From Fastidiosipila sp. (GTDB lineage Bacteria > Bacillota > Clostridia > Saccharofermentanales > DTU023), in NCBI GenBank assembly GCA_012837885.1, contig DUQI01000095.1, positions 1-57,831 of the forward strand: 57,831 nt of DNA. The letters are read 5' to 3'. Below are positions 1 to 57,831 of this stretch, piece after piece. Below the pieces are notes generated by a model, which worked only from the letters and a program-made list of their open reading frames with translations, was not told the origin of the DNA and ran no database searches. The position numbers and the translations under genes were made by a program. Within the stretch, counting starts at the first letter, position 1. Each line of letters begins with the position of its first letter.

Positions 1-1
1 A

Positions 2-466
2 ATCGCTACCGACCGACACAAAGGAATTACGAATCTCAACCAAAGTGGAGCCAAGAACGTACTGATGCTGTTTAATCAACTGACGGACATGTCTCTGAGG
101 CTGCGGATTAAGCCCAAAAGCGGTAAAGGCCAGTTATCCAAATTTCAAGCGTTCGAGATGACAAGAACATTTTCGAAGAGGATGACCCGGCAGTGCTCTT
201 AGCTAATCACTCTATAGCCCAGTAGTTTCTCTCTTGACAACTGATTGTACTCTATGGTCTCCGTCAGGACGTAGAATACGACTTACACGGGTCAGAAATG
301 ACCATAGACTGGATCGACATCAACCGCTATATTAATTCGAGAAGAATTGTCACACTAGGTGCAAACAAGAATGCACGACACTCAAAGTACATGATCAAGC
401 CAACTCGCGCAGCAATTGACCGTGCTAAGCAATGGCGGCTGCAGTGCGGTGTTGTTTCGCCATAAA
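2..466 (+). pseudogene. Degenerate coding remnant (family unknown), interrupted by stops and frame changes
   Basis: Frame 2 is open from the window edge (IATDRHKGITNLNQSGAKNVLMLFNQLTDMSLRLRIKPKSG...). Frame 1 then reads IFEEDDPAVLLANHSIAQ*, and after two stops IVLYGLRQDVEYDLHGSEMTIDWIDINRYINSRRIV...; protein-like text split across frames. Confidence 0.3.
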
Positions 467-802
467 TCGTCGCCATAAAGAACGGCCAGCCATTTAAAAG
501 AACGGCTAGCCACTTATCGGTGAATGATCGTCTAAACTCATACGCGTGTACGGTGTCGAGCACCAACTACCGTCTATAAGTCCTTACCGCCAACGACACT
601 CGCTCGCTTCTCGCTTTTGTTCGATTCTTACGGAGCAACAGATGAAACTTGTACTCGACTATTCCAAGTCCATTAATATGAGCATCTATCAGCACAGGCT
701 CCAAATGATCACAGCGAAATTGGGGCTATTCTTACCATTCTTTTGCTTCGATTTTGGGTTAGAAAAATCAAAAGTACATCAAAAGCGCATATGAAACATA
801 AC

Positions 803-837
803 AAAAACCCCGAAAGCTTAGAGCTGACGGGGTTTTT
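803..837 (-). terminator. Intrinsic terminator downstream of tRNA-Leu
   Basis: aaaaaccccgaaagcttagagctgacggggttttt: CCCCG/CGGGG hairpin with T-run on the minus strand. Confidence 0.7.
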
Positions 838-838
838 C

Positions 839-921
<83 letters not shown>

Positions 922-923
922 GT

Positions 924-2732
924 TTATTCGTCGAGTTTCAAAACGCTCATGAACGCTTCCTGCGGCACTTCTACCGTGCCGATACGACGCATGCGTTTCT
1001 TACCTTCTTTTTGTTTTTCTAGCAGCTTCTTCTTCCGCGTGATGTCACCACCGTAGCACTTGGCGATAACATCCTTGCGGTAAGCACGCACTGTTTCTCT
1101 GGCGATTATCTTACCACCGATCGCTGCTTGAATCGGTACCTCGAATTGCTGTCTCGGTATATGCTCTTTCAACTTCTCCGCCATGCGTCTGCCTCTGGCA
1201 TACGCATGATCTCTGTGGATGATGAACGAAAGGGCATCGACGACTTCGCCGTTGATCATCATATCAAGTTTAACCAAATCGGCAACTGCATAATCGGAGA
1301 ATTCATAGTCGAGTGAAGCATATCCTCTGGAGCGCGATTTCAGAGCGTCGAAGAAATCATAAATGATTTCATTCAACGGCATTTTATAATGCAGCTGGGC
1401 ACGCTGATCGTCGATGTACTCCGTATTGATATAGACGCCTCTTCTCTCATGACACAATTCCATGATGTTTCCCAGAAACTCTTTCGGCGTCATAATCGTC
1501 GTGTTGACGATCGGTTCGAAATATCGCTCAATGGTCGAAGGATCAGGCAGATTCGTCGGATTATCGAGTCTTATCTTTGATCCGTCCGCCATCTCAAGTT
1601 GATAGACAACCGAGGGTGCCGTCGAGATCAAATCGAGATCGTATTCTCTTTCCAGGCGCTCCTGAATGATCTCATAATGCAAAAGTCCCAGGAAGCCGCA
1701 ACGGAATCCAAAGCCGAGCGCAGCGCTCGTCTCCGGTTCAAATGACAACGCCGCGTCGTTTAGTTGCATCTTTTCCAAAGCATCTCGCAGATCCTGATAG
1801 TCGCCGCCGTCGACCGGATACATGCCGCAGAACACCATCCGTTGCATCGGTTTATAACCGGGCAGCGCTTCACTCGCGCGCTTTTCATTTAAGGTGACCG
1901 TATCACCGACACCGATGTCTTTGACATTCTTGATCGCGGCAACGATATATCCGACATCACCGTGTTCGAGAGACTTCGTGGAAAACGGAGCACCCGGCGA
2001 AAAATATCCGAGCTCTGTCACGGTAAACGTCTTTTTCGTGTTCATCGTATAGATCTCGTCGCCGACTTCAAGTCTGCCGTCACGGATCGCGACATGCAAA
2101 ATCACGCCTTTGTAAGTGTCGTACTCAGAGTCGAAGATCAGGGCACGAAGCGGCGCTTCGGCTTCGCCTCTGGGCGGTGGCAGATGGGTCACGATCTTGG
2201 CCAATACTTCTTCGATATTGATATCGCTTTTGGCCGAGATCAGGGGGGCATCTTCAGCGTCGATACCGATCACGTCTTCGATATCACGCCGCACTTCTTC
2301 CGGTCTGGCCGCTGCCAGATCGATCTTGTTGATCACGGGAAGGATCTCGAGATCTTCTTCGATCGCAAGATACACGTTCGCGAGTGTCTGTGCTTCGATA
2401 CCCTGCGCCGCATCGACGACCAATACGGCACCGTCACAGGCACGCAGAGTCCTCAACACTTCATCATTGAAGTCGACGTGACCGGGTGTATCGATCAGGT
2501 TTAAGGTATACGTTTGGCCGTCAGCCGCTTTATACGACATACGCACAGCCTGCGCCTTGATCGTGATACCGCGTTCACGCTCCAGATCCATGTTGTCTAG
2601 AACCTGAGACTGCATCTCGCGCGTCGTCAACACGCCCGTATGCTCGATCATGCGGTCGGCCAACGTCGACTTTCCGTGGTCGATATGCGCGATGATACAA
2701 AAATTTCTAATTAATGACTCACGATCAATCAT
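924..2732 (-). CDS. lepA: Elongation factor 4 (LepA GTPase)
   Basis: 602 aa; [45 protein letters not shown]; LepA C-terminal domain. Confidence 0.97.
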
Positions 2733-2738
2733 GCTTTG

Positions 2739-3395
2739 CTACGGTACCCCTATTGTCTTGAACGGAAAAATACGAATCAGTACTTCACCGATAATATCAT
2801 TCTTATGGATCGGGCCGAACGTACGGCTGTCTAAACTGGCGTCGCGATTGTCACCCATCACATAATACTCGTCTGCACCGAGAGTCACCTCCTGATACAT
2901 GGAGTTCTTGACACGTGTTTTTGCGCTCGCTGCCAAATAAGGTTCTTCCAGCAACTCACCGTTGACATAGACGAAACCACCATCTAGTTTCACATGATCA
3001 CCGGGAAGACCGATGACCCGTTTAATGATGTTTGCCTGTCCTTCATTAAACGATCGGTTTTCCATGTGTACCGTGATGATGTCGCCCCTCGACACACCGC
3101 CAAACCACTTCGACACTTTTTCAATCAACAGCTCATCTTTTTCTTTCAACGTCGGGAGCATCGATTTACCGATGACCGTATTTCGCTGAATGACAAACGT
3201 CGTCAACAACAGGCCGAGCGCGAGCGCGATGACAATAACTTTGAACCATTCCCAGAGGCGCCTGCTTAACGGCTGCGGGACTTTCTTGTCGGGCGATGGC
3301 TCCTGATATTGTTCTTCCATTGGCGGCGTCACATGACGGTCCTCATACTGCCGGTTTTCTTCCCCGCTATATCCCTTGTGCTCGTAACCGTCCAC
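2739..3395 (-). CDS. lepB: Signal peptidase I
   Basis: GKSMLPTL and VMGDNRDASLDSRTFGPI motifs. A GTG start at 3395 (just after the aspS stop) is more likely than the tracked ATG at 3464 inside aspS. Confidence 0.92.
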   Translation of the reverse strand: MDGYEHKGYSGEENRQYEDRHVTPPMEEQYQEPSPDKKVPQPLSRRLWEWFKVIVIALALGLLLTTFVIQRNTVIGKSMLPTLKEKDELLIEKVSKWFGGVSRGDIITVHMENRSFNEGQANIIKRVIGLPGDHVKLDGGFVYVNGELLEEPYLAASAKTRVKNSMYQEVTLGADEYYVMGDNRDASLDSRTFGPIHKNDIIGEVLIRIFPFKTIGVP

Positions 3396-3396
3396 G

Positions 3397-5175
3397 TTAA
3401 TCCTTCTTGTCTTTATCGACAGCCATCGTCTCGATGCCGAGTTCAGCCAGCTGTTTCGGATCAACAGCAGACGGCGCCTTCGTCATCAAGTCGGAAGAGT
3501 TTTGCACTTTGGGGAAAGCGATCACGTCACGAATCGACGGACTCTTCGTGATCAGCATCACCAGCCGGTCGAGACCGTAGGCGATGCCGCCATGCGGCGG
3601 AACGCCATAGTCAAACGCCTTTAGCAGGAAACCAAACTTCGTATCGGCTTCCTCCTTCGTCAACCCGAGCACCTCGAACATCTTTTGCTGCAGATCCTGA
3701 CGGTGAATACGGATGCTTCCGCCACCGATTTCACTGCCGTTCATGACGATATCGTACGCTTTCGCTTTCACCGCGCGCGGATCTGTATCGAGCAATGCTA
3801 GATCCTCATCCCTCGGCGACGTAAACGGATGATGCTTGGCGACCAAACGTCCTTCTTCCTCATCATATTCAAAGAGCGGAAAATCAGTCACCCACAGCAG
3901 TTTGACATCATCTTCGTCGATCAAGTCTAGTTTTTCAGCGAGAGCGAGACGCACGGCACCGAGCGCCGTCAATCCTCTTTCCCTATCCGTGTCCGAGAGC
4001 ATGAAAAGTGCATCGCCATTGTTCAGTGACAATTCATTCGAAAGCTTTTCGAGTGCCTCCGGCGAAAAGAACTTCATCACCGAACCGCGCCATTCATCGC
4101 CTTTGAAAAGCCAGGCGAACGTTTCGCCACCATATGTCTTTACGACTTCTCCGAACGCATCCATCTCCCTGCGGGAGAAGGTCGCTCCACCCGGCACAAC
4201 GATCGCTTGTACACTACCTGTCTCCAAGGCGCGCGTGAACGGCGGAAAATCGATATCGGCGATCTGTTTTCCGATATCAACGATTTCAAGACCAAAACGA
4301 AGATCCGGTTTATCGGAACCAAAACGTGCCATCGCCTCGTCGTAGGTCAAACGCATAAATGGCGTTTTCACTTCAACTCCGAGCGTCTCTTTGAGCAGGA
4401 AAGACAAAAAGCGCTCATTGATCTCCATCACCTGCTCCTGATCGACAAACGACATCTCGACGTCGATCTGCGTGAATTCCGGTTGACGGTCAGCCCTCAG
4501 ATCCTCGTCACGGAAACAGCGTGCGATCTGCATGTAGCGATCGTAGCCGGCGACCATCAACAACTGCTTGAACAATTGCGGTGACTGGGGCAGCGCGAAA
4601 AACTGTCCCGGGAACACACGCGACGGCACAAGATAGTCTCGTGCGCCTTCCGGTGTACTCCGAATAAACATCGGTGTCTCAATCTCGACGAATCCTTCGT
4701 TGTCAAAAAAATCTCGCGTCAGTTTTGTCACCCGATGACGCATCATCATCTTTTTTTGCATGTCGGGGCGTCTCAAATCCAGGAAACGGTATTCGAGTCT
4801 CAACGCTTCATTTACGTCGCTGTTTTCTTCAATATAAAACGGCGGCGTCTTCGCTTTCGACAAGATCGACAGTGAGTCGAGTTCAACCTCGATCTCACCG
4901 GTCGGCATATTCGGGTTGGCTTCTTCACGCGCACGCACCGTACCGGACGCCCGTAAGACAAATTCTCCGCGCACGGCAGCAGCCGTCTCCCGCACCTCCT
5001 GCGGTGCGTGATCAGTCACCACCAGCTGAATCTCACCACTGCGATCGCGTAGCGTAATAAAGATCAAGCCGCCGAGGTCTCTTTGTTTATGGCACCAGCC
5101 GAAAAGTTCGACCTTTTCGCCAAGCATATTCTTGTCTAGTTTTCCGCAGTAATGACTGCGTCTTGTCATGTGCAT
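3397..5175 (-). CDS. aspS: Aspartyl-tRNA synthetase
   Basis: 592 aa class II aaRS; FRDEDLRADRQPEFTQIDVEMSF, GIAYGLDRLVML. Confidence 0.97.
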   Translation of the reverse strand: MHMTRRSHYCGKLDKNMLGEKVELFGWCHKQRDLGGLIFITLRDRSGEIQLVVTDHAPQEVRETAAAVRGEFVLRASGTVRAREEANPNMPTGEIEVELDSLSILSKAKTPPFYIEENSDVNEALRLEYRFLDLRRPDMQKKMMMRHRVTKLTRDFFDNEGFVEIETPMFIRSTPEGARDYLVPSRVFPGQFFALPQSPQLFKQLLMVAGYDRYMQIARCFRDEDLRADRQPEFTQIDVEMSFVDQEQVMEINERFLSFLLKETLGVEVKTPFMRLTYDEAMARFGSDKPDLRFGLEIVDIGKQIADIDFPPFTRALETGSVQAIVVPGGATFSRREMDAFGEVVKTYGGETFAWLFKGDEWRGSVMKFFSPEALEKLSNELSLNNGDALFMLSDTDRERGLTALGAVRLALAEKLDLIDEDDVKLLWVTDFPLFEYDEEEGRLVAKHHPFTSPRDEDLALLDTDPRAVKAKAYDIVMNGSEIGGGSIRIHRQDLQQKMFEVLGLTKEEADTKFGFLLKAFDYGVPPHGGIAYGLDRLVMLITKSPSIRDVIAFPKVQNSSDLMTKAPSAVDPKQLAELGIETMAVDKDKKD

Positions 5176-5179
5176 ATCG

Positions 5180-6445
5180 TTAAGCCTCTTTCGAGTAAAA
5201 GTGTGTCGCCAGTAAATCGGCGCTCAGCGACGATTCAATCTCGTCACCGCTGTCGAGCCATTTCAGTTTTGCCATCCCGCTCTTCACCTCGTCTTCACCA
5301 AGCACGATCAGGGCCAGGTAATCGCCTTTACCGGCGTACTTCATCTGAGCGCGAAAAGAGCGATCCATGATGTCGAAGTCGGCGCCGACGCCTTCACTTC
5401 GCAGTGCATAGACGAGTGTGGCCGCCGCATCACGTGTGTCCGGAAAGCAAAGAATATAGAGATCGCGTTTTGAGGGAGTAGGTAGCGGCGTATTCGTCGC
5501 TTTTAGCTCCATAAGAAGCCGCTCGATCCCCATGGCAAATCCGACACCAGGCACCGCCGGACCACCGAGCGTTTCGACCAGACCGTCATAACGGCCGCCA
5601 CCGCAGATCGTCCCCTGCGTGCCGACGTGCTCGGAGATAAACTCGAACACGGTCCGCGTGTAGTAATCGAGCCCGCGCACGATCCTACCATTGACCCTGT
5701 ACTTGACCCCGAGCGAATCGAGGCGGTGTTCGAGCGTCGCTTTATGTTCTTTACAGTCGGCGCACAGATATGCTTCCTGCAGGGGTGAATCCTTGACGAC
5801 CGTCTGACACGCATCGACCTTGCAGTCAATGATGCGCAGAACATTTCTTTCAAAGCGCTCGTGACAGTCACCGCACATGTCTGAGAGATGCGGCGCGAAA
5901 TAATCTTTCAAGGCCGCTAAATACTGTGGCCGGCAGACGGGGCAACCGATGTTATTGATCTCGAGCGCGACTTCCTTCAAACCGAGCGTCTGAAAAAAGC
6001 GATCGAGCAACAGAATCATCTCGGCATCGGCTTCAGGCGATTCGGGACCGAATGTCTCGCAGCCCAATTGCCAAAACTCCCGATAGCGGCCCTTCTGCAC
6101 ACTCTCATAGCGGAAACAGTTCAAATTGTAAAAAAGCTTGACCGGCAGCGGCAGCGATGTCATGCCGTGTTCAATGAAAGCACGCACGACACCGGCCGTA
6201 CCCTCCGGTCGAAGCGTGATCGAGCGTCCACCTCTGTCTTCAAAGGTATACATCTCTTTCGACACAATATCCGACGCGTCGCCGACGCCTCTAGCGAATA
6301 ACTCGGTCGCCTCGAAGGTCGGCACCCGGATCTCTTGAAAACCAAACGCATGGCAGGTCTCTTTAAATACGTCATCGACGTACTGAAAGAGAAATGCCTC
6401 GTCCGGTAAAATATCTTTTGTACCGCGCTGTGCGTGAATCTTCAT
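5180..6445 (-). CDS. hisS: Histidyl-tRNA synthetase
   Basis: 421 aa; RGTKDILPDE, RPEGTAGVVRA, VRGLDYYTRTVFE, GGGRYDGL. Confidence 0.97.
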   Translation of the reverse strand: MKIHAQRGTKDILPDEAFLFQYVDDVFKETCHAFGFQEIRVPTFEATELFARGVGDASDIVSKEMYTFEDRGGRSITLRPEGTAGVVRAFIEHGMTSLPLPVKLFYNLNCFRYESVQKGRYREFWQLGCETFGPESPEADAEMILLLDRFFQTLGLKEVALEINNIGCPVCRPQYLAALKDYFAPHLSDMCGDCHERFERNVLRIIDCKVDACQTVVKDSPLQEAYLCADCKEHKATLEHRLDSLGVKYRVNGRIVRGLDYYTRTVFEFISEHVGTQGTICGGGRYDGLVETLGGPAVPGVGFAMGIERLLMELKATNTPLPTPSKRDLYILCFPDTRDAAATLVYALRSEGVGADFDIMDRSFRAQMKYAGKGDYLALIVLGEDEVKSGMAKLKWLDSGDEIESSLSADLLATHFYSKEA

Positions 6446-6517
6446 CCGAAAAACCTTTCCGCCCGTAAGCTATCGCATTATAGCGCAAAAGGCCTTCAGT
6501 ACAAAAGGAACCAGGTG

Positions 6518-7303
6518 TTATTGCCCTTTAAATCCCGGATGCGGTGTTCTCGACAGCAAGGCCTCCATACCCGTCACCTGGTCACTCGTTTCGAACAACT
6601 CGGCGAAGATCTCCGACTCATCGAAAAGTGCATCGGTCAACGCTTTCATCTGCCCCTGCTGGATCGCTCTCTTGGCCGCACGCATAGCGAGCGGTGCTTT
6701 ATCCGCGATCGTTTTCGCGAGCTTATCCACTTCTTCATTAAAATCAGAGGCGGTGAAAACGCGCCCGACGATACCGAGAGCCAACGCCTCGTCCGCCTTG
6801 ATCCGGCGTCCTGTGTAGATCAGGTCGAAGGCAGTCGCCTCGCCTATGAGGCGCGGCAATCTCGCCGTGCCGCCAAACCCCGGCATAATACCAAGTCCCG
6901 TTTCGGGAAAGGCAAACGACGCATTTTCTGAAGCGACGCGGAAATCGGCCGCCAGAGCGAACTCCAGACCGCCGCCGAGACAAAAGCCATCGATCGCTGC
7001 GATCACGGGCATCGGTAAGTCGGACAATTTGGCAAACACCAGATTTCCCATGCGGCCGAAGCGAAGCGCTTCATCCTTCGTCAGATCTTTCATCTCGGCA
7101 ACATCGGCGCCGGCGATAAAGGCGCGGTCACCCGCGCCCTTGACGACGACGCAACGGGCATCCGATGCGGCCAGTTCATCGAGTGTTTCATTTAAAAGGT
7201 CGAGCAGTTCCGTATTCAGCGCGTTCAAGGCTTCCGGTCGGTTGATCGTCAAATATACAACGTCGTCTTTTCTTTCGAGCAACAGTCGTTTAGCGGTAGT
7301 CAT
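6518..7303 (-). CDS. crt: Enoyl-CoA hydratase / 3-hydroxybutyryl-CoA dehydratase (crotonase family)
   Basis: 261 aa; AGADVAEMKDLT, GFCLGGGLEFALAADFRVAS, FPETGLGIMPGFGGTARLPRLIG. Confidence 0.9.
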   Translation of the reverse strand: MTTAKRLLLERKDDVVYLTINRPEALNALNTELLDLLNETLDELAASDARCVVVKGAGDRAFIAGADVAEMKDLTKDEALRFGRMGNLVFAKLSDLPMPVIAAIDGFCLGGGLEFALAADFRVASENASFAFPETGLGIMPGFGGTARLPRLIGEATAFDLIYTGRRIKADEALALGIVGRVFTASDFNEEVDKLAKTIADKAPLAMRAAKRAIQQGQMKALTDALFDESEIFAELFETSDQVTGMEALLSRTPHPGFKGQ

Positions 7304-8132
7304 GAAATCCCCTCCCCGTTTTGCGACCGAGTTTGCCGGCTCTCACCATCTTCTTCAAGCGCACACTCGGGCGAAACTTCGGATCTCCCGTCTCCTTATA
7401 GAGCGTATCCATGATATTCAAGCAGACATCGAGACCGATCAGGTCGGCCAGGGCGAGCGGTCCCATCGGGTGATTAGCGCCAAGCTTCATCGCCTCATCG
7501 ATATCGTCCTTACTGGCGACACCGAGATCCAAAAGTTCGACCGCCTCGTTCAGCATCGGAATCAGCAAACGGTTAACGATGAATCCGGGGGCTTCACGGC
7601 AGATCACCGGGGTCTTCCCTAATTCGCGCGAAAGTTCGACGACCTTTTCAACCGTCGCTTCACTCGTCTCTTCACCTGAGATGACCTCAACCAATTTCAT
7701 CACGGCCGGCGGATTGAAAAAGTGCATGCCGATGAAACGCTCCGCATGCTTCAGACCGGCGGCCAATTCCGTAATCGACAGCGACGACGTATTCGTCGCA
7801 AATATACAATCGTCCTTGCAACGTGCATCATAGTCTTCGAATATACGGCGTTTCAGTTCGGTCGATTCGCTCACTGCTTCGAGCAAAAGATCGATTTTCG
7901 AGACATCGTCTGTGGCCGACGTCACCTTGATCCTGGCCATGATGTCTTCTTTATCCTTCTCCTCAATCTTTTCACGCTCCACAAGCCTCGCCAGCTGTTT
8001 TTCGAGTCCGGCTTTCGCCTTAATCGCAATCTCTTTTTCTTGATCCGTCAACTCAACTTCGTGTCCGGCCGCAGCGAATACTTGTGCGATACCGATTCCC
8101 ATCGCGCCCGATCCGACAATTCTAACAAGCAT
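7290..8132 (-). CDS. hbd: 3-hydroxybutyryl-CoA dehydrogenase
   Basis: MLVRIVGSGAMGIGIAQVFAAAGHEV; HFFNPPAVMKLVEV; tracked ORF extends to 8216, but the GSGAMG fold begins at the ATG at 8132. Confidence 0.93.
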   Translation of the reverse strand: MLVRIVGSGAMGIGIAQVFAAAGHEVELTDQEKEIAIKAKAGLEKQLARLVEREKIEEKDKEDIMARIKVTSATDDVSKIDLLLEAVSESTELKRRIFEDYDARCKDDCIFATNTSSLSITELAAGLKHAERFIGMHFFNPPAVMKLVEVISGEETSEATVEKVVELSRELGKTPVICREAPGFIVNRLLIPMLNEAVELLDLGVASKDDIDEAMKLGANHPMGPLALADLIGLDVCLNIMDTLYKETGDPKFRPSVRLKKMVRAGKLGRKTGRGFHDYR

Positions 8133-8142
8133 CTTTTCCCTC

Positions 8143-8796
8143 CTAAGCGAGTGGCATCGTAATGATCTTATCGGCCTTGTGGAGCGTCGCATCCGTCGCG
8201 CGCTCGACATCCTCAAAGGTCACGCCTTCCGCCAGTTCCTTCACGACAAAACCGCGCTCGGTGACGTCGATCACGGCGAGTTCCGTGATGATCCGGTCGA
8301 CGACCGAAACGGCCGTCAGAGGATACGTACACGTCGAGAATAGTTTCGGTGCGCCTTTCAGCGTATGCTCCATCGTGATCACGACGCGTTTTGCACCGAC
8401 CACCAAATCCATCGCGCCGCCCATGCCGGGTACGCGTTTGCCCGGAATCATCCAGCTTGCGAGATTGCCTTTTTCATCGACCTGAAGCGCACCGAGGAAC
8501 GTGATATCGACATGACCGCCGCGGATTAAGGAAAACGAATAGGCACTGTCAAAGAACATGGCACCCGGTTTGGCTGTGACAAGGCTTCCGCCGGCGTCAA
8601 AAACATGCCAGTCCTCGTGTCCCTCTTCCGGTTTCGGACCGACACCCAAAATACCGTTCTCCGATTGAATATAGACATGGACATCTTCCGGCAGATGCTC
8701 CGGCACCATCGTCGGCAGGCCGATCCCCAAATTGATCAGGTCGCCGTCTTTCGGTTCAAGTGCTGCGCGTCTTGCGATGATCTCTTTTGCGTTCAT
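8143..8796 (-). CDS. Butyrate/acetoacetate-type CoA-transferase, subunit B
   Basis: 217 aa; LINLGIGLPTMV, SENGILGVGP, GGHVDITFLGALQVD; typical SCOT/AtoA beta subunit. Confidence 0.9.
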   Translation of the reverse strand: MNAKEIIARRAALEPKDGDLINLGIGLPTMVPEHLPEDVHVYIQSENGILGVGPKPEEGHEDWHVFDAGGSLVTAKPGAMFFDSAYSFSLIRGGHVDITFLGALQVDEKGNLASWMIPGKRVPGMGGAMDLVVGAKRVVITMEHTLKGAPKLFSTCTYPLTAVSVVDRIITELAVIDVTERGFVVKELAEGVTFEDVERATDATLHKADKIITMPLA

Positions 8797-9452
8797 CAGT
8801 CTTCCTCCCTCTGACAGATACAGTCGACGAGCGCGCCAGGCACGTGAATCATCTCCGAATCGAGCTCTCCGACTTCCACGATTTTTTCCGCTTCGACCAA
8901 AACGAGGTCGGCCGCGAGCGGCATCAGGCAGTTGAAATTCTTAGTCGCGCCTTTCATATGAAGATTGCCCTGCTTATCTGCGATCGTGGCGTAGATCAAG
9001 GCGACGTCACCAAAGAGCGGCTTTTCCAAAATATACGTCTTACCGTCGACCTCTAAAGTGTCCTTGTTTTCCGCCGCGACCGTGCCTAAACCGACTTCGA
9101 CCAAAATGCCACCGAGCCCAGCACCGGCGGCGCGGATACGTTCGGCGAGTGTCCCCTGCGGCACGAGTTCAACACTCGACGGATCGTCGATCAGCATCTG
9201 ACCGGCCAGGCGATTGGCACCGATATACGTCGCTTTGGCGTGGCTGACCATGCCTTTTTCCATCAACTGAATCGTCTTTGTGTCAGCGGTGCCGGTGTCG
9301 TTGGAGACAATCGTCAAATCTTTGACGTCTCTTTCCAGCAACGCCCCGAGCAGTGTCTCAGGTGAGCCGCGCTGCAAGAAACCGCCGACCAGCAGCACAT
9401 CACCGGAACGAATGCGGGCAACCGCCTGTTCGGCACTCATTACTTTGTCCAT
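8796..9452 (-). CDS. Butyrate/acetoacetate-type CoA-transferase, subunit A
   Basis: 218 aa; GDVLLVGGFLQRGSPETLL, VPQGTLAERIRAAGAGLGGILVEVGLGT; AtoD-type alpha subunit. Confidence 0.9.
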   Translation of the reverse strand: MDKVMSAEQAVARIRSGDVLLVGGFLQRGSPETLLGALLERDVKDLTIVSNDTGTADTKTIQLMEKGMVSHAKATYIGANRLAGQMLIDDPSSVELVPQGTLAERIRAAGAGLGGILVEVGLGTVAAENKDTLEVDGKTYILEKPLFGDVALIYATIADKQGNLHMKGATKNFNCLMPLAADLVLVEAEKIVEVGELDSEMIHVPGALVDCICQREED

Positions 9453-9548
9453 AAATACCCCCTCGATACATAAATATCACTTTTCTTTTGTCTGCATGTG
9501 TTATAAAACATCAATCTACATTTACATCTTCCGACTACTCGGACGCGC

Positions 9549-10307
9549 TCAACGCTCTCTTTTGGCAAGCCACTGATCGACGGCAAAAGTCGCCACGTCG
9601 TCGGCAAAATATCCGGGCCCGAAGCCTGCGTCGTACCCTAATTCCTTCGCCAACTCATGTGAGATACGTGCTCCGCCGCAGATCAGGACAATGTCCGATC
9701 TCACGCCTTCCGCTTCGAACAGATCGACGATCTCGGTCAAGATGCCAAGATGCGCATCTTTCTGCGTCACGGTCTGCGAGACGAGCACGATGTCTGCTTT
9801 TTCGGAGATCGCCGTGCGCACCAGTTCTTCGGCGCTGACCTGACTGCCGAGATTTATCGCCTCGAGCATCCGGTAGCGTTCCATACCGTAATGGCCGGCA
9901 TAACCTTTCATATTCATAATCGCATCGATACCGACCGTGTGAGCGTCGCTGCCGCAGGCGGCACCGATCACTTTCAACTTACGGCCGATCTTCTCCTCGA
10001 TCAGGTCATCTGTCTCAGCCATCGTTCTCGTCTTCGACTCCACCTTGAAGACGCGTATCTTTTCATAATCAACCGGTACGGTCACTTTTCCGTAGACGAC
10101 GAAGAACGTAAACTGCCCGTCTAGCGGTTTCGTCAAAGCGACCATCACCTCACTGAGTCCGAGGTTCTTTGCGACTTCGGCGGCCGCTGCCTGTGCCCTT
10201 TCATCGGCCGGCACGGGCAAGGTAAAGGAAAGCTGCACCTTACCGTCATTCAGCGTGTCGCCGTAAGGATAAAGACGCGACAGATCGACAGCGAATGCAT
10301 CATGCAT
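9549..10307 (-). CDS. kamE: D-lysine 5,6-aminomutase beta subunit (B12-binding)
   Basis: 252 aa; cobalamin-binding GSDAHTVGIDAIMNMKG (DxHxxG-type) in a lysine fermentation cluster. Confidence 0.92.
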   Translation of the reverse strand: MHDAFAVDLSRLYPYGDTLNDGKVQLSFTLPVPADERAQAAAAEVAKNLGLSEVMVALTKPLDGQFTFFVVYGKVTVPVDYEKIRVFKVESKTRTMAETDDLIEEKIGRKLKVIGAACGSDAHTVGIDAIMNMKGYAGHYGMERYRMLEAINLGSQVSAEELVRTAISEKADIVLVSQTVTQKDAHLGILTEIVDLFEAEGVRSDIVLICGGARISHELAKELGYDAGFGPGYFADDVATFAVDQWLAKRER

Positions 10308-11877
10308 GCGGCCACACCTCCTTCATACTAAATATCGGCTCAAACGGATTTGTGTACTCCGTCCGCTTCAGATAGACACCGTCCAGACCTTTACCTCCGT
10401 CGATACGCCGCTTGATGCCGGCGAATGTGCCGCGAGACAGCGCGTTGAAGAGCCCTTCCGACGCGATCTGCTCGAGCAAAGTCACGGCTTCGCCCAACAC
10501 CTCATTTGCGCGCGCCTCCATGCGTCCGCCTGCCTTAAAATCGATCTCGGAAGAAAGTCCGGCAAACGCCGTCTGAATATAGCGTGCATTATCGATCGCC
10601 AAAGCGCGATCGGCGATATGTGGTGTGTGAATCGCCTCGGTCAACATACCGAGCAGGTGTACCCGCTGCCCGGTCAACGTCGTCACAGCGTTAAACAGCG
10701 TATTCTGCACGACACCTTTGAAAATATCACCGGTCATAAACTTCGTCGGCGGCATATATTTCAACGGAGCTTTGGGAAAGATCTGGCGCACGGCCTGCGC
10801 CTGCGCCCACTCATAGAGGAACGAAGATTCGAGCGCAGGATCCATCTCAAATGCGTGGCCGAGTCCGATCTGCTCATCAGGCAGACCGGCACTTTTTGCG
10901 AACTGCTCGTTGATGAACTGCGAGGCAAACACCGTATGGGCCTCTTCGAAGGCGTCGGCCGTGGTCAGATAATTGTCTTCTCCCGTACTGATGATGATCC
11001 CGGCAAAGCCGTTTACCATACGTGAGAAGTATTGGTCGATCAGGGTGCGACGCATGTTGATGTCGCGAAACAAAATACCGTAGAGCGCGTCGTTCAACAT
11101 CACATCGAGCCGTTCCAGGGCGCCCATCACGGCGATTTCCGGCATACAAAGCCCGGAGCAGTAATTGCAGAGACGAATGTAACGGCCGACCTCGGTCGAC
11201 ACCTCATCGAGTGCGGCCCGCATCAACCGGAAATTCTCCTGCGTCGCCATCGTGCCGCCGAAGCCTTCAGTCGTCGCTCCGTACGGCACATAGTCGAGCA
11301 GACTCTGCGCCGTCGTGCGAATGACCGCGATCACATCGGCCCCCTGTCTCGCCGCGGCTTTGGCCTGAACGATATCTTCATAGATATTGCCGGTCGCCAC
11401 AATCACATAGACGAGCGCCTCATTCTCACCGAGTTCTTCGACCCGCTGATCCCTGAACTCACGATTGCGTTTTATCCTGGACACGGCGTCCGTGATCAAT
11501 TTTTGGCGCTTTGTGTCTCGATCGAGCGGATCAAAGGACGGGATATGCGACAGGTCGATGCTTTGATCCGCAATGCCTTCCGCCACCTGTTGAGGTGTGA
11601 GTTGATACGCCGCCGCAGCGTCAAGGATCAGGTTAAAAGCACCGTAACCGATCAATTCGCGCTCGACCAGATGTTCGACGACGACATTCGGATACGGCAC
11701 ACCATGTTGATCGACTCCGTCGATACCGAGAAGTCGACAGATCGAGCGTTCGACCGTTACGGTCGTATGCTGATCGATAAACGTCTGCGTATCACGGGCG
11801 ATAACAGACGCCGCCTCCCTCGCTCTTTTAATCAATGGCTCATTCAATCTGAGCGTTCCCATCTTCCACCTCTTCAC
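10300..11877 (-). CDS. kamD: D-lysine 5,6-aminomutase alpha subunit
   Basis: 525 aa, adjacent to kamE; start may be the internal Met at 11862. Confidence 0.92.
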   Translation of the reverse strand: MKRWKMGTLRLNEPLIKRAREAASVIARDTQTFIDQHTTVTVERSICRLLGIDGVDQHGVPYPNVVVEHLVERELIGYGAFNLILDAAAAYQLTPQQVAEGIADQSIDLSHIPSFDPLDRDTKRQKLITDAVSRIKRNREFRDQRVEELGENEALVYVIVATGNIYEDIVQAKAAARQGADVIAVIRTTAQSLLDYVPYGATTEGFGGTMATQENFRLMRAALDEVSTEVGRYIRLCNYCSGLCMPEIAVMGALERLDVMLNDALYGILFRDINMRRTLIDQYFSRMVNGFAGIIISTGEDNYLTTADAFEEAHTVFASQFINEQFAKSAGLPDEQIGLGHAFEMDPALESSFLYEWAQAQAVRQIFPKAPLKYMPPTKFMTGDIFKGVVQNTLFNAVTTLTGQRVHLLGMLTEAIHTPHIADRALAIDNARYIQTAFAGLSSEIDFKAGGRMEARANEVLGEAVTLLEQIASEGLFNALSRGTFAGIKRRIDGGKGLDGVYLKRTEYTNPFEPIFSMKEVWPHA

Positions 11878-13324
11878 TCAATTTGTAACGTTCGACGGTC
11901 TCTAGAATACTTTTTTGCAAACCAAGCCAGCCGGCGATCTCGATCGCTTTGTGTGTCGTGTCTTGTTTACCCGTCACTTCTTTCAAACGGTAATCGACAT
12001 GTTCGGACAAAAGCCGGACGGCATCTTTTTCATCTTTCGGTTCGTCGGTCGGAATCACGATATCGCCGCTCACATAATGACGGTAGGTGCCTTCCGTTTT
12101 CACCTGATAATGGGTCGATAACAAGACAAAAGATGCCTGATCCGAAAGATGAGACGAGAGCCCCGATGTGAGAAGCCGTCCTTCTTCCGGATTCGTGCCG
12201 CGAAACGGTTCGTCGATCACAATCAATGCTTTTTCTTTTTCGGCCAGAGAGACCGCCTTCTTAATCGCGACGACCTCGGCACCGAACGTCGAGAGCCCCT
12301 GTGATCGGTCGCCCTGCACGTCGCCGATGCGTTCGTACGCGTCAAACAGAGGTACGACCGCTTCCTTGGCAAACGGCATGAACCCCATATTCACCAGTAT
12401 CGCGTTCAAGAGCACCGTGTTTAAGGCGACGCTCTTTCCCGACATGTTGGCACCGGTGACCAGGGTCAGTCCGTCTGCGATCGATATATCGAGCGGCGTA
12501 AACGATAGTCCGGCCGTTTTCAGACGAGCCTCCTCTTCCGGGTGAATGACCTCGTCGAAAGATAAACGCGACGACGAAAGACGAGGCACGTCCGGCTTAT
12601 AGTCGGCCGTCAGCATCAGCTTCGACATCTTTAGATCAAGGTCGATCAGTTTTTCCTGATTTTCACGCAGTGAGTCGGCAAAGGGCAGTAGGCTTTCTTC
12701 GAGCCAAAGCAGACTTTTTTCTTCCAGCGCACTTACTCGCTGCTCCGCTGTCTCGACTTTTGCCAAAGCCTTTTCAACAAGCGGCTCATGCACCTCTGAA
12801 AGCGAAAGCTGAATCGCCGCCAAGGCTTTTCTCGCCTCTGCTAATTCAGCGTCATCGAAATCACTGAGAGCGAGACGCACCGGATAGAGATCTTCCAACG
12901 TTCGTTTTCCGTGTAGCAAGGTCAAAACGCGTGTGTGATCTGTCAGCGAAACACCACCGGCAATCAACACCTCCGGCTGTAAAAGAAGGCGCGCTTCCAG
13001 ACTGACATGCTTTTTTAGCAAATAGAGGTCGGCGACGTCGAGTCTTATCTTCGCTTGCATTTTTTTGATCACCGGGACGATATCCCGCAAATCGGAAAGC
13101 GCTGTACGAACGTCACTCCACGCCCTTCTACCTGACGTCATGACTTCATTAAGTCGCTTCATATATTGAAAGTGGCGAATGCGCGCCTGTCGATCCGACT
13201 CGCTGAAATACTCGAGACGAAGCAGCGTTTTTCGGCTGAGTGGCGATGCCGTCTCCACCTGCTCCAAGACATAGGTCAGACCGATCGCCTGACGTTTTTC
13301 GCGATCGAGCGTTAGTTGCTTCAT
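11840..13324 (-). CDS. kamC: MutS-like ATPase KamC (lysine 5,6-aminomutase reactivase ATPase type)
   Basis: 494 aa; MutS Walker A LVTGANMSGKSVALNTV and Walker B LIVIDEPFRGTNPEEG, located between kamB and kamD. Confidence 0.85.
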   Translation of the reverse strand: MKQLTLDREKRQAIGLTYVLEQVETASPLSRKTLLRLEYFSESDRQARIRHFQYMKRLNEVMTSGRRAWSDVRTALSDLRDIVPVIKKMQAKIRLDVADLYLLKKHVSLEARLLLQPEVLIAGGVSLTDHTRVLTLLHGKRTLEDLYPVRLALSDFDDAELAEARKALAAIQLSLSEVHEPLVEKALAKVETAEQRVSALEEKSLLWLEESLLPFADSLRENQEKLIDLDLKMSKLMLTADYKPDVPRLSSSRLSFDEVIHPEEEARLKTAGLSFTPLDISIADGLTLVTGANMSGKSVALNTVLLNAILVNMGFMPFAKEAVVPLFDAYERIGDVQGDRSQGLSTFGAEVVAIKKAVSLAEKEKALIVIDEPFRGTNPEEGRLLTSGLSSHLSDQASFVLLSTHYQVKTEGTYRHYVSGDIVIPTDEPKDEKDAVRLLSEHVDYRLKEVTGKQDTTHKAIEIAGWLGLQKSILETVERYKLSEEVEDGNAQIE

Positions 13325-14250
13325 AATGCCCTCCCTATGCTCGGTGTGACGTCCAACTTCAGAATCGGCACGTCCGTGAACTGACTCAATGCCTGCATGT
13401 ACGGTGTAGACGAGGCGATCGCATTGTCTTCGCGTTTCGGATTAAACACGAGTGCAACGAGCGTTGCACCTCTTTTCGCTCTTAACGCAATCCGCCGCTT
13501 GGCAAGCTCACGCCGCATCGTCTCCCCTATAAAACAATTTGCCCTATCCGAGAGCAAAAGCGTCATGTCTTTTTTTAGATGAGACGAAAGTAAGGTCGCC
13601 ACGTCACCGTCGGTCACGGCTCCATCCAATAAAATAGTGTCCGCCGGATCGTCTTCCCCGCTGACGAGCGGGATCGAGAGCCAGGCAAATTGTCGTTCGA
13701 TCCGTCGCACCAGTTGAGACGGATGGTCGTTTTCGGCACTGACCGAGAGAATCACCGAATCGGCGTAGGAAAACGCTGCATTGCCTTTTCTGCCGAGGGC
13801 ACCGTCGACGATAAAAAGCGGCTTTGCGAGTTCATGCCTGATATATGCGTTAATGTCAATAAGGTCAGCCAAGGAGACCGGTCCCGATAGTTCGATAAAC
13901 CCGGCATGCTTGGCGCGGATTAAGACCGGCGGACCGAAGAGTGTGTCGTGCGAGAAGCACTCGATCACTTCGGGATCCACAGTCGCACGCCGTAAAAACG
14001 CTTGACTCGTCACTGCATACATACCGGGAAACAGATACACCCTCGGCTTTACTTTTCCACTCAAACGATCCTTATCTTCGCCGTCGAAGCCGGCCGACGT
14101 CAAAACGAGTGATCGATCGACATCCCGATACGCATAGATGAGCGCATTTAATACGCTCGTCTTACCGGCGTTTTTACCGCTACCGATGAGCGCAAGCGAC
14201 TTGGCGTCAGCCGTCACCTGTAAAAGCGTGTCGAGATTGCTTCGCATCAA
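13321..14250 (-). CDS. kamB: KamB-like P-loop protein (lysine 5,6-aminomutase reactivase subunit type)
   Basis: 309 aa; P-loop ALIGSGKNAGKTSVLNAL; start overlaps the kamA stop, end overlaps the kamC start. Confidence 0.8.
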   Translation of the reverse strand: MMRSNLDTLLQVTADAKSLALIGSGKNAGKTSVLNALIYAYRDVDRSLVLTSAGFDGEDKDRLSGKVKPRVYLFPGMYAVTSQAFLRRATVDPEVIECFSHDTLFGPPVLIRAKHAGFIELSGPVSLADLIDINAYIRHELAKPLFIVDGALGRKGNAAFSYADSVILSVSAENDHPSQLVRRIERQFAWLSIPLVSGEDDPADTILLDGAVTDGDVATLLSSHLKKDMTLLLSDRANCFIGETMRRELAKRRIALRAKRGATLVALVFNPKREDNAIASSTPYMQALSQFTDVPILKLDVTPSIGRAL

Positions 14251-15569
14251 TAATAGACCTTCGTTCCGTCGCTCTTTTCTTTCCTGTGCAACTTCGTCGG
14301 TTCAAGTGTGATCGCGTTACCCTGCAAGAGCCCCGAGACACCGACCATCTCGACTTTTGAGAACTCATCCTGGCAAGTCGGACAGTGGCAGACGCTGTCT
14401 CTGACAGCCGGCTGCGTATAGGTCGTGATCACACCTTCGTAGTTTCGCAAAACGATCCGTTCCGGACTCTGCGTGATGACATAATCCGGCATCACCGGGA
14501 TTTTGCCGCCGCCGCCCGGCGCATCGACGACGAAGGTCGGCACACAAAAACCGGACGTATGGCCGCGCAGCCCCTCGATGATCTCAACACCTTTCGATAC
14601 CGGCGTCCTGAAATGCGCCGTACCCTGCGAGAGGTCACATTGATAGAGATAGTAGGGACGGACGCGGATCCAGGCCAGACCGTTGACGAGCTCGCGCATC
14701 ACGTGCACGCAGTCGTTGATCCCTCTCAACAACACCGACTGATTACCGACTGCGATGCCGCCGTCGGCCAGTTTGGCACAGGCCGCTTTGCTGTCCAGCG
14801 TAAACTCGGCCGGATGATTGAAATGGGTGTTGACCATGATCGGCTGGTATTTCTTCAGCATGGCGATCAGTTCCGGCGTGATCCTCTGCGGCATGACGAC
14901 CGGTGTTCTGGTCCCGATCCGGATGATTTCAACGTGCGGGATCTCGCGCAGTTTTTTGATGATATCTTCCAGTCTGTCGTCGCTCATGAGGAACGGATCA
15001 CCGCCTGAGAGTAATACGTCGCGGATCATCGGTTTGCTTTTGATATACTCGATCCCCTGATCGACGATGGACATCGAAAGGGCACTGTCCTTCGCTCCGG
15101 CCATGCGCCTTCTCGTACAGTGACGGCAGTACATCGAACACATATCGGTCAACAAGAACAAGACGCGATCGGGATAACGATGAGTCAGCCCCGGCACCGG
15201 TGAATCTTCATCTTCATGCAACGGATCGACGAGATCGGCGACACTCAAAACGGCCTCTTTAGAAGTCGGAATCGCCTGCGCTCTGACCGGATCGTGCGGA
15301 TCTTCCGGATCGATCAAGGTCAGATAATACGGCGTAATCGCCATGCGGAAGACTTCTAAGGCTTCTCTTGCGCCTTTTTCTTCTTCTTCGCTCAAGGTCA
15401 TCAACGACTTCAGCTCGTCGACACTCGAGATTCTATTTCGCACCTGCCAGTGCCAGTCATTCCACTCTTCATCCGTAACGTCCGGGAACATATTATGCCG
15501 TCTTTCACCGGCAGCCAGGTTCAGATATTTCAAATCTGCATTCATGCGCTTCTCCTCCACGCTTAGCAA
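14247..15569 (-). CDS. kamA: L-lysine 2,3-aminomutase (radical SAM, PLP)
   Basis: 440 aa; CSMYCRHCTRRR radical SAM motif; C-terminal CHCPTC. Confidence 0.96.
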   Translation of the reverse strand: MLSVEEKRMNADLKYLNLAAGERRHNMFPDVTDEEWNDWHWQVRNRISSVDELKSLMTLSEEEEKGAREALEVFRMAITPYYLTLIDPEDPHDPVRAQAIPTSKEAVLSVADLVDPLHEDEDSPVPGLTHRYPDRVLFLLTDMCSMYCRHCTRRRMAGAKDSALSMSIVDQGIEYIKSKPMIRDVLLSGGDPFLMSDDRLEDIIKKLREIPHVEIIRIGTRTPVVMPQRITPELIAMLKKYQPIMVNTHFNHPAEFTLDSKAACAKLADGGIAVGNQSVLLRGINDCVHVMRELVNGLAWIRVRPYYLYQCDLSQGTAHFRTPVSKGVEIIEGLRGHTSGFCVPTFVVDAPGGGGKIPVMPDYVITQSPERIVLRNYEGVITTYTQPAVRDSVCHCPTCQDEFSKVEMVGVSGLLQGNAITLEPTKLHRKEKSDGTKVYY

Positions 15570-16600
15570 TAGACGCTTTCAAACCGATCACGGAGCGGTT
15601 TTTCACGGCGTAATAATTCGATGGTGTAGTCGGCATGACCTTTCGTATAGCCGTTGCCGATCAGCATGGAGACGTCCTTGCCGACACCTTCAGCACCCAG
15701 GGCGGCTTTCGTGAATGATGTAGCCATGCTGAAAAAGTAGACGATGCCCCCGTCTTTGACCGGTAAAATAGCGCTCATCTCCGAACCGGGTGCATTCACG
15801 GTGACCACCGCGACGTCGTACTCCGCTTGACCATTGGCTGAGAGCGCCTTTTCCAGTACCTCACCGGCCGCTGTCGCATCGACCGCAAAGTAATGGTCGA
15901 GATACCCGTGCTGGAGTAAAAAGTCACCGCCGTTTTCATATAGATCACAGCCGACGACGACGCCGTCCTCACCGGCTTTTTCCTTGGCCACGGCAGCGCA
16001 GAGCGTACCGCTCTTGCCGGCCGTACCAACGATCAGGACGTGTTGTCCGGCGCTGACCAGTTTGGCCATCTGCGCCGGGGCACCGGCGACATCGAGCGCC
16101 GCGAGCGCCACGCTCTCGGACAGATCATCCGGCAATTTGGCGTAGATGCCGCTTTCAAAAAGGATCGCCTGACCGACAATATCAACGCGGTCGATCGCCT
16201 TTTTAATACCGACGATTCTTTCTATCTTCAACGGTGTAAGAGACAACGAGACGAGGGTCGCGATCTTGTCGCCCGGCAGAAGGTCAATCTTTCCCTCGAG
16301 GCTTTTTCCGATCTTGGACACCCGCCCGATCAGCATACCGCCGGATCCGGTGACCGGGTTTTGCATCTTGCCTCGCTCATTGACGATTTCCATTATTTTT
16401 GCTGCTATCTTTTCTTCGTCGCCGGCGGCTTCTTCGCTCAACTGACGAAAGCTCGCGGAGTCAATATTCAGTGCATCGACATCGATCAGAATCTCGTTGT
16501 CATAAATCGTCATGTCATTCGCAATCACATCGGCGGCCTGCGGCAATACGCCTTTGGGTGACAAGACGCGATGCAGTCCATATTTCGATCCCTGTTTCAT
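15563..16600 (-). CDS. kdd: L-erythro-3,5-diaminohexanoate dehydrogenase
   Basis: 345 aa; KQGSKYGLHRVLSPKGVLPQAAD and VGTAGKSGTLCAAVA; position between kamA and kce. Confidence 0.92.
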   Translation of the reverse strand: MKQGSKYGLHRVLSPKGVLPQAADVIANDMTIYDNEILIDVDALNIDSASFRQLSEEAAGDEEKIAAKIMEIVNERGKMQNPVTGSGGMLIGRVSKIGKSLEGKIDLLPGDKIATLVSLSLTPLKIERIVGIKKAIDRVDIVGQAILFESGIYAKLPDDLSESVALAALDVAGAPAQMAKLVSAGQHVLIVGTAGKSGTLCAAVAKEKAGEDGVVVGCDLYENGGDFLLQHGYLDHYFAVDATAAGEVLEKALSANGQAEYDVAVVTVNAPGSEMSAILPVKDGGIVYFFSMATSFTKAALGAEGVGKDVSMLIGNGYTKGHADYTIELLRREKPLRDRFESVYC

Positions 16601-17424
16601 ACACGCTCCTTCATTCCGATGATCGCTCGCGCCTCATCAGGCGTAGCGATCTCGCGTTGCAACGAACGCGCTATGTCTGCGATACGTCTGACAAAATCAG
16701 CGTTGCCTTCGCCCAAAACGCCTTTTTTCAGATAGATATTGTCTTCGAATCCGACCCGGACATGGCCGCCGAGCAGTATGCTCTGTACGTTCATCGTGAG
16801 CTGCCCGCGACCGATACCGGATACGGTAAAGGTCGAGCCGGCAGGTAACGATTCGACGAGGAACAAAAGATCGCGCGGTGTCGCGGCGATTCCGCCGTTC
16901 ACACCCATCACCAGGTTGAAGTGAAGCGGAGCGACGATCAGGCCTTTTCGATGCAGACGGATAACCATGTCGATCATGCCCTTGTCGAATATCTCGAGTT
17001 CCGGGAAAACAGCCATCTGCTGCATGCGCTCGGCCATTTGAATGATCATGTTTTCGGTGTTGACGAAAATCTCATCGCCGCCGAAATTCACCGTGCCGCA
17101 ATCGAGACTCGCCATCTCAGGCGCCAGATCCAAGACTTCAATCCGCTCCTCTAGCGTCATGCCGGTCGCGCCTCCGGTCGATACCTGCAAGATCGTCTCG
17201 GGACACGCCTCGCGGATCGCTTCCAGCACTTCTTCGTAGCGTCTTTTGCTCTGTGTCGGTGTGCCGTCGTCTTCGCGGACATGAATGTGCAAAACAGCCG
17301 CCCCGGCTTCTACCGACGCTTTGGCTTCCCTAACCATTTCCGACACCGCATAAGGAACCTTAGGATTGTGCTCCTTGGTTACTTCGGCACCGCAGATCGC
17401 TGCCGTAATAATCAGTTTTTCCAT
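16597..17424 (-). CDS. kce: 3-keto-5-aminohexanoate cleavage enzyme (BKACE family)
   Basis: 275 aa; MEKLIITAAICGAEVTKEHNPKVPY, AVLHIHVR, ASLDCGTVNFGGDEIFVNT. Confidence 0.95.
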   Translation of the reverse strand: MEKLIITAAICGAEVTKEHNPKVPYAVSEMVREAKASVEAGAAVLHIHVREDDGTPTQSKRRYEEVLEAIREACPETILQVSTGGATGMTLEERIEVLDLAPEMASLDCGTVNFGGDEIFVNTENMIIQMAERMQQMAVFPELEIFDKGMIDMVIRLHRKGLIVAPLHFNLVMGVNGGIAATPRDLLFLVESLPAGSTFTVSGIGRGQLTMNVQSILLGGHVRVGFEDNIYLKKGVLGEGNADFVRRIADIARSLQREIATPDEARAIIGMKERV

Positions 17425-17428
17425 GCCG

Positions 17429-17821
17429 TTAGTCTCCCGTCAAACGTTGTCTGTCGACCGGTGTCACACAGACGCCTCGCGCTGTCAGCACAACAATCGG
17501 TTCGTCCAATACCTCGGCTGCACTGTCGGAGACGTCAGGCAAAGGTACGGCGATTTTCTTGACAGAAAATTCCATCGTACGGGACGAATTGCCTTCAGCG
17601 ACTATTTCCCCTTCAGCTTCGAGAAACTCACCGGCGTAAACAGGCGCTAAAAACTGCACGTCCGTATAGGCGCGAAACAGTCCTTCATCGCCATCGCGCT
17701 CGATAAGTAAGTAGGTGGCGACATCGCCGAGCAAGGCGAGTAGTCTCGCACCGTCGACGAGATTGCCTCCGTAATGTGCATCCGACTGATTCATGCGGAG
17801 CCTGATCGAAAACTTGGCCAT
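17429..17821 (-). CDS. kal: 3-aminobutyryl-CoA ammonia-lyase (hotdog fold)
   Basis: [46 protein letters not shown] before the ATG at 17821. The tracked extension to 17947 runs back through the leader RNA. Confidence 0.9.
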
Positions 17822-17849
17822 AGATAATCCCCCTCTATCTTTACGGCGT

Positions 17850-17884
17850 AAAAAAACGCCATCTGATCCATCCATCAAATAGCG
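17850..17884 (-). terminator. Intrinsic terminator in the kal leader (riboswitch expression platform)
   Basis: Minus strand CGCTATTTGAT-GGATGG-ATCAGATGGCG-TTTTTTT: 11-bp stem (9 WC + 2 GU), 6-nt loop, 7 U, 29 nt before the kal ATG. Confidence 0.85.
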
Positions 17885-18036
17885 CTCCGTGTAGCACACG
17901 ACAGTGGCCGCTGTTGTCGCGAACCACCAGAGTTGACACCGGGACAATGTGTCATCCCTTCGGCGACCGGCACTTCACCGCTTCCCACCTTGCCCCGGTG
18001 ATCGGAATTGGATACCCGCAGATCGCTCCTCTACTT
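17877..18036 (-). promoter_or_regulatory. Lysine riboswitch (L-box)
   Basis: Minus strand AAGTAGAGGAGCG...GTCGCCGAAGGGATGACAC...GTGTCAACTCTGGTGG...CCACTGTC...GGAGCGCTATTT carries L-box signatures (AGAGG, GCCGAAG, ACTGTC); P1 AAGTAG/CTATTT and P4 TGACAC/GTGTCA pair. Confidence 0.88.
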
Positions 18037-18160
18037 CTTTTATTCAATTATGCATACACATAATAACGGACAAAAGGGACAAATGACAACACCAAATAAG
18101 AGAAAATATCAACACATTGATGAATACCGGCAAGCGGGATAAAAGATGCTACACTGACCG

Positions 18161-19237
18161 GTGATGAAAAAGCACGAAGAGCGATTGACCGAAGCGATAC
18201 TCACATTACTTTCCACCTGGAGATTTCGAGCCTTGCCGTTTCGCGAAAACCGGACACCATACCGTGTATTGGTCGCGGAATTCATGCTCCAACAGACGCA
18301 GACGACGACGATGCAATCGTATTTCGATCGTTTCATGAAAAAGTGGCCAACCGTGGAGGCACTCGCCAACGCGAAAGAAGAAGATGTCTACCACGCATTC
18401 TCCGGTCTCGGCTATTACCGACGTGCAGGCTTCTTACACCGCACCGCCAAACAGATCGTCGCTGAGTACGATGCCGTCGTGCCAGCCAGCGTCGACAAAC
18501 TGCTCACGCTACCCGGCATCGGACCGTACACGGCCAGTGCGATCGCGTCGATCGCTTTCGCCATCCCCGTCGCAGCTGTCGACGGCAATATCGTCCGTGT
18601 CCTCTCGAGACTTCTCGCAGAACCGTGGCAGCGCAATAACCAGAAAGATCTACGCGAAGTGAAAACAGCGCTGGAGCTCGTTTTACAAAAAGAGGACATT
18701 CATGCAGGTGACGTCAATGAAGCATTGATGGATCTTTCTGCCACCACCTGTAAACCGAAGAATCCTGAATGTTCGCTCTGTCCGATCAAGAGGTACTGTC
18801 TCGCCTACGATACAGACAGTATCAAAAAGTACCCGCGTCCGCCAAAGACAAAGGAGAAAACAAACGTCCACTTAACGTACCTTATCCTGACCGATGCGAC
18901 CGGAGTGTATGTCAGAAGAAGGACGGAATCACTACTTCGAAATACATACGAGTTTATCCGGGTGGAAGAGGATCATGCCGAACTTATCCCTGAACTCGAA
19001 GCTGCAAAAGATGGGGGATCTTTGGTCCACACTTTCTCTCACCGTGTGTGGCATGTACATTTCAAGAAAGCAGATCGGCCTTTCGTAAATGTAGGTGAAA
19101 CGGATCGTCAGCTTCAAGTCGGATCTTTGACGTACCAACACGTCACTTTCGATGAACTTTCGCGCCTTCCGTTCAGCTCACTTTTCAAGAAAAAGATTAA
19201 AGAACTCCTGGACAAGCATGTAAAGCAAAAAGGCTAA
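18161..19237 (+). CDS. mutY: A/G-specific adenine glycosylase
   Basis: 358 aa; EFMLQQTQT, LPGIGPYTASAIASIAF, [4Fe-4S] CKPKNPECSLCPIKRYC (C-X6-C-X2-C-X5-C). Confidence 0.95.
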   Translation: MMKKHEERLTEAILTLLSTWRFRALPFRENRTPYRVLVAEFMLQQTQTTTMQSYFDRFMKKWPTVEALANAKEEDVYHAFSGLGYYRRAGFLHRTAKQIVAEYDAVVPASVDKLLTLPGIGPYTASAIASIAFAIPVAAVDGNIVRVLSRLLAEPWQRNNQKDLREVKTALELVLQKEDIHAGDVNEALMDLSATTCKPKNPECSLCPIKRYCLAYDTDSIKKYPRPPKTKEKTNVHLTYLILTDATGVYVRRRTESLLRNTYEFIRVEEDHAELIPELEAAKDGGSLVHTFSHRVWHVHFKKADRPFVNVGETDRQLQVGSLTYQHVTFDELSRLPFSSLFKKKIKELLDKHVKQKG

Positions 19238-19246
19238 CAAAGAAAA

Positions 19247-19281
19247 AACCGGAAACAGCTACGAACGTAGTGTTTCCGGTT
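19247..19281. terminator. Hairpin terminator between mutY and tRNA-Gln
   Basis: aaccggaaaca...tgtttccggtt inverted repeat flanked by an A-run and short T-run. Confidence 0.65.
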
Positions 19282-19355
19282 TGGCTGCCGATGAAGGATT
19301 TGAACCCTCACAAACTGAGTCAGAGTCAGGTGTGCTACCATTACACTAATCGGCA
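19282..19355 (-). tRNA. tRNA-Gln (anticodon CTG), CCA encoded
   Basis: Reverse complement TGCCGATTAGTGTAATGGTAGCACACCTGACTCTGACTCAGTTTGTGAGGGTTCAAATCCTTCATCGGCAGCCA. Confidence 0.92.
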
Positions 19356-19515
19356 ATGTCTCGCTAATTGGCGAAGGTCAATCTAGCATAAAGCCCCGCT
19401 GAATGCAAGACGTCGCTTTCTTTTTTGAAACGTTCACCTGTCGGCTTTTTTCCACCGTCATGCGAAGCTGACGCGCTTTTTTTCATCTGTTAGACTGTCA
19501 GCGGCCTATGTCAAA

Positions 19516-20286
19516 GTGACAGTGGACGCTGAAACGAAACAGGCGGATATGACGATGGATAGAAAGACTCAAACGAAAAAAATAGTCACGATGTTCACCC
19601 ACGGGATCGGAGGCGACTTTAAGCAGTTCTCCGAGCTCTTGAACGTCGCATTAACCTACGGTGATATCGAGACCTTCCTTCTACCCGGTCATGGTGGCGC
19701 GTTTCAGAATCTTCTCAAAACGAATGTCGACATCTGGTTAAACGACGTCGAAACGCGGCTTCTAAAACTCGAGAAGATCTACGACGAGATCGTGCTCGTC
19801 GGCCATTCACTCGGCACGTTGCTCTCCATGTATGCCGCCTACAAACATCCGTTTAAGGTGAGAAGACTTCTACTCTGGGCGACGCCATTCGGCGTCACGA
19901 TGCGTAGCTCGCTGACACAGAAGATAAAGTACAAGCGCGAGCAAACGCCGAAGACGGCCGGCATCAGCGCCGCCGATATTCTATCGACCAGCGCACCGAC
20001 CGCACTGCAGGCGCTTCGCATGCTGCCTCGCCTATCCGAGATCGTCACGTTTTCGAAGCGTTGTGAAATCGTCTATCCGACACTTCCCTTCGAGATCGAA
20101 GCCTTTCAAGTCAAGTTCGATGAGTTGGTCGTGCCTGAAAAGAGCATGAAAATACTCAAGAAAAACCCGCGTGCCAACGTCCATCTGTTAACCGAATCGA
20201 GCCATGGTTATCTCGTTTCTCCCGAGATCGATCAGGTGGCAGACACACTCAGCACCATGCTGGAGAAAGCTCTGTCAACTCAATAA
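19516..20286 (+). CDS. Alpha/beta hydrolase (carboxylesterase/serine aminopeptidase-like)
   Basis: 256 aa; nucleophile elbow LVGHSLGTL, late His in LLTESSHGYLVSPE. Exact start uncertain. Confidence 0.8.
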   Translation: MTVDAETKQADMTMDRKTQTKKIVTMFTHGIGGDFKQFSELLNVALTYGDIETFLLPGHGGAFQNLLKTNVDIWLNDVETRLLKLEKIYDEIVLVGHSLGTLLSMYAAYKHPFKVRRLLLWATPFGVTMRSSLTQKIKYKREQTPKTAGISAADILSTSAPTALQALRMLPRLSEIVTFSKRCEIVYPTLPFEIEAFQVKFDELVVPEKSMKILKKNPRANVHLLTESSHGYLVSPEIDQVADTLSTMLEKALSTQ

Positions 20287-21830
20287 TCGTAAACCGGGAC
20301 AAGACCATCCGGCATCAATTCATAGACGCGCGTCGCGACTTCTTTTAAATACACTCTGTCGTGCGAGACCGATATGATCGCGCCGTTAAATGCTCTCAGC
20401 ACCTGTCTTACGACGGGAGCCGAAAGTGGTGAGAAATTTCTGGTCGGCTCATCCAGTACCAACACATCGGCTCCTTGCAGCACGAAGCGCAACATGAAGA
20501 GCTTCGCTTTTTGACCTCCTGAAAGATCGGCAATTAGGCGTTGCATCTCACGCTGCTCGAATTTCATGCTGCCCATGAAATCGAGCGCCCGCTGTCTATC
20601 CTCCAGGCGTCCGGAAGGTGCCAGAAACTCGACCGGTGTGAGATGCTCGGGGAGTTCTTCTTCATAATCTTGCGGCATGTAGGAGACATGGAGATCCGGC
20701 TTTTCCAAAAGTGCTTCATGTATTTTCTTTAGAAGCGTCGTTTTACCACTGCCGTTTCGACCGATAAGGCAGATCTTATCTCGTCCGAAAATATCGAGCT
20801 CAATATCTTTTGCCAGTTGTCTTTTGCCTGTCGCAGGATCAAATACATCGAGAGAGGTGAGGCGAGACTCCAAAATCCGCTTATCTTCATGATGCCCGAT
20901 CTTCGGATCGGCAAAGAGAATCACGGCTTCTTCTCTATTCGGTTTCTTCGTCCGGTTTTCGTATTCTTTGTCCAATCGCTTCTCGAGTGATTTCACGGCG
21001 TGCATTTTCTTTTTCAACAATCTGCCGCCTGCCGGATTGCCGCGTGAAATCGTCTCTTGCTCGTGCTCGACTCTCTGTTCAATCCGGCGGTATCGTTCCA
21101 TGCGCGCCTGATGCGCTCTATGATCAGCTGCAGCGAGCATGCTCTGGCGCTCGAATTCGTCACGCTTGGTCGTCAAGTATTCATCGAGTCCTACTCTGGC
21201 CAACGTCCAGACCGGCGTCTTCCGGCGATGGATCTGCTCCAGATGCAAGATGCCGTTCGCCGCATGACGGATCAACGTCTCATCATGTGAGACAAACAAG
21301 ATAGGACGTTTATCTTCCTTGATAAACTGCTCGAGCCCGTAAAGCGTTTCAAGATCGAGATCATTCGACGGTTCGTCGAGCAAGAGAACGGCAGGATCGG
21401 TGAGCAACATACGGCAAAGCTGCATCTTTGTTTTCTCACCACCGGAGAGCGTGCCGATCTTTCTATCTTGGTAGAGCTGATCGGGCGACAAACGAAGCAA
21501 CACGGCAACGTCGTTTATCTTTTGCCAATCGGTCGGGTCGATGCGCGGATCCGAAGTGACGTAATCGTAGACGGACATGCCAAGCGCTTCATCAGAGATG
21601 AATTGAGATAAATAACCGACCGGTGCCGCATGGTGCACCGTGCCTTGTACTTCGAGGTAAGCGGGCGGATCGTCAGGGTACGCCAACACCTGAATCAACG
21701 ACGATTTTCCGTTTCCTTCCTCGCCGATGATCGCTATCTTGTCGTCTCTGCCGAGCACAAACGACAATTCATTGATAATAATTCGGAGATCTCTGCGGTG
21801 AGAGATCGTTAACTGATTGACTTGTAACAT
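20280..21830 (-). CDS. ABC-F family ATP-binding protein
   Basis: 516 aa with two NBDs (GEEGNGKSSL / GRNGSGKTTL; TLSGGEKTKMQL / DLSGGQKAKLFM) and no TMD. Confidence 0.92.
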   Translation of the reverse strand: MLQVNQLTISHRRDLRIIINELSFVLGRDDKIAIIGEEGNGKSSLIQVLAYPDDPPAYLEVQGTVHHAAPVGYLSQFISDEALGMSVYDYVTSDPRIDPTDWQKINDVAVLLRLSPDQLYQDRKIGTLSGGEKTKMQLCRMLLTDPAVLLLDEPSNDLDLETLYGLEQFIKEDKRPILFVSHDETLIRHAANGILHLEQIHRRKTPVWTLARVGLDEYLTTKRDEFERQSMLAAADHRAHQARMERYRRIEQRVEHEQETISRGNPAGGRLLKKKMHAVKSLEKRLDKEYENRTKKPNREEAVILFADPKIGHHEDKRILESRLTSLDVFDPATGKRQLAKDIELDIFGRDKICLIGRNGSGKTTLLKKIHEALLEKPDLHVSYMPQDYEEELPEHLTPVEFLAPSGRLEDRQRALDFMGSMKFEQREMQRLIADLSGGQKAKLFMLRFVLQGADVLVLDEPTRNFSPLSAPVVRQVLRAFNGAIISVSHDRVYLKEVATRVYELMPDGLVPVYDY

Positions 21831-21975
21831 CTAAAACTCCTCGAGCATGCGAGACAGCTTTTGCGCCGTCTAATGTGATTCGAATCGCTTAGATGTTGTT
21901 CATGTCACACCGCCTTAGTTTGATGCTTTAAGTGTAGGAGACGGTACTCCCGGAGTCAACCGACCGTTCCCAGCT

Positions 21976-22425
21976 TTACGGACAATGATCTTCCATGCCG
22001 GACCATACTTCCACGATGACACCTGCCGGGGACTTCGTACGAATGTAGCGTTGGCTCGAAGATCGGAAGTACACGTGGTGCGGTACCTCACGCTGCTCCA
22101 GTGCCGCTATCGCGTCATCGAGTTGATCGGTGAACCACTGCAGCTTGATGTGAGACAGATCGACTGCTTCGAATGCCGCTTGAAACGAGAATGTAAAACT
22201 GTATGCTTCATCGGTACAGATCGCGTATTCGTCATTCAAGCTCATAAAGCGAAGCCCGAAAGCCTCGGCCCAGAAGCCGACCTCAGCTTCAAAATCTTTC
22301 ACCGGATACTCGACCGTAAAGCGAAGTGGAAAATCCTCCCAGACCTTGAGCGGTATCATCGGCGTCTCGTGTTCCGGTTGTTCTATTAGTTTTCTTCCCC
22401 GTTCACGTAGTGTCTTGTCATCCAT
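21976..22425 (-). CDS. VOC/glyoxalase-like domain protein
   Basis: MDDKTLRERGRKLIEQ...FTVEYPVKDFEAEVGFWAEAFGLRFMSLNDEYA...SPAGVIVEVWSG; start at ATG 22425. Confidence 0.65.
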   Translation of the reverse strand: MDDKTLRERGRKLIEQPEHETPMIPLKVWEDFPLRFTVEYPVKDFEAEVGFWAEAFGLRFMSLNDEYAICTDEAYSFTFSFQAAFEAVDLSHIKLQWFTDQLDDAIAALEQREVPHHVYFRSSSQRYIRTKSPAGVIVEVWSGMEDHCP

Positions 22426-22430
22426 CGCTA

Positions 22431-23615
22431 TCACCTCAGTCGTAAATTTGTATCGACTCGCACCATGCCGTTCATGGTAGCGAGGCGTCCGAGTGCTTTC
22501 AGTATACTTGTCTCCATCGTGCGCGTCAGACGTACGCCTTGTTCCAGCCACAGTCCCCGAGCGCGAAGTGTATCTTTGTCCCGATACGGCTCGATCCTGC
22601 CGACCAGCCGGTCTCCGAACAATACAGGCAGCGTGTAATAGCCATAAATACGTTTGGCTTCCGGTGTGTAGATTTCCCAGCGATAGGAAAAATCAAAGAG
22701 TGCCTCGATAAGGCGGCGATCCCACATGAAGCTATCGAGCGGTGCGATCAACTCGAGCCGCCTCTTCTTTCTCCAAAAGTCATCATTCACGTTTTCGAGC
22801 CAACGCTGATCTTCAGTCGCAGCGAAAAGCGTATGTTTGATCCCTTCGACCTTGATCGGGAAGATCGATTTTGCTTCCAATAATCGCTCGATAGTCGTTT
22901 GAACGACACTAAGGCTGTTTCTCCTGATGCCGAGCCAAGCATCAGACGCTTTATTCCAAAGGAGTCCAACCGCCCGAATGCGCCTCTTAACCATGTCGGC
23001 ATACCAGCTATCGTCAATTTTTCTACGCGGTTTTTCTCTTACCGCTTCAGGCAAGATGCGTTCGGCCAGATCGTAGGTCTTGATGTTTCTTGTCTTATTA
23101 TGGACGAGCACCTCACCGCGATAGTAAAGATGCTCCAAGGCAGCTTTCGCCAGCTTTACCGGCGCACCATACCAGCCATACCATTCGACCTTTTCATTCA
23201 GCTCAAAATCGGTTGGTTTTTTCGGACCGCCAGAAGCCATCTCGGCGAGCACCTTCTTTGCAACCTCGGCCAACAACTCACCCTGCTCACCTTCCGGTAG
23301 CGCATGATCCATGCCGGCTGCCAGCAGGTTCCAGGACTCAACGGGAAAAATCGACATCATCTTGTCGTAGTGATCGATAAGCGCGCGATCGATGTACAGC
23401 AATTCCTGCAACAACGAAGGCGAGTAATCCTTAACACGCGACAGCAAGGTCAAATCGGCCGATCGTCCGCAGACATCGATCGGATCAAATTGAACGGATC
23501 CGGCCTGGCGAATAAACTCCAGAACGCCGCTTTTCCCGATAAAGCGATACGGTCCGGCAAGTCCCTGCTGCAGCAACATGATTCTGGCGGCTTCTTTTTT
23601 TGATAACTCGATCAT
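22431..23615 (-). CDS. Winged-helix protein of the YcaQ/AlkX (HTH_42) family, putative interstrand crosslink DNA glycosylase
   Basis: 394 aa; ELSKKEAARIMLLQQGL..., GSVQFDPIDVCGRSADL (QxD motif), LIAPLDSFMWDRRL. Confidence 0.8.
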   Translation of the reverse strand: MIELSKKEAARIMLLQQGLAGPYRFIGKSGVLEFIRQAGSVQFDPIDVCGRSADLTLLSRVKDYSPSLLQELLYIDRALIDHYDKMMSIFPVESWNLLAAGMDHALPEGEQGELLAEVAKKVLAEMASGGPKKPTDFELNEKVEWYGWYGAPVKLAKAALEHLYYRGEVLVHNKTRNIKTYDLAERILPEAVREKPRRKIDDSWYADMVKRRIRAVGLLWNKASDAWLGIRRNSLSVVQTTIERLLEAKSIFPIKVEGIKHTLFAATEDQRWLENVNDDFWRKKRRLELIAPLDSFMWDRRLIEALFDFSYRWEIYTPEAKRIYGYYTLPVLFGDRLVGRIEPYRDKDTLRARGLWLEQGVRLTRTMETSILKALGRLATMNGMVRVDTNLRLR

Positions 23616-23626
23616 CTGCTGATCCT

Positions 23627-24196
23627 TCAGCCAACATTCGTAAAGTGTACGGTCTGAAGCGGCGTATAACGCATACCCCGAGGCGTAAATTCACTCAAAA
23701 ACAAGATCAGTTTCTGAACAGGGTATGGTTCAGTCGGTATATGAGGCATCGTGGAAAGATCAAACCGATCCTTATCAACACGCCTGGCGATCGTGGCATG
23801 CGGATGCCACCGCCGCCTTTCGACCGGAAAGCCCACCTGATCGAGGGCGCGGTTCAGACGATCGACATAAGAGGCGAGATCGACACTGGCTTTGAAAGAC
23901 GCGACAAGCGTCGCATCGCGTCCGCCTCGAAAAAAGGTGAAGCGATCGAAAGCCAAATGATAATCTTTCCCCGACTTAGGTTTAAGAGATGACAAAAGCG
24001 CCATCGTCTTTTCTTTCAGAAGACGGTCGACATCGCCGAGAAATCTGAGTGTCAAATGCAAATTCTCACTCTTCACGACTCTCGCCGCAGGCTGACACAC
24101 CTTGGCCGTCCGCACAGCCTGCGCCAAATCAGGACGTATCGCCTCCGGTAAAGCAAAGGCGATAAAGAGTCTTTCCATTTTCTGCGGTGTCTTCAC
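23627..24196 (-). CDS. thpR: RNA 2',3'-cyclic phosphodiesterase (LigT/ThpR)
   Basis: 189 aa; two HxT motifs, NLHLTLRFLGD and HPHATIAR. Confidence 0.9.
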   Translation of the reverse strand: MKTPQKMERLFIAFALPEAIRPDLAQAVRTAKVCQPAARVVKSENLHLTLRFLGDVDRLLKEKTMALLSSLKPKSGKDYHLAFDRFTFFRGGRDATLVASFKASVDLASYVDRLNRALDQVGFPVERRRWHPHATIARRVDKDRFDLSTMPHIPTEPYPVQKLILFLSEFTPRGMRYTPLQTVHFTNVG

Positions 24197-24263
24197 ATCT
24201 GTATTTTAGCATCCGCCACGCATGCATAATAATACTGGCAAGAAACGGTCACATACGTGAGAA

Positions 24264-24283
24264 AGCGCGGCAGATGCCGCGCT
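24264..24283 (-). terminator. Hairpin terminator downstream of the baeRF-like gene
   Basis: Perfect stem AGCGCGGC-AT-C...: agcgcggcagatgccgcgct, followed on minus by TTTCTC. Confidence 0.5.
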
Positions 24284-24321
24284 CTCTACTCCAACTTTTT
24301 CTTCTAACTATTGTTAAGTTT

Positions 24322-25404
24322 CTAATAGCGTAAGACGCCTATAACACTCTCTTTTGTGATCTCCGAAGCGTTGGCGAGGACATGAATATCGGCGCCTGTG
24401 GCCGCACCCTGCCGGATCAATTCGTCGAGTTTCGTGTCGCCTGGCTTTCGTTGGCTCAGATCGACGACTAATTCAGAGAGCCTTCCCTCTTTCGCCGCCT
24501 CTTTCAATTTCGCGACGTCCTTTTCCGCTTTACTTGAGGAGATGGCCGCGCCGACACGATTGGCGATACCTTCGACTTCTCGTTTGCGCGAAGGTTCGAG
24601 CGCTTCGACAACGCGAGTATGCTTTTGTTCATCAGACAACGAGTCAAACGGTTGATCGATATATTTATCGAGGTAAAAGTCGCCCTTAATCAGTTGGCGA
24701 TAGGCCGCCAGGTTTTCCGTCGTGCCGGACATTAAGACAGGACGCTTATGCTTTTGGTATTCGGCAGTAAGCGCACGATCCAAGTAGCGAAAGTACTTCT
24801 CTCTATCTTTTTCGACTTCTTCCGGCTTCGCCCGATGTCCGTGATGGCTCGGCTCTAGACCACCGTACGATCCGACATTTTTGCCTGAATCGTGATCGAA
24901 GTCATCGAACAATTCGGGGAAAGCCGTCTTGATATCGTCGGTATTGTAAGGCTTGTGCGCATAGCGGGATACCGTATGGAACTTGACACGATCCTTACTG
25001 AGGTCAACCAGTAGCGCTTCCATGCGGCTTTCAAGATATGCAAACAGCGGCAGCACATGGAAGTCGGCCGCGACGACGCCGAGTGACTCGGGACGATACT
25101 CGAGATGAATGATCTTTAGAAAGTCACCGACCGCGAACACGGCGAGTCCGGACTTCGTACGATTCCAGATCTCAGTCTGCTGATTTTGCAGCGCATAAAG
25201 CGACTTTAACGTATTCTCCCACTGTCTTCTCGGATAATTCGCTTCGAGTTTTCGCTCGACGTCGGCTACAAGATTCTTATAGCGGATCGGGTCACCTTCG
25301 TTATCGGGATGACGTTGATACGTGTGCACATAGATCGAGATGCGCGGCAATGCTTCGGGCGCCTCGTGCTGCAACAAATTCTGGAGAGATTCATTATTAA
25401 TCAT
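24322..25404 (-). CDS. Bacterial archaeo-eukaryotic release factor (baeRF)-like protein
   Basis: 360 aa; LPRISIYVHTYQRHPDNEGDPIRYKNLVADVERKL; C-terminal eRF1/Pelota-like RQGAATGADIHVLANASEITKESVIGVLRY. Confidence 0.65.
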   Translation of the reverse strand: MINNESLQNLLQHEAPEALPRISIYVHTYQRHPDNEGDPIRYKNLVADVERKLEANYPRRQWENTLKSLYALQNQQTEIWNRTKSGLAVFAVGDFLKIIHLEYRPESLGVVAADFHVLPLFAYLESRMEALLVDLSKDRVKFHTVSRYAHKPYNTDDIKTAFPELFDDFDHDSGKNVGSYGGLEPSHHGHRAKPEEVEKDREKYFRYLDRALTAEYQKHKRPVLMSGTTENLAAYRQLIKGDFYLDKYIDQPFDSLSDEQKHTRVVEALEPSRKREVEGIANRVGAAISSSKAEKDVAKLKEAAKEGRLSELVVDLSQRKPGDTKLDELIRQGAATGADIHVLANASEITKESVIGVLRY

Positions 25405-25607
25405 GAAAGATCCTTTCTTTCGACCGTATGATCCACTTCGTGTAACGATCGAACCTGAATTTAACTATTCGTATCGCTTCCATCTTAGCAGTAGATATTT
25501 TCTGCTGTCGAGTTTCGTAACACGATGAATAGAATCTTAAAATGATTAATACGTATGACTATTCTGACAAAGTGCCGGCATCCGAATGTTTCTGAAGATT
25601 ATTGCAA

Positions 25608-26045
25608 CTACTCTTTATTTTGATCGATCAGTTCGAGATTTCGGTGATAGAGATCTTCTCTCAAGGTAAAGCCCATCTTTTCCCAGAATCGGTTTCCCCG
25701 ATCATTTCCGGTGAAGACGACGAGTGCTGCCTTGTTGATGCCTTCTTTACGAAGTGCCTCGACGACCGCACTCACCAGCTTTTCGCCGATGCCTCGTCTC
25801 AGAAATCGTTGATCGACGCAGGTGTGATGAACGAGGGCACGGCGACCGTCATGACCGCAGAGTATGGCCCCGACAATTCCCTGATCTGGATCTTCGGCGA
25901 CAAAGCTGGTCGTAGGGTTTCTTTTTAGGAACTTTTCTATCCCGGCTCTCGAGTCATCGATTCGGCTCAAACCGAGTCCCGGCGTTTTTTGCCACAACTG
26001 AAAAACGGCATCATAGTCAGTCAATTCAAACAATCTAATAATCAA
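25608..26045 (-). CDS. GNAT family N-acetyltransferase
   Basis: 145 aa; HHTCVDQRFLRRGIGEKLV; VVFTGNDRGNRFWEKMGF. Confidence 0.85.
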   Translation of the reverse strand: MIIRLFELTDYDAVFQLWQKTPGLGLSRIDDSRAGIEKFLKRNPTTSFVAEDPDQGIVGAILCGHDGRRALVHHTCVDQRFLRRGIGEKLVSAVVEALRKEGINKAALVVFTGNDRGNRFWEKMGFTLREDLYHRNLELIDQNKE

Positions 26046-26080
26046 GTAAGTACCTCAAGCAAATAAGCAAGCAGAACTCT

Positions 26081-26791
26081 TTACAGTTCCTCAATGTAAT
26101 TCACGCCGGGCGCTTCCCGCAGAATATCGACGAGATTGCCGCAGGAGGTGCGACTTGCGCAGTGGGCATTCAAGATGACATTCAACTCCTGCTCGCCATC
26201 GACTTTCACTTTTTGCACCTGCACATCGGACAGATGGATATCGTGTTTCCGACTGAACTGTACAAATGAACGAAATGCCTGTCCCCTTTCGAGTTCAACA
26301 TAAAGCTCAGCCGTCACGTCCTGACGGATCCGCTCATCGAGCCTTTGCATCACGGTCATGATCAACAAGACGACGATGCCGCCGACGATGGCCATCTCAT
26401 AAAAGCCGATGCCGATTGCCAGACCAAGACAAGCGGCGGTCCAGAGACCGGCGGCCGTCGTAATACCGCGCACATGATAACGCCCCGTATTGATGATCGT
26501 GCCGGCGCCGAGAAAGCCGATACCGCTTATCACTTGAGCGCCCATACGGACGGGATCCGAGATATCGAATACCTGGAACACATACTGATTCGTCATCATC
26601 ACGATCGATGCGCCGAGGCAGACGAGCATATAGGTGCGGAAACCGGCCGGACGCTGCTTTCTGCCACGTTCGATTCCGAGAATACCGCCGATGACAAGGG
26701 ACAGCGCGACTCTGAGCACAATCGACAACAGATTGATGTCACGGATATTTGTGTTAAAAAGCAATTCAGCAATCATCAAAAAGACCTCCAA
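26081..26791 (-). CDS. MgtC/SapB family membrane protein
   Basis: 236 aa; GILGIERGRKQRPAGFRTYMLVCLGASIVMM, GIGFLGAGTI, GLTTAA-like RGITTAAGLWTAACLGLAIG. Confidence 0.92.
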   Translation of the reverse strand: MEVFLMIAELLFNTNIRDINLLSIVLRVALSLVIGGILGIERGRKQRPAGFRTYMLVCLGASIVMMTNQYVFQVFDISDPVRMGAQVISGIGFLGAGTIINTGRYHVRGITTAAGLWTAACLGLAIGIGFYEMAIVGGIVVLLIMTVMQRLDERIRQDVTAELYVELERGQAFRSFVQFSRKHDIHLSDVQVQKVKVDGEQELNVILNAHCASRTSCGNLVDILREAPGVNYIEEL

Positions 26792-26879
26792 CCCCGGCCA
26801 CTAATCGAATGGACTCATAATATATCACGTGGCATGTAAAAGAGGCGCAATGGGAAAGAAACTTCGGACAATCCGTCTT

Positions 26880-27275
26880 CTATTCTTCCGTCGTTATCTC
26901 TCTCGTCTTTGCCCCGTGGATCAGAATCTGGCCCGGTATGAAAAAGAGGATTGTCGTCACGGCCAATATGATGCCGATGACCGTTGCATCGGAGAGAAAG
27001 AGCCAGGCGGCTACACCGAACATCACGACCGAGACGCTGACGACACGCGGCACCAGAGACAATCGATACTTTGATTGCGGCGAGACAAATTGCGCCCACA
27101 GGACGATCACAATCCAGACGGCAGAAAAAGAGAGCAAAATAGCGGCACCCGGCTTTGCACTGAGAACCTTTCGATACGCCAGATAGCCGACCGAAAAAAA
27201 GAAAAACAATTCAGAGAGAAACATCATTAAACCGAGCACCATCTTAAATCGGTGTTTTGTGTCTATGACATCCAT
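26880..27275 (-). CDS. Hypothetical membrane protein
   Basis: 131 aa with about four hydrophobic segments; no family recognised. Confidence 0.6.
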   Translation of the reverse strand: MDVIDTKHRFKMVLGLMMFLSELFFFFSVGYLAYRKVLSAKPGAAILLSFSAVWIVIVLWAQFVSPQSKYRLSLVPRVVSVSVVMFGVAAWLFLSDATVIGIILAVTTILFFIPGQILIHGAKTREITTEE

Positions 27276-27306
27276 TCTCGCTCCTTCCTAACGGCCAGCG
27301 GATAAG

Positions 27307-28878
27307 TCAATCCGCTTGAGCATTCAGATAGTCGATCAGTCGGCTGACGTCAAAGTCGTAGGTCCAGATATCGGGACGAAAACCTTCATTGACGCTGTAA
27401 TAATCAGGATGCCAATAATTCAGGAGCATCGGGATCCGAAGCGGTATCCGGGAATGCGGCAACACATATAGCTCACCGACTGAAGAGGTGGCCAGTCCCT
27501 GCGTATTCGCTCCGATGACAATCACGTTTTCACCGGAGCGGAAACTGCCGACCGCATATTCACCAGCCGAAGCCGTACCGTTATCCATCAAGATGACAAC
27601 CAGTTTGTGAGGCGAAGTGAGCACTCTCGGCTCGGGCGGTAGAAACGAGATATTTTCACCGATCAATTGATCCTGCCACCCGTCTCGTATCGAGTCCGCA
27701 TATTCGGTTGGCGTGATGGGTACCACCCGATAGTACGCTCTATCGAACAGATTGTAGCCGTCATACCTGAACAGATTTTGCAAAAAGGACTCAAAGGGTA
27801 TGTCTTTTCCACCGGTGTTGCCGCGCAGATCGACGACCATGTACGGGTAGCTTAGAGAATCTTTCGCCAATGTTCCAAAGTCTATCTCCCACGGATCGCG
27901 AAACACATACCCGCGCAGATCGACATAGTAGACGTTATCAAATACCTCTGCCACACCGCCTGGTTGCTCCGTGTGTAGATAGTTGTCATAGATCGTGTCC
28001 CACTTTATCGCTTTCTCCGAACCGTCCTTATACCGAACGCTCTTCAAAGTCTTGAGCGGGCGGTAATTACTGACTTGTACCAAGGTCAGATGAATCGAAA
28101 AATCATCCGACATAAACGGCTCGATCTGCGCTGGAAAGTCGTCGGAAAGCTCAAGTGTCTTTTCTTCATCGAGGTCAAAATACTCACCGTTTGCCAACCG
28201 TTTCAAACGGATATTGGTTGCGATCTGCGCTTTATTGACGCGAAGTTCGACATCATCGAAATCGTCCTGCCAGCGGCTGAAAACTGAAAGCATTTCAGCG
28301 CTGAGCACCGACGCCTGATAATCGACCCAGAAGTGCATATCTTCGATGAATCCGGTCTCGAGGATCAAAAGATCCTCAAAATCTCGATACGTCATGCCGC
28401 GTTCAGGCAAAACGGAGATCGCGTGCTTTTCCATCTCAATGACGGCTTCTTTTCCACCAAACAGATTCAGGCCGGCAAAGCCCTTACGCAAAATGTTGGC
28501 CAGATAGTGAATGTCCTCGATCGCTTCACTTCGCGGCATCTCATCGTCATATCTTTGCATGCGCTCTTCATTCGCATTATCCTGTGCCTCGAGCTTGATC
28601 TCATAGGTCGGAACGCCTATCGCTTCCTTGTAAATAAATTCCTTGTCCAGTTCGGCATTTGAGACACGAGTTAAGTCTTCACGATCGGGATATAGGGTCG
28701 CTTTCTTGTAGTAGAGGAGCGTTTCAATAGCCGGTGCGACGACCGTTTCCGGCTCAGATACCCACGTTTTTGGCAAGCTGAGTGCGTCGGCAGTCGGTGT
28801 CACTACGAATAAGCCAATCAATAAAGTAATCAAAACGATGAAGACCTTATACTTTTTACCGCTGCGTTTACTATTCAT
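27307..28878 (-). CDS. S41-type (tail-specific protease-like) exported protein
   Basis: 523 aa; N-terminal signal/TM, VDLRGNTGGKDIPFESFL and VVILMDNGTASAGEYAVGSFR. Confidence 0.75.
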   Translation of the reverse strand: MNSKRSGKKYKVFIVLITLLIGLFVVTPTADALSLPKTWVSEPETVVAPAIETLLYYKKATLYPDREDLTRVSNAELDKEFIYKEAIGVPTYEIKLEAQDNANEERMQRYDDEMPRSEAIEDIHYLANILRKGFAGLNLFGGKEAVIEMEKHAISVLPERGMTYRDFEDLLILETGFIEDMHFWVDYQASVLSAEMLSVFSRWQDDFDDVELRVNKAQIATNIRLKRLANGEYFDLDEEKTLELSDDFPAQIEPFMSDDFSIHLTLVQVSNYRPLKTLKSVRYKDGSEKAIKWDTIYDNYLHTEQPGGVAEVFDNVYYVDLRGYVFRDPWEIDFGTLAKDSLSYPYMVVDLRGNTGGKDIPFESFLQNLFRYDGYNLFDRAYYRVVPITPTEYADSIRDGWQDQLIGENISFLPPEPRVLTSPHKLVVILMDNGTASAGEYAVGSFRSGENVIVIGANTQGLATSSVGELYVLPHSRIPLRIPMLLNYWHPDYYSVNEGFRPDIWTYDFDVSRLIDYLNAQAD

Positions 28879-29059
28879 ACATCATGTCTCCCAACCGCGA
28901 CCGGAATAAACGGTTCATCTAAAGTGCACACAACACGAATTTTATGTTTTACCATTCTAGCAGTTCAACTGCATGTACCGCTCATGAACGATGTTACCGA
29001 AGTCAGGATAGAACCGGGCAACCGAATGAAACAAAATTCTGTCGGCTATTTTATTCGCT

Positions 29060-29096
29060 GATAAAAGAACGCCCCTCGATCGGGGCGTCCTTTTAT
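29060..29096 (-). terminator. Intrinsic terminator downstream of rocD
   Basis: ataaaagaacgcccctcgatcggggcgtccttttat: GC stem with flanking A/T runs. Confidence 0.75.
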
Positions 29097-29133
29097 CAAT
29101 AAGTTTCGAACAAAAGTTGCGAACAAAACGTTC

Positions 29134-30369
29134 CTACTTCTTTGCATACTCCGCGAACGCTCTCTTGATGCGCTCCAAGGCATCATCAAGTTCTTCTTCG
29201 GTGATGACGAGTGGCGGTGCAAAGCGCACGATGTGCTGATGCGTCTGTTTGGCAAGCACACCGTACTTGGCCATCAATAGACAAAGATCCCATGCTTCCT
29301 TGCCGTCGTGAGCGCGGATCACGGCTGCATTCAATAATCCTTTGCCGCGCACGAGCTCGATGTTTTCATCATTCATGTCAAGCAGCCCCTGACGGAATCG
29401 CTCGCCGAGTACGGTTGCACGTTCACACAAGTCTTCGTCGATCACCACTTGAAGCGCCGCCATTCCGACCTTGCAGGCGATCGGATTGCCACCGTACGTC
29501 GAGCCATGCTGACCAGGACGTATGGTCATCATGATATCGTCATCAGCAAGTACTGCTGAAACCGGAAACACGCCGCCCGACAGTGCTTTACCTAAAATAA
29601 CGATATCCGGGCGCACGCCTTCATGCTCACATGCGAGCATTTTTCCGGTGCGCGCGATGCCCGTCTGCACCTCGTCGGCGACAAACAGCACATTATGCTT
29701 CTTACATAGGTCATAACATGCGGTGAGATACCCTTCATCCGGAACGACGACACCGGCTTCGCCTTGGATCGGTTCGACTAGAAAAGCACAGACCTCTTCA
29801 CCGTCTTCTTGCAACACCTTCTCAAGTGCTTCAACGTCGTTGTAAGGAATTTTGATAATACCGGGCACGAACGGACCGAAATTACCGTACGCATCAGGAT
29901 CCGTGGACATAGAGACGATCGATATCGTCCGACCGTGGAAGTTATCTTCACAGCAGACGATCTTCGCCTGATCCGGTGCGACCCCCTTGACCTCGTAAGC
30001 CCATTTTCTGGCGAGTTTCTTCGCCGTCTCCACGGCTTCCGCCCCGGAGTTCATCGGCAGCAGTTTGTCGTAACCGAAAAGATCGGTCACATACTTCTCA
30101 TACTCGCCAAGACAGTCGTTATAAAACGCTCTCGACGTCAGGCAGAGCGTATTTGCCTGATCGACCAGCGCATCAACGATTTTTTGGTGACAGTGTCCCT
30201 GATTCACGGCAGAGTATGCGGACAAAAAGTCGTAGTATTCATTGCCGTCGACGTCGAAAACCTTGGTTCCCTTTCCCTTGTTCAAGACGACAGGCAGCGG
30301 CTTGTAGTTGTGCGCGCCATAGCGTGCTTCAAGATCCATGTATTCCTGCTGTTTAGGTGAAGGTTTCAT
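29134..30369 (-). CDS. rocD: Ornithine--oxo-acid transaminase
   Basis: 411 aa; DFLSAYSAVNQGHCH, NFHGRTISIVSMSTDP, DEVQTGIARTGK, LGKALSGGVFPVSAV. Confidence 0.9.
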   Translation of the reverse strand: MKPSPKQQEYMDLEARYGAHNYKPLPVVLNKGKGTKVFDVDGNEYYDFLSAYSAVNQGHCHQKIVDALVDQANTLCLTSRAFYNDCLGEYEKYVTDLFGYDKLLPMNSGAEAVETAKKLARKWAYEVKGVAPDQAKIVCCEDNFHGRTISIVSMSTDPDAYGNFGPFVPGIIKIPYNDVEALEKVLQEDGEEVCAFLVEPIQGEAGVVVPDEGYLTACYDLCKKHNVLFVADEVQTGIARTGKMLACEHEGVRPDIVILGKALSGGVFPVSAVLADDDIMMTIRPGQHGSTYGGNPIACKVGMAALQVVIDEDLCERATVLGERFRQGLLDMNDENIELVRGKGLLNAAVIRAHDGKEAWDLCLLMAKYGVLAKQTHQHIVRFAPPLVITEEELDDALERIKRAFAEYAKK

Positions 30370-30573
30370 GTTGGGATCCTCTCTCTTTATTAACTAAGGT
30401 CAGCATACTATTTAGCTATTCATCCGGCAAACATAACTTTTTGCGGACTAATACATAAAAGCCGATATTTCACTTTGAGTATTTTCATGTGCTCGAAAAC
30501 AGCTTGAGGTACAATAGCGATAACTTAGACAAATGATTCGTTGGCCTCGGAAACAACCTGAACGGAGGTTTGT

Positions 30574-31887
30574 GTGGAACTCGATCGGGCAGTCAAGCAT
30601 TTGAGCCAGGCGATTCAATTTGCCACGGTATCGAAAGAACAACCTGCGGACATGAATTTCGACGTGTTTGAGGAATTCATCGCTTTTCTCGAGTCCGCCT
30701 TCCCTGTTTTTCATGAAAAAACGACGCGCACATTGATCAACGATTATGCGCTTCTTTATCGCTGGCCGGGAAAGGAAGATTCGAGTCCAGCACTTTTGAC
30801 TGCACATTACGATGTTGTCGAAGCGAATGAGAAAGACTGGTCGTTTCCGCCGTTTGCCGGTCTGATCGAGGACGACCGGGTTTTGGGGCGCGGCGCGATC
30901 GATGACAAAGCCTCTTTGATCGGTTTACTGGAAGCTTCCACCTCACTCATGGATAGCGGCTTTATACCCCGCCATGACATCTATTTCGCCTTCGGTTTCG
31001 ATGAAGAACAAGGCGGACAGCTCGGCGCTAAAGCCATTGCTCTGCACCTTAAGGAGCAGAACATTCGCTTTCGCTTCGTACTCGATGAAGGCGGTGCCGT
31101 GGCAAACGGCAAAATGATGGGTGTCACTCCGCGTATCGCGGTAATCGGTCTTGCTGAAAAGGGAAACACGAGTTATCGTTTCACGTTCAAGGGAAAAGGC
31201 GGACATTCGGCGTCACCGCCGGCGAGCACGGCGATCGGCAAGATGGCCGCCTTTATTCGCGACGTCGAAACACATCCGCGAAAGCCGCTTTTGACCGATA
31301 CTGTGGTCTCCATGTTGCAGGCGGTCGCACCGTATAAGACGGGGATCGAGGGGATCTTGCTTTCGAAGCCGAAACGTTTTGCCAGACTGATCACCCGCAT
31401 CATGACGAAGAATAGTCAGACGGCTCCGATGCTGCGCACGACGGTCGCTTTCACCATGGCCGATGGCGGCAGCGGGCATAATATTTTACCGCCGACCGCC
31501 AGCTGCGTCGCCAATATCCGCGTCTTGCAAGGCGACACACTGGAAGAGATACGAAGCTGGCTTGAATCGTTCGGGCATACGTATGAGATCACACCGATAT
31601 TGGAGAACGAAGCGACCTCGGTATCTTCGACCGACTCGGAAGCATGGACGTTATTGAACGCCTGTATTGCCGAGGTTTTCCCCGACGCGTTCGCCGTACC
31701 GTACCTGATGACCGGTGGCACCGATTGTCGCCACTATGAAAGAGTCGTCGACAACAGTTACCGTTTCTCTCCTTATCGTCTCGATCCTGAAGATCTGGCT
31801 GCCGTGCACGGCATCGACGAAGCGATCTCGTTCGAAAATCTCAAAAATATGATCCAATTCTATAAGTCTTTCATCCAAGAGCTCTAG
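30574..31887 (+). CDS. M20 family metallopeptidase
   Basis: 437 aa, GTG start after GGAGG; LLTAHYDVVEA, GRGAIDDKASLIG, GFDEEQGGQLGA, KGKGGHSASPP, TGGTDCRHY. Confidence 0.9.
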   Translation: MELDRAVKHLSQAIQFATVSKEQPADMNFDVFEEFIAFLESAFPVFHEKTTRTLINDYALLYRWPGKEDSSPALLTAHYDVVEANEKDWSFPPFAGLIEDDRVLGRGAIDDKASLIGLLEASTSLMDSGFIPRHDIYFAFGFDEEQGGQLGAKAIALHLKEQNIRFRFVLDEGGAVANGKMMGVTPRIAVIGLAEKGNTSYRFTFKGKGGHSASPPASTAIGKMAAFIRDVETHPRKPLLTDTVVSMLQAVAPYKTGIEGILLSKPKRFARLITRIMTKNSQTAPMLRTTVAFTMADGGSGHNILPPTASCVANIRVLQGDTLEEIRSWLESFGHTYEITPILENEATSVSSTDSEAWTLLNACIAEVFPDAFAVPYLMTGGTDCRHYERVVDNSYRFSPYRLDPEDLAAVHGIDEAISFENLKNMIQFYKSFIQEL

Positions 31888-31890
31888 GAG

Positions 31891-32622
31891 GTGTCTATGC
31901 CGTTTAGTGTAAACAGTCCCATCCTATTCATTCTGGCGGGCATCGTCATCGCCTATGTGCTCGGTCAATCGATCTTCTTTTTAGTCAAAGCCTGGCGACG
32001 GGCGATCGAGCTCGGCATCGAGAAGAAAGTGCTGAGAAAAATCGCGAGCGGTAGCGCGTTGTTCACAGTGGCGCCGGCGGTCGCCGTATTGCTCGGACTG
32101 ATCTCTCTGTCACGTTTTCTCGGTTTACCACTCCCCTGGCTTCGACTCTCCGTACTCGGCGCTCTGACCTATGAGTTACCGGCTGCAGCCTCGGTCGCGA
32201 CGATCATCGATTTGCCGCTCGATCAACCGGTAACGGATGCATCCACCTATCTTTCGATCGCCTATGTGATGACGCTCGGCATTTTAGCCGGCATCTTAAT
32301 CATCTTGTTTTTTCAAAAGCGCATGCAGCAAAGTCTGCAAAAGTTGAAGAAAAAAGATAACCGCTGGTCGGCTCTCTTGATGGATGCATTATTCATGGGG
32401 ATGATCGCTACCTTCTTGGGGATGGTGTTTGCCGACATCCGTTCCGGTCTGAGAGGCTGGATCCCCGTCTTTGTCATGCTCTTTTCCGCCTCCGTTATGC
32501 TACTGATCGGCATCCTCATAAGGAAATGCAAAATCGCCTGGCTGGAGAATTACGCCATGCCGCTTAGCATGTTGAGTGCGATGGCTTTTGCCGTCCCGTT
32601 GACGAATTGGATCGGAGGCTAA
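31891..32622 (+). CDS. DUF5058-type integral membrane protein
   Basis: 243 aa, several TM segments (SPILFILAGIVIAYVLGQSIFFLVKAWRRA...); 4-nt gap after the M20 gene. Confidence 0.65.
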   Translation: MSMPFSVNSPILFILAGIVIAYVLGQSIFFLVKAWRRAIELGIEKKVLRKIASGSALFTVAPAVAVLLGLISLSRFLGLPLPWLRLSVLGALTYELPAAASVATIIDLPLDQPVTDASTYLSIAYVMTLGILAGILIILFFQKRMQQSLQKLKKKDNRWSALLMDALFMGMIATFLGMVFADIRSGLRGWIPVFVMLFSASVMLLIGILIRKCKIAWLENYAMPLSMLSAMAFAVPLTNWIGG

Positions 32623-32626
32623 AGCG

Positions 32627-33289
32627 ATGCAAAAACGATCGATGTATAACGAAAAGATCCATGTCTGGGGACGCATATCTCTGGCCTTTGCGATCATCAG
32701 CTTCGCCTCCTACCCTGTGCTCGCCTCCATCATCTTTGGAGTCTGGCCTAACGGTCGCCTGATCATCCAAGGTCTGCTCGCCGTCGCACCTGTCTACTGG
32801 ACGGTCGGTGCCATCGAAGCCTTCACCTTCGGACCGATGCTCGGCTCCGGCGGTGCCTACCTCGGTTTTGTCACCGGGAACTTGACCGCTATGAAGGTAC
32901 CTGCGGCATTACGCGCCATGCAGATCGCTGACGTCGAACCGAATACCGAGGAAGGCGAAGTGATCTCCACCATCGCGATCGCCGTCAGTTCGATCGTCAC
33001 GACGTTGATCCTCTTTTTCGGCATGCTGCTCCTCAATATGCTGAGTCCGCTTCTGGAATCCGAGCTTCTGGCACCGGCTTTTGCCAATATCCTGCCTGCT
33101 CTGTTCGGTGCCCTGGGCATCGTGTTTTTGGCCAAGAACTGGCGCATCGCGATCGCACCGATTGTCTTGATGCTCACCGTGTTCTTGATCCAGCCTTCAC
33201 TCGCCTCGATGGTCAGCATCCTGATCCCCATCAGTGCGGCATTCACGATCGGCGTGACGAGACTACTCTATAAGAAGCATCTCGTTTAA
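32627..33289 (+). CDS. Multi-pass membrane protein, probable partner of the preceding DUF5058-type protein
   Basis: 220 aa; SGGAYLGFVTGNLTAMKVPAALRAMQIADVEPNTEEGEVISTIAIAVSS; tightly linked to 31891..32622. Confidence 0.6.
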   Translation: MQKRSMYNEKIHVWGRISLAFAIISFASYPVLASIIFGVWPNGRLIIQGLLAVAPVYWTVGAIEAFTFGPMLGSGGAYLGFVTGNLTAMKVPAALRAMQIADVEPNTEEGEVISTIAIAVSSIVTTLILFFGMLLLNMLSPLLESELLAPAFANILPALFGALGIVFLAKNWRIAIAPIVLMLTVFLIQPSLASMVSILIPISAAFTIGVTRLLYKKHLV

Positions 33290-33831
33290 AGAGAGATCAG
33301 GATCCCTGACTTCGAGACGTCCGGCACCGTACACGAAGCTGAATTGAAGCAGCACGGTCGCCGATCGCCTTTGGCCATTTTATCCGAGGCGACGCCGATT
33401 CTTTTCTTTCTCGTCTCAGGGTTTCTTGTACCTCGAATCCAGCGAAACCATTCCCATTTGGCTTTGACGGTCAAGCTGTTCCAAAACGAGAGTAAATCGA
33501 GATCGCGAAAGGTGGATTCCATGTCCTCAGGCAAAATCGGAGCCGGCCACTTGGCAGCCGGAGTAAGCTCGATTTCGATCGGCTTTTCAGGCTGAATCAC
33601 CAGTGCAGCGCCGTCCTTAGCCATCAGGTCGGCGACATCAAACCAGTGGCCGCCCGCACCGTCCGGTTCTAAAGGAACGACAAAAGATATGCCGTCAATC
33701 TCGCCTTCCCCCATGTTCATACCACGCGACGGGAGCTTGGCACTGATCTTTTCCGGCAGCCGCACGATAAGGCGGTCATTGATCAATACGGGTATTGCGC
33801 TAAATGATGTCATGTTTACCTCAGAGTTCAT
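33286..33831 (-). CDS. YdeI/OmpD-associated (DUF1905-containing) family protein
   Basis: 181 aa; KLPSRGMNMGEGEIDGISFVVPLEPDGAGGHWFDV and WFRWIRGTRNPETRKKRIGVASDKMAKGDRRPCCF. Confidence 0.75.
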   Translation of the reverse strand: MNSEVNMTSFSAIPVLINDRLIVRLPEKISAKLPSRGMNMGEGEIDGISFVVPLEPDGAGGHWFDVADLMAKDGAALVIQPEKPIEIELTPAAKWPAPILPEDMESTFRDLDLLSFWNSLTVKAKWEWFRWIRGTRNPETRKKRIGVASDKMAKGDRRPCCFNSASCTVPDVSKSGILISL

Positions 33832-33927
33832 ACACGTTCATCATAGGCCGTGATTCGAAGAGCGATGTTCCTTAGGCCACGTTTTCGCTGTAAGCGCGTG
33901 ACATACGTCGTATCTCCATAGCGCGGC

Positions 33928-33955
33928 TTGACTTTAAAAACAGACATACGATAAT
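33928..33955 (+). promoter_or_regulatory. Predicted promoter for the MATE gene
   Basis: TTGACT-16 nt-GATAAT. Confidence 0.5.
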
Positions 33956-34022
33956 AAAACCGCCCTGATCAGATGTCGGCATCAGACGGCAACTTCGGGG
34001 CGTCATTGTAAGGAGTTACAGC

Positions 34023-35411
34023 ATGGCATCGGAAAATGTACTCGGGACGGCAAAGATTCGTCCTCTTTTTTTTAGACTCGCTCTACCGGCGGTGGTCGCA
34101 CAGGTCGTCAACATGCTCTACAACATGGTCGACCGCATGTACATCGGACATATCCCTGACATCGGGCCGCTCGCGTTGACCGGTGTCGGCGTCAGCATGC
34201 CGATCATTATGCTGATCTCCGCATTTTCCATGCTGATCGGTGCCGGCGGCGCACCGCACGCCTCCATCGCACTCGGCGCAGGTGAAAAAGATAAGGCGGA
34301 AAAGACACTGAGCACGGCTTTTACGGCCGCCGTGATCAGCGGGCTTTTCTTGACTATCGTCTTTATTATCTTCACCGAGCCATTATTGCGACTCGTCGGG
34401 GCGAGCGACGCAAGTATCCCCTATGCCATGCCTTATACGAGGATTTACGTGATCGGCACGATCGCCGTCATGATGTCTCTCGGCATGAACTTTTTTATTA
34501 GCGCCCAGGGCTTTGCCTCGATCGCCATGCGTACCACCTTGATCGGCGCCATCTTGAATATCCTTCTCGATCCGCTTTTCATCTTTGTCTTCAATCTCGG
34601 CGTCAAAGGTGCCGCCATTGCCACCGTGATCTCGCAGCTCGTATCGGCCGCCTGGGTGATCTATTTCCTGCAGAGCAAGAAAAGCCACATCCGTCTCCGA
34701 TTCGGCTCCTGGAGTCTCGACCGCACCTACCTTCTGCCGATTCTGGCGTTGGGATTGTCGCCGTTTATCATGCACTCGACGGAAAGCCTTTTACAGATCA
34801 CATTCAACCGCTCGCTCTTTACCTACGGCGGTGATCTCTACGTCGGCACGATGGCCATCAACATGTTGGTCATGCAACTTGTGATCATCCCGGTCAGCGG
34901 CATCGCTCAGGGCACGACGGCCTTGATCAGCTACAACTACGGTGCGAAAAACGCGGCCAGAGTAAAAGAGAGTGTCCATCTTCTGATCAAGGTCGGCGTT
35001 TTATTGACCGTCCTGCTGGGCATCGTCATCCAGGTCTTTCCAACACTTTTCACGACACTGTTCACGACCGATCCAGATCTAACCGTGGCCACCGCATCGA
35101 CGATGCGCATCTATTGCCTCGGAGTCTTCTTCCTCGGTCTTCAGATCGCCTGTCAGCAAAGTTTCATTGCCTTTGGTCAGGCGAAGATCTCCATGTTCAT
35201 GGCACTTTTGCGGAAAGTCATTCTATTGATTCCCTTGATCTTGATCCTGCCTCGCTTCTTTTCGCCTGAAGTCTACGCGGTCTATTGGGCGGAGCCGATC
35301 GCCGACATCACGGCAGCGACGGTCACCTCGATCATGTTCTTTCGCTTCTTAAAAAGAGAATTGTTGAGCATGAAGGAGAAAACGACCAACGCCGAAGCGC
35401 TTAAATCGTAA
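34023..35411 (+). CDS. MATE family efflux transporter
   Basis: 462 aa, 12-TM pattern; LALPAVVAQVVNMLYNMVDRMYIGHI, NPLF-type NILLDPLFIF. Confidence 0.93.
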   Translation: MASENVLGTAKIRPLFFRLALPAVVAQVVNMLYNMVDRMYIGHIPDIGPLALTGVGVSMPIIMLISAFSMLIGAGGAPHASIALGAGEKDKAEKTLSTAFTAAVISGLFLTIVFIIFTEPLLRLVGASDASIPYAMPYTRIYVIGTIAVMMSLGMNFFISAQGFASIAMRTTLIGAILNILLDPLFIFVFNLGVKGAAIATVISQLVSAAWVIYFLQSKKSHIRLRFGSWSLDRTYLLPILALGLSPFIMHSTESLLQITFNRSLFTYGGDLYVGTMAINMLVMQLVIIPVSGIAQGTTALISYNYGAKNAARVKESVHLLIKVGVLLTVLLGIVIQVFPTLFTTLFTTDPDLTVATASTMRIYCLGVFFLGLQIACQQSFIAFGQAKISMFMALLRKVILLIPLILILPRFFSPEVYAVYWAEPIADITAATVTSIMFFRFLKRELLSMKEKTTNAEALKS

Positions 35412-36681
35412 CGACCAAACCGTCCGACTGACGCGACTTTTCCGCGGCAAACGCGATGCGATGACTATCGACTGAACGTTCGAGCGTCGTGAGACGAGCG
35501 GAGGTCATCTCCTTTTGCAACAAATAATCGATGATCTCTTCCAGCATGGCTGCATCGCCGCCACCGTGCCCGCTCAAATCAGAGGCGAGCGCTGTCACAT
35601 CGATCTCTTGAGGCGTTTTTCCGAACCGACGCAGCACCAATTTTTGTGCGGCAAAGTCGCCTATGATGTCGCCTTTTGTTCCCATCACATGGATATGCCT
35701 AGATACTTGATCCGTGAAAGCCGACATCATGAAACTTACGGTCATCTGGTCGGTGAACTCCATATTTACGACCTGCTGGTCGACGACATCATTATCTGAA
35801 CGAAACACACATCGGCCGTAAGGCCCGTCAGAGAGCGCCTCCCGCAGGCGTGTTTCGTTCGGTTCTGACACGACGACATCGACCGGCCATCTGGTATTAC
35901 CGGCCAGAAGGCCGGTACGCTGATTGGTCAGATAGATTTTCTCCGCATCGAAGACACAAGAATTTTTCGCCTCACATCCGGCCAGACAGTAATCTGTCGC
36001 CCCTTCCGGCTGATGTTCCCGAATGAAATAAGTCTGAGAACCGAAGGACGATACCTGAACCGGCTTCTTGCCGGAAAGCCAGCAGAAAATATCGAAATCG
36101 TGGCAGCATTTTTGCAGGATCATCGGTGAAGTCTCGCTGGAATTACGCCAATTGCCGCGCACGAAACTGTGAGCATAATGAAAATAGCCGACACTCTCGT
36201 TCGCATCGATCGCCTTGATCTCGCCGATTTCACCGGCATCAATCAGCCGTTTCAATTCATTGTAAAAAGGCGTATAACGAAGTACATGGCAGATGAAGAC
36301 GTGTCGTTTCGTCTCTTTAGCTTTTTTCAAGAGCCGCTCAACCTCCGCCGGATCGGGCGAGATCGGTTTTTCCATCAACAGATGATATCCGAGGTCCAAC
36401 GCCTTAACTGCCTGATCGACATGTTGGCGATCAGGTGTCGCAATAATTAAAAGATCGGCCAGTCGCGTGTTTTGCAAAAGCGCTTCTGCATCGCAGAAAA
36501 TCTGATCGTCCCACAGGTTCAGAAGTTTTGCCGCAAGCGCTTGCCTATCACGTTTGGGATCGGCGACAGCGCTGATCTTCACATGTTCCTTTTCAGCCAG
36601 GTGCTTCCCATAGGTATCGAGACCTCGATTGCCGAGTCCGACGATGGCTACTGTCAATGATGTTTCCTTCAACTCTTGCAT
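35401..36681 (-). CDS. Gfo/Idh/MocA family oxidoreductase
   Basis: 426 aa; VAIVGLGNRGLDTYGKHLAE, LLMEKPISPDPAEVERLL. Confidence 0.9.
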   Translation of the reverse strand: MQELKETSLTVAIVGLGNRGLDTYGKHLAEKEHVKISAVADPKRDRQALAAKLLNLWDDQIFCDAEALLQNTRLADLLIIATPDRQHVDQAVKALDLGYHLLMEKPISPDPAEVERLLKKAKETKRHVFICHVLRYTPFYNELKRLIDAGEIGEIKAIDANESVGYFHYAHSFVRGNWRNSSETSPMILQKCCHDFDIFCWLSGKKPVQVSSFGSQTYFIREHQPEGATDYCLAGCEAKNSCVFDAEKIYLTNQRTGLLAGNTRWPVDVVVSEPNETRLREALSDGPYGRCVFRSDNDVVDQQVVNMEFTDQMTVSFMMSAFTDQVSRHIHVMGTKGDIIGDFAAQKLVLRRFGKTPQEIDVTALASDLSGHGGGDAAMLEEIIDYLLQKEMTSARLTTLERSVDSHRIAFAAEKSRQSDGLVVTI

Positions 36682-36858
36682 GTCGATCGTTGTTCTCCCG
36701 ATGTGAATATAATCATCATAAGCATTGTTTCACATAACGGATACAGGCTGCCACGCATCTTCTCCAACATCAATACATGCTTGAACGTCGTACTTGGGTG
36801 TAATACTCTATTCATAGCTTCAAATGCAAGCGTTTTAGACGCAGAAAGAGGATACGAG

Positions 36859-37380
36859 ATGAGACAGTGTCGAAATGGTCATCCGGTCGATGACGGTGTT
36901 AATTTCTGTCCGTCCTGCGGTGCACCTGTCGAAAGACAAGAAGGCCACAGGGAGTACAACCATTCGTACGAAAATGACAGGCAGCACGCTTATGGCAGCC
37001 GCACAGACAGCCAGCATTTGACCGGCTTTCGCGGTGTGGTCCGCTCACCAGGCAGCGTCATCATATTGACGATCATCACCTGCGGCATCTACGGCATATA
37101 CTGGCAATACACAGTAGCGAAAGAGATGAATGCGGTACTCGGTCATGATGCGACCCAACCGAGTTACGCCTTGATCGGCATTCTCTGCTTTGTCTTCAGC
37201 TTTATCCTGATGTATCAGATGGATAATGCGGTTATGGAAATCGACGCTAAGCAAGGCAGACCGTCCAACAGTAATTTCCTGATGTGGATCATCCTCAGCA
37301 TCTTCTTCGGCATCGGTTTCTTCATGATGCAGTATCAGGTGCAAAGCCGGTTGAACGCATTGTATGAAGGGCGCTACTAA
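36859..37380 (+). CDS. Zinc-ribbon plus DUF4234-like membrane protein
   Basis: MRQCRNGHPVDDGVNFCPSCGAPV, then GSVIILTIITCGIYGIYWQYTVAKEMNAV; start at ATG 36859 after AGAGG. Confidence 0.75.
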   Translation: MRQCRNGHPVDDGVNFCPSCGAPVERQEGHREYNHSYENDRQHAYGSRTDSQHLTGFRGVVRSPGSVIILTIITCGIYGIYWQYTVAKEMNAVLGHDATQPSYALIGILCFVFSFILMYQMDNAVMEIDAKQGRPSNSNFLMWIILSIFFGIGFFMMQYQVQSRLNALYEGRY

Positions 37381-37386
37381 GTTCGT

Positions 37387-37881
37387 TTAGCGGACAAACA
37401 ATCCCTTGAAAAAGCTGATCACGCGACCGAGTACCGATCCTTGATGATAGATCATCGGTTCGGTGTGCGGGAATAAGACGATCATGCGAACGATGTAAAC
37501 GGCGAGATATAAAATCGCCACGGAAACGAGGAGACCGTTTAGAAAGCGACCTGAGAGGTTCAGCGGAAACGGTCTTCCTTTTTTTTGCATCACCCAGCGA
37601 ATGGCCGCGGTCAGCGGGATCGCCACAAGTAAAAACAAAGTGACAAAGATTAAAGGGTGCATTCTGAGTGCATCTGATACGCGTCCGTTAAAGAGCAACG
37701 TCGCGGCACGCGTCGTGCCGCAACCGGCACACGGTACGCCGAAAATAGAAAGATAAAAGCAGGCAGATCCGAAAAGTTCCATAAGAAACATCAAGATGAC
37801 GGCGATAATTAAGATCGCCGTCAGTGTTCGGTTCGGTTTTTTCTTTGCCGTATTCTCCGGCTTTTCTTTTACGTCCTGCAT
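37387..37881 (-). CDS. DUF2752 family membrane protein
   Basis: FGVPCAGCGTTRAATLLFNGRVSDALRMHPLIFV; start likely ATG 37881. Confidence 0.8.
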   Translation of the reverse strand: MQDVKEKPENTAKKKPNRTLTAILIIAVILMFLMELFGSACFYLSIFGVPCAGCGTTRAATLLFNGRVSDALRMHPLIFVTLFLLVAIPLTAAIRWVMQKKGRPFPLNLSGRFLNGLLVSVAILYLAVYIVRMIVLFPHTEPMIYHQGSVLGRVISFFKGLFVR

Positions 37882-37926
37882 GCAGACTCCAATTAGTCGT
37901 TCGCTTATTTTATCATTCGCGGCAAG

Positions 37927-37955
37927 CAAAAACGCCCCCGAAGGGGGGCGTCTTC
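37927..37955 (-). terminator. Intrinsic terminator of the ytr-like ABC operon
   Basis: Minus strand gacgccccccttcgggggcgtttttgc. Confidence 0.75.
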
Positions 37956-37975
37956 GTTTCGCTCCTGGCGATGGC

Positions 37976-38860
37976 TTAGCGCAGGTTAATCCTTTTCAAC
38001 TGATAGTTCGTAATAAAATAGGAAGCGACCATCATGAGGAGCAGAAAGATAACGAGGCCGAAACCGAAGTCAAAGTAGCCGCCGACTTGCGTTATCGCAT
38101 CTTCAACCGTGTGCGAGTCTTCGAACACGGACAGCGTCTTTAGTTGTTCGTAAGGCATCGTCGTCACGAATCGAAAGACGAGCTGATTCGATACGAGCGA
38201 TATCCTGAGACTGAGCGGCACGAAGAGGAACGCTGCCAGGCCTACCACCTGATTAACCACGTAGTAACCGATATAGGCGAGGACCGGGCCGCCGAGAGCG
38301 AAACGCGACAGACGTTTCCCCATGCCGACGCTGATACTGACACTGTAGGCCGCATACGCGTAGAGATAGATCAGCAGCCAGGTCAAGAAAAGGAGCAGCC
38401 AGCCGACCACAGGATGCATGGAGAGCACTTTCGGCCAGTTCGCAATATCATATAGAGTCTCTCTGACGTAGAGAGAGCCAATTGGATCAGCGACCCCGTT
38501 CGCAAGAAGCAGTACGAAGCCACCGATCAGTGCATAGACGGTCGCGACTGCGAATAGGATGAAACCGCTGTACAGTTTCGCATGATAGCGGGCTTGCGGC
38601 GTCACAGGCAGCGTGTGAGTCAGATACCCCTGATTCGTGTAGAAATGACGATAGTAGTGGATCAACCCCATGGCGAGTGCAGCCGGGATCAAGAGCAAGG
38701 TCGCAAGGAAACCGAGCCCGTGGGCAAAATCTCCCAGTAGCGGAATTCTCAGAGATTTCAGCACAAATGCGCTGGCGATCAAAAGAAAATAGATGGGCGT
38801 CACGAGCTTTAGCTGTGCACGATAGCTTTTCAAGTCAAGCGACATCAATTTACCTAACAT
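37976..38860 (-). CDS. ABC-2 type transporter permease
   Basis: 294 aa, about six TM; adjacent to an ATPase and YtrA-type regulator. Confidence 0.75.
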   Translation of the reverse strand: MLGKLMSLDLKSYRAQLKLVTPIYFLLIASAFVLKSLRIPLLGDFAHGLGFLATLLLIPAALAMGLIHYYRHFYTNQGYLTHTLPVTPQARYHAKLYSGFILFAVATVYALIGGFVLLLANGVADPIGSLYVRETLYDIANWPKVLSMHPVVGWLLLFLTWLLIYLYAYAAYSVSISVGMGKRLSRFALGGPVLAYIGYYVVNQVVGLAAFLFVPLSLRISLVSNQLVFRFVTTMPYEQLKTLSVFEDSHTVEDAITQVGGYFDFGFGLVIFLLLMMVASYFITNYQLKRINLR

Positions 38861-39560
38861 ACGATTCTCCTTTCAACGAACCGAAAAACTGTCGGAAATA
38901 GCCATCGACACTCTTTCCTTCCTCGCTCCTTAGTTCCTCAACCTGACGGTCGAGCCGAATGGTCCCCTCGTCCATGAAGATCACGCGATCAAACAACATT
39001 TCGACATCACTGACCAGATGCGTACTGATCAAGAGCGTGCTGCCCGGATTGTAGTTTCTTAAGATACCTTCCAGAATCGATTCACGTGATGCCGGGTCGA
39101 TACCGCTCATCGGTTCATCGAGAATATAAAACGGTACATCGCGACTCATCACGAGCGTCAAGTGTGCTTTTTCCTGCATACCTTTCGACATCGTCTTCAA
39201 CGGTTGTTTCAATTCGAGACGAAAATCCGCGAGCATCTGCTCCGCTTTTTGTCGATTAAAGTCCTGATAGAAGGATGAAAAGATGGAAAATGCCTCATCC
39301 ATCGTCATCCACACGCCCAAATACGTTTGCTCCGGCAGGTAGCTGACCATGCTGTACGCTTCGTTCGGGTGAAACGCCCCGATTCTAATTTCTCCTTCGT
39401 CCGGCTGTAAAAGTCCCATAATTAACTTGATCAAGGTTGTTTTACCGCAGCCGTTCGGTCCTAGAAGACCGATAATTTCACCTTCGTTTAGTACGAGGTT
39501 AATGTTCTCTATCCCGCGCCTCGTGTGATATCTGCGGGTCAGGTTCGTGACATTCACCAT
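38850..39560 (-). CDS. ABC transporter ATP-binding protein
   Basis: 236 aa; GLLGPNGCGKTTLIKLIMG, MSKGMQEKAHLTLVMSRDVPFYILDEPMSGIDP. Confidence 0.92.
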   Translation of the reverse strand: MVNVTNLTRRYHTRRGIENINLVLNEGEIIGLLGPNGCGKTTLIKLIMGLLQPDEGEIRIGAFHPNEAYSMVSYLPEQTYLGVWMTMDEAFSIFSSFYQDFNRQKAEQMLADFRLELKQPLKTMSKGMQEKAHLTLVMSRDVPFYILDEPMSGIDPASRESILEGILRNYNPGSTLLISTHLVSDVEMLFDRVIFMDEGTIRLDRQVEELRSEEGKSVDGYFRQFFGSLKGESYVR

Positions 39561-39561
39561 A

Positions 39562-39927
39562 CTATTCTTCCATCCATCCCTTCTCTATCAACTCCAACGT
39601 GTCATCCCGGCCGATGCCGAGTGACTTCATTTTTTGTACGAACTCTTGCAATGCTTCCTTCGATTTTTCCGCACGCAGTGATTTGATCAGCTCGTCTGAA
39701 GCGATCACAAATCGACCAGACGTCCGCTCACTTTTCGTCAACTCCATGCGATCCATCTCATAGAACGCTTTTTGCACCGTATTCGGATTTACGCCATATT
39801 CCATCGCTACTTCACGCACCGACGGCAGTTGATCTCCCCTAGCCAGTCGACCGGAGAGTATGTCACCTTGAAAGATGTCCATAATCTGCAAATAGATCGG
39901 GACATCTGTTGAAAATGCATAGCTCAC
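39562..39927 (-). CDS. GntR family (YtrA subfamily) transcriptional regulator
   Basis: 121 aa; DVPIYLQIMDIFQGDILSGRLARGDQLPSVREVAMEYGVNPNTVQKAFYEMDRMEL. Confidence 0.9.
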   Translation of the reverse strand: MSYAFSTDVPIYLQIMDIFQGDILSGRLARGDQLPSVREVAMEYGVNPNTVQKAFYEMDRMELTKSERTSGRFVIASDELIKSLRAEKSKEALQEFVQKMKSLGIGRDDTLELIEKGWMEE

Positions 39928-39938
39928 GGCTTCCTCCC

Positions 39939-39974
39939 TGTATTATTGTATTAGCATCGTAATACAGCAATACA
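39939..39974. promoter_or_regulatory. Long dyad operator at the ytrA-like promoter
   Basis: TGTATTATTGTATTA-GCATCG-TAATACAGCAATACA: 13/15 dyad match; overlaps minus-strand TTGACG-17-TACGAT. Confidence 0.75.
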
Positions 39975-40111
39975 CTCGCGTCAATAGTTATTTTGTAAAA
40001 TCGATGTAAGGTTTCTTCTCGAGATTTACCGAATTCCAATCCTTATTTGGTGAGGTTTATCTTTGATACAATAGATCCGACATCGACCAAGGCTCGAAAG
40101 GAGCGCAGAAT

Positions 40112-40687
40112 ATGGACTATCGTTTGGCCACTGCAGCCGATATACCGGCTGTCGAAAAACTGCAGCAGCGCTATCACGTCAGTACGATTTCAGAAGAGGA
40201 TCGTCCCGATGGCTTCGTCACGACACTGTTCACGCCGGAGCAGTTTCTTGCCCTGATCGAAAAAGAAGACGGTCTCAGTATCGCCGTCGATGGTGACGAA
40301 GTTGTCGGCTATGCGATGGCAGCTTCCTGGGATTACTGGGCGGCATGGCCGTTGTTTCAGCACATGATCGCTGATTTGCCGACGATGGAGTATCTCGGTC
40401 AGAAGTTAGATACAAAAAACTCCTATCAGTACGGCCCGATCTGTGTCGATAAAAAATACCGGTCGAGTGATGTGTTTCCGAACCTGTTTGAGTTTTCCAG
40501 ACGCGAGATGAACAAGCGTTTCCCCATACTGATTACTTTTATCAACAGCATCAACGGCCGCTCGATGCGAGCGCATGAAAAAATAGAGCTCGACATTATC
40601 AAACCGTTCGACTTTAACCAGAACCACTATTTCGCGCTCGGTTACGATGCGGCGAAACGCACACCCGGTTCTACGTTAGCACCTTGA
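40112..40687 (+). CDS. GNAT family N-acetyltransferase
   Basis: 191 aa; MDYRLATAADIPAVEKLQQRYHV; IVGYAMA-like EVVGYAMAASWDYW. Confidence 0.65.
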   Translation: MDYRLATAADIPAVEKLQQRYHVSTISEEDRPDGFVTTLFTPEQFLALIEKEDGLSIAVDGDEVVGYAMAASWDYWAAWPLFQHMIADLPTMEYLGQKLDTKNSYQYGPICVDKKYRSSDVFPNLFEFSRREMNKRFPILITFINSINGRSMRAHEKIELDIIKPFDFNQNHYFALGYDAAKRTPGSTLAP

Positions 40688-40743
40688 ATAAAGATCCTTA
40701 ATGCCCGCTACCTCGATAACGATACATCTTTAAAAGTGGAAAG

Positions 40744-40763
40744 CCCCGGTCAAACCGGGGCCT
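40744..40763 (-). terminator. Hairpin terminator downstream of the peroxiredoxin gene
   Basis: gccccggtcaaaccggggcc; minus strand continues TTTCCACTTTT. Confidence 0.6.
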
Positions 40764-40792
40764 CCAGTATTATGTAGCGAGTGACAATTGGC

Positions 40793-41473
40793 TTATTTAT
40801 CGGGCTTAAAGGTCAGGAACCAGTCCTTCATCTCGTAGCCTTCTTCTTTTACCTTCTCAACGCGTTCCTTGATCGCGCCGCAGGTACCGGGCGGGGGCAA
40901 GATTACGTCTTTACCGGGCTCCCAGTTAGCCGGCAATGCTACGCTTTCCGCATCAGCTTTTTGCAAGCCGATCAGGATGCGCTTGATCTCGGCAAAGTTA
41001 CGGCCTAATGCCGCCGGGTAGTAAAGAATCGTGCGGATCGTGCTTTCCGGATCGATGAAGAACACCGCGCGCACCGCGCTCGTATCCGACTCGCCCTGCA
41101 ACATGCCGTACTTTTCCGCCACTTCCATCTTCAAGTCGGCGATCACCGGGAATTCGATCTGCGGGTTTTCAATGCCATTCCAGGAATAGCCGCGAATCGC
41201 ATTCAACCAAGCCAGGTGCGAATGAATCGAGTCGATCGAAAGCCCGATCAATTCGGTGTTCAGTGCTTTGAACTCTTCGTACATGCTCTGGAATGTCATG
41301 AATTCCGTCGTACATACCGGCGTAAAGTCGGCCGGATGCGAGAAGATGATCGACCACTTGCCCTTGTAATCTTCAGGAAACTTGATCTCACCTTGCGTCG
41401 TCGTCGCCACAAAATGCGGTGCTTCCGTACCGATCAAGGGGAAATTAACAGTTTTTTGTTCTTGTTCGTGCAT
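40793..41473 (-). CDS. Peroxiredoxin (1-Cys/Prx6-like, AhpC/TSA family)
   Basis: 226 aa; SHPADFTPVCTTEFMTFQ; C-terminal NWEPGKDVILPPPGT. Confidence 0.92.
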   Translation of the reverse strand: MHEQEQKTVNFPLIGTEAPHFVATTTQGEIKFPEDYKGKWSIIFSHPADFTPVCTTEFMTFQSMYEEFKALNTELIGLSIDSIHSHLAWLNAIRGYSWNGIENPQIEFPVIADLKMEVAEKYGMLQGESDTSAVRAVFFIDPESTIRTILYYPAALGRNFAEIKRILIGLQKADAESVALPANWEPGKDVILPPPGTCGAIKERVEKVKEEGYEMKDWFLTFKPDK

Positions 41474-41504
41474 AAAATCCTCCGTGTTATCTTTTTGATT
41501 TTTG

Positions 41505-41909
41505 TTATCGTTTTTTAGCGCAGTCCCGGCAGATACCTTTCAGGACTACTTCTTCCGAATAGATTTCGAACCCCTCCAGCTCGCGTTCATAGCAAAGCTT
41601 CTCTCTCGGGAAATCGAATATCCGGTTGCAATCGAGACATAGGAAATGGCCGTGATCATCGGTCACATAATCATATCTCGTACCGAGTTGGTTCGTCGTC
41701 ACCGAGCGGATAAGTCCGCTCTTGGTAAATGCATGCAACGTGTTATAAACGGTCGCTTTGGAAAGTGTCGGAATACGCGTCTTCAATTGATGGTACAACT
41801 GTTCCGCCGTAGGATGATTCTTCTCATTCATCAAATGCTCGAGAATTTTCACGCGCTGATAGGACGGTTTGATTCCCGATTTTGACAATTGTTCAACAGC
41901 TTTTTGCAT
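41505..41909 (-). CDS. perR: Fur family regulator, PerR-like
   Basis: 134 aa; HPTAEQLYHQLKTRIPTLSKATVYNTLHAF, DDHGHFLCLDCNRIFDF, CRDC; operon with peroxiredoxin. Confidence 0.85.
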   Translation of the reverse strand: MQKAVEQLSKSGIKPSYQRVKILEHLMNEKNHPTAEQLYHQLKTRIPTLSKATVYNTLHAFTKSGLIRSVTTNQLGTRYDYVTDDHGHFLCLDCNRIFDFPREKLCYERELEGFEIYSEEVVLKGICRDCAKKR

Positions 41910-41945
41910 CGATCACGATCTCCTTTCTCTTTCACTTGCAGTTTG

Positions 41946-41974
41946 ATAATAGCACTAATTTTAGTTCATGTCAA
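41946..41974 (-). promoter_or_regulatory. Promoter of perR-prx
   Basis: Minus strand TTGACA-17 nt-TATTAT. Confidence 0.8.
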
Positions 41975-41977
41975 AGT

Positions 41978-41992
41978 TTAGAATTATTCTAA
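41978..41992. promoter_or_regulatory. Per box-like operator
   Basis: TTAGAATTATTCTAA, perfect 7-1-7 palindrome close to the Per box TTATAATnATTATAA, 3 nt from the -35. Confidence 0.8.
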
Positions 41993-42017
41993 TTTGGTGT
42001 AACGTGTCTGACGAAAA

Positions 42018-42056
42018 TAAAAAAACAGGTCTGCCTACGTTTCGCAGACAGACCTG
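42018..42056 (-). terminator. Intrinsic terminator of the pdh operon
   Basis: Minus strand tgcaggtctg...cagacctgttttttt downstream of lpd. Confidence 0.7.
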
Positions 42057-42078
42057 CAAGACATTCGTCTCTTTCGAT

Positions 42079-43476
42079 TTAGATGTGAATCGGCCCCTCG
42101 ATCGCGCCACGCATCGCTTCGACGATGCCTTCCGACAGAGTTGGATGTGCGTGCATCATATGAATCACATCGGCCGGCAGGAGTTCGGAGCTCTTCGCGA
42201 GCAAGATCTCATGGATCAGCTCCGTCGCTTCGGCACCGACGATATGTCCGCCGAGAAGCTCTTCCGTCTCGTCATCAATCAAGATCTTAACCATGCCTTC
42301 GGCCTGACCGGATGCGACGGCTTTACCGACGCCGACAAACGGGAAACTCAGTTTTTTGTAAGCAATCTTTTCATCTTTTAGTTTCTTTTCCGTATAACCG
42401 AAGCTCGCGACTTGCGGTTCACAGTACGTGACCGACGGGATCGCCGAGAGATCGACGCCTTTTTTCGTGTTGCGACCGGCCATATGCTCGACCGCGATCT
42501 CGCCTTCACTCGAGGCGACGTGAGCCAGTAACGGCGTACGGACGACGTCTCCGATCGCATAGATGCCTTCGATATCGGTCTTCAGATAATCACCGACCTT
42601 GATGAAGCCACCGTCGTCGAGCGCGACACCGGCGTCCTCCAACTTCAGACCATCGGTATTCGGTATACGACCGACTGACACGAGGATCATCTCGACGTCG
42701 ACATCACTTTTTTTACCGTCCGGTGCTTCCAGCGTGACGCGGTGCAGATCACCATTTTTTTCCTGTGACAACGCCTTGGTCGACGTATAGATCTTGATGC
42801 CGCGCTTCATAAATGATTTCGCCAGAATATCGACCGATTCTTTATCTTCGATCGGCAGGATCTGATCGAGCATCTCCACCAGATGAATCTCGACGCCAAA
42901 GCTGTTTAGGATATGGGCAAACTCGACACCGATCGCACCGGCACCCAAGATCAGCATGCTCTTCGGCAGCTTTTCCAGCATAATCGCTCCGGTCGAAGAG
43001 AGAATCGTTTTTTCATCGATCGGAAAGCCCGGGATTTCCCGCGGCCGCGAACCGGTCGCGATAAGCAGGTTTTTTCCTTTAAGTACTGAACCGTCGGAGA
43101 GTTCTACTTCGCCTTTAGCGAGCCGTACGGCTTCTCCCTTAATTAATTCGATCTTATTCTTTTTCAGAAGATGGGCGATACCGCGTGAAAGCTGCGTCGC
43201 CGCCTTTCTCGATTTATCGAATACTCTCTTATAATCGAAACCTTCCAGGTCGACCTTGATTCCCATATCGGCCAGACCGTCCGCAGCTTTGAACACGGCC
43301 GCCTGATGGATCAGGGCTTTTGACGGAATGCAGCCGACATTGAGGCAGACGCCGCCCGGTTTATCTTTTTCGATCACGGCTGAGGTCAGACCGAGCTGCG
43401 CGGCGCGAATGGCCGCGACATACCCGCCCGGACCGGCGCCGATGACCAACACATCGTATTGTTTATCTTGTGCCAC
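42079..43476 (-). CDS. lpdA: Dihydrolipoyl dehydrogenase (E3)
   Basis: 465 aa; VIGAGPGGYVAAIRAAQLG, GGVCLNVGCIPSKALI, HAHPTLSE. Confidence 0.96.
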   Translation of the reverse strand: MAQDKQYDVLVIGAGPGGYVAAIRAAQLGLTSAVIEKDKPGGVCLNVGCIPSKALIHQAAVFKAADGLADMGIKVDLEGFDYKRVFDKSRKAATQLSRGIAHLLKKNKIELIKGEAVRLAKGEVELSDGSVLKGKNLLIATGSRPREIPGFPIDEKTILSSTGAIMLEKLPKSMLILGAGAIGVEFAHILNSFGVEIHLVEMLDQILPIEDKESVDILAKSFMKRGIKIYTSTKALSQEKNGDLHRVTLEAPDGKKSDVDVEMILVSVGRIPNTDGLKLEDAGVALDDGGFIKVGDYLKTDIEGIYAIGDVVRTPLLAHVASSEGEIAVEHMAGRNTKKGVDLSAIPSVTYCEPQVASFGYTEKKLKDEKIAYKKLSFPFVGVGKAVASGQAEGMVKILIDDETEELLGGHIVGAEATELIHEILLAKSSELLPADVIHMMHAHPTLSEGIVEAMRGAIEGPIHI

Positions 43477-43506
43477 TATATTTACTCCTGACTCGATTGA
43501 GCGCTG

Positions 43507-44796
43507 TTAAAACAGCGCCCGGATCGGGGATTCGATCGTATCTTTCAGATCTTTCAAGAACTCGGCGCCGACCGCTCCATCGATCGTTCGATGGTCGCAG
43601 GAGAGCGTCAATTTCATGGTCTGCCTGATCTCGATCGTATCATCGTCTCTGACTACTGGCTCTTTCTTGATCGCACCGACGGCGAGGATCGCCGAGCCCG
43701 GTGGATTGATGATCGCCGTGAATTCTTCAATACCGTAGGAGCCGAGGCTGCTTATCGTAAATGTCGCGCCCGTGTACTCTTCCGGTTGCAGTTTGCCTTC
43801 TCTCGCCTTTTCGATTAGAACAGCGAGGTCGCTTTCAATCTCCTTGATTCCCTTTTGCTCACAATTTCTCACGACCGGCGTAATCAGGCCGTCCGGTTGA
43901 GCGACAGCGAGACCGATATCGATGTTGCCGTGTTCGACAATTTTGTCTTCATACCAGGTCGAATTAACGCGTCGGTGACGTTTCAGGGTTTCGGCGATAA
44001 GCTTGATCAAAAACGCATTGACCGATACTTTCTGGTCGGCCGTCTTGTTCAAGAGACTTCTCGCTTGCATCAAATCGTCCATCTCGACCGAGAGTTTCAG
44101 ATAATAATGTGGCGCAGTGTACTTCGACTCCGCCAGACGCTCGGCGACGATGCGCCGCACCTTGCTGTGCGGGATCTCCACATCTTCAGTCGTTTTAATA
44201 AGGCTTGCAACCGCCGCTTTTGTCGCCGTCGGCTTGACCCCGTCGGCGATCGCTTTTTCGACATCAGCCTTGACAATGCGGCCCGAGGGGCCACTGCCGG
44301 TAACGAGCCCCAGATCGAGATCGTGTTGCTTGGCGATCTTTCTGGCCAGAGGCGATGAGCGGACCACACCGTCATTTTCATCTTCTCGTCCAGACGCTGC
44401 ATCGTTTTCGTCAACCTTCGTCGCCGGCTCAGGTTTCTCTTCCGGTTCGTCGACCGGATCCGCTTCGACTGTCGTCTCATCTTTATCCACCGGTGCCTTC
44501 TTGACCGGAAGATCGGCCGCCACTTCTTCGAGTAGGCCGGAGATATCCTCACCTTCCTCCCCGATAATGGCGATCGGTTCGCCGACAGCCGCTTCAGAAC
44601 CTTCACCTTTGAGGATTTTTAAGACAACACCGTCGTAGGTGCCCTCATAATCCATTGTGGCTTTGTCCGTCTCGACTTCAAGCAGAATGTCACCTGAACT
44701 GACTTTATCTCCTTCTTTTACATTCCATTTCGCGATGTGCCCTTCCGACATCGTCGGCGATAAGGCGAGCATCGGTATTTTTTCAGCCATAGTCAC
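43507..44796 (-). CDS. pdhC: Dihydrolipoamide acetyltransferase (E2) of pyruvate dehydrogenase
   Basis: 429 aa; lipoyl EVETDKATMDYEG, peripheral subunit-binding SSPLARKIAKQHDLDL, catalytic SCDHRTIDGAVGAEFL. Confidence 0.95.
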   Translation of the reverse strand: MTMAEKIPMLALSPTMSEGHIAKWNVKEGDKVSSGDILLEVETDKATMDYEGTYDGVVLKILKGEGSEAAVGEPIAIIGEEGEDISGLLEEVAADLPVKKAPVDKDETTVEADPVDEPEEKPEPATKVDENDAASGREDENDGVVRSSPLARKIAKQHDLDLGLVTGSGPSGRIVKADVEKAIADGVKPTATKAAVASLIKTTEDVEIPHSKVRRIVAERLAESKYTAPHYYLKLSVEMDDLMQARSLLNKTADQKVSVNAFLIKLIAETLKRHRRVNSTWYEDKIVEHGNIDIGLAVAQPDGLITPVVRNCEQKGIKEIESDLAVLIEKAREGKLQPEEYTGATFTISSLGSYGIEEFTAIINPPGSAILAVGAIKKEPVVRDDDTIEIRQTMKLTLSCDHRTIDGAVGAEFLKDLKDTIESPIRALF

Positions 44797-44841
44797 TCCT
44801 TAATTGCCGACCGGAGCGGTCGGCAGTTAGTAATCATCTGT

Positions 44842-45822
44842 CTATTTGAGGTACAAGACCTCTTTGGCGGCCGCCACGATCTTATCGACCGTCGGCTGAG
44901 CTGCCAGTTCGAGTTTGTGGTTGTAGGGCATCGGCACGTCTTCCGATGAGACGAGTTCGACCGGCGCATCGAGCAGATCGAAACAGTTTCTCGAAATCAG
45001 CCACGCGACATGCGAACCGACGCTGGCAAACGGCCAGGACTCGTCGATGACGACGGCGCGATTCGTTTTCTTAACGGAATCGTAGATCGCCTTCTCATCG
45101 AGCGGGCGGATCGATCGGAGGTCGACGACTTCGGCATCGACGCCCAGTTTTTCGAGCTGTTCGGCCGCCTTCAATACCATGTGAAGCGGTTTGGCATGCA
45201 CGATCAGGGAGATATCCTTACCTTCTCTTTTGATGTCGGCTTCGCCGAACGGAATCAGGTATTCTTCTTCCGGCACTTCACCTTTCAGGTTGTACATCAT
45301 CTCGGCTTCCATAAAGATCACCGGGTTATCGTCCCGGATCGCCGTCTTCAAAAGCCCCTTGGCGTCGTACGGCGTCGCCGGCGTCACGACCTTCAGGCCC
45401 GGAATGTGGGCATATATCGACTGCAGTGCCTGCGAGTGCTGTGAGGCAAGATACTCGGCCGGACCGTTCGGTCCACGAAAGACGATCGGCATGGAAAACT
45501 GTCCACCCGACATGTAGCGCATTTTGGCCGCGCTGTTCACAACCGTATCGTAGGCCATCAGGGAAAAGTTGAAAGTCATCCATTCGACGATCGGGCGCAA
45601 ACCGACCATCGCCGCACCGACGGCGATCCCGGTAAATCCTTCTTCAGCGATCGGGGTGTCGATCACACGTTTCTCGCCGTGTTTCGATAAAAGTCCCTGC
45701 GTCACTTTGTAAGCGCCGTCATACTGGGCGACTTCCTCACCCAGAATAAAGACGCGTTCATCTCTTGCGATCTCCTCATCAATCGCCTGGCGAATGGCTT
45801 CTCTAAATGTAATTTCTGGCAT
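44842..45822 (-). CDS. pdhB: Pyruvate dehydrogenase E1 beta
   Basis: MPEITFREAIRQAIDEEIARDERVFILGEEVAQYDGAYKVT; start refined from 45900 to 45822. Confidence 0.95.
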   Translation of the reverse strand: MPEITFREAIRQAIDEEIARDERVFILGEEVAQYDGAYKVTQGLLSKHGEKRVIDTPIAEEGFTGIAVGAAMVGLRPIVEWMTFNFSLMAYDTVVNSAAKMRYMSGGQFSMPIVFRGPNGPAEYLASQHSQALQSIYAHIPGLKVVTPATPYDAKGLLKTAIRDDNPVIFMEAEMMYNLKGEVPEEEYLIPFGEADIKREGKDISLIVHAKPLHMVLKAAEQLEKLGVDAEVVDLRSIRPLDEKAIYDSVKKTNRAVVIDESWPFASVGSHVAWLISRNCFDLLDAPVELVSSEDVPMPYNHKLELAAQPTVDKIVAAAKEVLYLK

Positions 45823-45832
45823 ATAAGTCTCC

Positions 45833-46816
45833 TTAGACGTAAATATCTTCGTACAGGGCTTCCGGTTCCGGATCAGGACTGTTTTCAGCGAATTCAGCAC
45901 TATCGTCGGCTATCTTCTTCGCCTTCTTATCGATCTCCTGATACTCCTCTTCGGTCAACAGTCCGTCATGGATCATGTCGGACTTCAGGAAAAGGATCGG
46001 ATCTTGTTTTCGGTACTCGTCCAGTTCCTCGCGTGTACGGTATTTGCCTGGGTCGCTCATCGAATGACCACGGTAACGATACGTTCTGGCTTCGAGCAGG
46101 GTCGGAATCCCCTCTTCCTTGGCCCGCGCTACCGCTTCCTTCGTAGCCTCATACATTTCAAGCACATCCATACCGTTGACCAGCGCGCCCGGAATATCGT
46201 AGGAGCAACCCTTTTTATAAAGATCGTGAACAGCGGAGATACGTCTGAAATCGGTACCCATGCCGTACTGGTTGTTCTCAACGATATAGACAATCGGCAA
46301 CTCCCAGACCTTCGCCAGATTCAGCGCCTCATGGAACGCGCCCTGATGGATCGCACCGTCGCCGAAATAGCAGAGCACGACGCCGTCTTCTTCCAGATAC
46401 TTGATCTTGAACGCGACACCGGTCGCCAGCGGCATGTGACTGCCGACAATACCGTGCCCGCCGAGCATATGATTTTCAGCATCGAACATATGCATCGAAC
46501 CGCCCTTGCCTTTGGCACAGCCGGTCGCTTTGCCGTACATCTCCGCCATCAGGGCATCGGCCGACATACCGGCGACGAGCGCATGCGCATGGTCACGGTA
46601 AGTCGTCATCACATAGTCCTTCTTCAAATCGAGAGCCGCCATCGAGCCGACTGCGACGGCCTCCTGACCAATATAGAGGTGAAGGAAGCCACCGATTTTC
46701 TGCAAGCCGTACATCTGCGCGGCCTTCTCTTCGACCCGCCTTATGATGACCATTTCCTCGAGCAATTTCAAAAGGAAATCGCGGTCGTATTTATCAGCGA
46801 TACGTTTCTCAGCCAT
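45833..46816 (-). CDS. pdhA: Pyruvate dehydrogenase E1 alpha
   Basis: TPP motif CYFGDGAIHQGAFHEALNLAKVWELPIVYIVENNQ; YRYRGHSMSDPGKYR; start at 46816. Confidence 0.95.
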   Translation of the reverse strand: MAEKRIADKYDRDFLLKLLEEMVIIRRVEEKAAQMYGLQKIGGFLHLYIGQEAVAVGSMAALDLKKDYVMTTYRDHAHALVAGMSADALMAEMYGKATGCAKGKGGSMHMFDAENHMLGGHGIVGSHMPLATGVAFKIKYLEEDGVVLCYFGDGAIHQGAFHEALNLAKVWELPIVYIVENNQYGMGTDFRRISAVHDLYKKGCSYDIPGALVNGMDVLEMYEATKEAVARAKEEGIPTLLEARTYRYRGHSMSDPGKYRTREELDEYRKQDPILFLKSDMIHDGLLTEEEYQEIDKKAKKIADDSAEFAENSPDPEPEALYEDIYV

Positions 46817-47252
46817 CGATGTCCTCCTTTGCAAATTGCACGACTTCTCTTTCACCTTTCATCGGTTTGAACCAGACGGCTTCTTCGATGATCGTTTCCA
46901 AAACGACGAAATCAGTACTGGCCGTATTGACTTTCCAGAACACAGCGAGTTTCTGACCGATCGCCTCGATCACCTGTGCTTTGAGCGACGGATTATCGAG
47001 TATGTTGATGCCTCCCGACACGTTGATCACCTGATCTAGCGCACGCGTCTGGATCATCCACTCGACATGATTATTGCCGTCCAGTTGCATCACTTTGGGA
47101 AAGTCCGGCGATGTCACGGCGAACAGTGCGCCCGGCCATTGCGGCAGGATGAGTGGTGTCATCCAGCGCAGATGCGGTTTTCCGTCTTTGTCGACAGTCG
47201 CCATCACGCCCGTTTTCGAGTCGTCCAATACGGCAGCGATCTTGTCCATCAT
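46809..47252 (-). CDS. Pyridoxamine 5'-phosphate oxidase (PPOX)-family protein
   Basis: MDKIAAVLDDSKTGVMATVDKDGKPHLRWMTPLI; stop overlaps the pdhA start. Start approximate. Confidence 0.8.
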   Translation of the reverse strand: MMDKIAAVLDDSKTGVMATVDKDGKPHLRWMTPLILPQWPGALFAVTSPDFPKVMQLDGNNHVEWMIQTRALDQVINVSGGINILDNPSLKAQVIEAIGQKLAVFWKVNTASTDFVVLETIIEEAVWFKPMKGEREVVQFAKEDIDG

Positions 47253-47389
47253 TGATTTTTTATCCACTAGGGGCCTCCTTGTATCGAAGTCAGCCAGTCG
47301 GCCGCTCCGTGTATTTCTACTATTAAACAGATTGTACTCAGCTTTGGCGGCGCTTTCTGTGTCATAGCCATACCTTAACGAAGTGCAAC

Positions 47390-48538
47390 TCACATTCTCA
47401 TCGCGATGCCATCGACGGTCCCGTCAAGAAATTCGATCGACTGACGGATCGAGGCTAGTACGGCCGCTTGAAGTAAATCGTCACTGACACCGAGCGGCTC
47501 TGCACCGAGCGTGCGGTCAATCAGCGCGTCGCGATACATGAATTCGCTAAACGAGACGAGATCGAGTCCACCTTCCACTCCTCTTTTTGCAAGTCGCTTC
47601 ATGCGCGCTCTGGCGCCAATCTGAAAGATCGGCTTCGGTACTGAAAAGAAAGGGCGGCGCGGTCGTCCCATCGCTCCATGAATGAGCTGAAACATCTCCT
47701 TCCAGCTCAGATCGAACCAGCCGAGTGGAATGGCACCCGTCATTTTCCCTTCTGCCGCTCCGGCCAGCGCTTCGCCAATTTGACGAGCCGTCAACGCAGA
47801 TGTTCCACCTTTGGCGTAAAACGTCGCAAACGGCATACTTCGGACCAACTCGACGAGAAAGGTCCAGACGGGACGTCTGCCGGGCTGCGTTCCGAACACA
47901 TAAGGGATGCCGAGAACGGAGACGGCAAAATCAGCTGAGGAAAATGATAACGCCATGTTTTCCTGCTCGACGCGACTTTTGATATAGGGGTGGCGGGAGG
48001 CCAACGAGAGTTCAGGCCACACGCGGTTGAAATACGTAAAATACGATCCGCAGATGACGGCTCGCTTTACACCGGCGGCTTTGGCGAGGCGCAACAGTCG
48101 CTCGAGCGGCTCGTTATTGACTCTGACGAAAGCATCGTAAGCCGGTGCCGGCACCTCGATACGTTCATCGATACCGGCTGCAAACACGAAAACATCGGCA
48201 CCGGAAAAATGAGCCACAAGCCCGTCGTCCGACAGATCGAGATAATTACCGAAAGAGAGCGACAAACCTTCCGGCAGCGAAAATGTCGGTGGCAGTCCCG
48301 GCAAAACCAGCGACCTCACCTCATGACCTCGCGCCAAAAGCTGACGGCTCGCTTCACTACCGAGAAGACCCGTGGCGCCGATCATGAAGACGTTCAGATG
48401 ATGCTTGTTTTCGATGTCAATGTCAGCCAAGATATATATCCCTTTAATTAGTGCTATATGAATCATGCTTATTAAACGGTAAATATCCGTCCCTGACGAA
48501 TCAGTCGCACCTGCGTTACGAATGGCGCAGACTTTCAT
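47390..48538 (-). CDS. NAD-dependent epimerase/dehydratase (SDR)
   Basis: FMIGATGLLGSEASRQLLARGHEV. The real start is probably downstream of 48466. Confidence 0.8.
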   Translation of the reverse strand: MKVCAIRNAGATDSSGTDIYRLISMIHIALIKGIYILADIDIENKHHLNVFMIGATGLLGSEASRQLLARGHEVRSLVLPGLPPTFSLPEGLSLSFGNYLDLSDDGLVAHFSGADVFVFAAGIDERIEVPAPAYDAFVRVNNEPLERLLRLAKAAGVKRAVICGSYFTYFNRVWPELSLASRHPYIKSRVEQENMALSFSSADFAVSVLGIPYVFGTQPGRRPVWTFLVELVRSMPFATFYAKGGTSALTARQIGEALAGAAEGKMTGAIPLGWFDLSWKEMFQLIHGAMGRPRRPFFSVPKPIFQIGARARMKRLAKRGVEGGLDLVSFSEFMYRDALIDRTLGAEPLGVSDDLLQAAVLASIRQSIEFLDGTVDGIAMRM

Positions 48539-48571
48539 TTATGCAACAGACGGTTAGAATGGGAGAAATTC

Positions 48572-49504
48572 ATGAATAGCGAAAGGCATATGAGAAGACG
48601 CGTGAAGAAATATACTGGTATCGCCGCCTCAATCTGTGCTGCGTTCTTTTTTGGGACCACGGCAGCCATAGGCAAACTGACTTATGCACACGGCAGTAAC
48701 CCGATTATGCTGACGGTGCTGCGTGGCGCGTTTGCTCTGCCGGTTTTGTTTGTCATCTTAAAGTGGTTGAATATTCCGCTGAAGGTCGAAAAGAAAGATT
48801 TGCGCACGCTCCTTATCGTCGGTCTTCTATCGGCTCCGGCACCGCTCAGTTTATATACCTCGTTTAAATATCTCACGGTCGGCGCCGGCACCGTTTTGCA
48901 GTTTATTTTTCCGGTCATCGTCGCGTTGGTCAGTGCCGCGATATATAAACAGAAACTGAACAGTTATACGATCGCCGCCTTAATCCTCTCGATGCTCGGC
49001 GTCTCCCTTTTTTACGACGGGTCGACGAGTGCATCGATCACCGGTTTTCTCTACTCGATGATCACCGCCGTCTCTTATTCGATCTACATACTCGGCGTCG
49101 GTCATACGAGACTAAAGCACATTCATTTCTTCAAAATCTCGTTTTACTTTTCCCTCATCTGGTCGACGGTCGCGTTTGTCTTCGCCGCTCTGACAAACCA
49201 GTTGACCTTCGACCTTGAACCTCGCGGCTGGCTTTACTCCCTGATCGTCTCCTTGTTTGTCGTCGTTGTCGGCTACTCGATGTTCCAACTTGGAATCAAG
49301 TTGACGGGACCTACGACCGCTTCCATCCTCTCCACAGTCGAGCCGATCTCCGGTAATATTGCCGGCATTATCTTGCTCGGAGAGACCTTGATCGTAAGAC
49401 ATGCCATCGCCGCTCTCATTATCATCGGCGGTGTCATCCTCGTCTCACTCGGCACCAACAAAAATCGCCGGACAAATCACTCTGATCGTCCGGCATTAAA
49501 CTAA
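48572..49504 (+). CDS. EamA/DMT family transporter
   Basis: 310 aa, 10-TM pattern; AAFFFGTTAAIGKLTYAHGSNPIMLTVLRG; GPTTASILSTVEPISGNIAGIILLGE. Confidence 0.9.
   Translation: MNSERHMRRRVKKYTGIAASICAAFFFGTTAAIGKLTYAHGSNPIMLTVLRGAFALPVLFVILKWLNIPLKVEKKDLRTLLIVGLLSAPAPLSLYTSFKYLTVGAGTVLQFIFPVIVALVSAAIYKQKLNSYTIAALILSMLGVSLFYDGSTSASITGFLYSMITAVSYSIYILGVGHTRLKHIHFFKISFYFSLIWSTVAFVFAALTNQLTFDLEPRGWLYSLIVSLFVVVVGYSMFQLGIKLTGPTTASILSTVEPISGNIAGIILLGETLIVRHAIAALIIIGGVILVSLGTNKNRRTNHSDRPALN
49459..49494 (-). terminator. trpS terminator, inside the 3' end of the convergent EamA gene
   Basis: Minus strand GCCGGAC...GTCCGGCGATTTTTG. Confidence 0.55.
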
Positions 49505-49519
49505 ACAGTAATAAACCTC

Positions 49520-50608
49520 TTACTTCCCGTAGCGGCGCAGTGCCTCCTCGAGGAAACTGTTATCGGCAAAATAATCGATGCGCATCGCTTTTCTAACTCG
49601 CTCGACCGTCGCTTCCGCTTTTTCTGTCGCGATCTTTGTCGCCTCATGCAGGCGCTCAGTCACCTCGGGCAGCCTCGCTTCCCAGTATGCGCGTTTTTGC
49701 CTGAATGGCTCGAGCGTCTCTTCCAACACATTGATCAGGAAGCGTTTGACCTTGACGTCACCTAAGCCTCCGCGACGATAATGCGCTTTGATGGCCTCGA
49801 GATTTTCATACTCCGGCCAGTACGCTTCGACATGCGCCGTCGTCGAGAATGCATCCAAATAAGTAAAGACCGTATTTCCTTCGACCTTGCCGGGATCTTC
49901 CACCCTCAAATGATCGGGATCGGTGAACATCGACATAACCTTCTGCTGAACCGTTTTGCTGTCATCCGAAATATAGATGCAGTTGTTCAGTGATTTGCTC
50001 ATTTTCGCTTTGCCATCTGTACCGGGTAAGCGTTGAGCGGCTTCATTTTCCGGGAGAAGCGCTTTCGGCATGACGAGTGTCTCACCGTACGTCTCATTAA
50101 ATTTATGGACAATCTCGCGACACTGTTCGAGCATCGGCAGTTGATCTTCTCCGACAGGTACGACAGTCGCATCGAAAGCGGTGATATCGGCTGCCTGACT
50201 AATCGGGTAGTTGAAGAAGCCGACCGGGATGCTCGCTTCGAAACCGCGCATCTTTATCTCCGATTTCACCGTCGGATTTCGCTGGAGTCTGGCGACCGTC
50301 ACCAGATTCATGTAGTAAAAGCAAAGCTCGGTCAGAGGATAGACACCGGACTGCACGAAGAGCACCGATTGGTCGGGATCGAGTCCTACCGACAGATTGT
50401 CGAGCGCCACTTCCAGAACATTGTCTCTGATCTTCGCCGGATCTTCGGCGTTGTCGGTGAGCGCCTGCGCATCTGCGATCATGATGTAGATCTCGTCGAA
50501 TTCGCCGGAGTTTTGCAACTCGACACGCCGCTTTAAGGCGCCGACGTAGTGGCCGATATGAAGTTTTCCGGTCGGTCTATCACCGGTAAGAATAATACTC
50601 ATACACAC
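49520..50608 (-). CDS. trpS: Tryptophanyl-tRNA synthetase
   Basis: 362 aa; GDRPTGKLHIGHYVGAL, KMSKSLNNCI. Confidence 0.95.
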   Translation of the reverse strand: MCMSIILTGDRPTGKLHIGHYVGALKRRVELQNSGEFDEIYIMIADAQALTDNAEDPAKIRDNVLEVALDNLSVGLDPDQSVLFVQSGVYPLTELCFYYMNLVTVARLQRNPTVKSEIKMRGFEASIPVGFFNYPISQAADITAFDATVVPVGEDQLPMLEQCREIVHKFNETYGETLVMPKALLPENEAAQRLPGTDGKAKMSKSLNNCIYISDDSKTVQQKVMSMFTDPDHLRVEDPGKVEGNTVFTYLDAFSTTAHVEAYWPEYENLEAIKAHYRRGGLGDVKVKRFLINVLEETLEPFRQKRAYWEARLPEVTERLHEATKIATEKAEATVERVRKAMRIDYFADNSFLEEALRRYGK

Positions 50609-50784
50609 TGTCCATCTCTCATTAATGAATAGCGGCAGATGCCGCTACTAAACAGTTCCATCTTATCATGACCGACGTCGAATGCGTGGTTTTCCAGCGT
50701 AGGTTCAGTTGTCCGCAAAAACGTCATTGCTTTTTATTAGGCGAAGTAAATGGCAACGTCAAGACGCTTGTGCTATTCTATTGT

Positions 50785-50880
50785 CAGAAATGATTCCGAG
50801 CAATCTTGCCTTCACTGGCAACTTGCCTATGGGTTTTACTGGAAACGGTATAGCCTCCCACGCTTGGAAAGGAATCCTGC
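50785..50880 (+). promoter_or_regulatory. Moco/Tuco-type riboswitch (molybdenum/tungsten cofactor RNA), P3-less form
   Basis: GATTCCGAGC...GGAAACGGTATAGCCTCCCACGCTTGGAAAGGAATC: CCGAGC, GCCUCCC and GGAAAG signatures; P1 GATTCC (50792) / GGAATC (50871); no hairpin between GCCTCCC and GGAAAG. Confidence 0.75.
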
Positions 50881-50928
50881 GTATTTCGTACGGCCCTTTA
50901 CAGCGTGGAATTACATTCTCCTTCTGTT

Positions 50929-50952
50929 ACAGGGCGGTACGCCCTGTTTTTT
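50929..50952 (+). terminator. Intrinsic terminator in the AOR leader
   Basis: ACAGGGCG-GTA-CGCCCTGT-TTTTT, about 35 nt before the AOR start. Confidence 0.85.
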
Positions 50953-50987
50953 GTTTAGCAAAAAACAACAAAGAAGGAGGATTTTTC

Positions 50988-52805
50988 ATGAACACAACGT
51001 ACAACCTGAAACGACTGCGCGTCAATTTGACCGATCGGACATGGAAGGTCGAGCCGATCGACCTTGATGAAGCGAAAAAATACATCGGTGGCCGCGGGCT
51101 GGCAACGAAATGGCTTTACGATGCCGGATGCGCGACAGTCGATCCGCTTTCGCCTGAAAACTTACTGATCTTTGCGAACGGTCCGTTGACCGGGACGAAT
51201 TCACCGACGGCCGGACGCTACATGGTCATTACGAAGCAACCGATCAATAACAAGATCGGCTCGGCTAATTCCGGCGGCACCTGGGGAGCGCGCTTAAAGT
51301 ACGCCGGCTACGACGCGATTATCTTCGAAGGCAAAGCCGATGCACCGGTGCGTCTCTTCATCGACGACGATCATGTGGAGATTCTCGACGCCTCCGACCT
51401 GTGGGGAAAGAAGTCTACGGAATGTAACGACATACTGCGCGACATTCACGGTGAGAAGTCAAATTCTCTCTATATCGGTCCGGCAGGCGAACAACTGTCG
51501 ATGCTTTCTTGTGTCATGAATGACACGGACCGCGCCGCCGGCCGAGGCGGCGTCGGAGCCGTCATGGGAAGCAAAAACTTAAAAGCGATCACCGTAAAAG
51601 CGTCACGTAACATTGTCGATGCTTACGATAAAGAAGCGATGAAAGCTGCATTCAAGCGATCGCTCGATCTGTTCAAAGAGAACGGCGTCACGTCTACCGG
51701 TCTACCGACTTACGGCACCGCCGTACTGGTCAACATTATCAATGGTATCGGTGCGCTACCGACGAAGAACTGGCAGGAAGCGCATTTCCCGGAAGCAGAA
51801 CAGATCAGCGGCGAGGAGCTGGCGGAAAAATACCTAGTGCGTCGCGGACACTGTCACCGCTGCACGATCGGCTGTGGGCGCGTCATCGAGCGCGAAGGAC
51901 GTGAGGTGGGCGGTCCAGAATATGAGCCGCTCTGGGCTTACGGTTCAAACTGCGGTGTAAGCGATCTGCCTTCCATCAACGAGGCAAATTTCCAGTGTAA
52001 CGAATACGGACTCGATGCTATCGGCACGCCGACGACGATAGCGGCAGCGATGGAGCTCTGGCAAAGAGGTTATATAAAGCCCGAAGAAAATAAAGATCTG
52101 CCACCACTCAAATGGGGTAACGGCGAAGCGATCGTCGAATGGACGAAGGCGATGGGCGAAGGCAAAAATGAACTAGCCAAACTGATGGCACAAGGTTCCG
52201 CTATACTTTGCGACCATTACGACGCGCCCCAGTACTCGATGAGCTCGAAACGTATGGACATGCCGGCCTACGATGCAAGAGCGATTCAAGGGATCGGTCT
52301 CAACTATGCGACGTCAAATCGCGGTGGATGTCACGTACGCGGTTATACGATATCGCCTGAAGTACTCGGATTGCCTGTTCAATCGGATCGCACCGAGACT
52401 TCCGGAAAAGCAGAACTTGTGAAACTCTTTCAGGATCTGACGGCTGCCATTGACTCACTTGGTGTCTGTCTGTTCTCCTCTTTCGCACTCGGTGCGGCGG
52501 AATATGCGACCTTGTTCAACGCAGCGACCGGGTCTTCCCTGTCGCCTGAAGAATTCTTAGAGGCCGGTGAGCGTATCTACAATCTGGAACGCTTATTTAA
52601 TAAGGACGCCGGCATGGAGCAAGCAGAAGACAGCATGCCGGATAGGGTGCTCAAAGAGCCAATCCCGAGCGGTCCGTCGGCAGGCATGGTGTCTAAGCTC
52701 GATGAAATGCTGCCTGAATACTATGCGGTCAGAGGATGGGTCGACGGTTTTCCGACAAAAGAAACGCTGGAACGCCTGCTCATCGCAAGCGAGGTGACGA
52801 ATTGA
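50988..52805 (+). CDS. Aldehyde:ferredoxin oxidoreductase (tungsten-containing family)
   Basis: MNTTYNLKRLRVNLTDRTWKVEPI; GRGLATKWLYD; RAAGRGGVGAVMGSKNLKAI; C-X2-C-X3-C in GHCHRCTIGCGR; RBS AAGGAGG. Confidence 0.92.
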   Translation: MNTTYNLKRLRVNLTDRTWKVEPIDLDEAKKYIGGRGLATKWLYDAGCATVDPLSPENLLIFANGPLTGTNSPTAGRYMVITKQPINNKIGSANSGGTWGARLKYAGYDAIIFEGKADAPVRLFIDDDHVEILDASDLWGKKSTECNDILRDIHGEKSNSLYIGPAGEQLSMLSCVMNDTDRAAGRGGVGAVMGSKNLKAITVKASRNIVDAYDKEAMKAAFKRSLDLFKENGVTSTGLPTYGTAVLVNIINGIGALPTKNWQEAHFPEAEQISGEELAEKYLVRRGHCHRCTIGCGRVIEREGREVGGPEYEPLWAYGSNCGVSDLPSINEANFQCNEYGLDAIGTPTTIAAAMELWQRGYIKPEENKDLPPLKWGNGEAIVEWTKAMGEGKNELAKLMAQGSAILCDHYDAPQYSMSSKRMDMPAYDARAIQGIGLNYATSNRGGCHVRGYTISPEVLGLPVQSDRTETSGKAELVKLFQDLTAAIDSLGVCLFSSFALGAAEYATLFNAATGSSLSPEEFLEAGERIYNLERLFNKDAGMEQAEDSMPDRVLKEPIPSGPSAGMVSKLDEMLPEYYAVRGWVDGFPTKETLERLLIASEVTN

Positions 52806-53023
52806 TCACGGTGAAGCTGTTTGCCACATTCCGCGAAGGACGTGGAAAAGAGCAGGTCTTCGACGAACAGGTACTCCGTACACCTAGGGATATTTGCACA
52901 GAGCTGAACATCCCGCCAGATAGCGTCGGAATCCTCTTGATCAATGGATTTCACGCCGCATTCGATGACGAACTAAAAGACGGCGATCTCGTGTCGCTCT
53001 TCCCACCGCTGGCCGGCGGTTAA
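52802..53023 (+). CDS. MoaD/ThiS-like sulfur carrier protein
   Basis: TTG start overlapping the AOR stop; ITVKLFATFREGRGKEQ...DGDLVSLFPPLAGG* with C-terminal GG. Confidence 0.85.
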   Translation: MITVKLFATFREGRGKEQVFDEQVLRTPRDICTELNIPPDSVGILLINGFHAAFDDELKDGDLVSLFPPLAGG

Positions 53024-53041
53024 TAGGCAAAGAGAGAGCGT

Positions 53042-53725
53042 TTACGAGAAACCGATCTTCGTCAACTCGTGTGTCTGCACATTGAATCTGAACAGCGTAT
53101 TCGGATGCAGGTGACTATCATTTAGCAGATAGGCGAGCAAGAGATTGATCTGCATGGAAGCAACGATAGGCGGCAGTGTCGGCAAGTTAGCCGTCACTGC
53201 CGCTTTTCCTTTCGTCACATGAGCATACAGTTGCTCCATATAATTTTTGTCTGGCAAAAACAGACCGTATTGACCTTCCCAACCGGAAAGTGACCCGTGA
53301 ATCAGGGGAATCTTCAGCTGAACCGAAAAATCGCCGAGGAGAATCCTCGTATCGACATTATCGAGACAATCGATAATAAAGTCGGCATCGAGAAAAAAAT
53401 CGATATCAGCTTCATCTTTTAACCACACCTGGTGTGCCTCGACGATTGTTTCGGAGTTAATCGATTCGATATCGGCTTTGGCGGAGAACACTTTCGCCTT
53501 ACCTATACGAGATTCAGTGGCAAAGCGCTGCCGATTGAGATTCGTCTCTTCAAAAGCATCACCATCGATCAAGATCAGGCGGCCGATGCCAAGCCTCGTG
53601 CAGAGTTCCGCCACGTGGCCACCAAGACCTCCGAGACCGACGATAGCAACCGCCACCTCCCTGAGCTCGGATTGTTTTTTAGAAGAGATTAGCGGTTGAT
53701 TACGATCGTAGCGATGCGTGAACAT
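53042..53725 (-). CDS. ThiF/MoeB/HesA-type E1-like adenylyltransferase
   Basis: 227 aa; IVGLGGLGGHVAELCTRLGIGRLILIDGDAFEETNLNRQ, DCLDNVDTR; no Zn-binding CxxC pair. Confidence 0.88.
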   Translation of the reverse strand: MFTHRYDRNQPLISSKKQSELREVAVAIVGLGGLGGHVAELCTRLGIGRLILIDGDAFEETNLNRQRFATESRIGKAKVFSAKADIESINSETIVEAHQVWLKDEADIDFFLDADFIIDCLDNVDTRILLGDFSVQLKIPLIHGSLSGWEGQYGLFLPDKNYMEQLYAHVTKGKAAVTANLPTLPPIVASMQINLLLAYLLNDSHLHPNTLFRFNVQTHELTKIGFS

Positions 53726-53801
53726 ATTTACACCACATTTCCTTCATCCATCTGATATCTATGGTCTGTCGTATGCACAGATTCTTATCGACCAAACCGA
53801 A

Positions 53802-54344
53802 TCATTGTGGTGATAGCCAATCGGACACGTCTTTCCCGTCCACGATCTGGAACAAAATACGATCATCTATTCCTCCGAACTGGAAAAACGTTTTCTCGTG
53901 AACATCGTTGGAGATCTTTGAAGCCAGTTTTTGAAAAGCATCTGTCCAAGCATTCCACTCTTCTTGGCTATCCGTACTGAGAACGGAATTGGTAGCAAAT
54001 TGCTGCTCAAAGTCAGCAATTTTTCCAGCCAAATCCGAGGCCTGGTCAATAAAAATCTGGATATAAAGCGTTTCGCCATCGTTCGAATAGACCACATGAT
54101 ATGCGCCTGTCAGCTTTTCATCTTCGATGAGTGACGCGACCAGAGGCTCAGTATATTGAACTTTTTCATCCATCGTGGCAAGCACCACTTCCGTTGGATC
54201 TCCATTCGAAGAAGGCAACGTGGACGACTCATTAGGCATGATAAGCGTCGACACACCCATTATCAGTGAACACGAGGTTAAGCCAATAAGCATCAAAGAA
54301 ACGGCAAGAATAAAGATTTTCTTTTTCATCTGGATCTCCTTCAA
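53802..54344 (-). CDS. Putative lipoprotein
   Basis: 180 aa; signal peptide and lipobox MKKKIFILAVSLMLIGLTSC. Confidence 0.65.
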   Translation of the reverse strand: MKEIQMKKKIFILAVSLMLIGLTSCSLIMGVSTLIMPNESSTLPSSNGDPTEVVLATMDEKVQYTEPLVASLIEDEKLTGAYHVVYSNDGETLYIQIFIDQASDLAGKIADFEQQFATNSVLSTDSQEEWNAWTDAFQKLASKISNDVHEKTFFQFGGIDDRILFQIVDGKDVSDWLSPQ

Positions 54345-54471
54345 GAATCGTGGTCATGGTCAAATTGATGATCAGACAAGCCCATTGAATATGTCCATTG
54401 TACCAAGTGCAGAAAGAACATACACCTAGTGGCTCAACGAAAACATCCACTTAGCTGATCATTAAATGCAG

Positions 54472-54515
54472 TGTAAAAAACCCGAATGGCATGATGCCAT
54501 CCGGGTCTTGTTTTA
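54472..54515 (-). terminator. Terminator downstream of the surface protein gene
   Basis: aaaaaacccgaatggcatgatgccatccgggtcttgtttt; strong hairpin, T-run on minus. Confidence 0.75.
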
Positions 54516-54560
54516 CTCGTTCAACGAGTAAACGTAAATACTACATTTAACCAATACGGT

Positions 54561-55140
54561 TTAACGTTCTTTCTGTCTCGTCAGAATACGTCCCACCAAG
54601 AGCAGCCCTGCGGCTAGGAATAGCCCCACCACCGGCCAGACACTTTCTGAGATTTCACCGGTCTTCGGCGTCTGCGGTACAGGTGGAGCAGGCGGGTCCG
54701 TCTGTGCCGGCTGCGTTGGCTGCAAAACCGTATCAGTCTGCTCGGTCGCAGGCACAGTTGTGGGCGTCGGTGTGGGCGTCGGTGTCGGTGCAGGCGTTGG
54801 CCACGGCGGAGATGTCGGCTCCACTGTCGGCTCTACCGTGGGTTCCAGCGTCGGCTCTACCGTTGGTTCCTGTGTTGGCTCTACGGTTGGTTCCAATGTC
54901 GGCTCCACGGTTGGTTCCTGCGTTGGCTCTTCCGTCGGTTCCTGGGACCGTTATAACGGGCTCTTCCTTGGCATTCGTCACAATAGTCCGGAAACCCATT
55001 TTATCGTCAGCTCCGATGGTAAACTCTCCGGTTGTTGATGGAGTATAGCCTGCAACATTTACATCTGGGCCATACGTGTCATTGTTAAACGTGTAGCCGT
55101 CGGCAGTACTTGTCTGAACAACAAACTTTGTTCCCATTTT
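54561..55140 (-). pseudogene. Fragment of a surface protein with EPT repeats and PKTG(E)-TM-basic-tail sorting signal, frameshifted near 54945
   Basis: MGTKFVVQTSTADGYTFNNDTYG...EEPVITVP | frameshift | EPTEEPTQEPTVEPTLEPT...VPQTPKTGEISESVWPVVGLFLAAGLLLVGRILTRQKER. Confidence 0.7.
54800..54948. repeat. Tandem 12-nt repeats encoding (EPTx)n, followed by a PT-rich tract
   Basis: Repeated ggctc(c/t)ac(t/g)gt(t/c)ggttcc units. Confidence 0.85.
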
Positions 55141-55933
55141 GTGTGCTAAGGGCTTTGTACTGAGGAATTCCTGCAGCAACACCGAAACGTCAATAATAGG
55201 ATACGACAGCTGATCGATCAGCCCGACTGCAATAAAGAACTCACCTGCCGAGAACTCATTCCTCAAAACTAGGAAGATCGTCACTGCAATGATAACAAAA
55301 TGACTCATATATGACAGGAATGCCGTGATTGTTTTGGCAAGATTCGTCGTCCTCTTGAACAAGAAAAGCTTATTAATAACTTCCTCATTCTCCTTGTTGA
55401 ATTTCTTATAGATGATTGTCTCGATTGGAAAATTTTTGATGAGCTCAAATCCGGATAGCCAACCAACGAAAGCCCCTAAGTGATTTTGAAATTGTTCAAC
55501 ACTCGCTGTCTTTGTTTTTTGCAATCTCTTTTCAATCATCTTCGGTACCTAAAAGCCACTTAAAAAAAAGGTTGCGCATAACACGCAGATTATTTACAGA
55601 AAATTTGCCTCTAAAGTGATAGTAACCGTAATAGGTTACCAGTTCGATTGCAATCGCAACCAGAAGGATCACTCCAAATTTGAATGATGCATCGCTACGA
55701 CCTGCAAGAGCGTAATCTAATAAATTTCCCTTGAAGAATTGAATGGCCGTTCCCATTACACCTGCCATCAAAACGAAAAACACGCAAAGAACTAGATATC
55801 TAGTTTGCCCTTTTATTACTTTTTTCATTTGTAAAACCATGATTGATCTACCGGCATGCAAAACCAGCACCAGCATAATCGCCTTTCTTTCATTGATAGG
55901 TATATGTTTTCTTTGAAGTGAAAAGACAAACAA
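55130..55933 (-). pseudogene. ABC exporter transmembrane domain, in two fragments with no ATPase domain
   Basis: 55532..55933 has an N-terminal TMD (KGQTRYLVLCVFFVLMAGVMGTAIQFFKGNLLDYAL...NLFFKWLLGTEDD*). 54733..55539 has a later TMD segment (EKRLQKTKTASVEQFQNHLGAFVGWLSGFELIKNFPIE...AVGLIDQLSYPIIDVSVLLQEFLSTKPLAHKM) and no Walker motifs. Confidence 0.7.
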
Positions 55934-56249
55934 ACACCGGAAAGGCGCAACAAATATTAAACAATTAGTTCAATAAGGAAAACCTGCGAATATCAGATGT
56001 TTGTCTATCAGAATTTCAAAAACATTCTTAATCGCATAGGATGCTCCTAGAAAAGATTTGATCAACAATTTCTTTAACTTGTTTTCACAAGGCGAGTTTA
56101 ACACTTTAGAGGAAGTATTGACATGACATCTGTCTCAGAACATACAATATTGGATCAATGACATGCTCAATAAGTTATTGGAACTGGAAGCATCGTATTG
56201 TCGTACTGGATTGGTGGCAGTAAATCGGACAGTCCACTCATATACCCGA

Positions 56250-56408
56250 CTAGTTCATTTCATCTTGCTGACCCGCCGTTAATCCTCCGCTCTGCATCCG
56301 AAACGCCACTGTCTTCTCCCCATTCTTGGGGATGACTTCTATTTCGACCAAGGACAGCCAGATTGTTTCATCAAGGTCTAGCACAAGATCTTCATCTAAC
56401 TTCGTAGC
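56250..56408 (-). pseudogene. Possible C-terminal remnant of a serine site-specific recombinase
   Basis: 53-codon frame ATKLDEDLVLDLDETIWLSLVEIEVIPKNGEKTVAFRMQSGGLTAGQQDEMN*, resembling recombinase C-termini. Confidence 0.35.
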
Positions 56409-56553
56409 TTGTTAGACACCTTACACATTTTTGCTCTTCAATAATACCCACATCAAAACGCCTTCAATTCACACATTGATATGCCTGTATTTCACACATC
56501 ACTTTCTCGACATTCCCCACATTTACAAGTATAATTATATTGAGGTGACTCTT

Positions 56554-57816
56554 ATGATAAATTATTATCCGCGAATTACAGACAAGCTGCTCAGCTTGGA
56601 ACTAGAATCTTTTGGAGCCGTATTATTGACCGGACCGAAGTGGTGCGGCAAAACAACGACAGCAAAGCAGCTGGCCAAAAGTGTCTTGAGTCTACATTCA
56701 CCCGATCGTCAGGAAACCTATCTTCAACTGGCTGATATACAACCATCTCTTTTGTTAGATGGCGAAAATCCACGTTTGATCGACGAATGGCAAATGGCTC
56801 CTCAACTATGGGATGCTATTCGACACGATATAGATGAAAAAGGTAAAGAAGGACTTTATATTCTTACCGGATCAACCTCCGTCGATGAATCTAGAATTAA
56901 ACACTCCGGTGCAGGGCGCATATCAAGATTGAAAATGTATACCATGAGCCTTTATGAATCACTCGACTCAAATGGTACGGTCAGTCTTTTCGACCTGATG
57001 ACAGACTCGACAAAGGTGTCCGCAAAATCAATCCTGACGATAGAAGATTACGCACATCTAATCGTTCGTGGCGGATGGCCAAGTACGATCAGCAAGAGCG
57101 ATACTGTTATACAACGCCAAATTGCCGGATACTGTGACGCTATCGTCAAATCCGATATTACAACTGTAGACGGTGTTTCACGAGATGAGCATAAAGTTAC
57201 TGCAGTACTTCGCTCATATGCTAGACACACCGCTACTCAAACTCCCAAAACCACCATACTAAAAGACGTTTTACAAAACAATGAAACCGTACATATTAAT
57301 ACTCTCGATTCCTATATTGGTGCATTGAATCGACTGTATGTACTTGATGATCTGCCTGCTTGGAGCCCTCAATTGCGCTCCAAAACCACCGTTCGCACCA
57401 CTGAAACACGTCACTTTATCGACCCCGCAATCGCCGCGTATTTTCTGCAAGCCCACCCGCAAACACTACTCCATGACATGAATACCTTCGGCCTGCTTTT
57501 TGAATCTCTTGTCGTCCGCGATCTGCGCGTATACGCACAGGCGCACTACGGACATGTCTCTCACTATCGAGATAGTAGTGGCTTGGAAGCAGATATTATC
57601 ATTCACCTTCCCGATGGACGTTGGGCAGCTGTTGAAGTGAAACTAGGAAGCAGGCAAGTAGACATTGGTGCAAAGAATCTTCTCGCCTTAAAAGAAAGAA
57701 TCGATACGACAAAGATTCCACCTCCCTCTCTCCTCATGATCATCACCGGAACAGAATATGCCTATACAAGAAGTGACGGCGTTGTGGTTGTACCTCTAGG
57801 ATGTTTGAAACCATAA
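56554..57816 (+). CDS. AAA_14/DUF4143 family ATPase
   Basis: MINYYPRITDKLLSLELESFGAVLLTGPKWCGKTTTAKQLAKS; LIDEWQMAPQLWDAIRHDID; DUF4143 C-terminal region with FESLVVRDLRVYAQ, LEADIIIHLPDGRWAAVEVKLG. Confidence 0.9.
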   Translation: MINYYPRITDKLLSLELESFGAVLLTGPKWCGKTTTAKQLAKSVLSLHSPDRQETYLQLADIQPSLLLDGENPRLIDEWQMAPQLWDAIRHDIDEKGKEGLYILTGSTSVDESRIKHSGAGRISRLKMYTMSLYESLDSNGTVSLFDLMTDSTKVSAKSILTIEDYAHLIVRGGWPSTISKSDTVIQRQIAGYCDAIVKSDITTVDGVSRDEHKVTAVLRSYARHTATQTPKTTILKDVLQNNETVHINTLDSYIGALNRLYVLDDLPAWSPQLRSKTTVRTTETRHFIDPAIAAYFLQAHPQTLLHDMNTFGLLFESLVVRDLRVYAQAHYGHVSHYRDSSGLEADIIIHLPDGRWAAVEVKLGSRQVDIGAKNLLALKERIDTTKIPPPSLLMIITGTEYAYTRSDGVVVVPLGCLKP

Positions 57817-57831
57817 AGATTTATTGTGAGT

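Follow-up and report, generated by a model that had tools for sequence, protein, structure and literature searches.

A predicted lysine-ON L-box that shares its P1 strand with a terminator upstream of a lysine-fermentation operon

The characterised natural lysine riboswitches (L-boxes) of B. subtilis and E. coli are OFF switches (PMC11477304). Positive regulation by this aptamer has been predicted: Barrick and Breaker 2007 (PMC2258182) described certain ON-logic lysine riboswitches that sequester parts of the terminator stem in an alternative pairing, for which they credit Rodionov et al. 2003, and Mukherjee et al. 2017 (PMC5584792) assign positive regulation to the L-boxes listed ahead of kal/kce in C. 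sticklandii, F. nucleatum, and Thermoanaerobacter. In the pbuE adenine switch, bound ligand keeps the terminator from displacing P1 by strand exchange (PMC7707468). We found no report of experiments on a natural lysine-ON riboswitch in the open literature, most subscription journals lying outside the scope of the search.

We analysed a 57,831-nucleotide stretch of DNA from Fastidiosipila sp. (contig DUQI01000095.1; the window), in which an L-box lies upstream of kal. This leader resembles the predicted kal/kce L-boxes of C. sticklandii, F. nucleatum, and Thermoanaerobacter in aptamer family, target genes, and predicted positive regulation, whereas it comes from a new lineage, precedes a longer operon in one unit, and has had its overlap tested against control L-boxes. 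The sequence-only reading of the window had mentioned earlier predictions of L-box-like elements at lysine degradation genes, which the listed kal/kce cases bear out, and had placed its novelty in the compact ON architecture; this claim of novelty is not supported, because the terminator-burying ON mechanism is already in PMC2258182. With both the catabolic ON idea and this architecture predicted earlier, the addition made here is therefore breadth and a controlled comparison. The likeness of the L-boxes of Rodionov et al. 2003 to the window leader is drawn from papers citing that study. The B. subtilis pbuE switch is similar in that the P1 3' strand lies in the terminator and ligand-stabilised P1 blocks invasion, giving ON logic, but the aptamer and ligand differ, and the pbuE terminator nucleates on an independent P4 hairpin while the toehold in the window leader is only the outer 3 bp plus the loop. 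Classical L-boxes (lysC, lysA, asd, lysine transporters) belong to the same aptamer family, RF00168, but have a separate downstream terminator and OFF logic. Lysine-ON riboswitches have also been engineered, reportedly by Zhou and Zeng in 2015. In another engineered lysine-ON switch, Lys-A263, the region between the aptamer and the ribosome-binding site was randomised (PMC10974012). Lysine turns expression on in these engineered switches, as is predicted for the window leader, but they are laboratory-selected, whereas the window leader is natural and predicted to act via an intrinsic terminator. The leader comprises the following elements.

18060-18089, minus strand: sigma-70-like promoter TTGTCA-18-TATTAT, about 24 nt upstream of P1 (consensus scan, 10/12 matches)
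17872-18041, minus strand: lysine riboswitch aptamer (L-box, RF00168; Rfam covariance-model match, 60.5 bits, E 2.2e-13)
18031-18036, minus strand: P1 5' strand AAGUAG (Rfam alignment, recomputed coordinates)
17990-17996, minus strand: P2 loop GGGGCAA, predicted to kiss the P3 loop (7 pairs with UUGUCCC)
17941-17947, minus strand: P3 loop UUGUCCC, predicted kissing partner of the P2 loop (pairs with GGGGCAA)
17877-17882, minus strand: P1 3' strand CUAUUU, common to the terminator 5' arm (Rfam alignment, recomputed coordinates)
17874-17884, minus strand: terminator 5' arm CGCUAUUUGAU (recomputed coordinates)
17868-17873, minus strand: terminator loop GGAUGG (recomputed coordinates)
17857-17867, minus strand: terminator 3' arm AUCAGAUGGCG (recomputed coordinates; CGCU/GGCG core invariant in 19 aligned leaders)
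17850-17856, minus strand: U7 tract of the intrinsic terminator (sequence)
17829-17835, minus strand: likely ribosome-binding site GAGGGGG (sequence, upstream of the kal ATG at 17821)

The L-box first proposed by eye was recovered by the Rfam scan of the window, where the RF00168 match spans the full model (1-182) and scores 60.5 bits against a gathering threshold of 30, and again by a search of the source genome. The five-way junction blocks AGAGG, GCCGAAG, CUGG, CUGUC, and GGAGxGCUA (here GGAGCGCUA) are present in the Rfam alignment and all agree with the Rfam consensus; many of their columns are invariant in the alignment of the window's family. Across the L-boxes examined, the L2-L3 pairing was better with a leader's own loop than with a species-swapped one in 300/300 permutations, in a strict motif search that left out 26 leaders with variant motifs. 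Relatives carry two-sided changes at 20 of the 38 predicted aptamer-helix pairs. P1 is short, and in the window's family its inner 3-4 pairs are kept while the outer pairs are often mismatched. By these sequence and structure tests the element is an RF00168 L-box, for which lysine would be the ligand. We considered that the aptamer of kal operons might now sense another ligand of the pathway, e.g. beta-lysine or 3,5-diaminohexanoate, with the ON logic unchanged. The operon makes such lysine-like intermediates, and kal L-boxes tend to score lower than those of biosynthetic and transporter genes (about 53-76 bits within the family versus about 85-107 for transporter copies); however, this deficit appears spread over the peripheral P2 arm, the consensus-matching junction blocks and the intact L2-L3 kissing loop speak against a shift of ligand, and we regard it as very improbable.

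The 11-bp terminator hairpin (17884-17857, minus strand) folds with an energy of -15.6 kcal/mol. All coordinates of the sequence-only reading, which had put the CUAUUU strand within the 5' arm of this hairpin and a U7 tract after it, were reproduced: the whole P1 3' strand (17877-17882) lies inside the 5' arm (17874-17884). P1 and the terminator are therefore mutually exclusive, and lysine binding should prevent termination. In an ensemble calculation, sequestering P1 lowered the predicted terminator probability at this leader's site from 1.00 to 0.00, and the leader sequence together with a hairpin/U-tract test gave no second terminator between P1 and kal. Thus, the leader lacks what defines a classical OFF L-box, a separate terminator that is still possible in the bound state, and has the features of a pbuE-like ON switch, namely a P1 3' strand in the terminator 5' arm, a U tract after it, and predicted loss of the terminator when P1 forms. 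A promoter/terminator scan missed this terminator, probably because its rules do not cover an 11-bp stem containing G-U pairs, and returned an unrelated P5 hairpin instead. The terminator core contains a U-G wobble (U17881/G17860; alignment A2 columns 170/197) that is kept in 19/19 compact leaders and perhaps tunes terminator strength.

For the full leader, the terminator state is at -77.4 and the P1 state at -62.2 kcal/mol; given this gap of about 15 kcal/mol in favour of the terminator, switching must be kinetic and decided during transcription. RNA polymerase would make the L-box aptamer first. With sufficient lysine the aptamer would close and P1 form, holding the CUAUUU strand, so that the terminator 3' arm would be left without a partner and polymerase would read through into kal and the lysine-fermentation operon. 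In the absence of lysine P1 would be weak, and the later-made 3' arm would invade, pair with CGCUAUUUGAU, and form the terminator before U7. P1 itself would do the work of an antiterminator, just as in pbuE, and no separate one would therefore be needed; lysine would have to lock P1 before the terminator 3' arm emerges and invades. We infer that the window leader is very probably a transcriptional lysine-ON riboswitch, and the predictions of lysine binding, of the sign and size of the response, and of a kinetic choice go with this reading.

The genes support this direction of control, since one expects the substrate of a catabolic operon to induce it. The operon was annotated as follows.

17429-17821, minus strand: kal, 3-aminobutyryl-CoA ammonia lyase (NF052388, 170 bits versus cut-off 160)
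16597-17424, minus strand: kce, 3-keto-5-aminohexanoate cleavage enzyme (NF052387, above cut-off)
15563-16600, minus strand: kdd, L-erythro-3,5-diaminohexanoate dehydrogenase (NF052381, above cut-off)
14247-15569, minus strand: kamA, lysine 2,3-aminomutase (TIGR03820, above cut-off)
13321-14250, minus strand: kamB-like reactivase subunit (NF052386, 169 bits, below cut-off 210)
11840-13324, minus strand: kamC, MutS-like reactivase ATPase (NF052383, above cut-off)
10300-11877, minus strand: kamD, lysine 5,6-aminomutase alpha subunit (NF052384, above cut-off)
9549-10307, minus strand: kamE, lysine 5,6-aminomutase beta subunit (NF052385, above cut-off)
8796-9452, minus strand: CoA-transferase subunit A (Pfam PF01144)
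8143-8796, minus strand: CoA-transferase subunit B (Pfam PF01144)
7290-8138, minus strand: 3-hydroxybutyryl-CoA dehydrogenase, hbd (NF004474, 392 bits, just below cut-off 408)
6518-7303, minus strand: enoyl-CoA hydratase (crotonase), crt (NF004475, 280 bits, below cut-off 394)

These 12 minus-strand genes, overlapping or closely spaced from kal (17821) to the enoyl-CoA hydratase (6518), form, by their model matches, a complete lysine-fermentation set, kal-kce-kdd-kamA-kamB-kamC-kamD-kamE-CoA transferase-hbd-crt, for the anaerobic pathway of lysine to butyrate and acetate. Curated models thus agree with the kal-kce-kdd-kam operon originally read from the sequence and extend it by further pathway genes. 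The promoter-like site was the one found against 0.4 expected in the consensus scan, which alone is no sign of function. Translational control was rejected because the ribosome-binding site lies outside every paired element; an antisense feature and a chance hairpin were likewise considered and rejected.

Among 1000 dinucleotide-preserving shuffles of the sequence downstream of P1, 19 gave a hairpin with a U tract that overlapped P1 and was as stable as the real one. The overlap in the window leader alone, at a chance of about 2%, is thus suggestive and only moderately improbable, and because of this the claim is carried by comparative evidence, for which relatives were gathered. We searched for kal over the window's family, class, and phylum and in genomes of named species, and for L-boxes in the same genomes, giving 36 kal-operon L-boxes to compare with 63 others (transporter, lysA, and other non-kal genes). 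Because a broad terminator search sometimes settled on hairpins within coding regions or on extended folds, we used a P1-specific test, which counted a leader as positive if its P1 3' strand formed part of a hairpin running into a U tract with a stability of -10 kcal/mol or better. Such a terminator was present in 31/36 kal-operon L-boxes and in 5/63 other L-boxes (Fisher p about 2e-15, inflated by related sequences and two tandem pairs and hence serving as a guide only). The P1/terminator overlap is specific to the L-boxes of kal operons, and the ON logic predicted in the sequence-only reading follows from it. When the P1 strand was sequestered in the ensemble calculation, 50 of the 54 other L-boxes with a terminator kept it, whereas among 33 kal leaders with a terminator it was lost at every U tract in 18 and one was kept in 10; on inspection, a second terminator, a relay platform, or a U tract within kal was evident in most of these 10.

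Within the window's family, an L-box with a P1-overlapping terminator lies directly upstream of kal in 18 of the 19 kal-bearing genomes, a count that includes G020, where leader and kal are on different contig ends; in the exception, G015, only 168 bases are available upstream of kal. The transporter and lysA L-boxes of the same family genomes mostly have a separate terminator hairpin 25-60 nt downstream. The second L-box of the window genome (L001), which precedes the gene of a lysine-type ABC binding protein, has a modelled terminator probability of 0.64 with P1 formed and would be a less clear case of this separate-terminator platform. At least eight plain L-boxes by sequence in the family (L067, L068, L072, L075, L076, L077, L078, and L080) were missed by the Rfam scan at its gathering threshold, and Rfam-based counts of kal L-boxes in the family therefore run low.

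Other families of the phylum carry the P1-overlapping terminator as well, as do named Clostridium, Caloramator, Proteocatella, and Oscillospiraceae-type genomes; this wiring is conserved across many lysine fermenters. The covariation asked for at the outset is evident in the aptamer helices but only modest in the outer terminator pairs, whose score was reached by 36/500 shuffles of the fixed alignment, partly because bulged leaders shift the column alignment. Therefore, terminators were compared by per-sequence folding, which documents that across lineages the shared strand and both of its partners vary in sequence yet stay paired, with a CGCUA/UxGCG core kept. These data bear on whether the L-box is a decayed, lysine-independent relic whose terminator sets a constant level. 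The low aptamer score and the short P1 of relatives would fit such decay, but the aptamer and the overlap are retained together in the 18/19 family genomes and several distant lineages, and the aptamer helices show two-sided changes, making a relic very improbable. That the leader is an ordinary OFF L-box in which lysine promotes termination, perhaps as downstream-product feedback or a starvation signal, would match the characterised natural L-boxes but is hardly credible and was rejected, as kal is preceded by a single terminator, which is built on the P1 3' strand and hence excluded by P1, whereas OFF L-boxes of the classical kind, also those found in these genomes, keep a separate terminator that is possible when P1 forms.

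With 192 nt from the L-box to U7, the leader is compact and directly testable, and it could serve as a ready natural lysine-induced part. The gathered set contrasts ON and OFF platforms of one aptamer inside single genomes and is therefore a good system for studying how the sign of a riboswitch changes in evolution.

Other kal leaders differ in platform. In the Clostridium-type leaders L083, L191, L181, and L194, the P1-overlapping hairpin lacks a U tract, and by eye the 5' arm of a later terminator is complementary, with about one mismatch, to the 3' arm of this first hairpin. With P1 sequestered, the later terminator is predicted to be abolished in L083 (0.05) and L033 (0.00), while in L191, L181, and L194 it remains in the thermodynamic model. 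The Clostridium-type kal leaders, including L033, may thus represent a relay ON platform running from the first hairpin to a second terminator. In five kal leaders (L163 of G371, copy B; L206, L242, L234, and L211), versus 0/63 non-kal L-boxes in the same search, the aptamer 3' end (P5-3', J5/1, P1-3') is repeated after the first terminator and built into a second one; of the two 3' strands, P1 can pair with just one at any moment. An 8-bp pairing of the repeat with the P5 5' strand would still be possible in G371 and L206, and pairing in the other three leaders is weaker or less evident. A bolder generalisation, which we hold only tentatively and rather doubt, is that kal-operon L-boxes form a widespread natural lysine-ON class with several platforms: direct P1/terminator exclusion, the Clostridium-type relay, and one aptamer with two alternative 3' halves (P5-3'/J5-1/P1-3'), each in its own terminator, which would give a single sensor control over two terminators.

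Further arrangements were observed in individual genomes. A 2022 review (PMC9481103) gives 14 double lysine riboswitches; tandem complete L-boxes, each with its own P1-overlapping terminator, precede lysine-fermentation genes in G371 (L163, 1013-1457; kdd-kamB-kamC-kamD-kamE-kal) and G414 (L164; kdd first). In G313, an L-box with a long P1-overlapping terminator (L165, 1025-2752) lies before a sigma-54 activator gene upstream of kal, an arrangement matching that reported for Thermoanaerobacter. The ATP-dependent PEP carboxykinase gene pckA is preceded by an L-box with a P1-overlapping terminator in two genomes that also carry kal (L258 in G183 and L269 in G445). For L259 (G177), before an NhaC-type transporter-like gene, the only near terminator is predicted to be lost when P1 forms, making ON logic possible for this class as well. 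Finally, the window contains a molybdenum/tungsten cofactor riboswitch (RF01055) at 50782-50890 on the plus strand, scoring 54 bits against a cut-off of 36.

Follow-up and report, generated by a model that had tools for sequence, protein, structure and literature searches.

The 57,831-nt contig DUQI01000095.1 of Fastidiosipila sp. (assembly GCA_012837885.1; hereafter the window, meaning the whole stretch of DNA analysed) carries, upstream of a gene for an aldehyde:ferredoxin oxidoreductase (AOR), a leader that a first-pass annotation had read from the sequence as a P3-less Moco/Tuco riboswitch with a terminator and a candidate antiterminator. The locus raises the question of whether such an RNA would turn its gene on or off, and in response to which form of the cofactor.

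A covariance-model search (cmscan, Rfam 15), of the kind the first-pass annotation had suggested as a check, matches the leader to RF01055 with a score of 54.0 bits (E-value 3.6e-10, gathering score 36; Table 1), and this is the single RF01055 match in the 1.9-Mb source genome. All of the RF01055 junction blocks and helices P1, P2, P4, and P5 are present. In particular, the blocks CCGAGC (50796-50801), GCCTCCC (50853-50859), and GGAAAGG (50866-50872), and the P1 pairing of GATTCC with GGAATC, lie where they had been placed. The absence of P3 is upheld, on different grounds from those first given: the six bases between GCCTCCC and GGAAAG, taken as the place of the missing helix, are the loop of P5, while the interval between P2 and P4, where the model has P3 (model positions 59-73), is reduced to CUAU (50827-50830). 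P2 comprises two short helices, lacks the tetraloop receptor CCUAAG...UAUGG, and spans 31 nt together with the junction; of the usual, not universal, pair of a GNRA loop on P4 and a receptor in P2, the window has a GAAA loop and no receptor. P5 keeps the pairs CC/GG (CCC...GGAAA) in place of a GC/GC swap, as do two relatives, G035 and G009. A model built from AOR-linked aptamers (R1, see below) scores the window at 68 bits (50792-50876), the window being among its 18 building sequences. The element is a genuine, shortened member of the Moco/Tuco riboswitch family.

Table 1. Positions of the RNA and gene features discussed in the text (window numbering, except for the last two rows)
Feature	Position	Strand	Basis and remarks
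RF01055 Moco/Tuco riboswitch aptamer, P3-less, receptor-less	50782-50890	+	cmscan
P1 5' strand: core GAUUCC 50792-50797, extension GAAAU 50787-50791	50787-50797	+	pairs with 50871-50876 and 50883-50887, from sequence; core pairs checked
P1 3' strand: core GGAAUC 50871-50876, 6-nt bulge, extension AUUUC 50883-50887	50871-50887	+	cmscan; sequence
P2: GCAA/UUGC 50800-50803/50823-50826 and UUGCC/GGCAA 50806-50810/50817-50821, without tetraloop receptor	50800-50826	+	
P4, GAAA tetraloop at 50842-50845	50831-50856	+	cmscan; aptamer parsing
P5: CC 50857-50858 / GG 50866-50867	50857-50867	+	cmscan; R1 alignment
Alternative ligand-free helix CCACGCU 50858-50864 / AGCGUGG 50902-50908, disrupting P5 and aptamer core	50858-50908	+	minimum-energy fold
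Anti-antiterminator hairpin: 50870-50872 and 50876-50881 with 50887-50890, 50892-50893, and 50895-50897	50870-50897	+	fold; same hairpin in G035; coupling versus shuffles
Antiterminator 5' strand GUACGGCCCU	50888-50897	+	9/10 pairing here, 10/10 in G035
SD-sequestering 11-bp helix 50915-50925/50972-50982, terminator inside; SD AGGAGG 50975-50980	50915-50982	+	fold
Intrinsic terminator: 8-bp stem 50929-50936/50940-50947, U tract to 50952	50929-50952	+	fold; terminator scan
Antiterminator 3' strand AGGGCGGUAC = terminator 5' arm and loop	50931-50940	+	sequence; G035 retains the loop GUAC
AOR/WOR-type aldehyde:ferredoxin oxidoreductase, 605 aa	50988-52805	+	Pfam AFOR_N, AFOR_C; solved AORs, among them 1aor, matched over the full length
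MoaD/ThiS-like sulfur carrier, overlapping the AOR gene end	52736-53023	+	Pfam ThiS; MoaD-type NCBIfam below cut-off
ThiF/MoeB-like gene	53042-53725	opposite to AOR	
Antisense RF01055 RNA, L160	566-681		against AOR 1185-2984 (-)
Antisense RF01055 RNA, L172	from 569		against AOR 1227-3026 (-)

Both elements that had been proposed for the expression platform are recovered. A terminator scan finds a single site in the leader, the stem 50929-50947 with its U tract, where shuffled sequences lead one to expect 0.4, and the pairing of GTACGGCCCT with AGGGCGGTAC holds at nine of ten positions. The short receptor-less P2, three further helices of the platform, and the direction of the switch were absent from the first-pass annotation. 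Specifically, the minimum-energy fold of the ligand-free leader contains a hairpin that sequesters the 3' strand of P1 together with the 5' strand of the antiterminator, a helix that disrupts P5 and the core (a relative of which is possible in G035), and a helix that encloses the terminator and hides the SD. A second hairpin (50946-50966; GUUUUUUGU UUA GCAAAAAAC), in which the terminator U tract pairs with a downstream A tract, is near-identical in G035; it is unable to contribute to the termination event, since the A tract is transcribed later. A pattern scan upstream of the element found no sigma-70 promoter pattern. The AOR frame is open upstream across the whole leader (ORF 50709-52805, TTG start), the segment 50709-50987 probably being open by chance.

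The computed coupling between P1 and the terminator in the window is +8.7 kcal/mol (soft constraints): with P1 closed the terminator is disfavoured by 1.5 kcal/mol, and with P1 open it is favoured by 7.2 kcal/mol. None of 100 dinucleotide shuffles of the linker reaches this value (mean 0.5, sd 1.4). The leader of G035, the nearest relative found (AOR 78% identical), gives +6.3 kcal/mol, again with 0 of 100 shuffles as high. The G035 antiterminator pairs at all ten positions (GUAUGGCCCU/AGGGCCGUAC), and G035 retains the terminator core CAGGGC/GCCCUG and the loop GUAC, the bases of which are needed by the antiterminator alone. Since the 3' strand of P1 shares one hairpin with the 5' strand of the antiterminator, closure of P1 should free the antiterminator, and we predict that the leader is a ligand-ON switch. 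The unpaired probability of the SD rises from 0.0 in the terminator state to 0.46 with P1 and the antiterminator imposed. At equilibrium, the full-length RNA with P1 alone imposed reverts to the state with the terminator formed and the SD hidden, indicating that the switch must act during transcription. These indications of polarity are computed secondary structures throughout, from a model that comprises neither pseudoknots nor ligand.

To place the window among its relatives, we ran RF01055 against the order and 392 genomes from the class, and R1 against the class and 399 genomes from the phylum. The R1 alignment has 24 pairs with 89% of cells paired, and its covariation exceeds that of all 500 shuffles. 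We parsed 211 aptamers, comprising 149 RF01055 matches (set D) and 62 R1 matches (set V, partly selected for a short P2). AOR/WOR genes follow 34 of the 211, and a terminator was recognised by script in 27 of these leaders; all 27, from 23 genomes and 11 GTDB families, are predicted ON, with a median of +8.3 kcal/mol. The same uniform script assigns the leaders of other genes (tungstate/molybdate transport, moaA, moeA, hydrogenase-type and other oxidoreductase genes, and iron-type binding proteins) as 108 OFF, 7 ambiguous, and 5 ON, with a median of -5.9 kcal/mol (Fisher P 8e-25, not corrected for relatedness). The contrast is also seen within the 12 genomes that hold both kinds of leader, with two script exceptions.

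The definition of a terminator was altered after results had been seen, and the strict-search result is given here beside the final one. Under the strict script, 11 of 13 AOR-linked leaders are positive (the ferredoxin-first G209:C145 counted), with one positive value among non-AOR leaders. The two negatives are G295, whose 13-bp stem was lost to the loop limit and which is positive in later searches, and G444, an unclear case whose hairpin reaches P1 through outer pairs only. A looser terminator search was rejected, as it chose long antiterminator-like hairpins in non-AOR leaders, and was replaced by a choice on energy per length.

The route to ON differs among these leaders. In 25 of the 27 the P1 3' strand itself lies within the 5' arm of the terminator, and the window and G035 alone use the longer anti-antiterminator route. 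G009, a terminator-less relative, has an SD complementary to the aptamer CCUCCC, from which we predict an ON switch at the level of translation.

The window leader could instead be an ordinary OFF riboswitch, in which binding of the cofactor promotes the terminator and silences the AOR gene, in line with the general proposal for the family. Repression was proposed for the Escherichia coli member in the part of PMC2408646 available to us, most surveyed leaders are OFF, and the window terminator itself has no overlap with P1. We nevertheless consider this reading unlikely: P1 closure disfavours the terminator in both the window and G035 beyond every linker shuffle, we saw no stable antiterminator that includes the 3' strand of P1, and the AOR-linked leaders with a recognised terminator point uniformly the other way.

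Two side observations concern OFF-type RNAs. Of the genes with the script label 'FdhA', at least the member tested is mislabelled and is an NADH-dependent [FeFe] hydrogenase; OFF-type RF01055 RNAs precede genes for this enzyme (L103 and leaders of the same cluster), where the cofactor would shut the hydrogenase off, possibly as part of a swap between hydrogenase and tungsten enzyme. In G368 and G476, which belong to one genus, an RF01055 RNA with an OFF-type terminator faces an AOR gene in antisense orientation and points into its 3' end (Table 1). If the antisense RNA represses, the cofactor would again turn the AOR on, by another route.

The AOR-linked aptamers differ from the others in structure as well. 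P2 plus junction has a median of 34 nt in AOR-linked aptamers versus 42 nt in others, and measures at most 38 nt in 31 of 33 versus 17 of 160 (several of the 17 also being WOR operons). The P5 pairs CC/GG are replaced by GC/GC (GCC...GCAAA) in 29 of 34 versus 6 of 177; among these six, an AOR lies further along the operon in G629 and G320:C29, G755, G877, and G644 resemble WOR operons truncated at the end of the stretch or contig, and G653 precedes a DMSO-reductase-type gene. The P4 tetraloop is GAAA in 166 of 177 other aptamers, versus a mixture of GCAA (12), GAAA (10), GUAA (8), GUGA (2), and GCGA (2) in the AOR-linked set. Nearly all AOR-linked aptamers lack the P2 receptor; receptor loss was rejected as an AOR-specific mark, since RNAs without the receptor also occur, in a few cases, ahead of tupA, moeA, or unassigned genes. 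The window shares with the branch a terminator disfavoured by P1 closure, a short receptor-less P2, and an AOR/WOR gene downstream, and it lacks the P5 swap, which is common in the branch but not required; it is a minority form of the AOR-linked branch, with CC/GG kept.

The reduced P2, the absent P3, and a bit score below that of typical members would also suit a degenerate relic that has lost its ligand response and leaves the terminator alone to set a constant level of expression. That the window is such a relic seems to us very improbable, as the window has its junction blocks, P1, P4, and P5 intact, G035 retains all of these, the coupling exceeds that of shuffles, and the AOR-linked set covaries, including a compensatory change in P5.

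The downstream gene bears on the ligand. The ORF had been called a tungsten-type AOR, and the Pfam matches (Table 1) and a full-length alignment to 1aor (E-value 2e-187) agree with its placement in the AOR family. From the AOR family we infer that the enzyme uses tungsten. The true start of the MoaD/ThiS-like gene behind it is, judging from the sequence, probably nearer 52804. Elsewhere in the genome, a cluster at L087 850-6849 reads mogA-MOSC-moaA-moaC-modC-modB-modA-moeA-like (names from reading translations, except moaA). Molybdopterin and molybdate-transport clusters are usual targets of RF01055, and the genome search detected no RF01055 element at this one. A single molybdopterin oxidoreductase is also present in the genome; its gene has an in-frame TGA and presumably encodes a formate dehydrogenase with selenocysteine. 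A further riboswitch in the window, a lysine aptamer (RF00168, 60.5 bits), lies at 17872-18041 on the reverse strand.

By analogy with the correlation of Regulski et al. 2008 (PMC2408646) between P3-less RNAs and tungsten genes, taken from the part of that paper available to us, and given the family of the downstream gene, it is plausible that the window RNA senses the tungsten cofactor (Tuco). The same ON switch might instead respond to the molybdenum cofactor or to a metal-independent form of the pterin. The genome has modABC beside the moa genes, in a moa/moe/mog cluster that looks complete, so the cofactor could carry molybdenum, and P3 status is not a clean marker of the metal in our survey: three P3-containing RNAs precede a TupB-type permease, which matches tungstate TupB better than molybdate ModB yet falls below the TupB cut-off. 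Such a ligand appears rather less probable than the tungsten form, as solved AOR-family enzymes are mostly tungsten enzymes (tungsten-named structure entries were matched, in line with established knowledge of the family) and as P3-less RNAs show the correlation just cited; we would call it doubtful. In another genus of the window's family, three P3-containing RF01055 RNAs (L092, L093, L094), with GGAGG right behind P1, precede a DMSO-reductase-type gene; these are a Moco-type counterpart of the window's P3-less RNA.

Our preferred reading, to which we assign a probability of about 0.65, is that the window holds a cis-acting, P3-less, receptor-less RF01055 riboswitch that would turn the AOR/WOR gene on with a pterin cofactor, most likely in its tungsten form. 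Without ligand, P1 would be open, the P1 3' strand would pair with the antiterminator 5' strand in the hairpin, assisted by the alternative helix, and the terminator would form and halt transcription; in any read-through mRNA, the SD would be hidden. With ligand, P1 and P5 would close, the freed antiterminator strand would pair with the terminator 5' arm and loop and block the terminator, and the SD helix would be disfavoured. The outcome would be to restrict production of the enzyme to times when its cofactor exists. In this scheme, we infer the identity of the ligand, its binding, and the kinetic order of events. The reading draws on the family match, on coupling beyond shuffles in the window and G035, on the antiterminator kept in G035, and on the 27 of 27 AOR-linked leaders that are ON. 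Against it stand the use of the anti-antiterminator route in two leaders only, the other 25 ON leaders showing direct overlap, and, for the metal, the molybdate-transport and cofactor genes described above.

Comparison with known systems places the window within a known family. Regulski et al. 2008, in the text available to us, defined the family and its P3-less group, proposed the Moco/Tuco split, described a few members that lack the receptor, and put forward repression as the outcome; that text reports neither an ON branch nor a link between receptor loss and AOR. The window shares with that P3-less Tuco-type group the junction sequence, P1, P4, P5, the lack of P3, a gene for a cofactor-dependent enzyme downstream, and a terminator platform; it differs in lacking the P2 receptor and in being predicted ON instead of OFF, the polarity proposed in the text available.

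A Moco-RNA has been reported in Eubacterium limosum upstream of an operon described as a hydrogenase complex (PMC5651825). One of our aptamers, G560:C1:3421013-3421126, ends at the position of that RNA and very probably is that RNA. It precedes a WOR operon with a ferredoxin-type ORF, AOR, a NuoE-like subunit, and further subunits, which fits the order WorSLCBA given for E. limosum WOR1 (PMC13328260, where riboswitches are not mentioned). Like the window, the G560 RNA is receptor-less and predicted ON; unlike the window, with its anti-antiterminator and CCC...GGAAA, it has a terminator that overlaps P1 directly and a swapped P5 (GCC...GCAAA). Antisense Moco riboswitches are also known (PMC9943018). 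These resemble the window as RF01055 RNAs that would raise an enzyme gene with cofactor, and two candidates face AOR genes here; they are predicted OFF on an antisense transcript, whereas the window has a sense leader. Tungsten-dependent riboswitches are mentioned for iron transporters of E. limosum in the part of PMC13390469 available to us, with Putumbaka et al. 2025 given as the source. The predicted AOR-linked ON branch of this known family is apparently new, as we found no earlier description in the papers available to us; a prior mention of WOR leaders in Putumbaka et al. 2025 is possible.

Whether P3-less RNAs sense the tungsten cofactor has been a question since 2008, partly owing to the instability of the cofactor and to the loss-of-signal readout of OFF reporters. 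An ON switch on a tungsten enzyme would offer a gain-of-signal reporter, usable in the genetically tractable gut acetogen E. limosum. The structural contrast in receptor, P5 pair, and platform separates branches within one riboswitch family. We put forward, tentatively and at somewhat less than even odds, that the AOR/WOR-linked RNAs form a separate branch with a receptor-less aptamer adapted to a nucleotide-free tungsten bis-pterin and acting as a feed-forward ON switch, and that the branch with the receptor uses this ligand, or one related to it, to repress uptake, synthesis, and alternative enzymes. If the ON switch predicted for the window is true, cofactor supply would gate production of tungstoenzymes, a common class of enzyme in gut bacteria.
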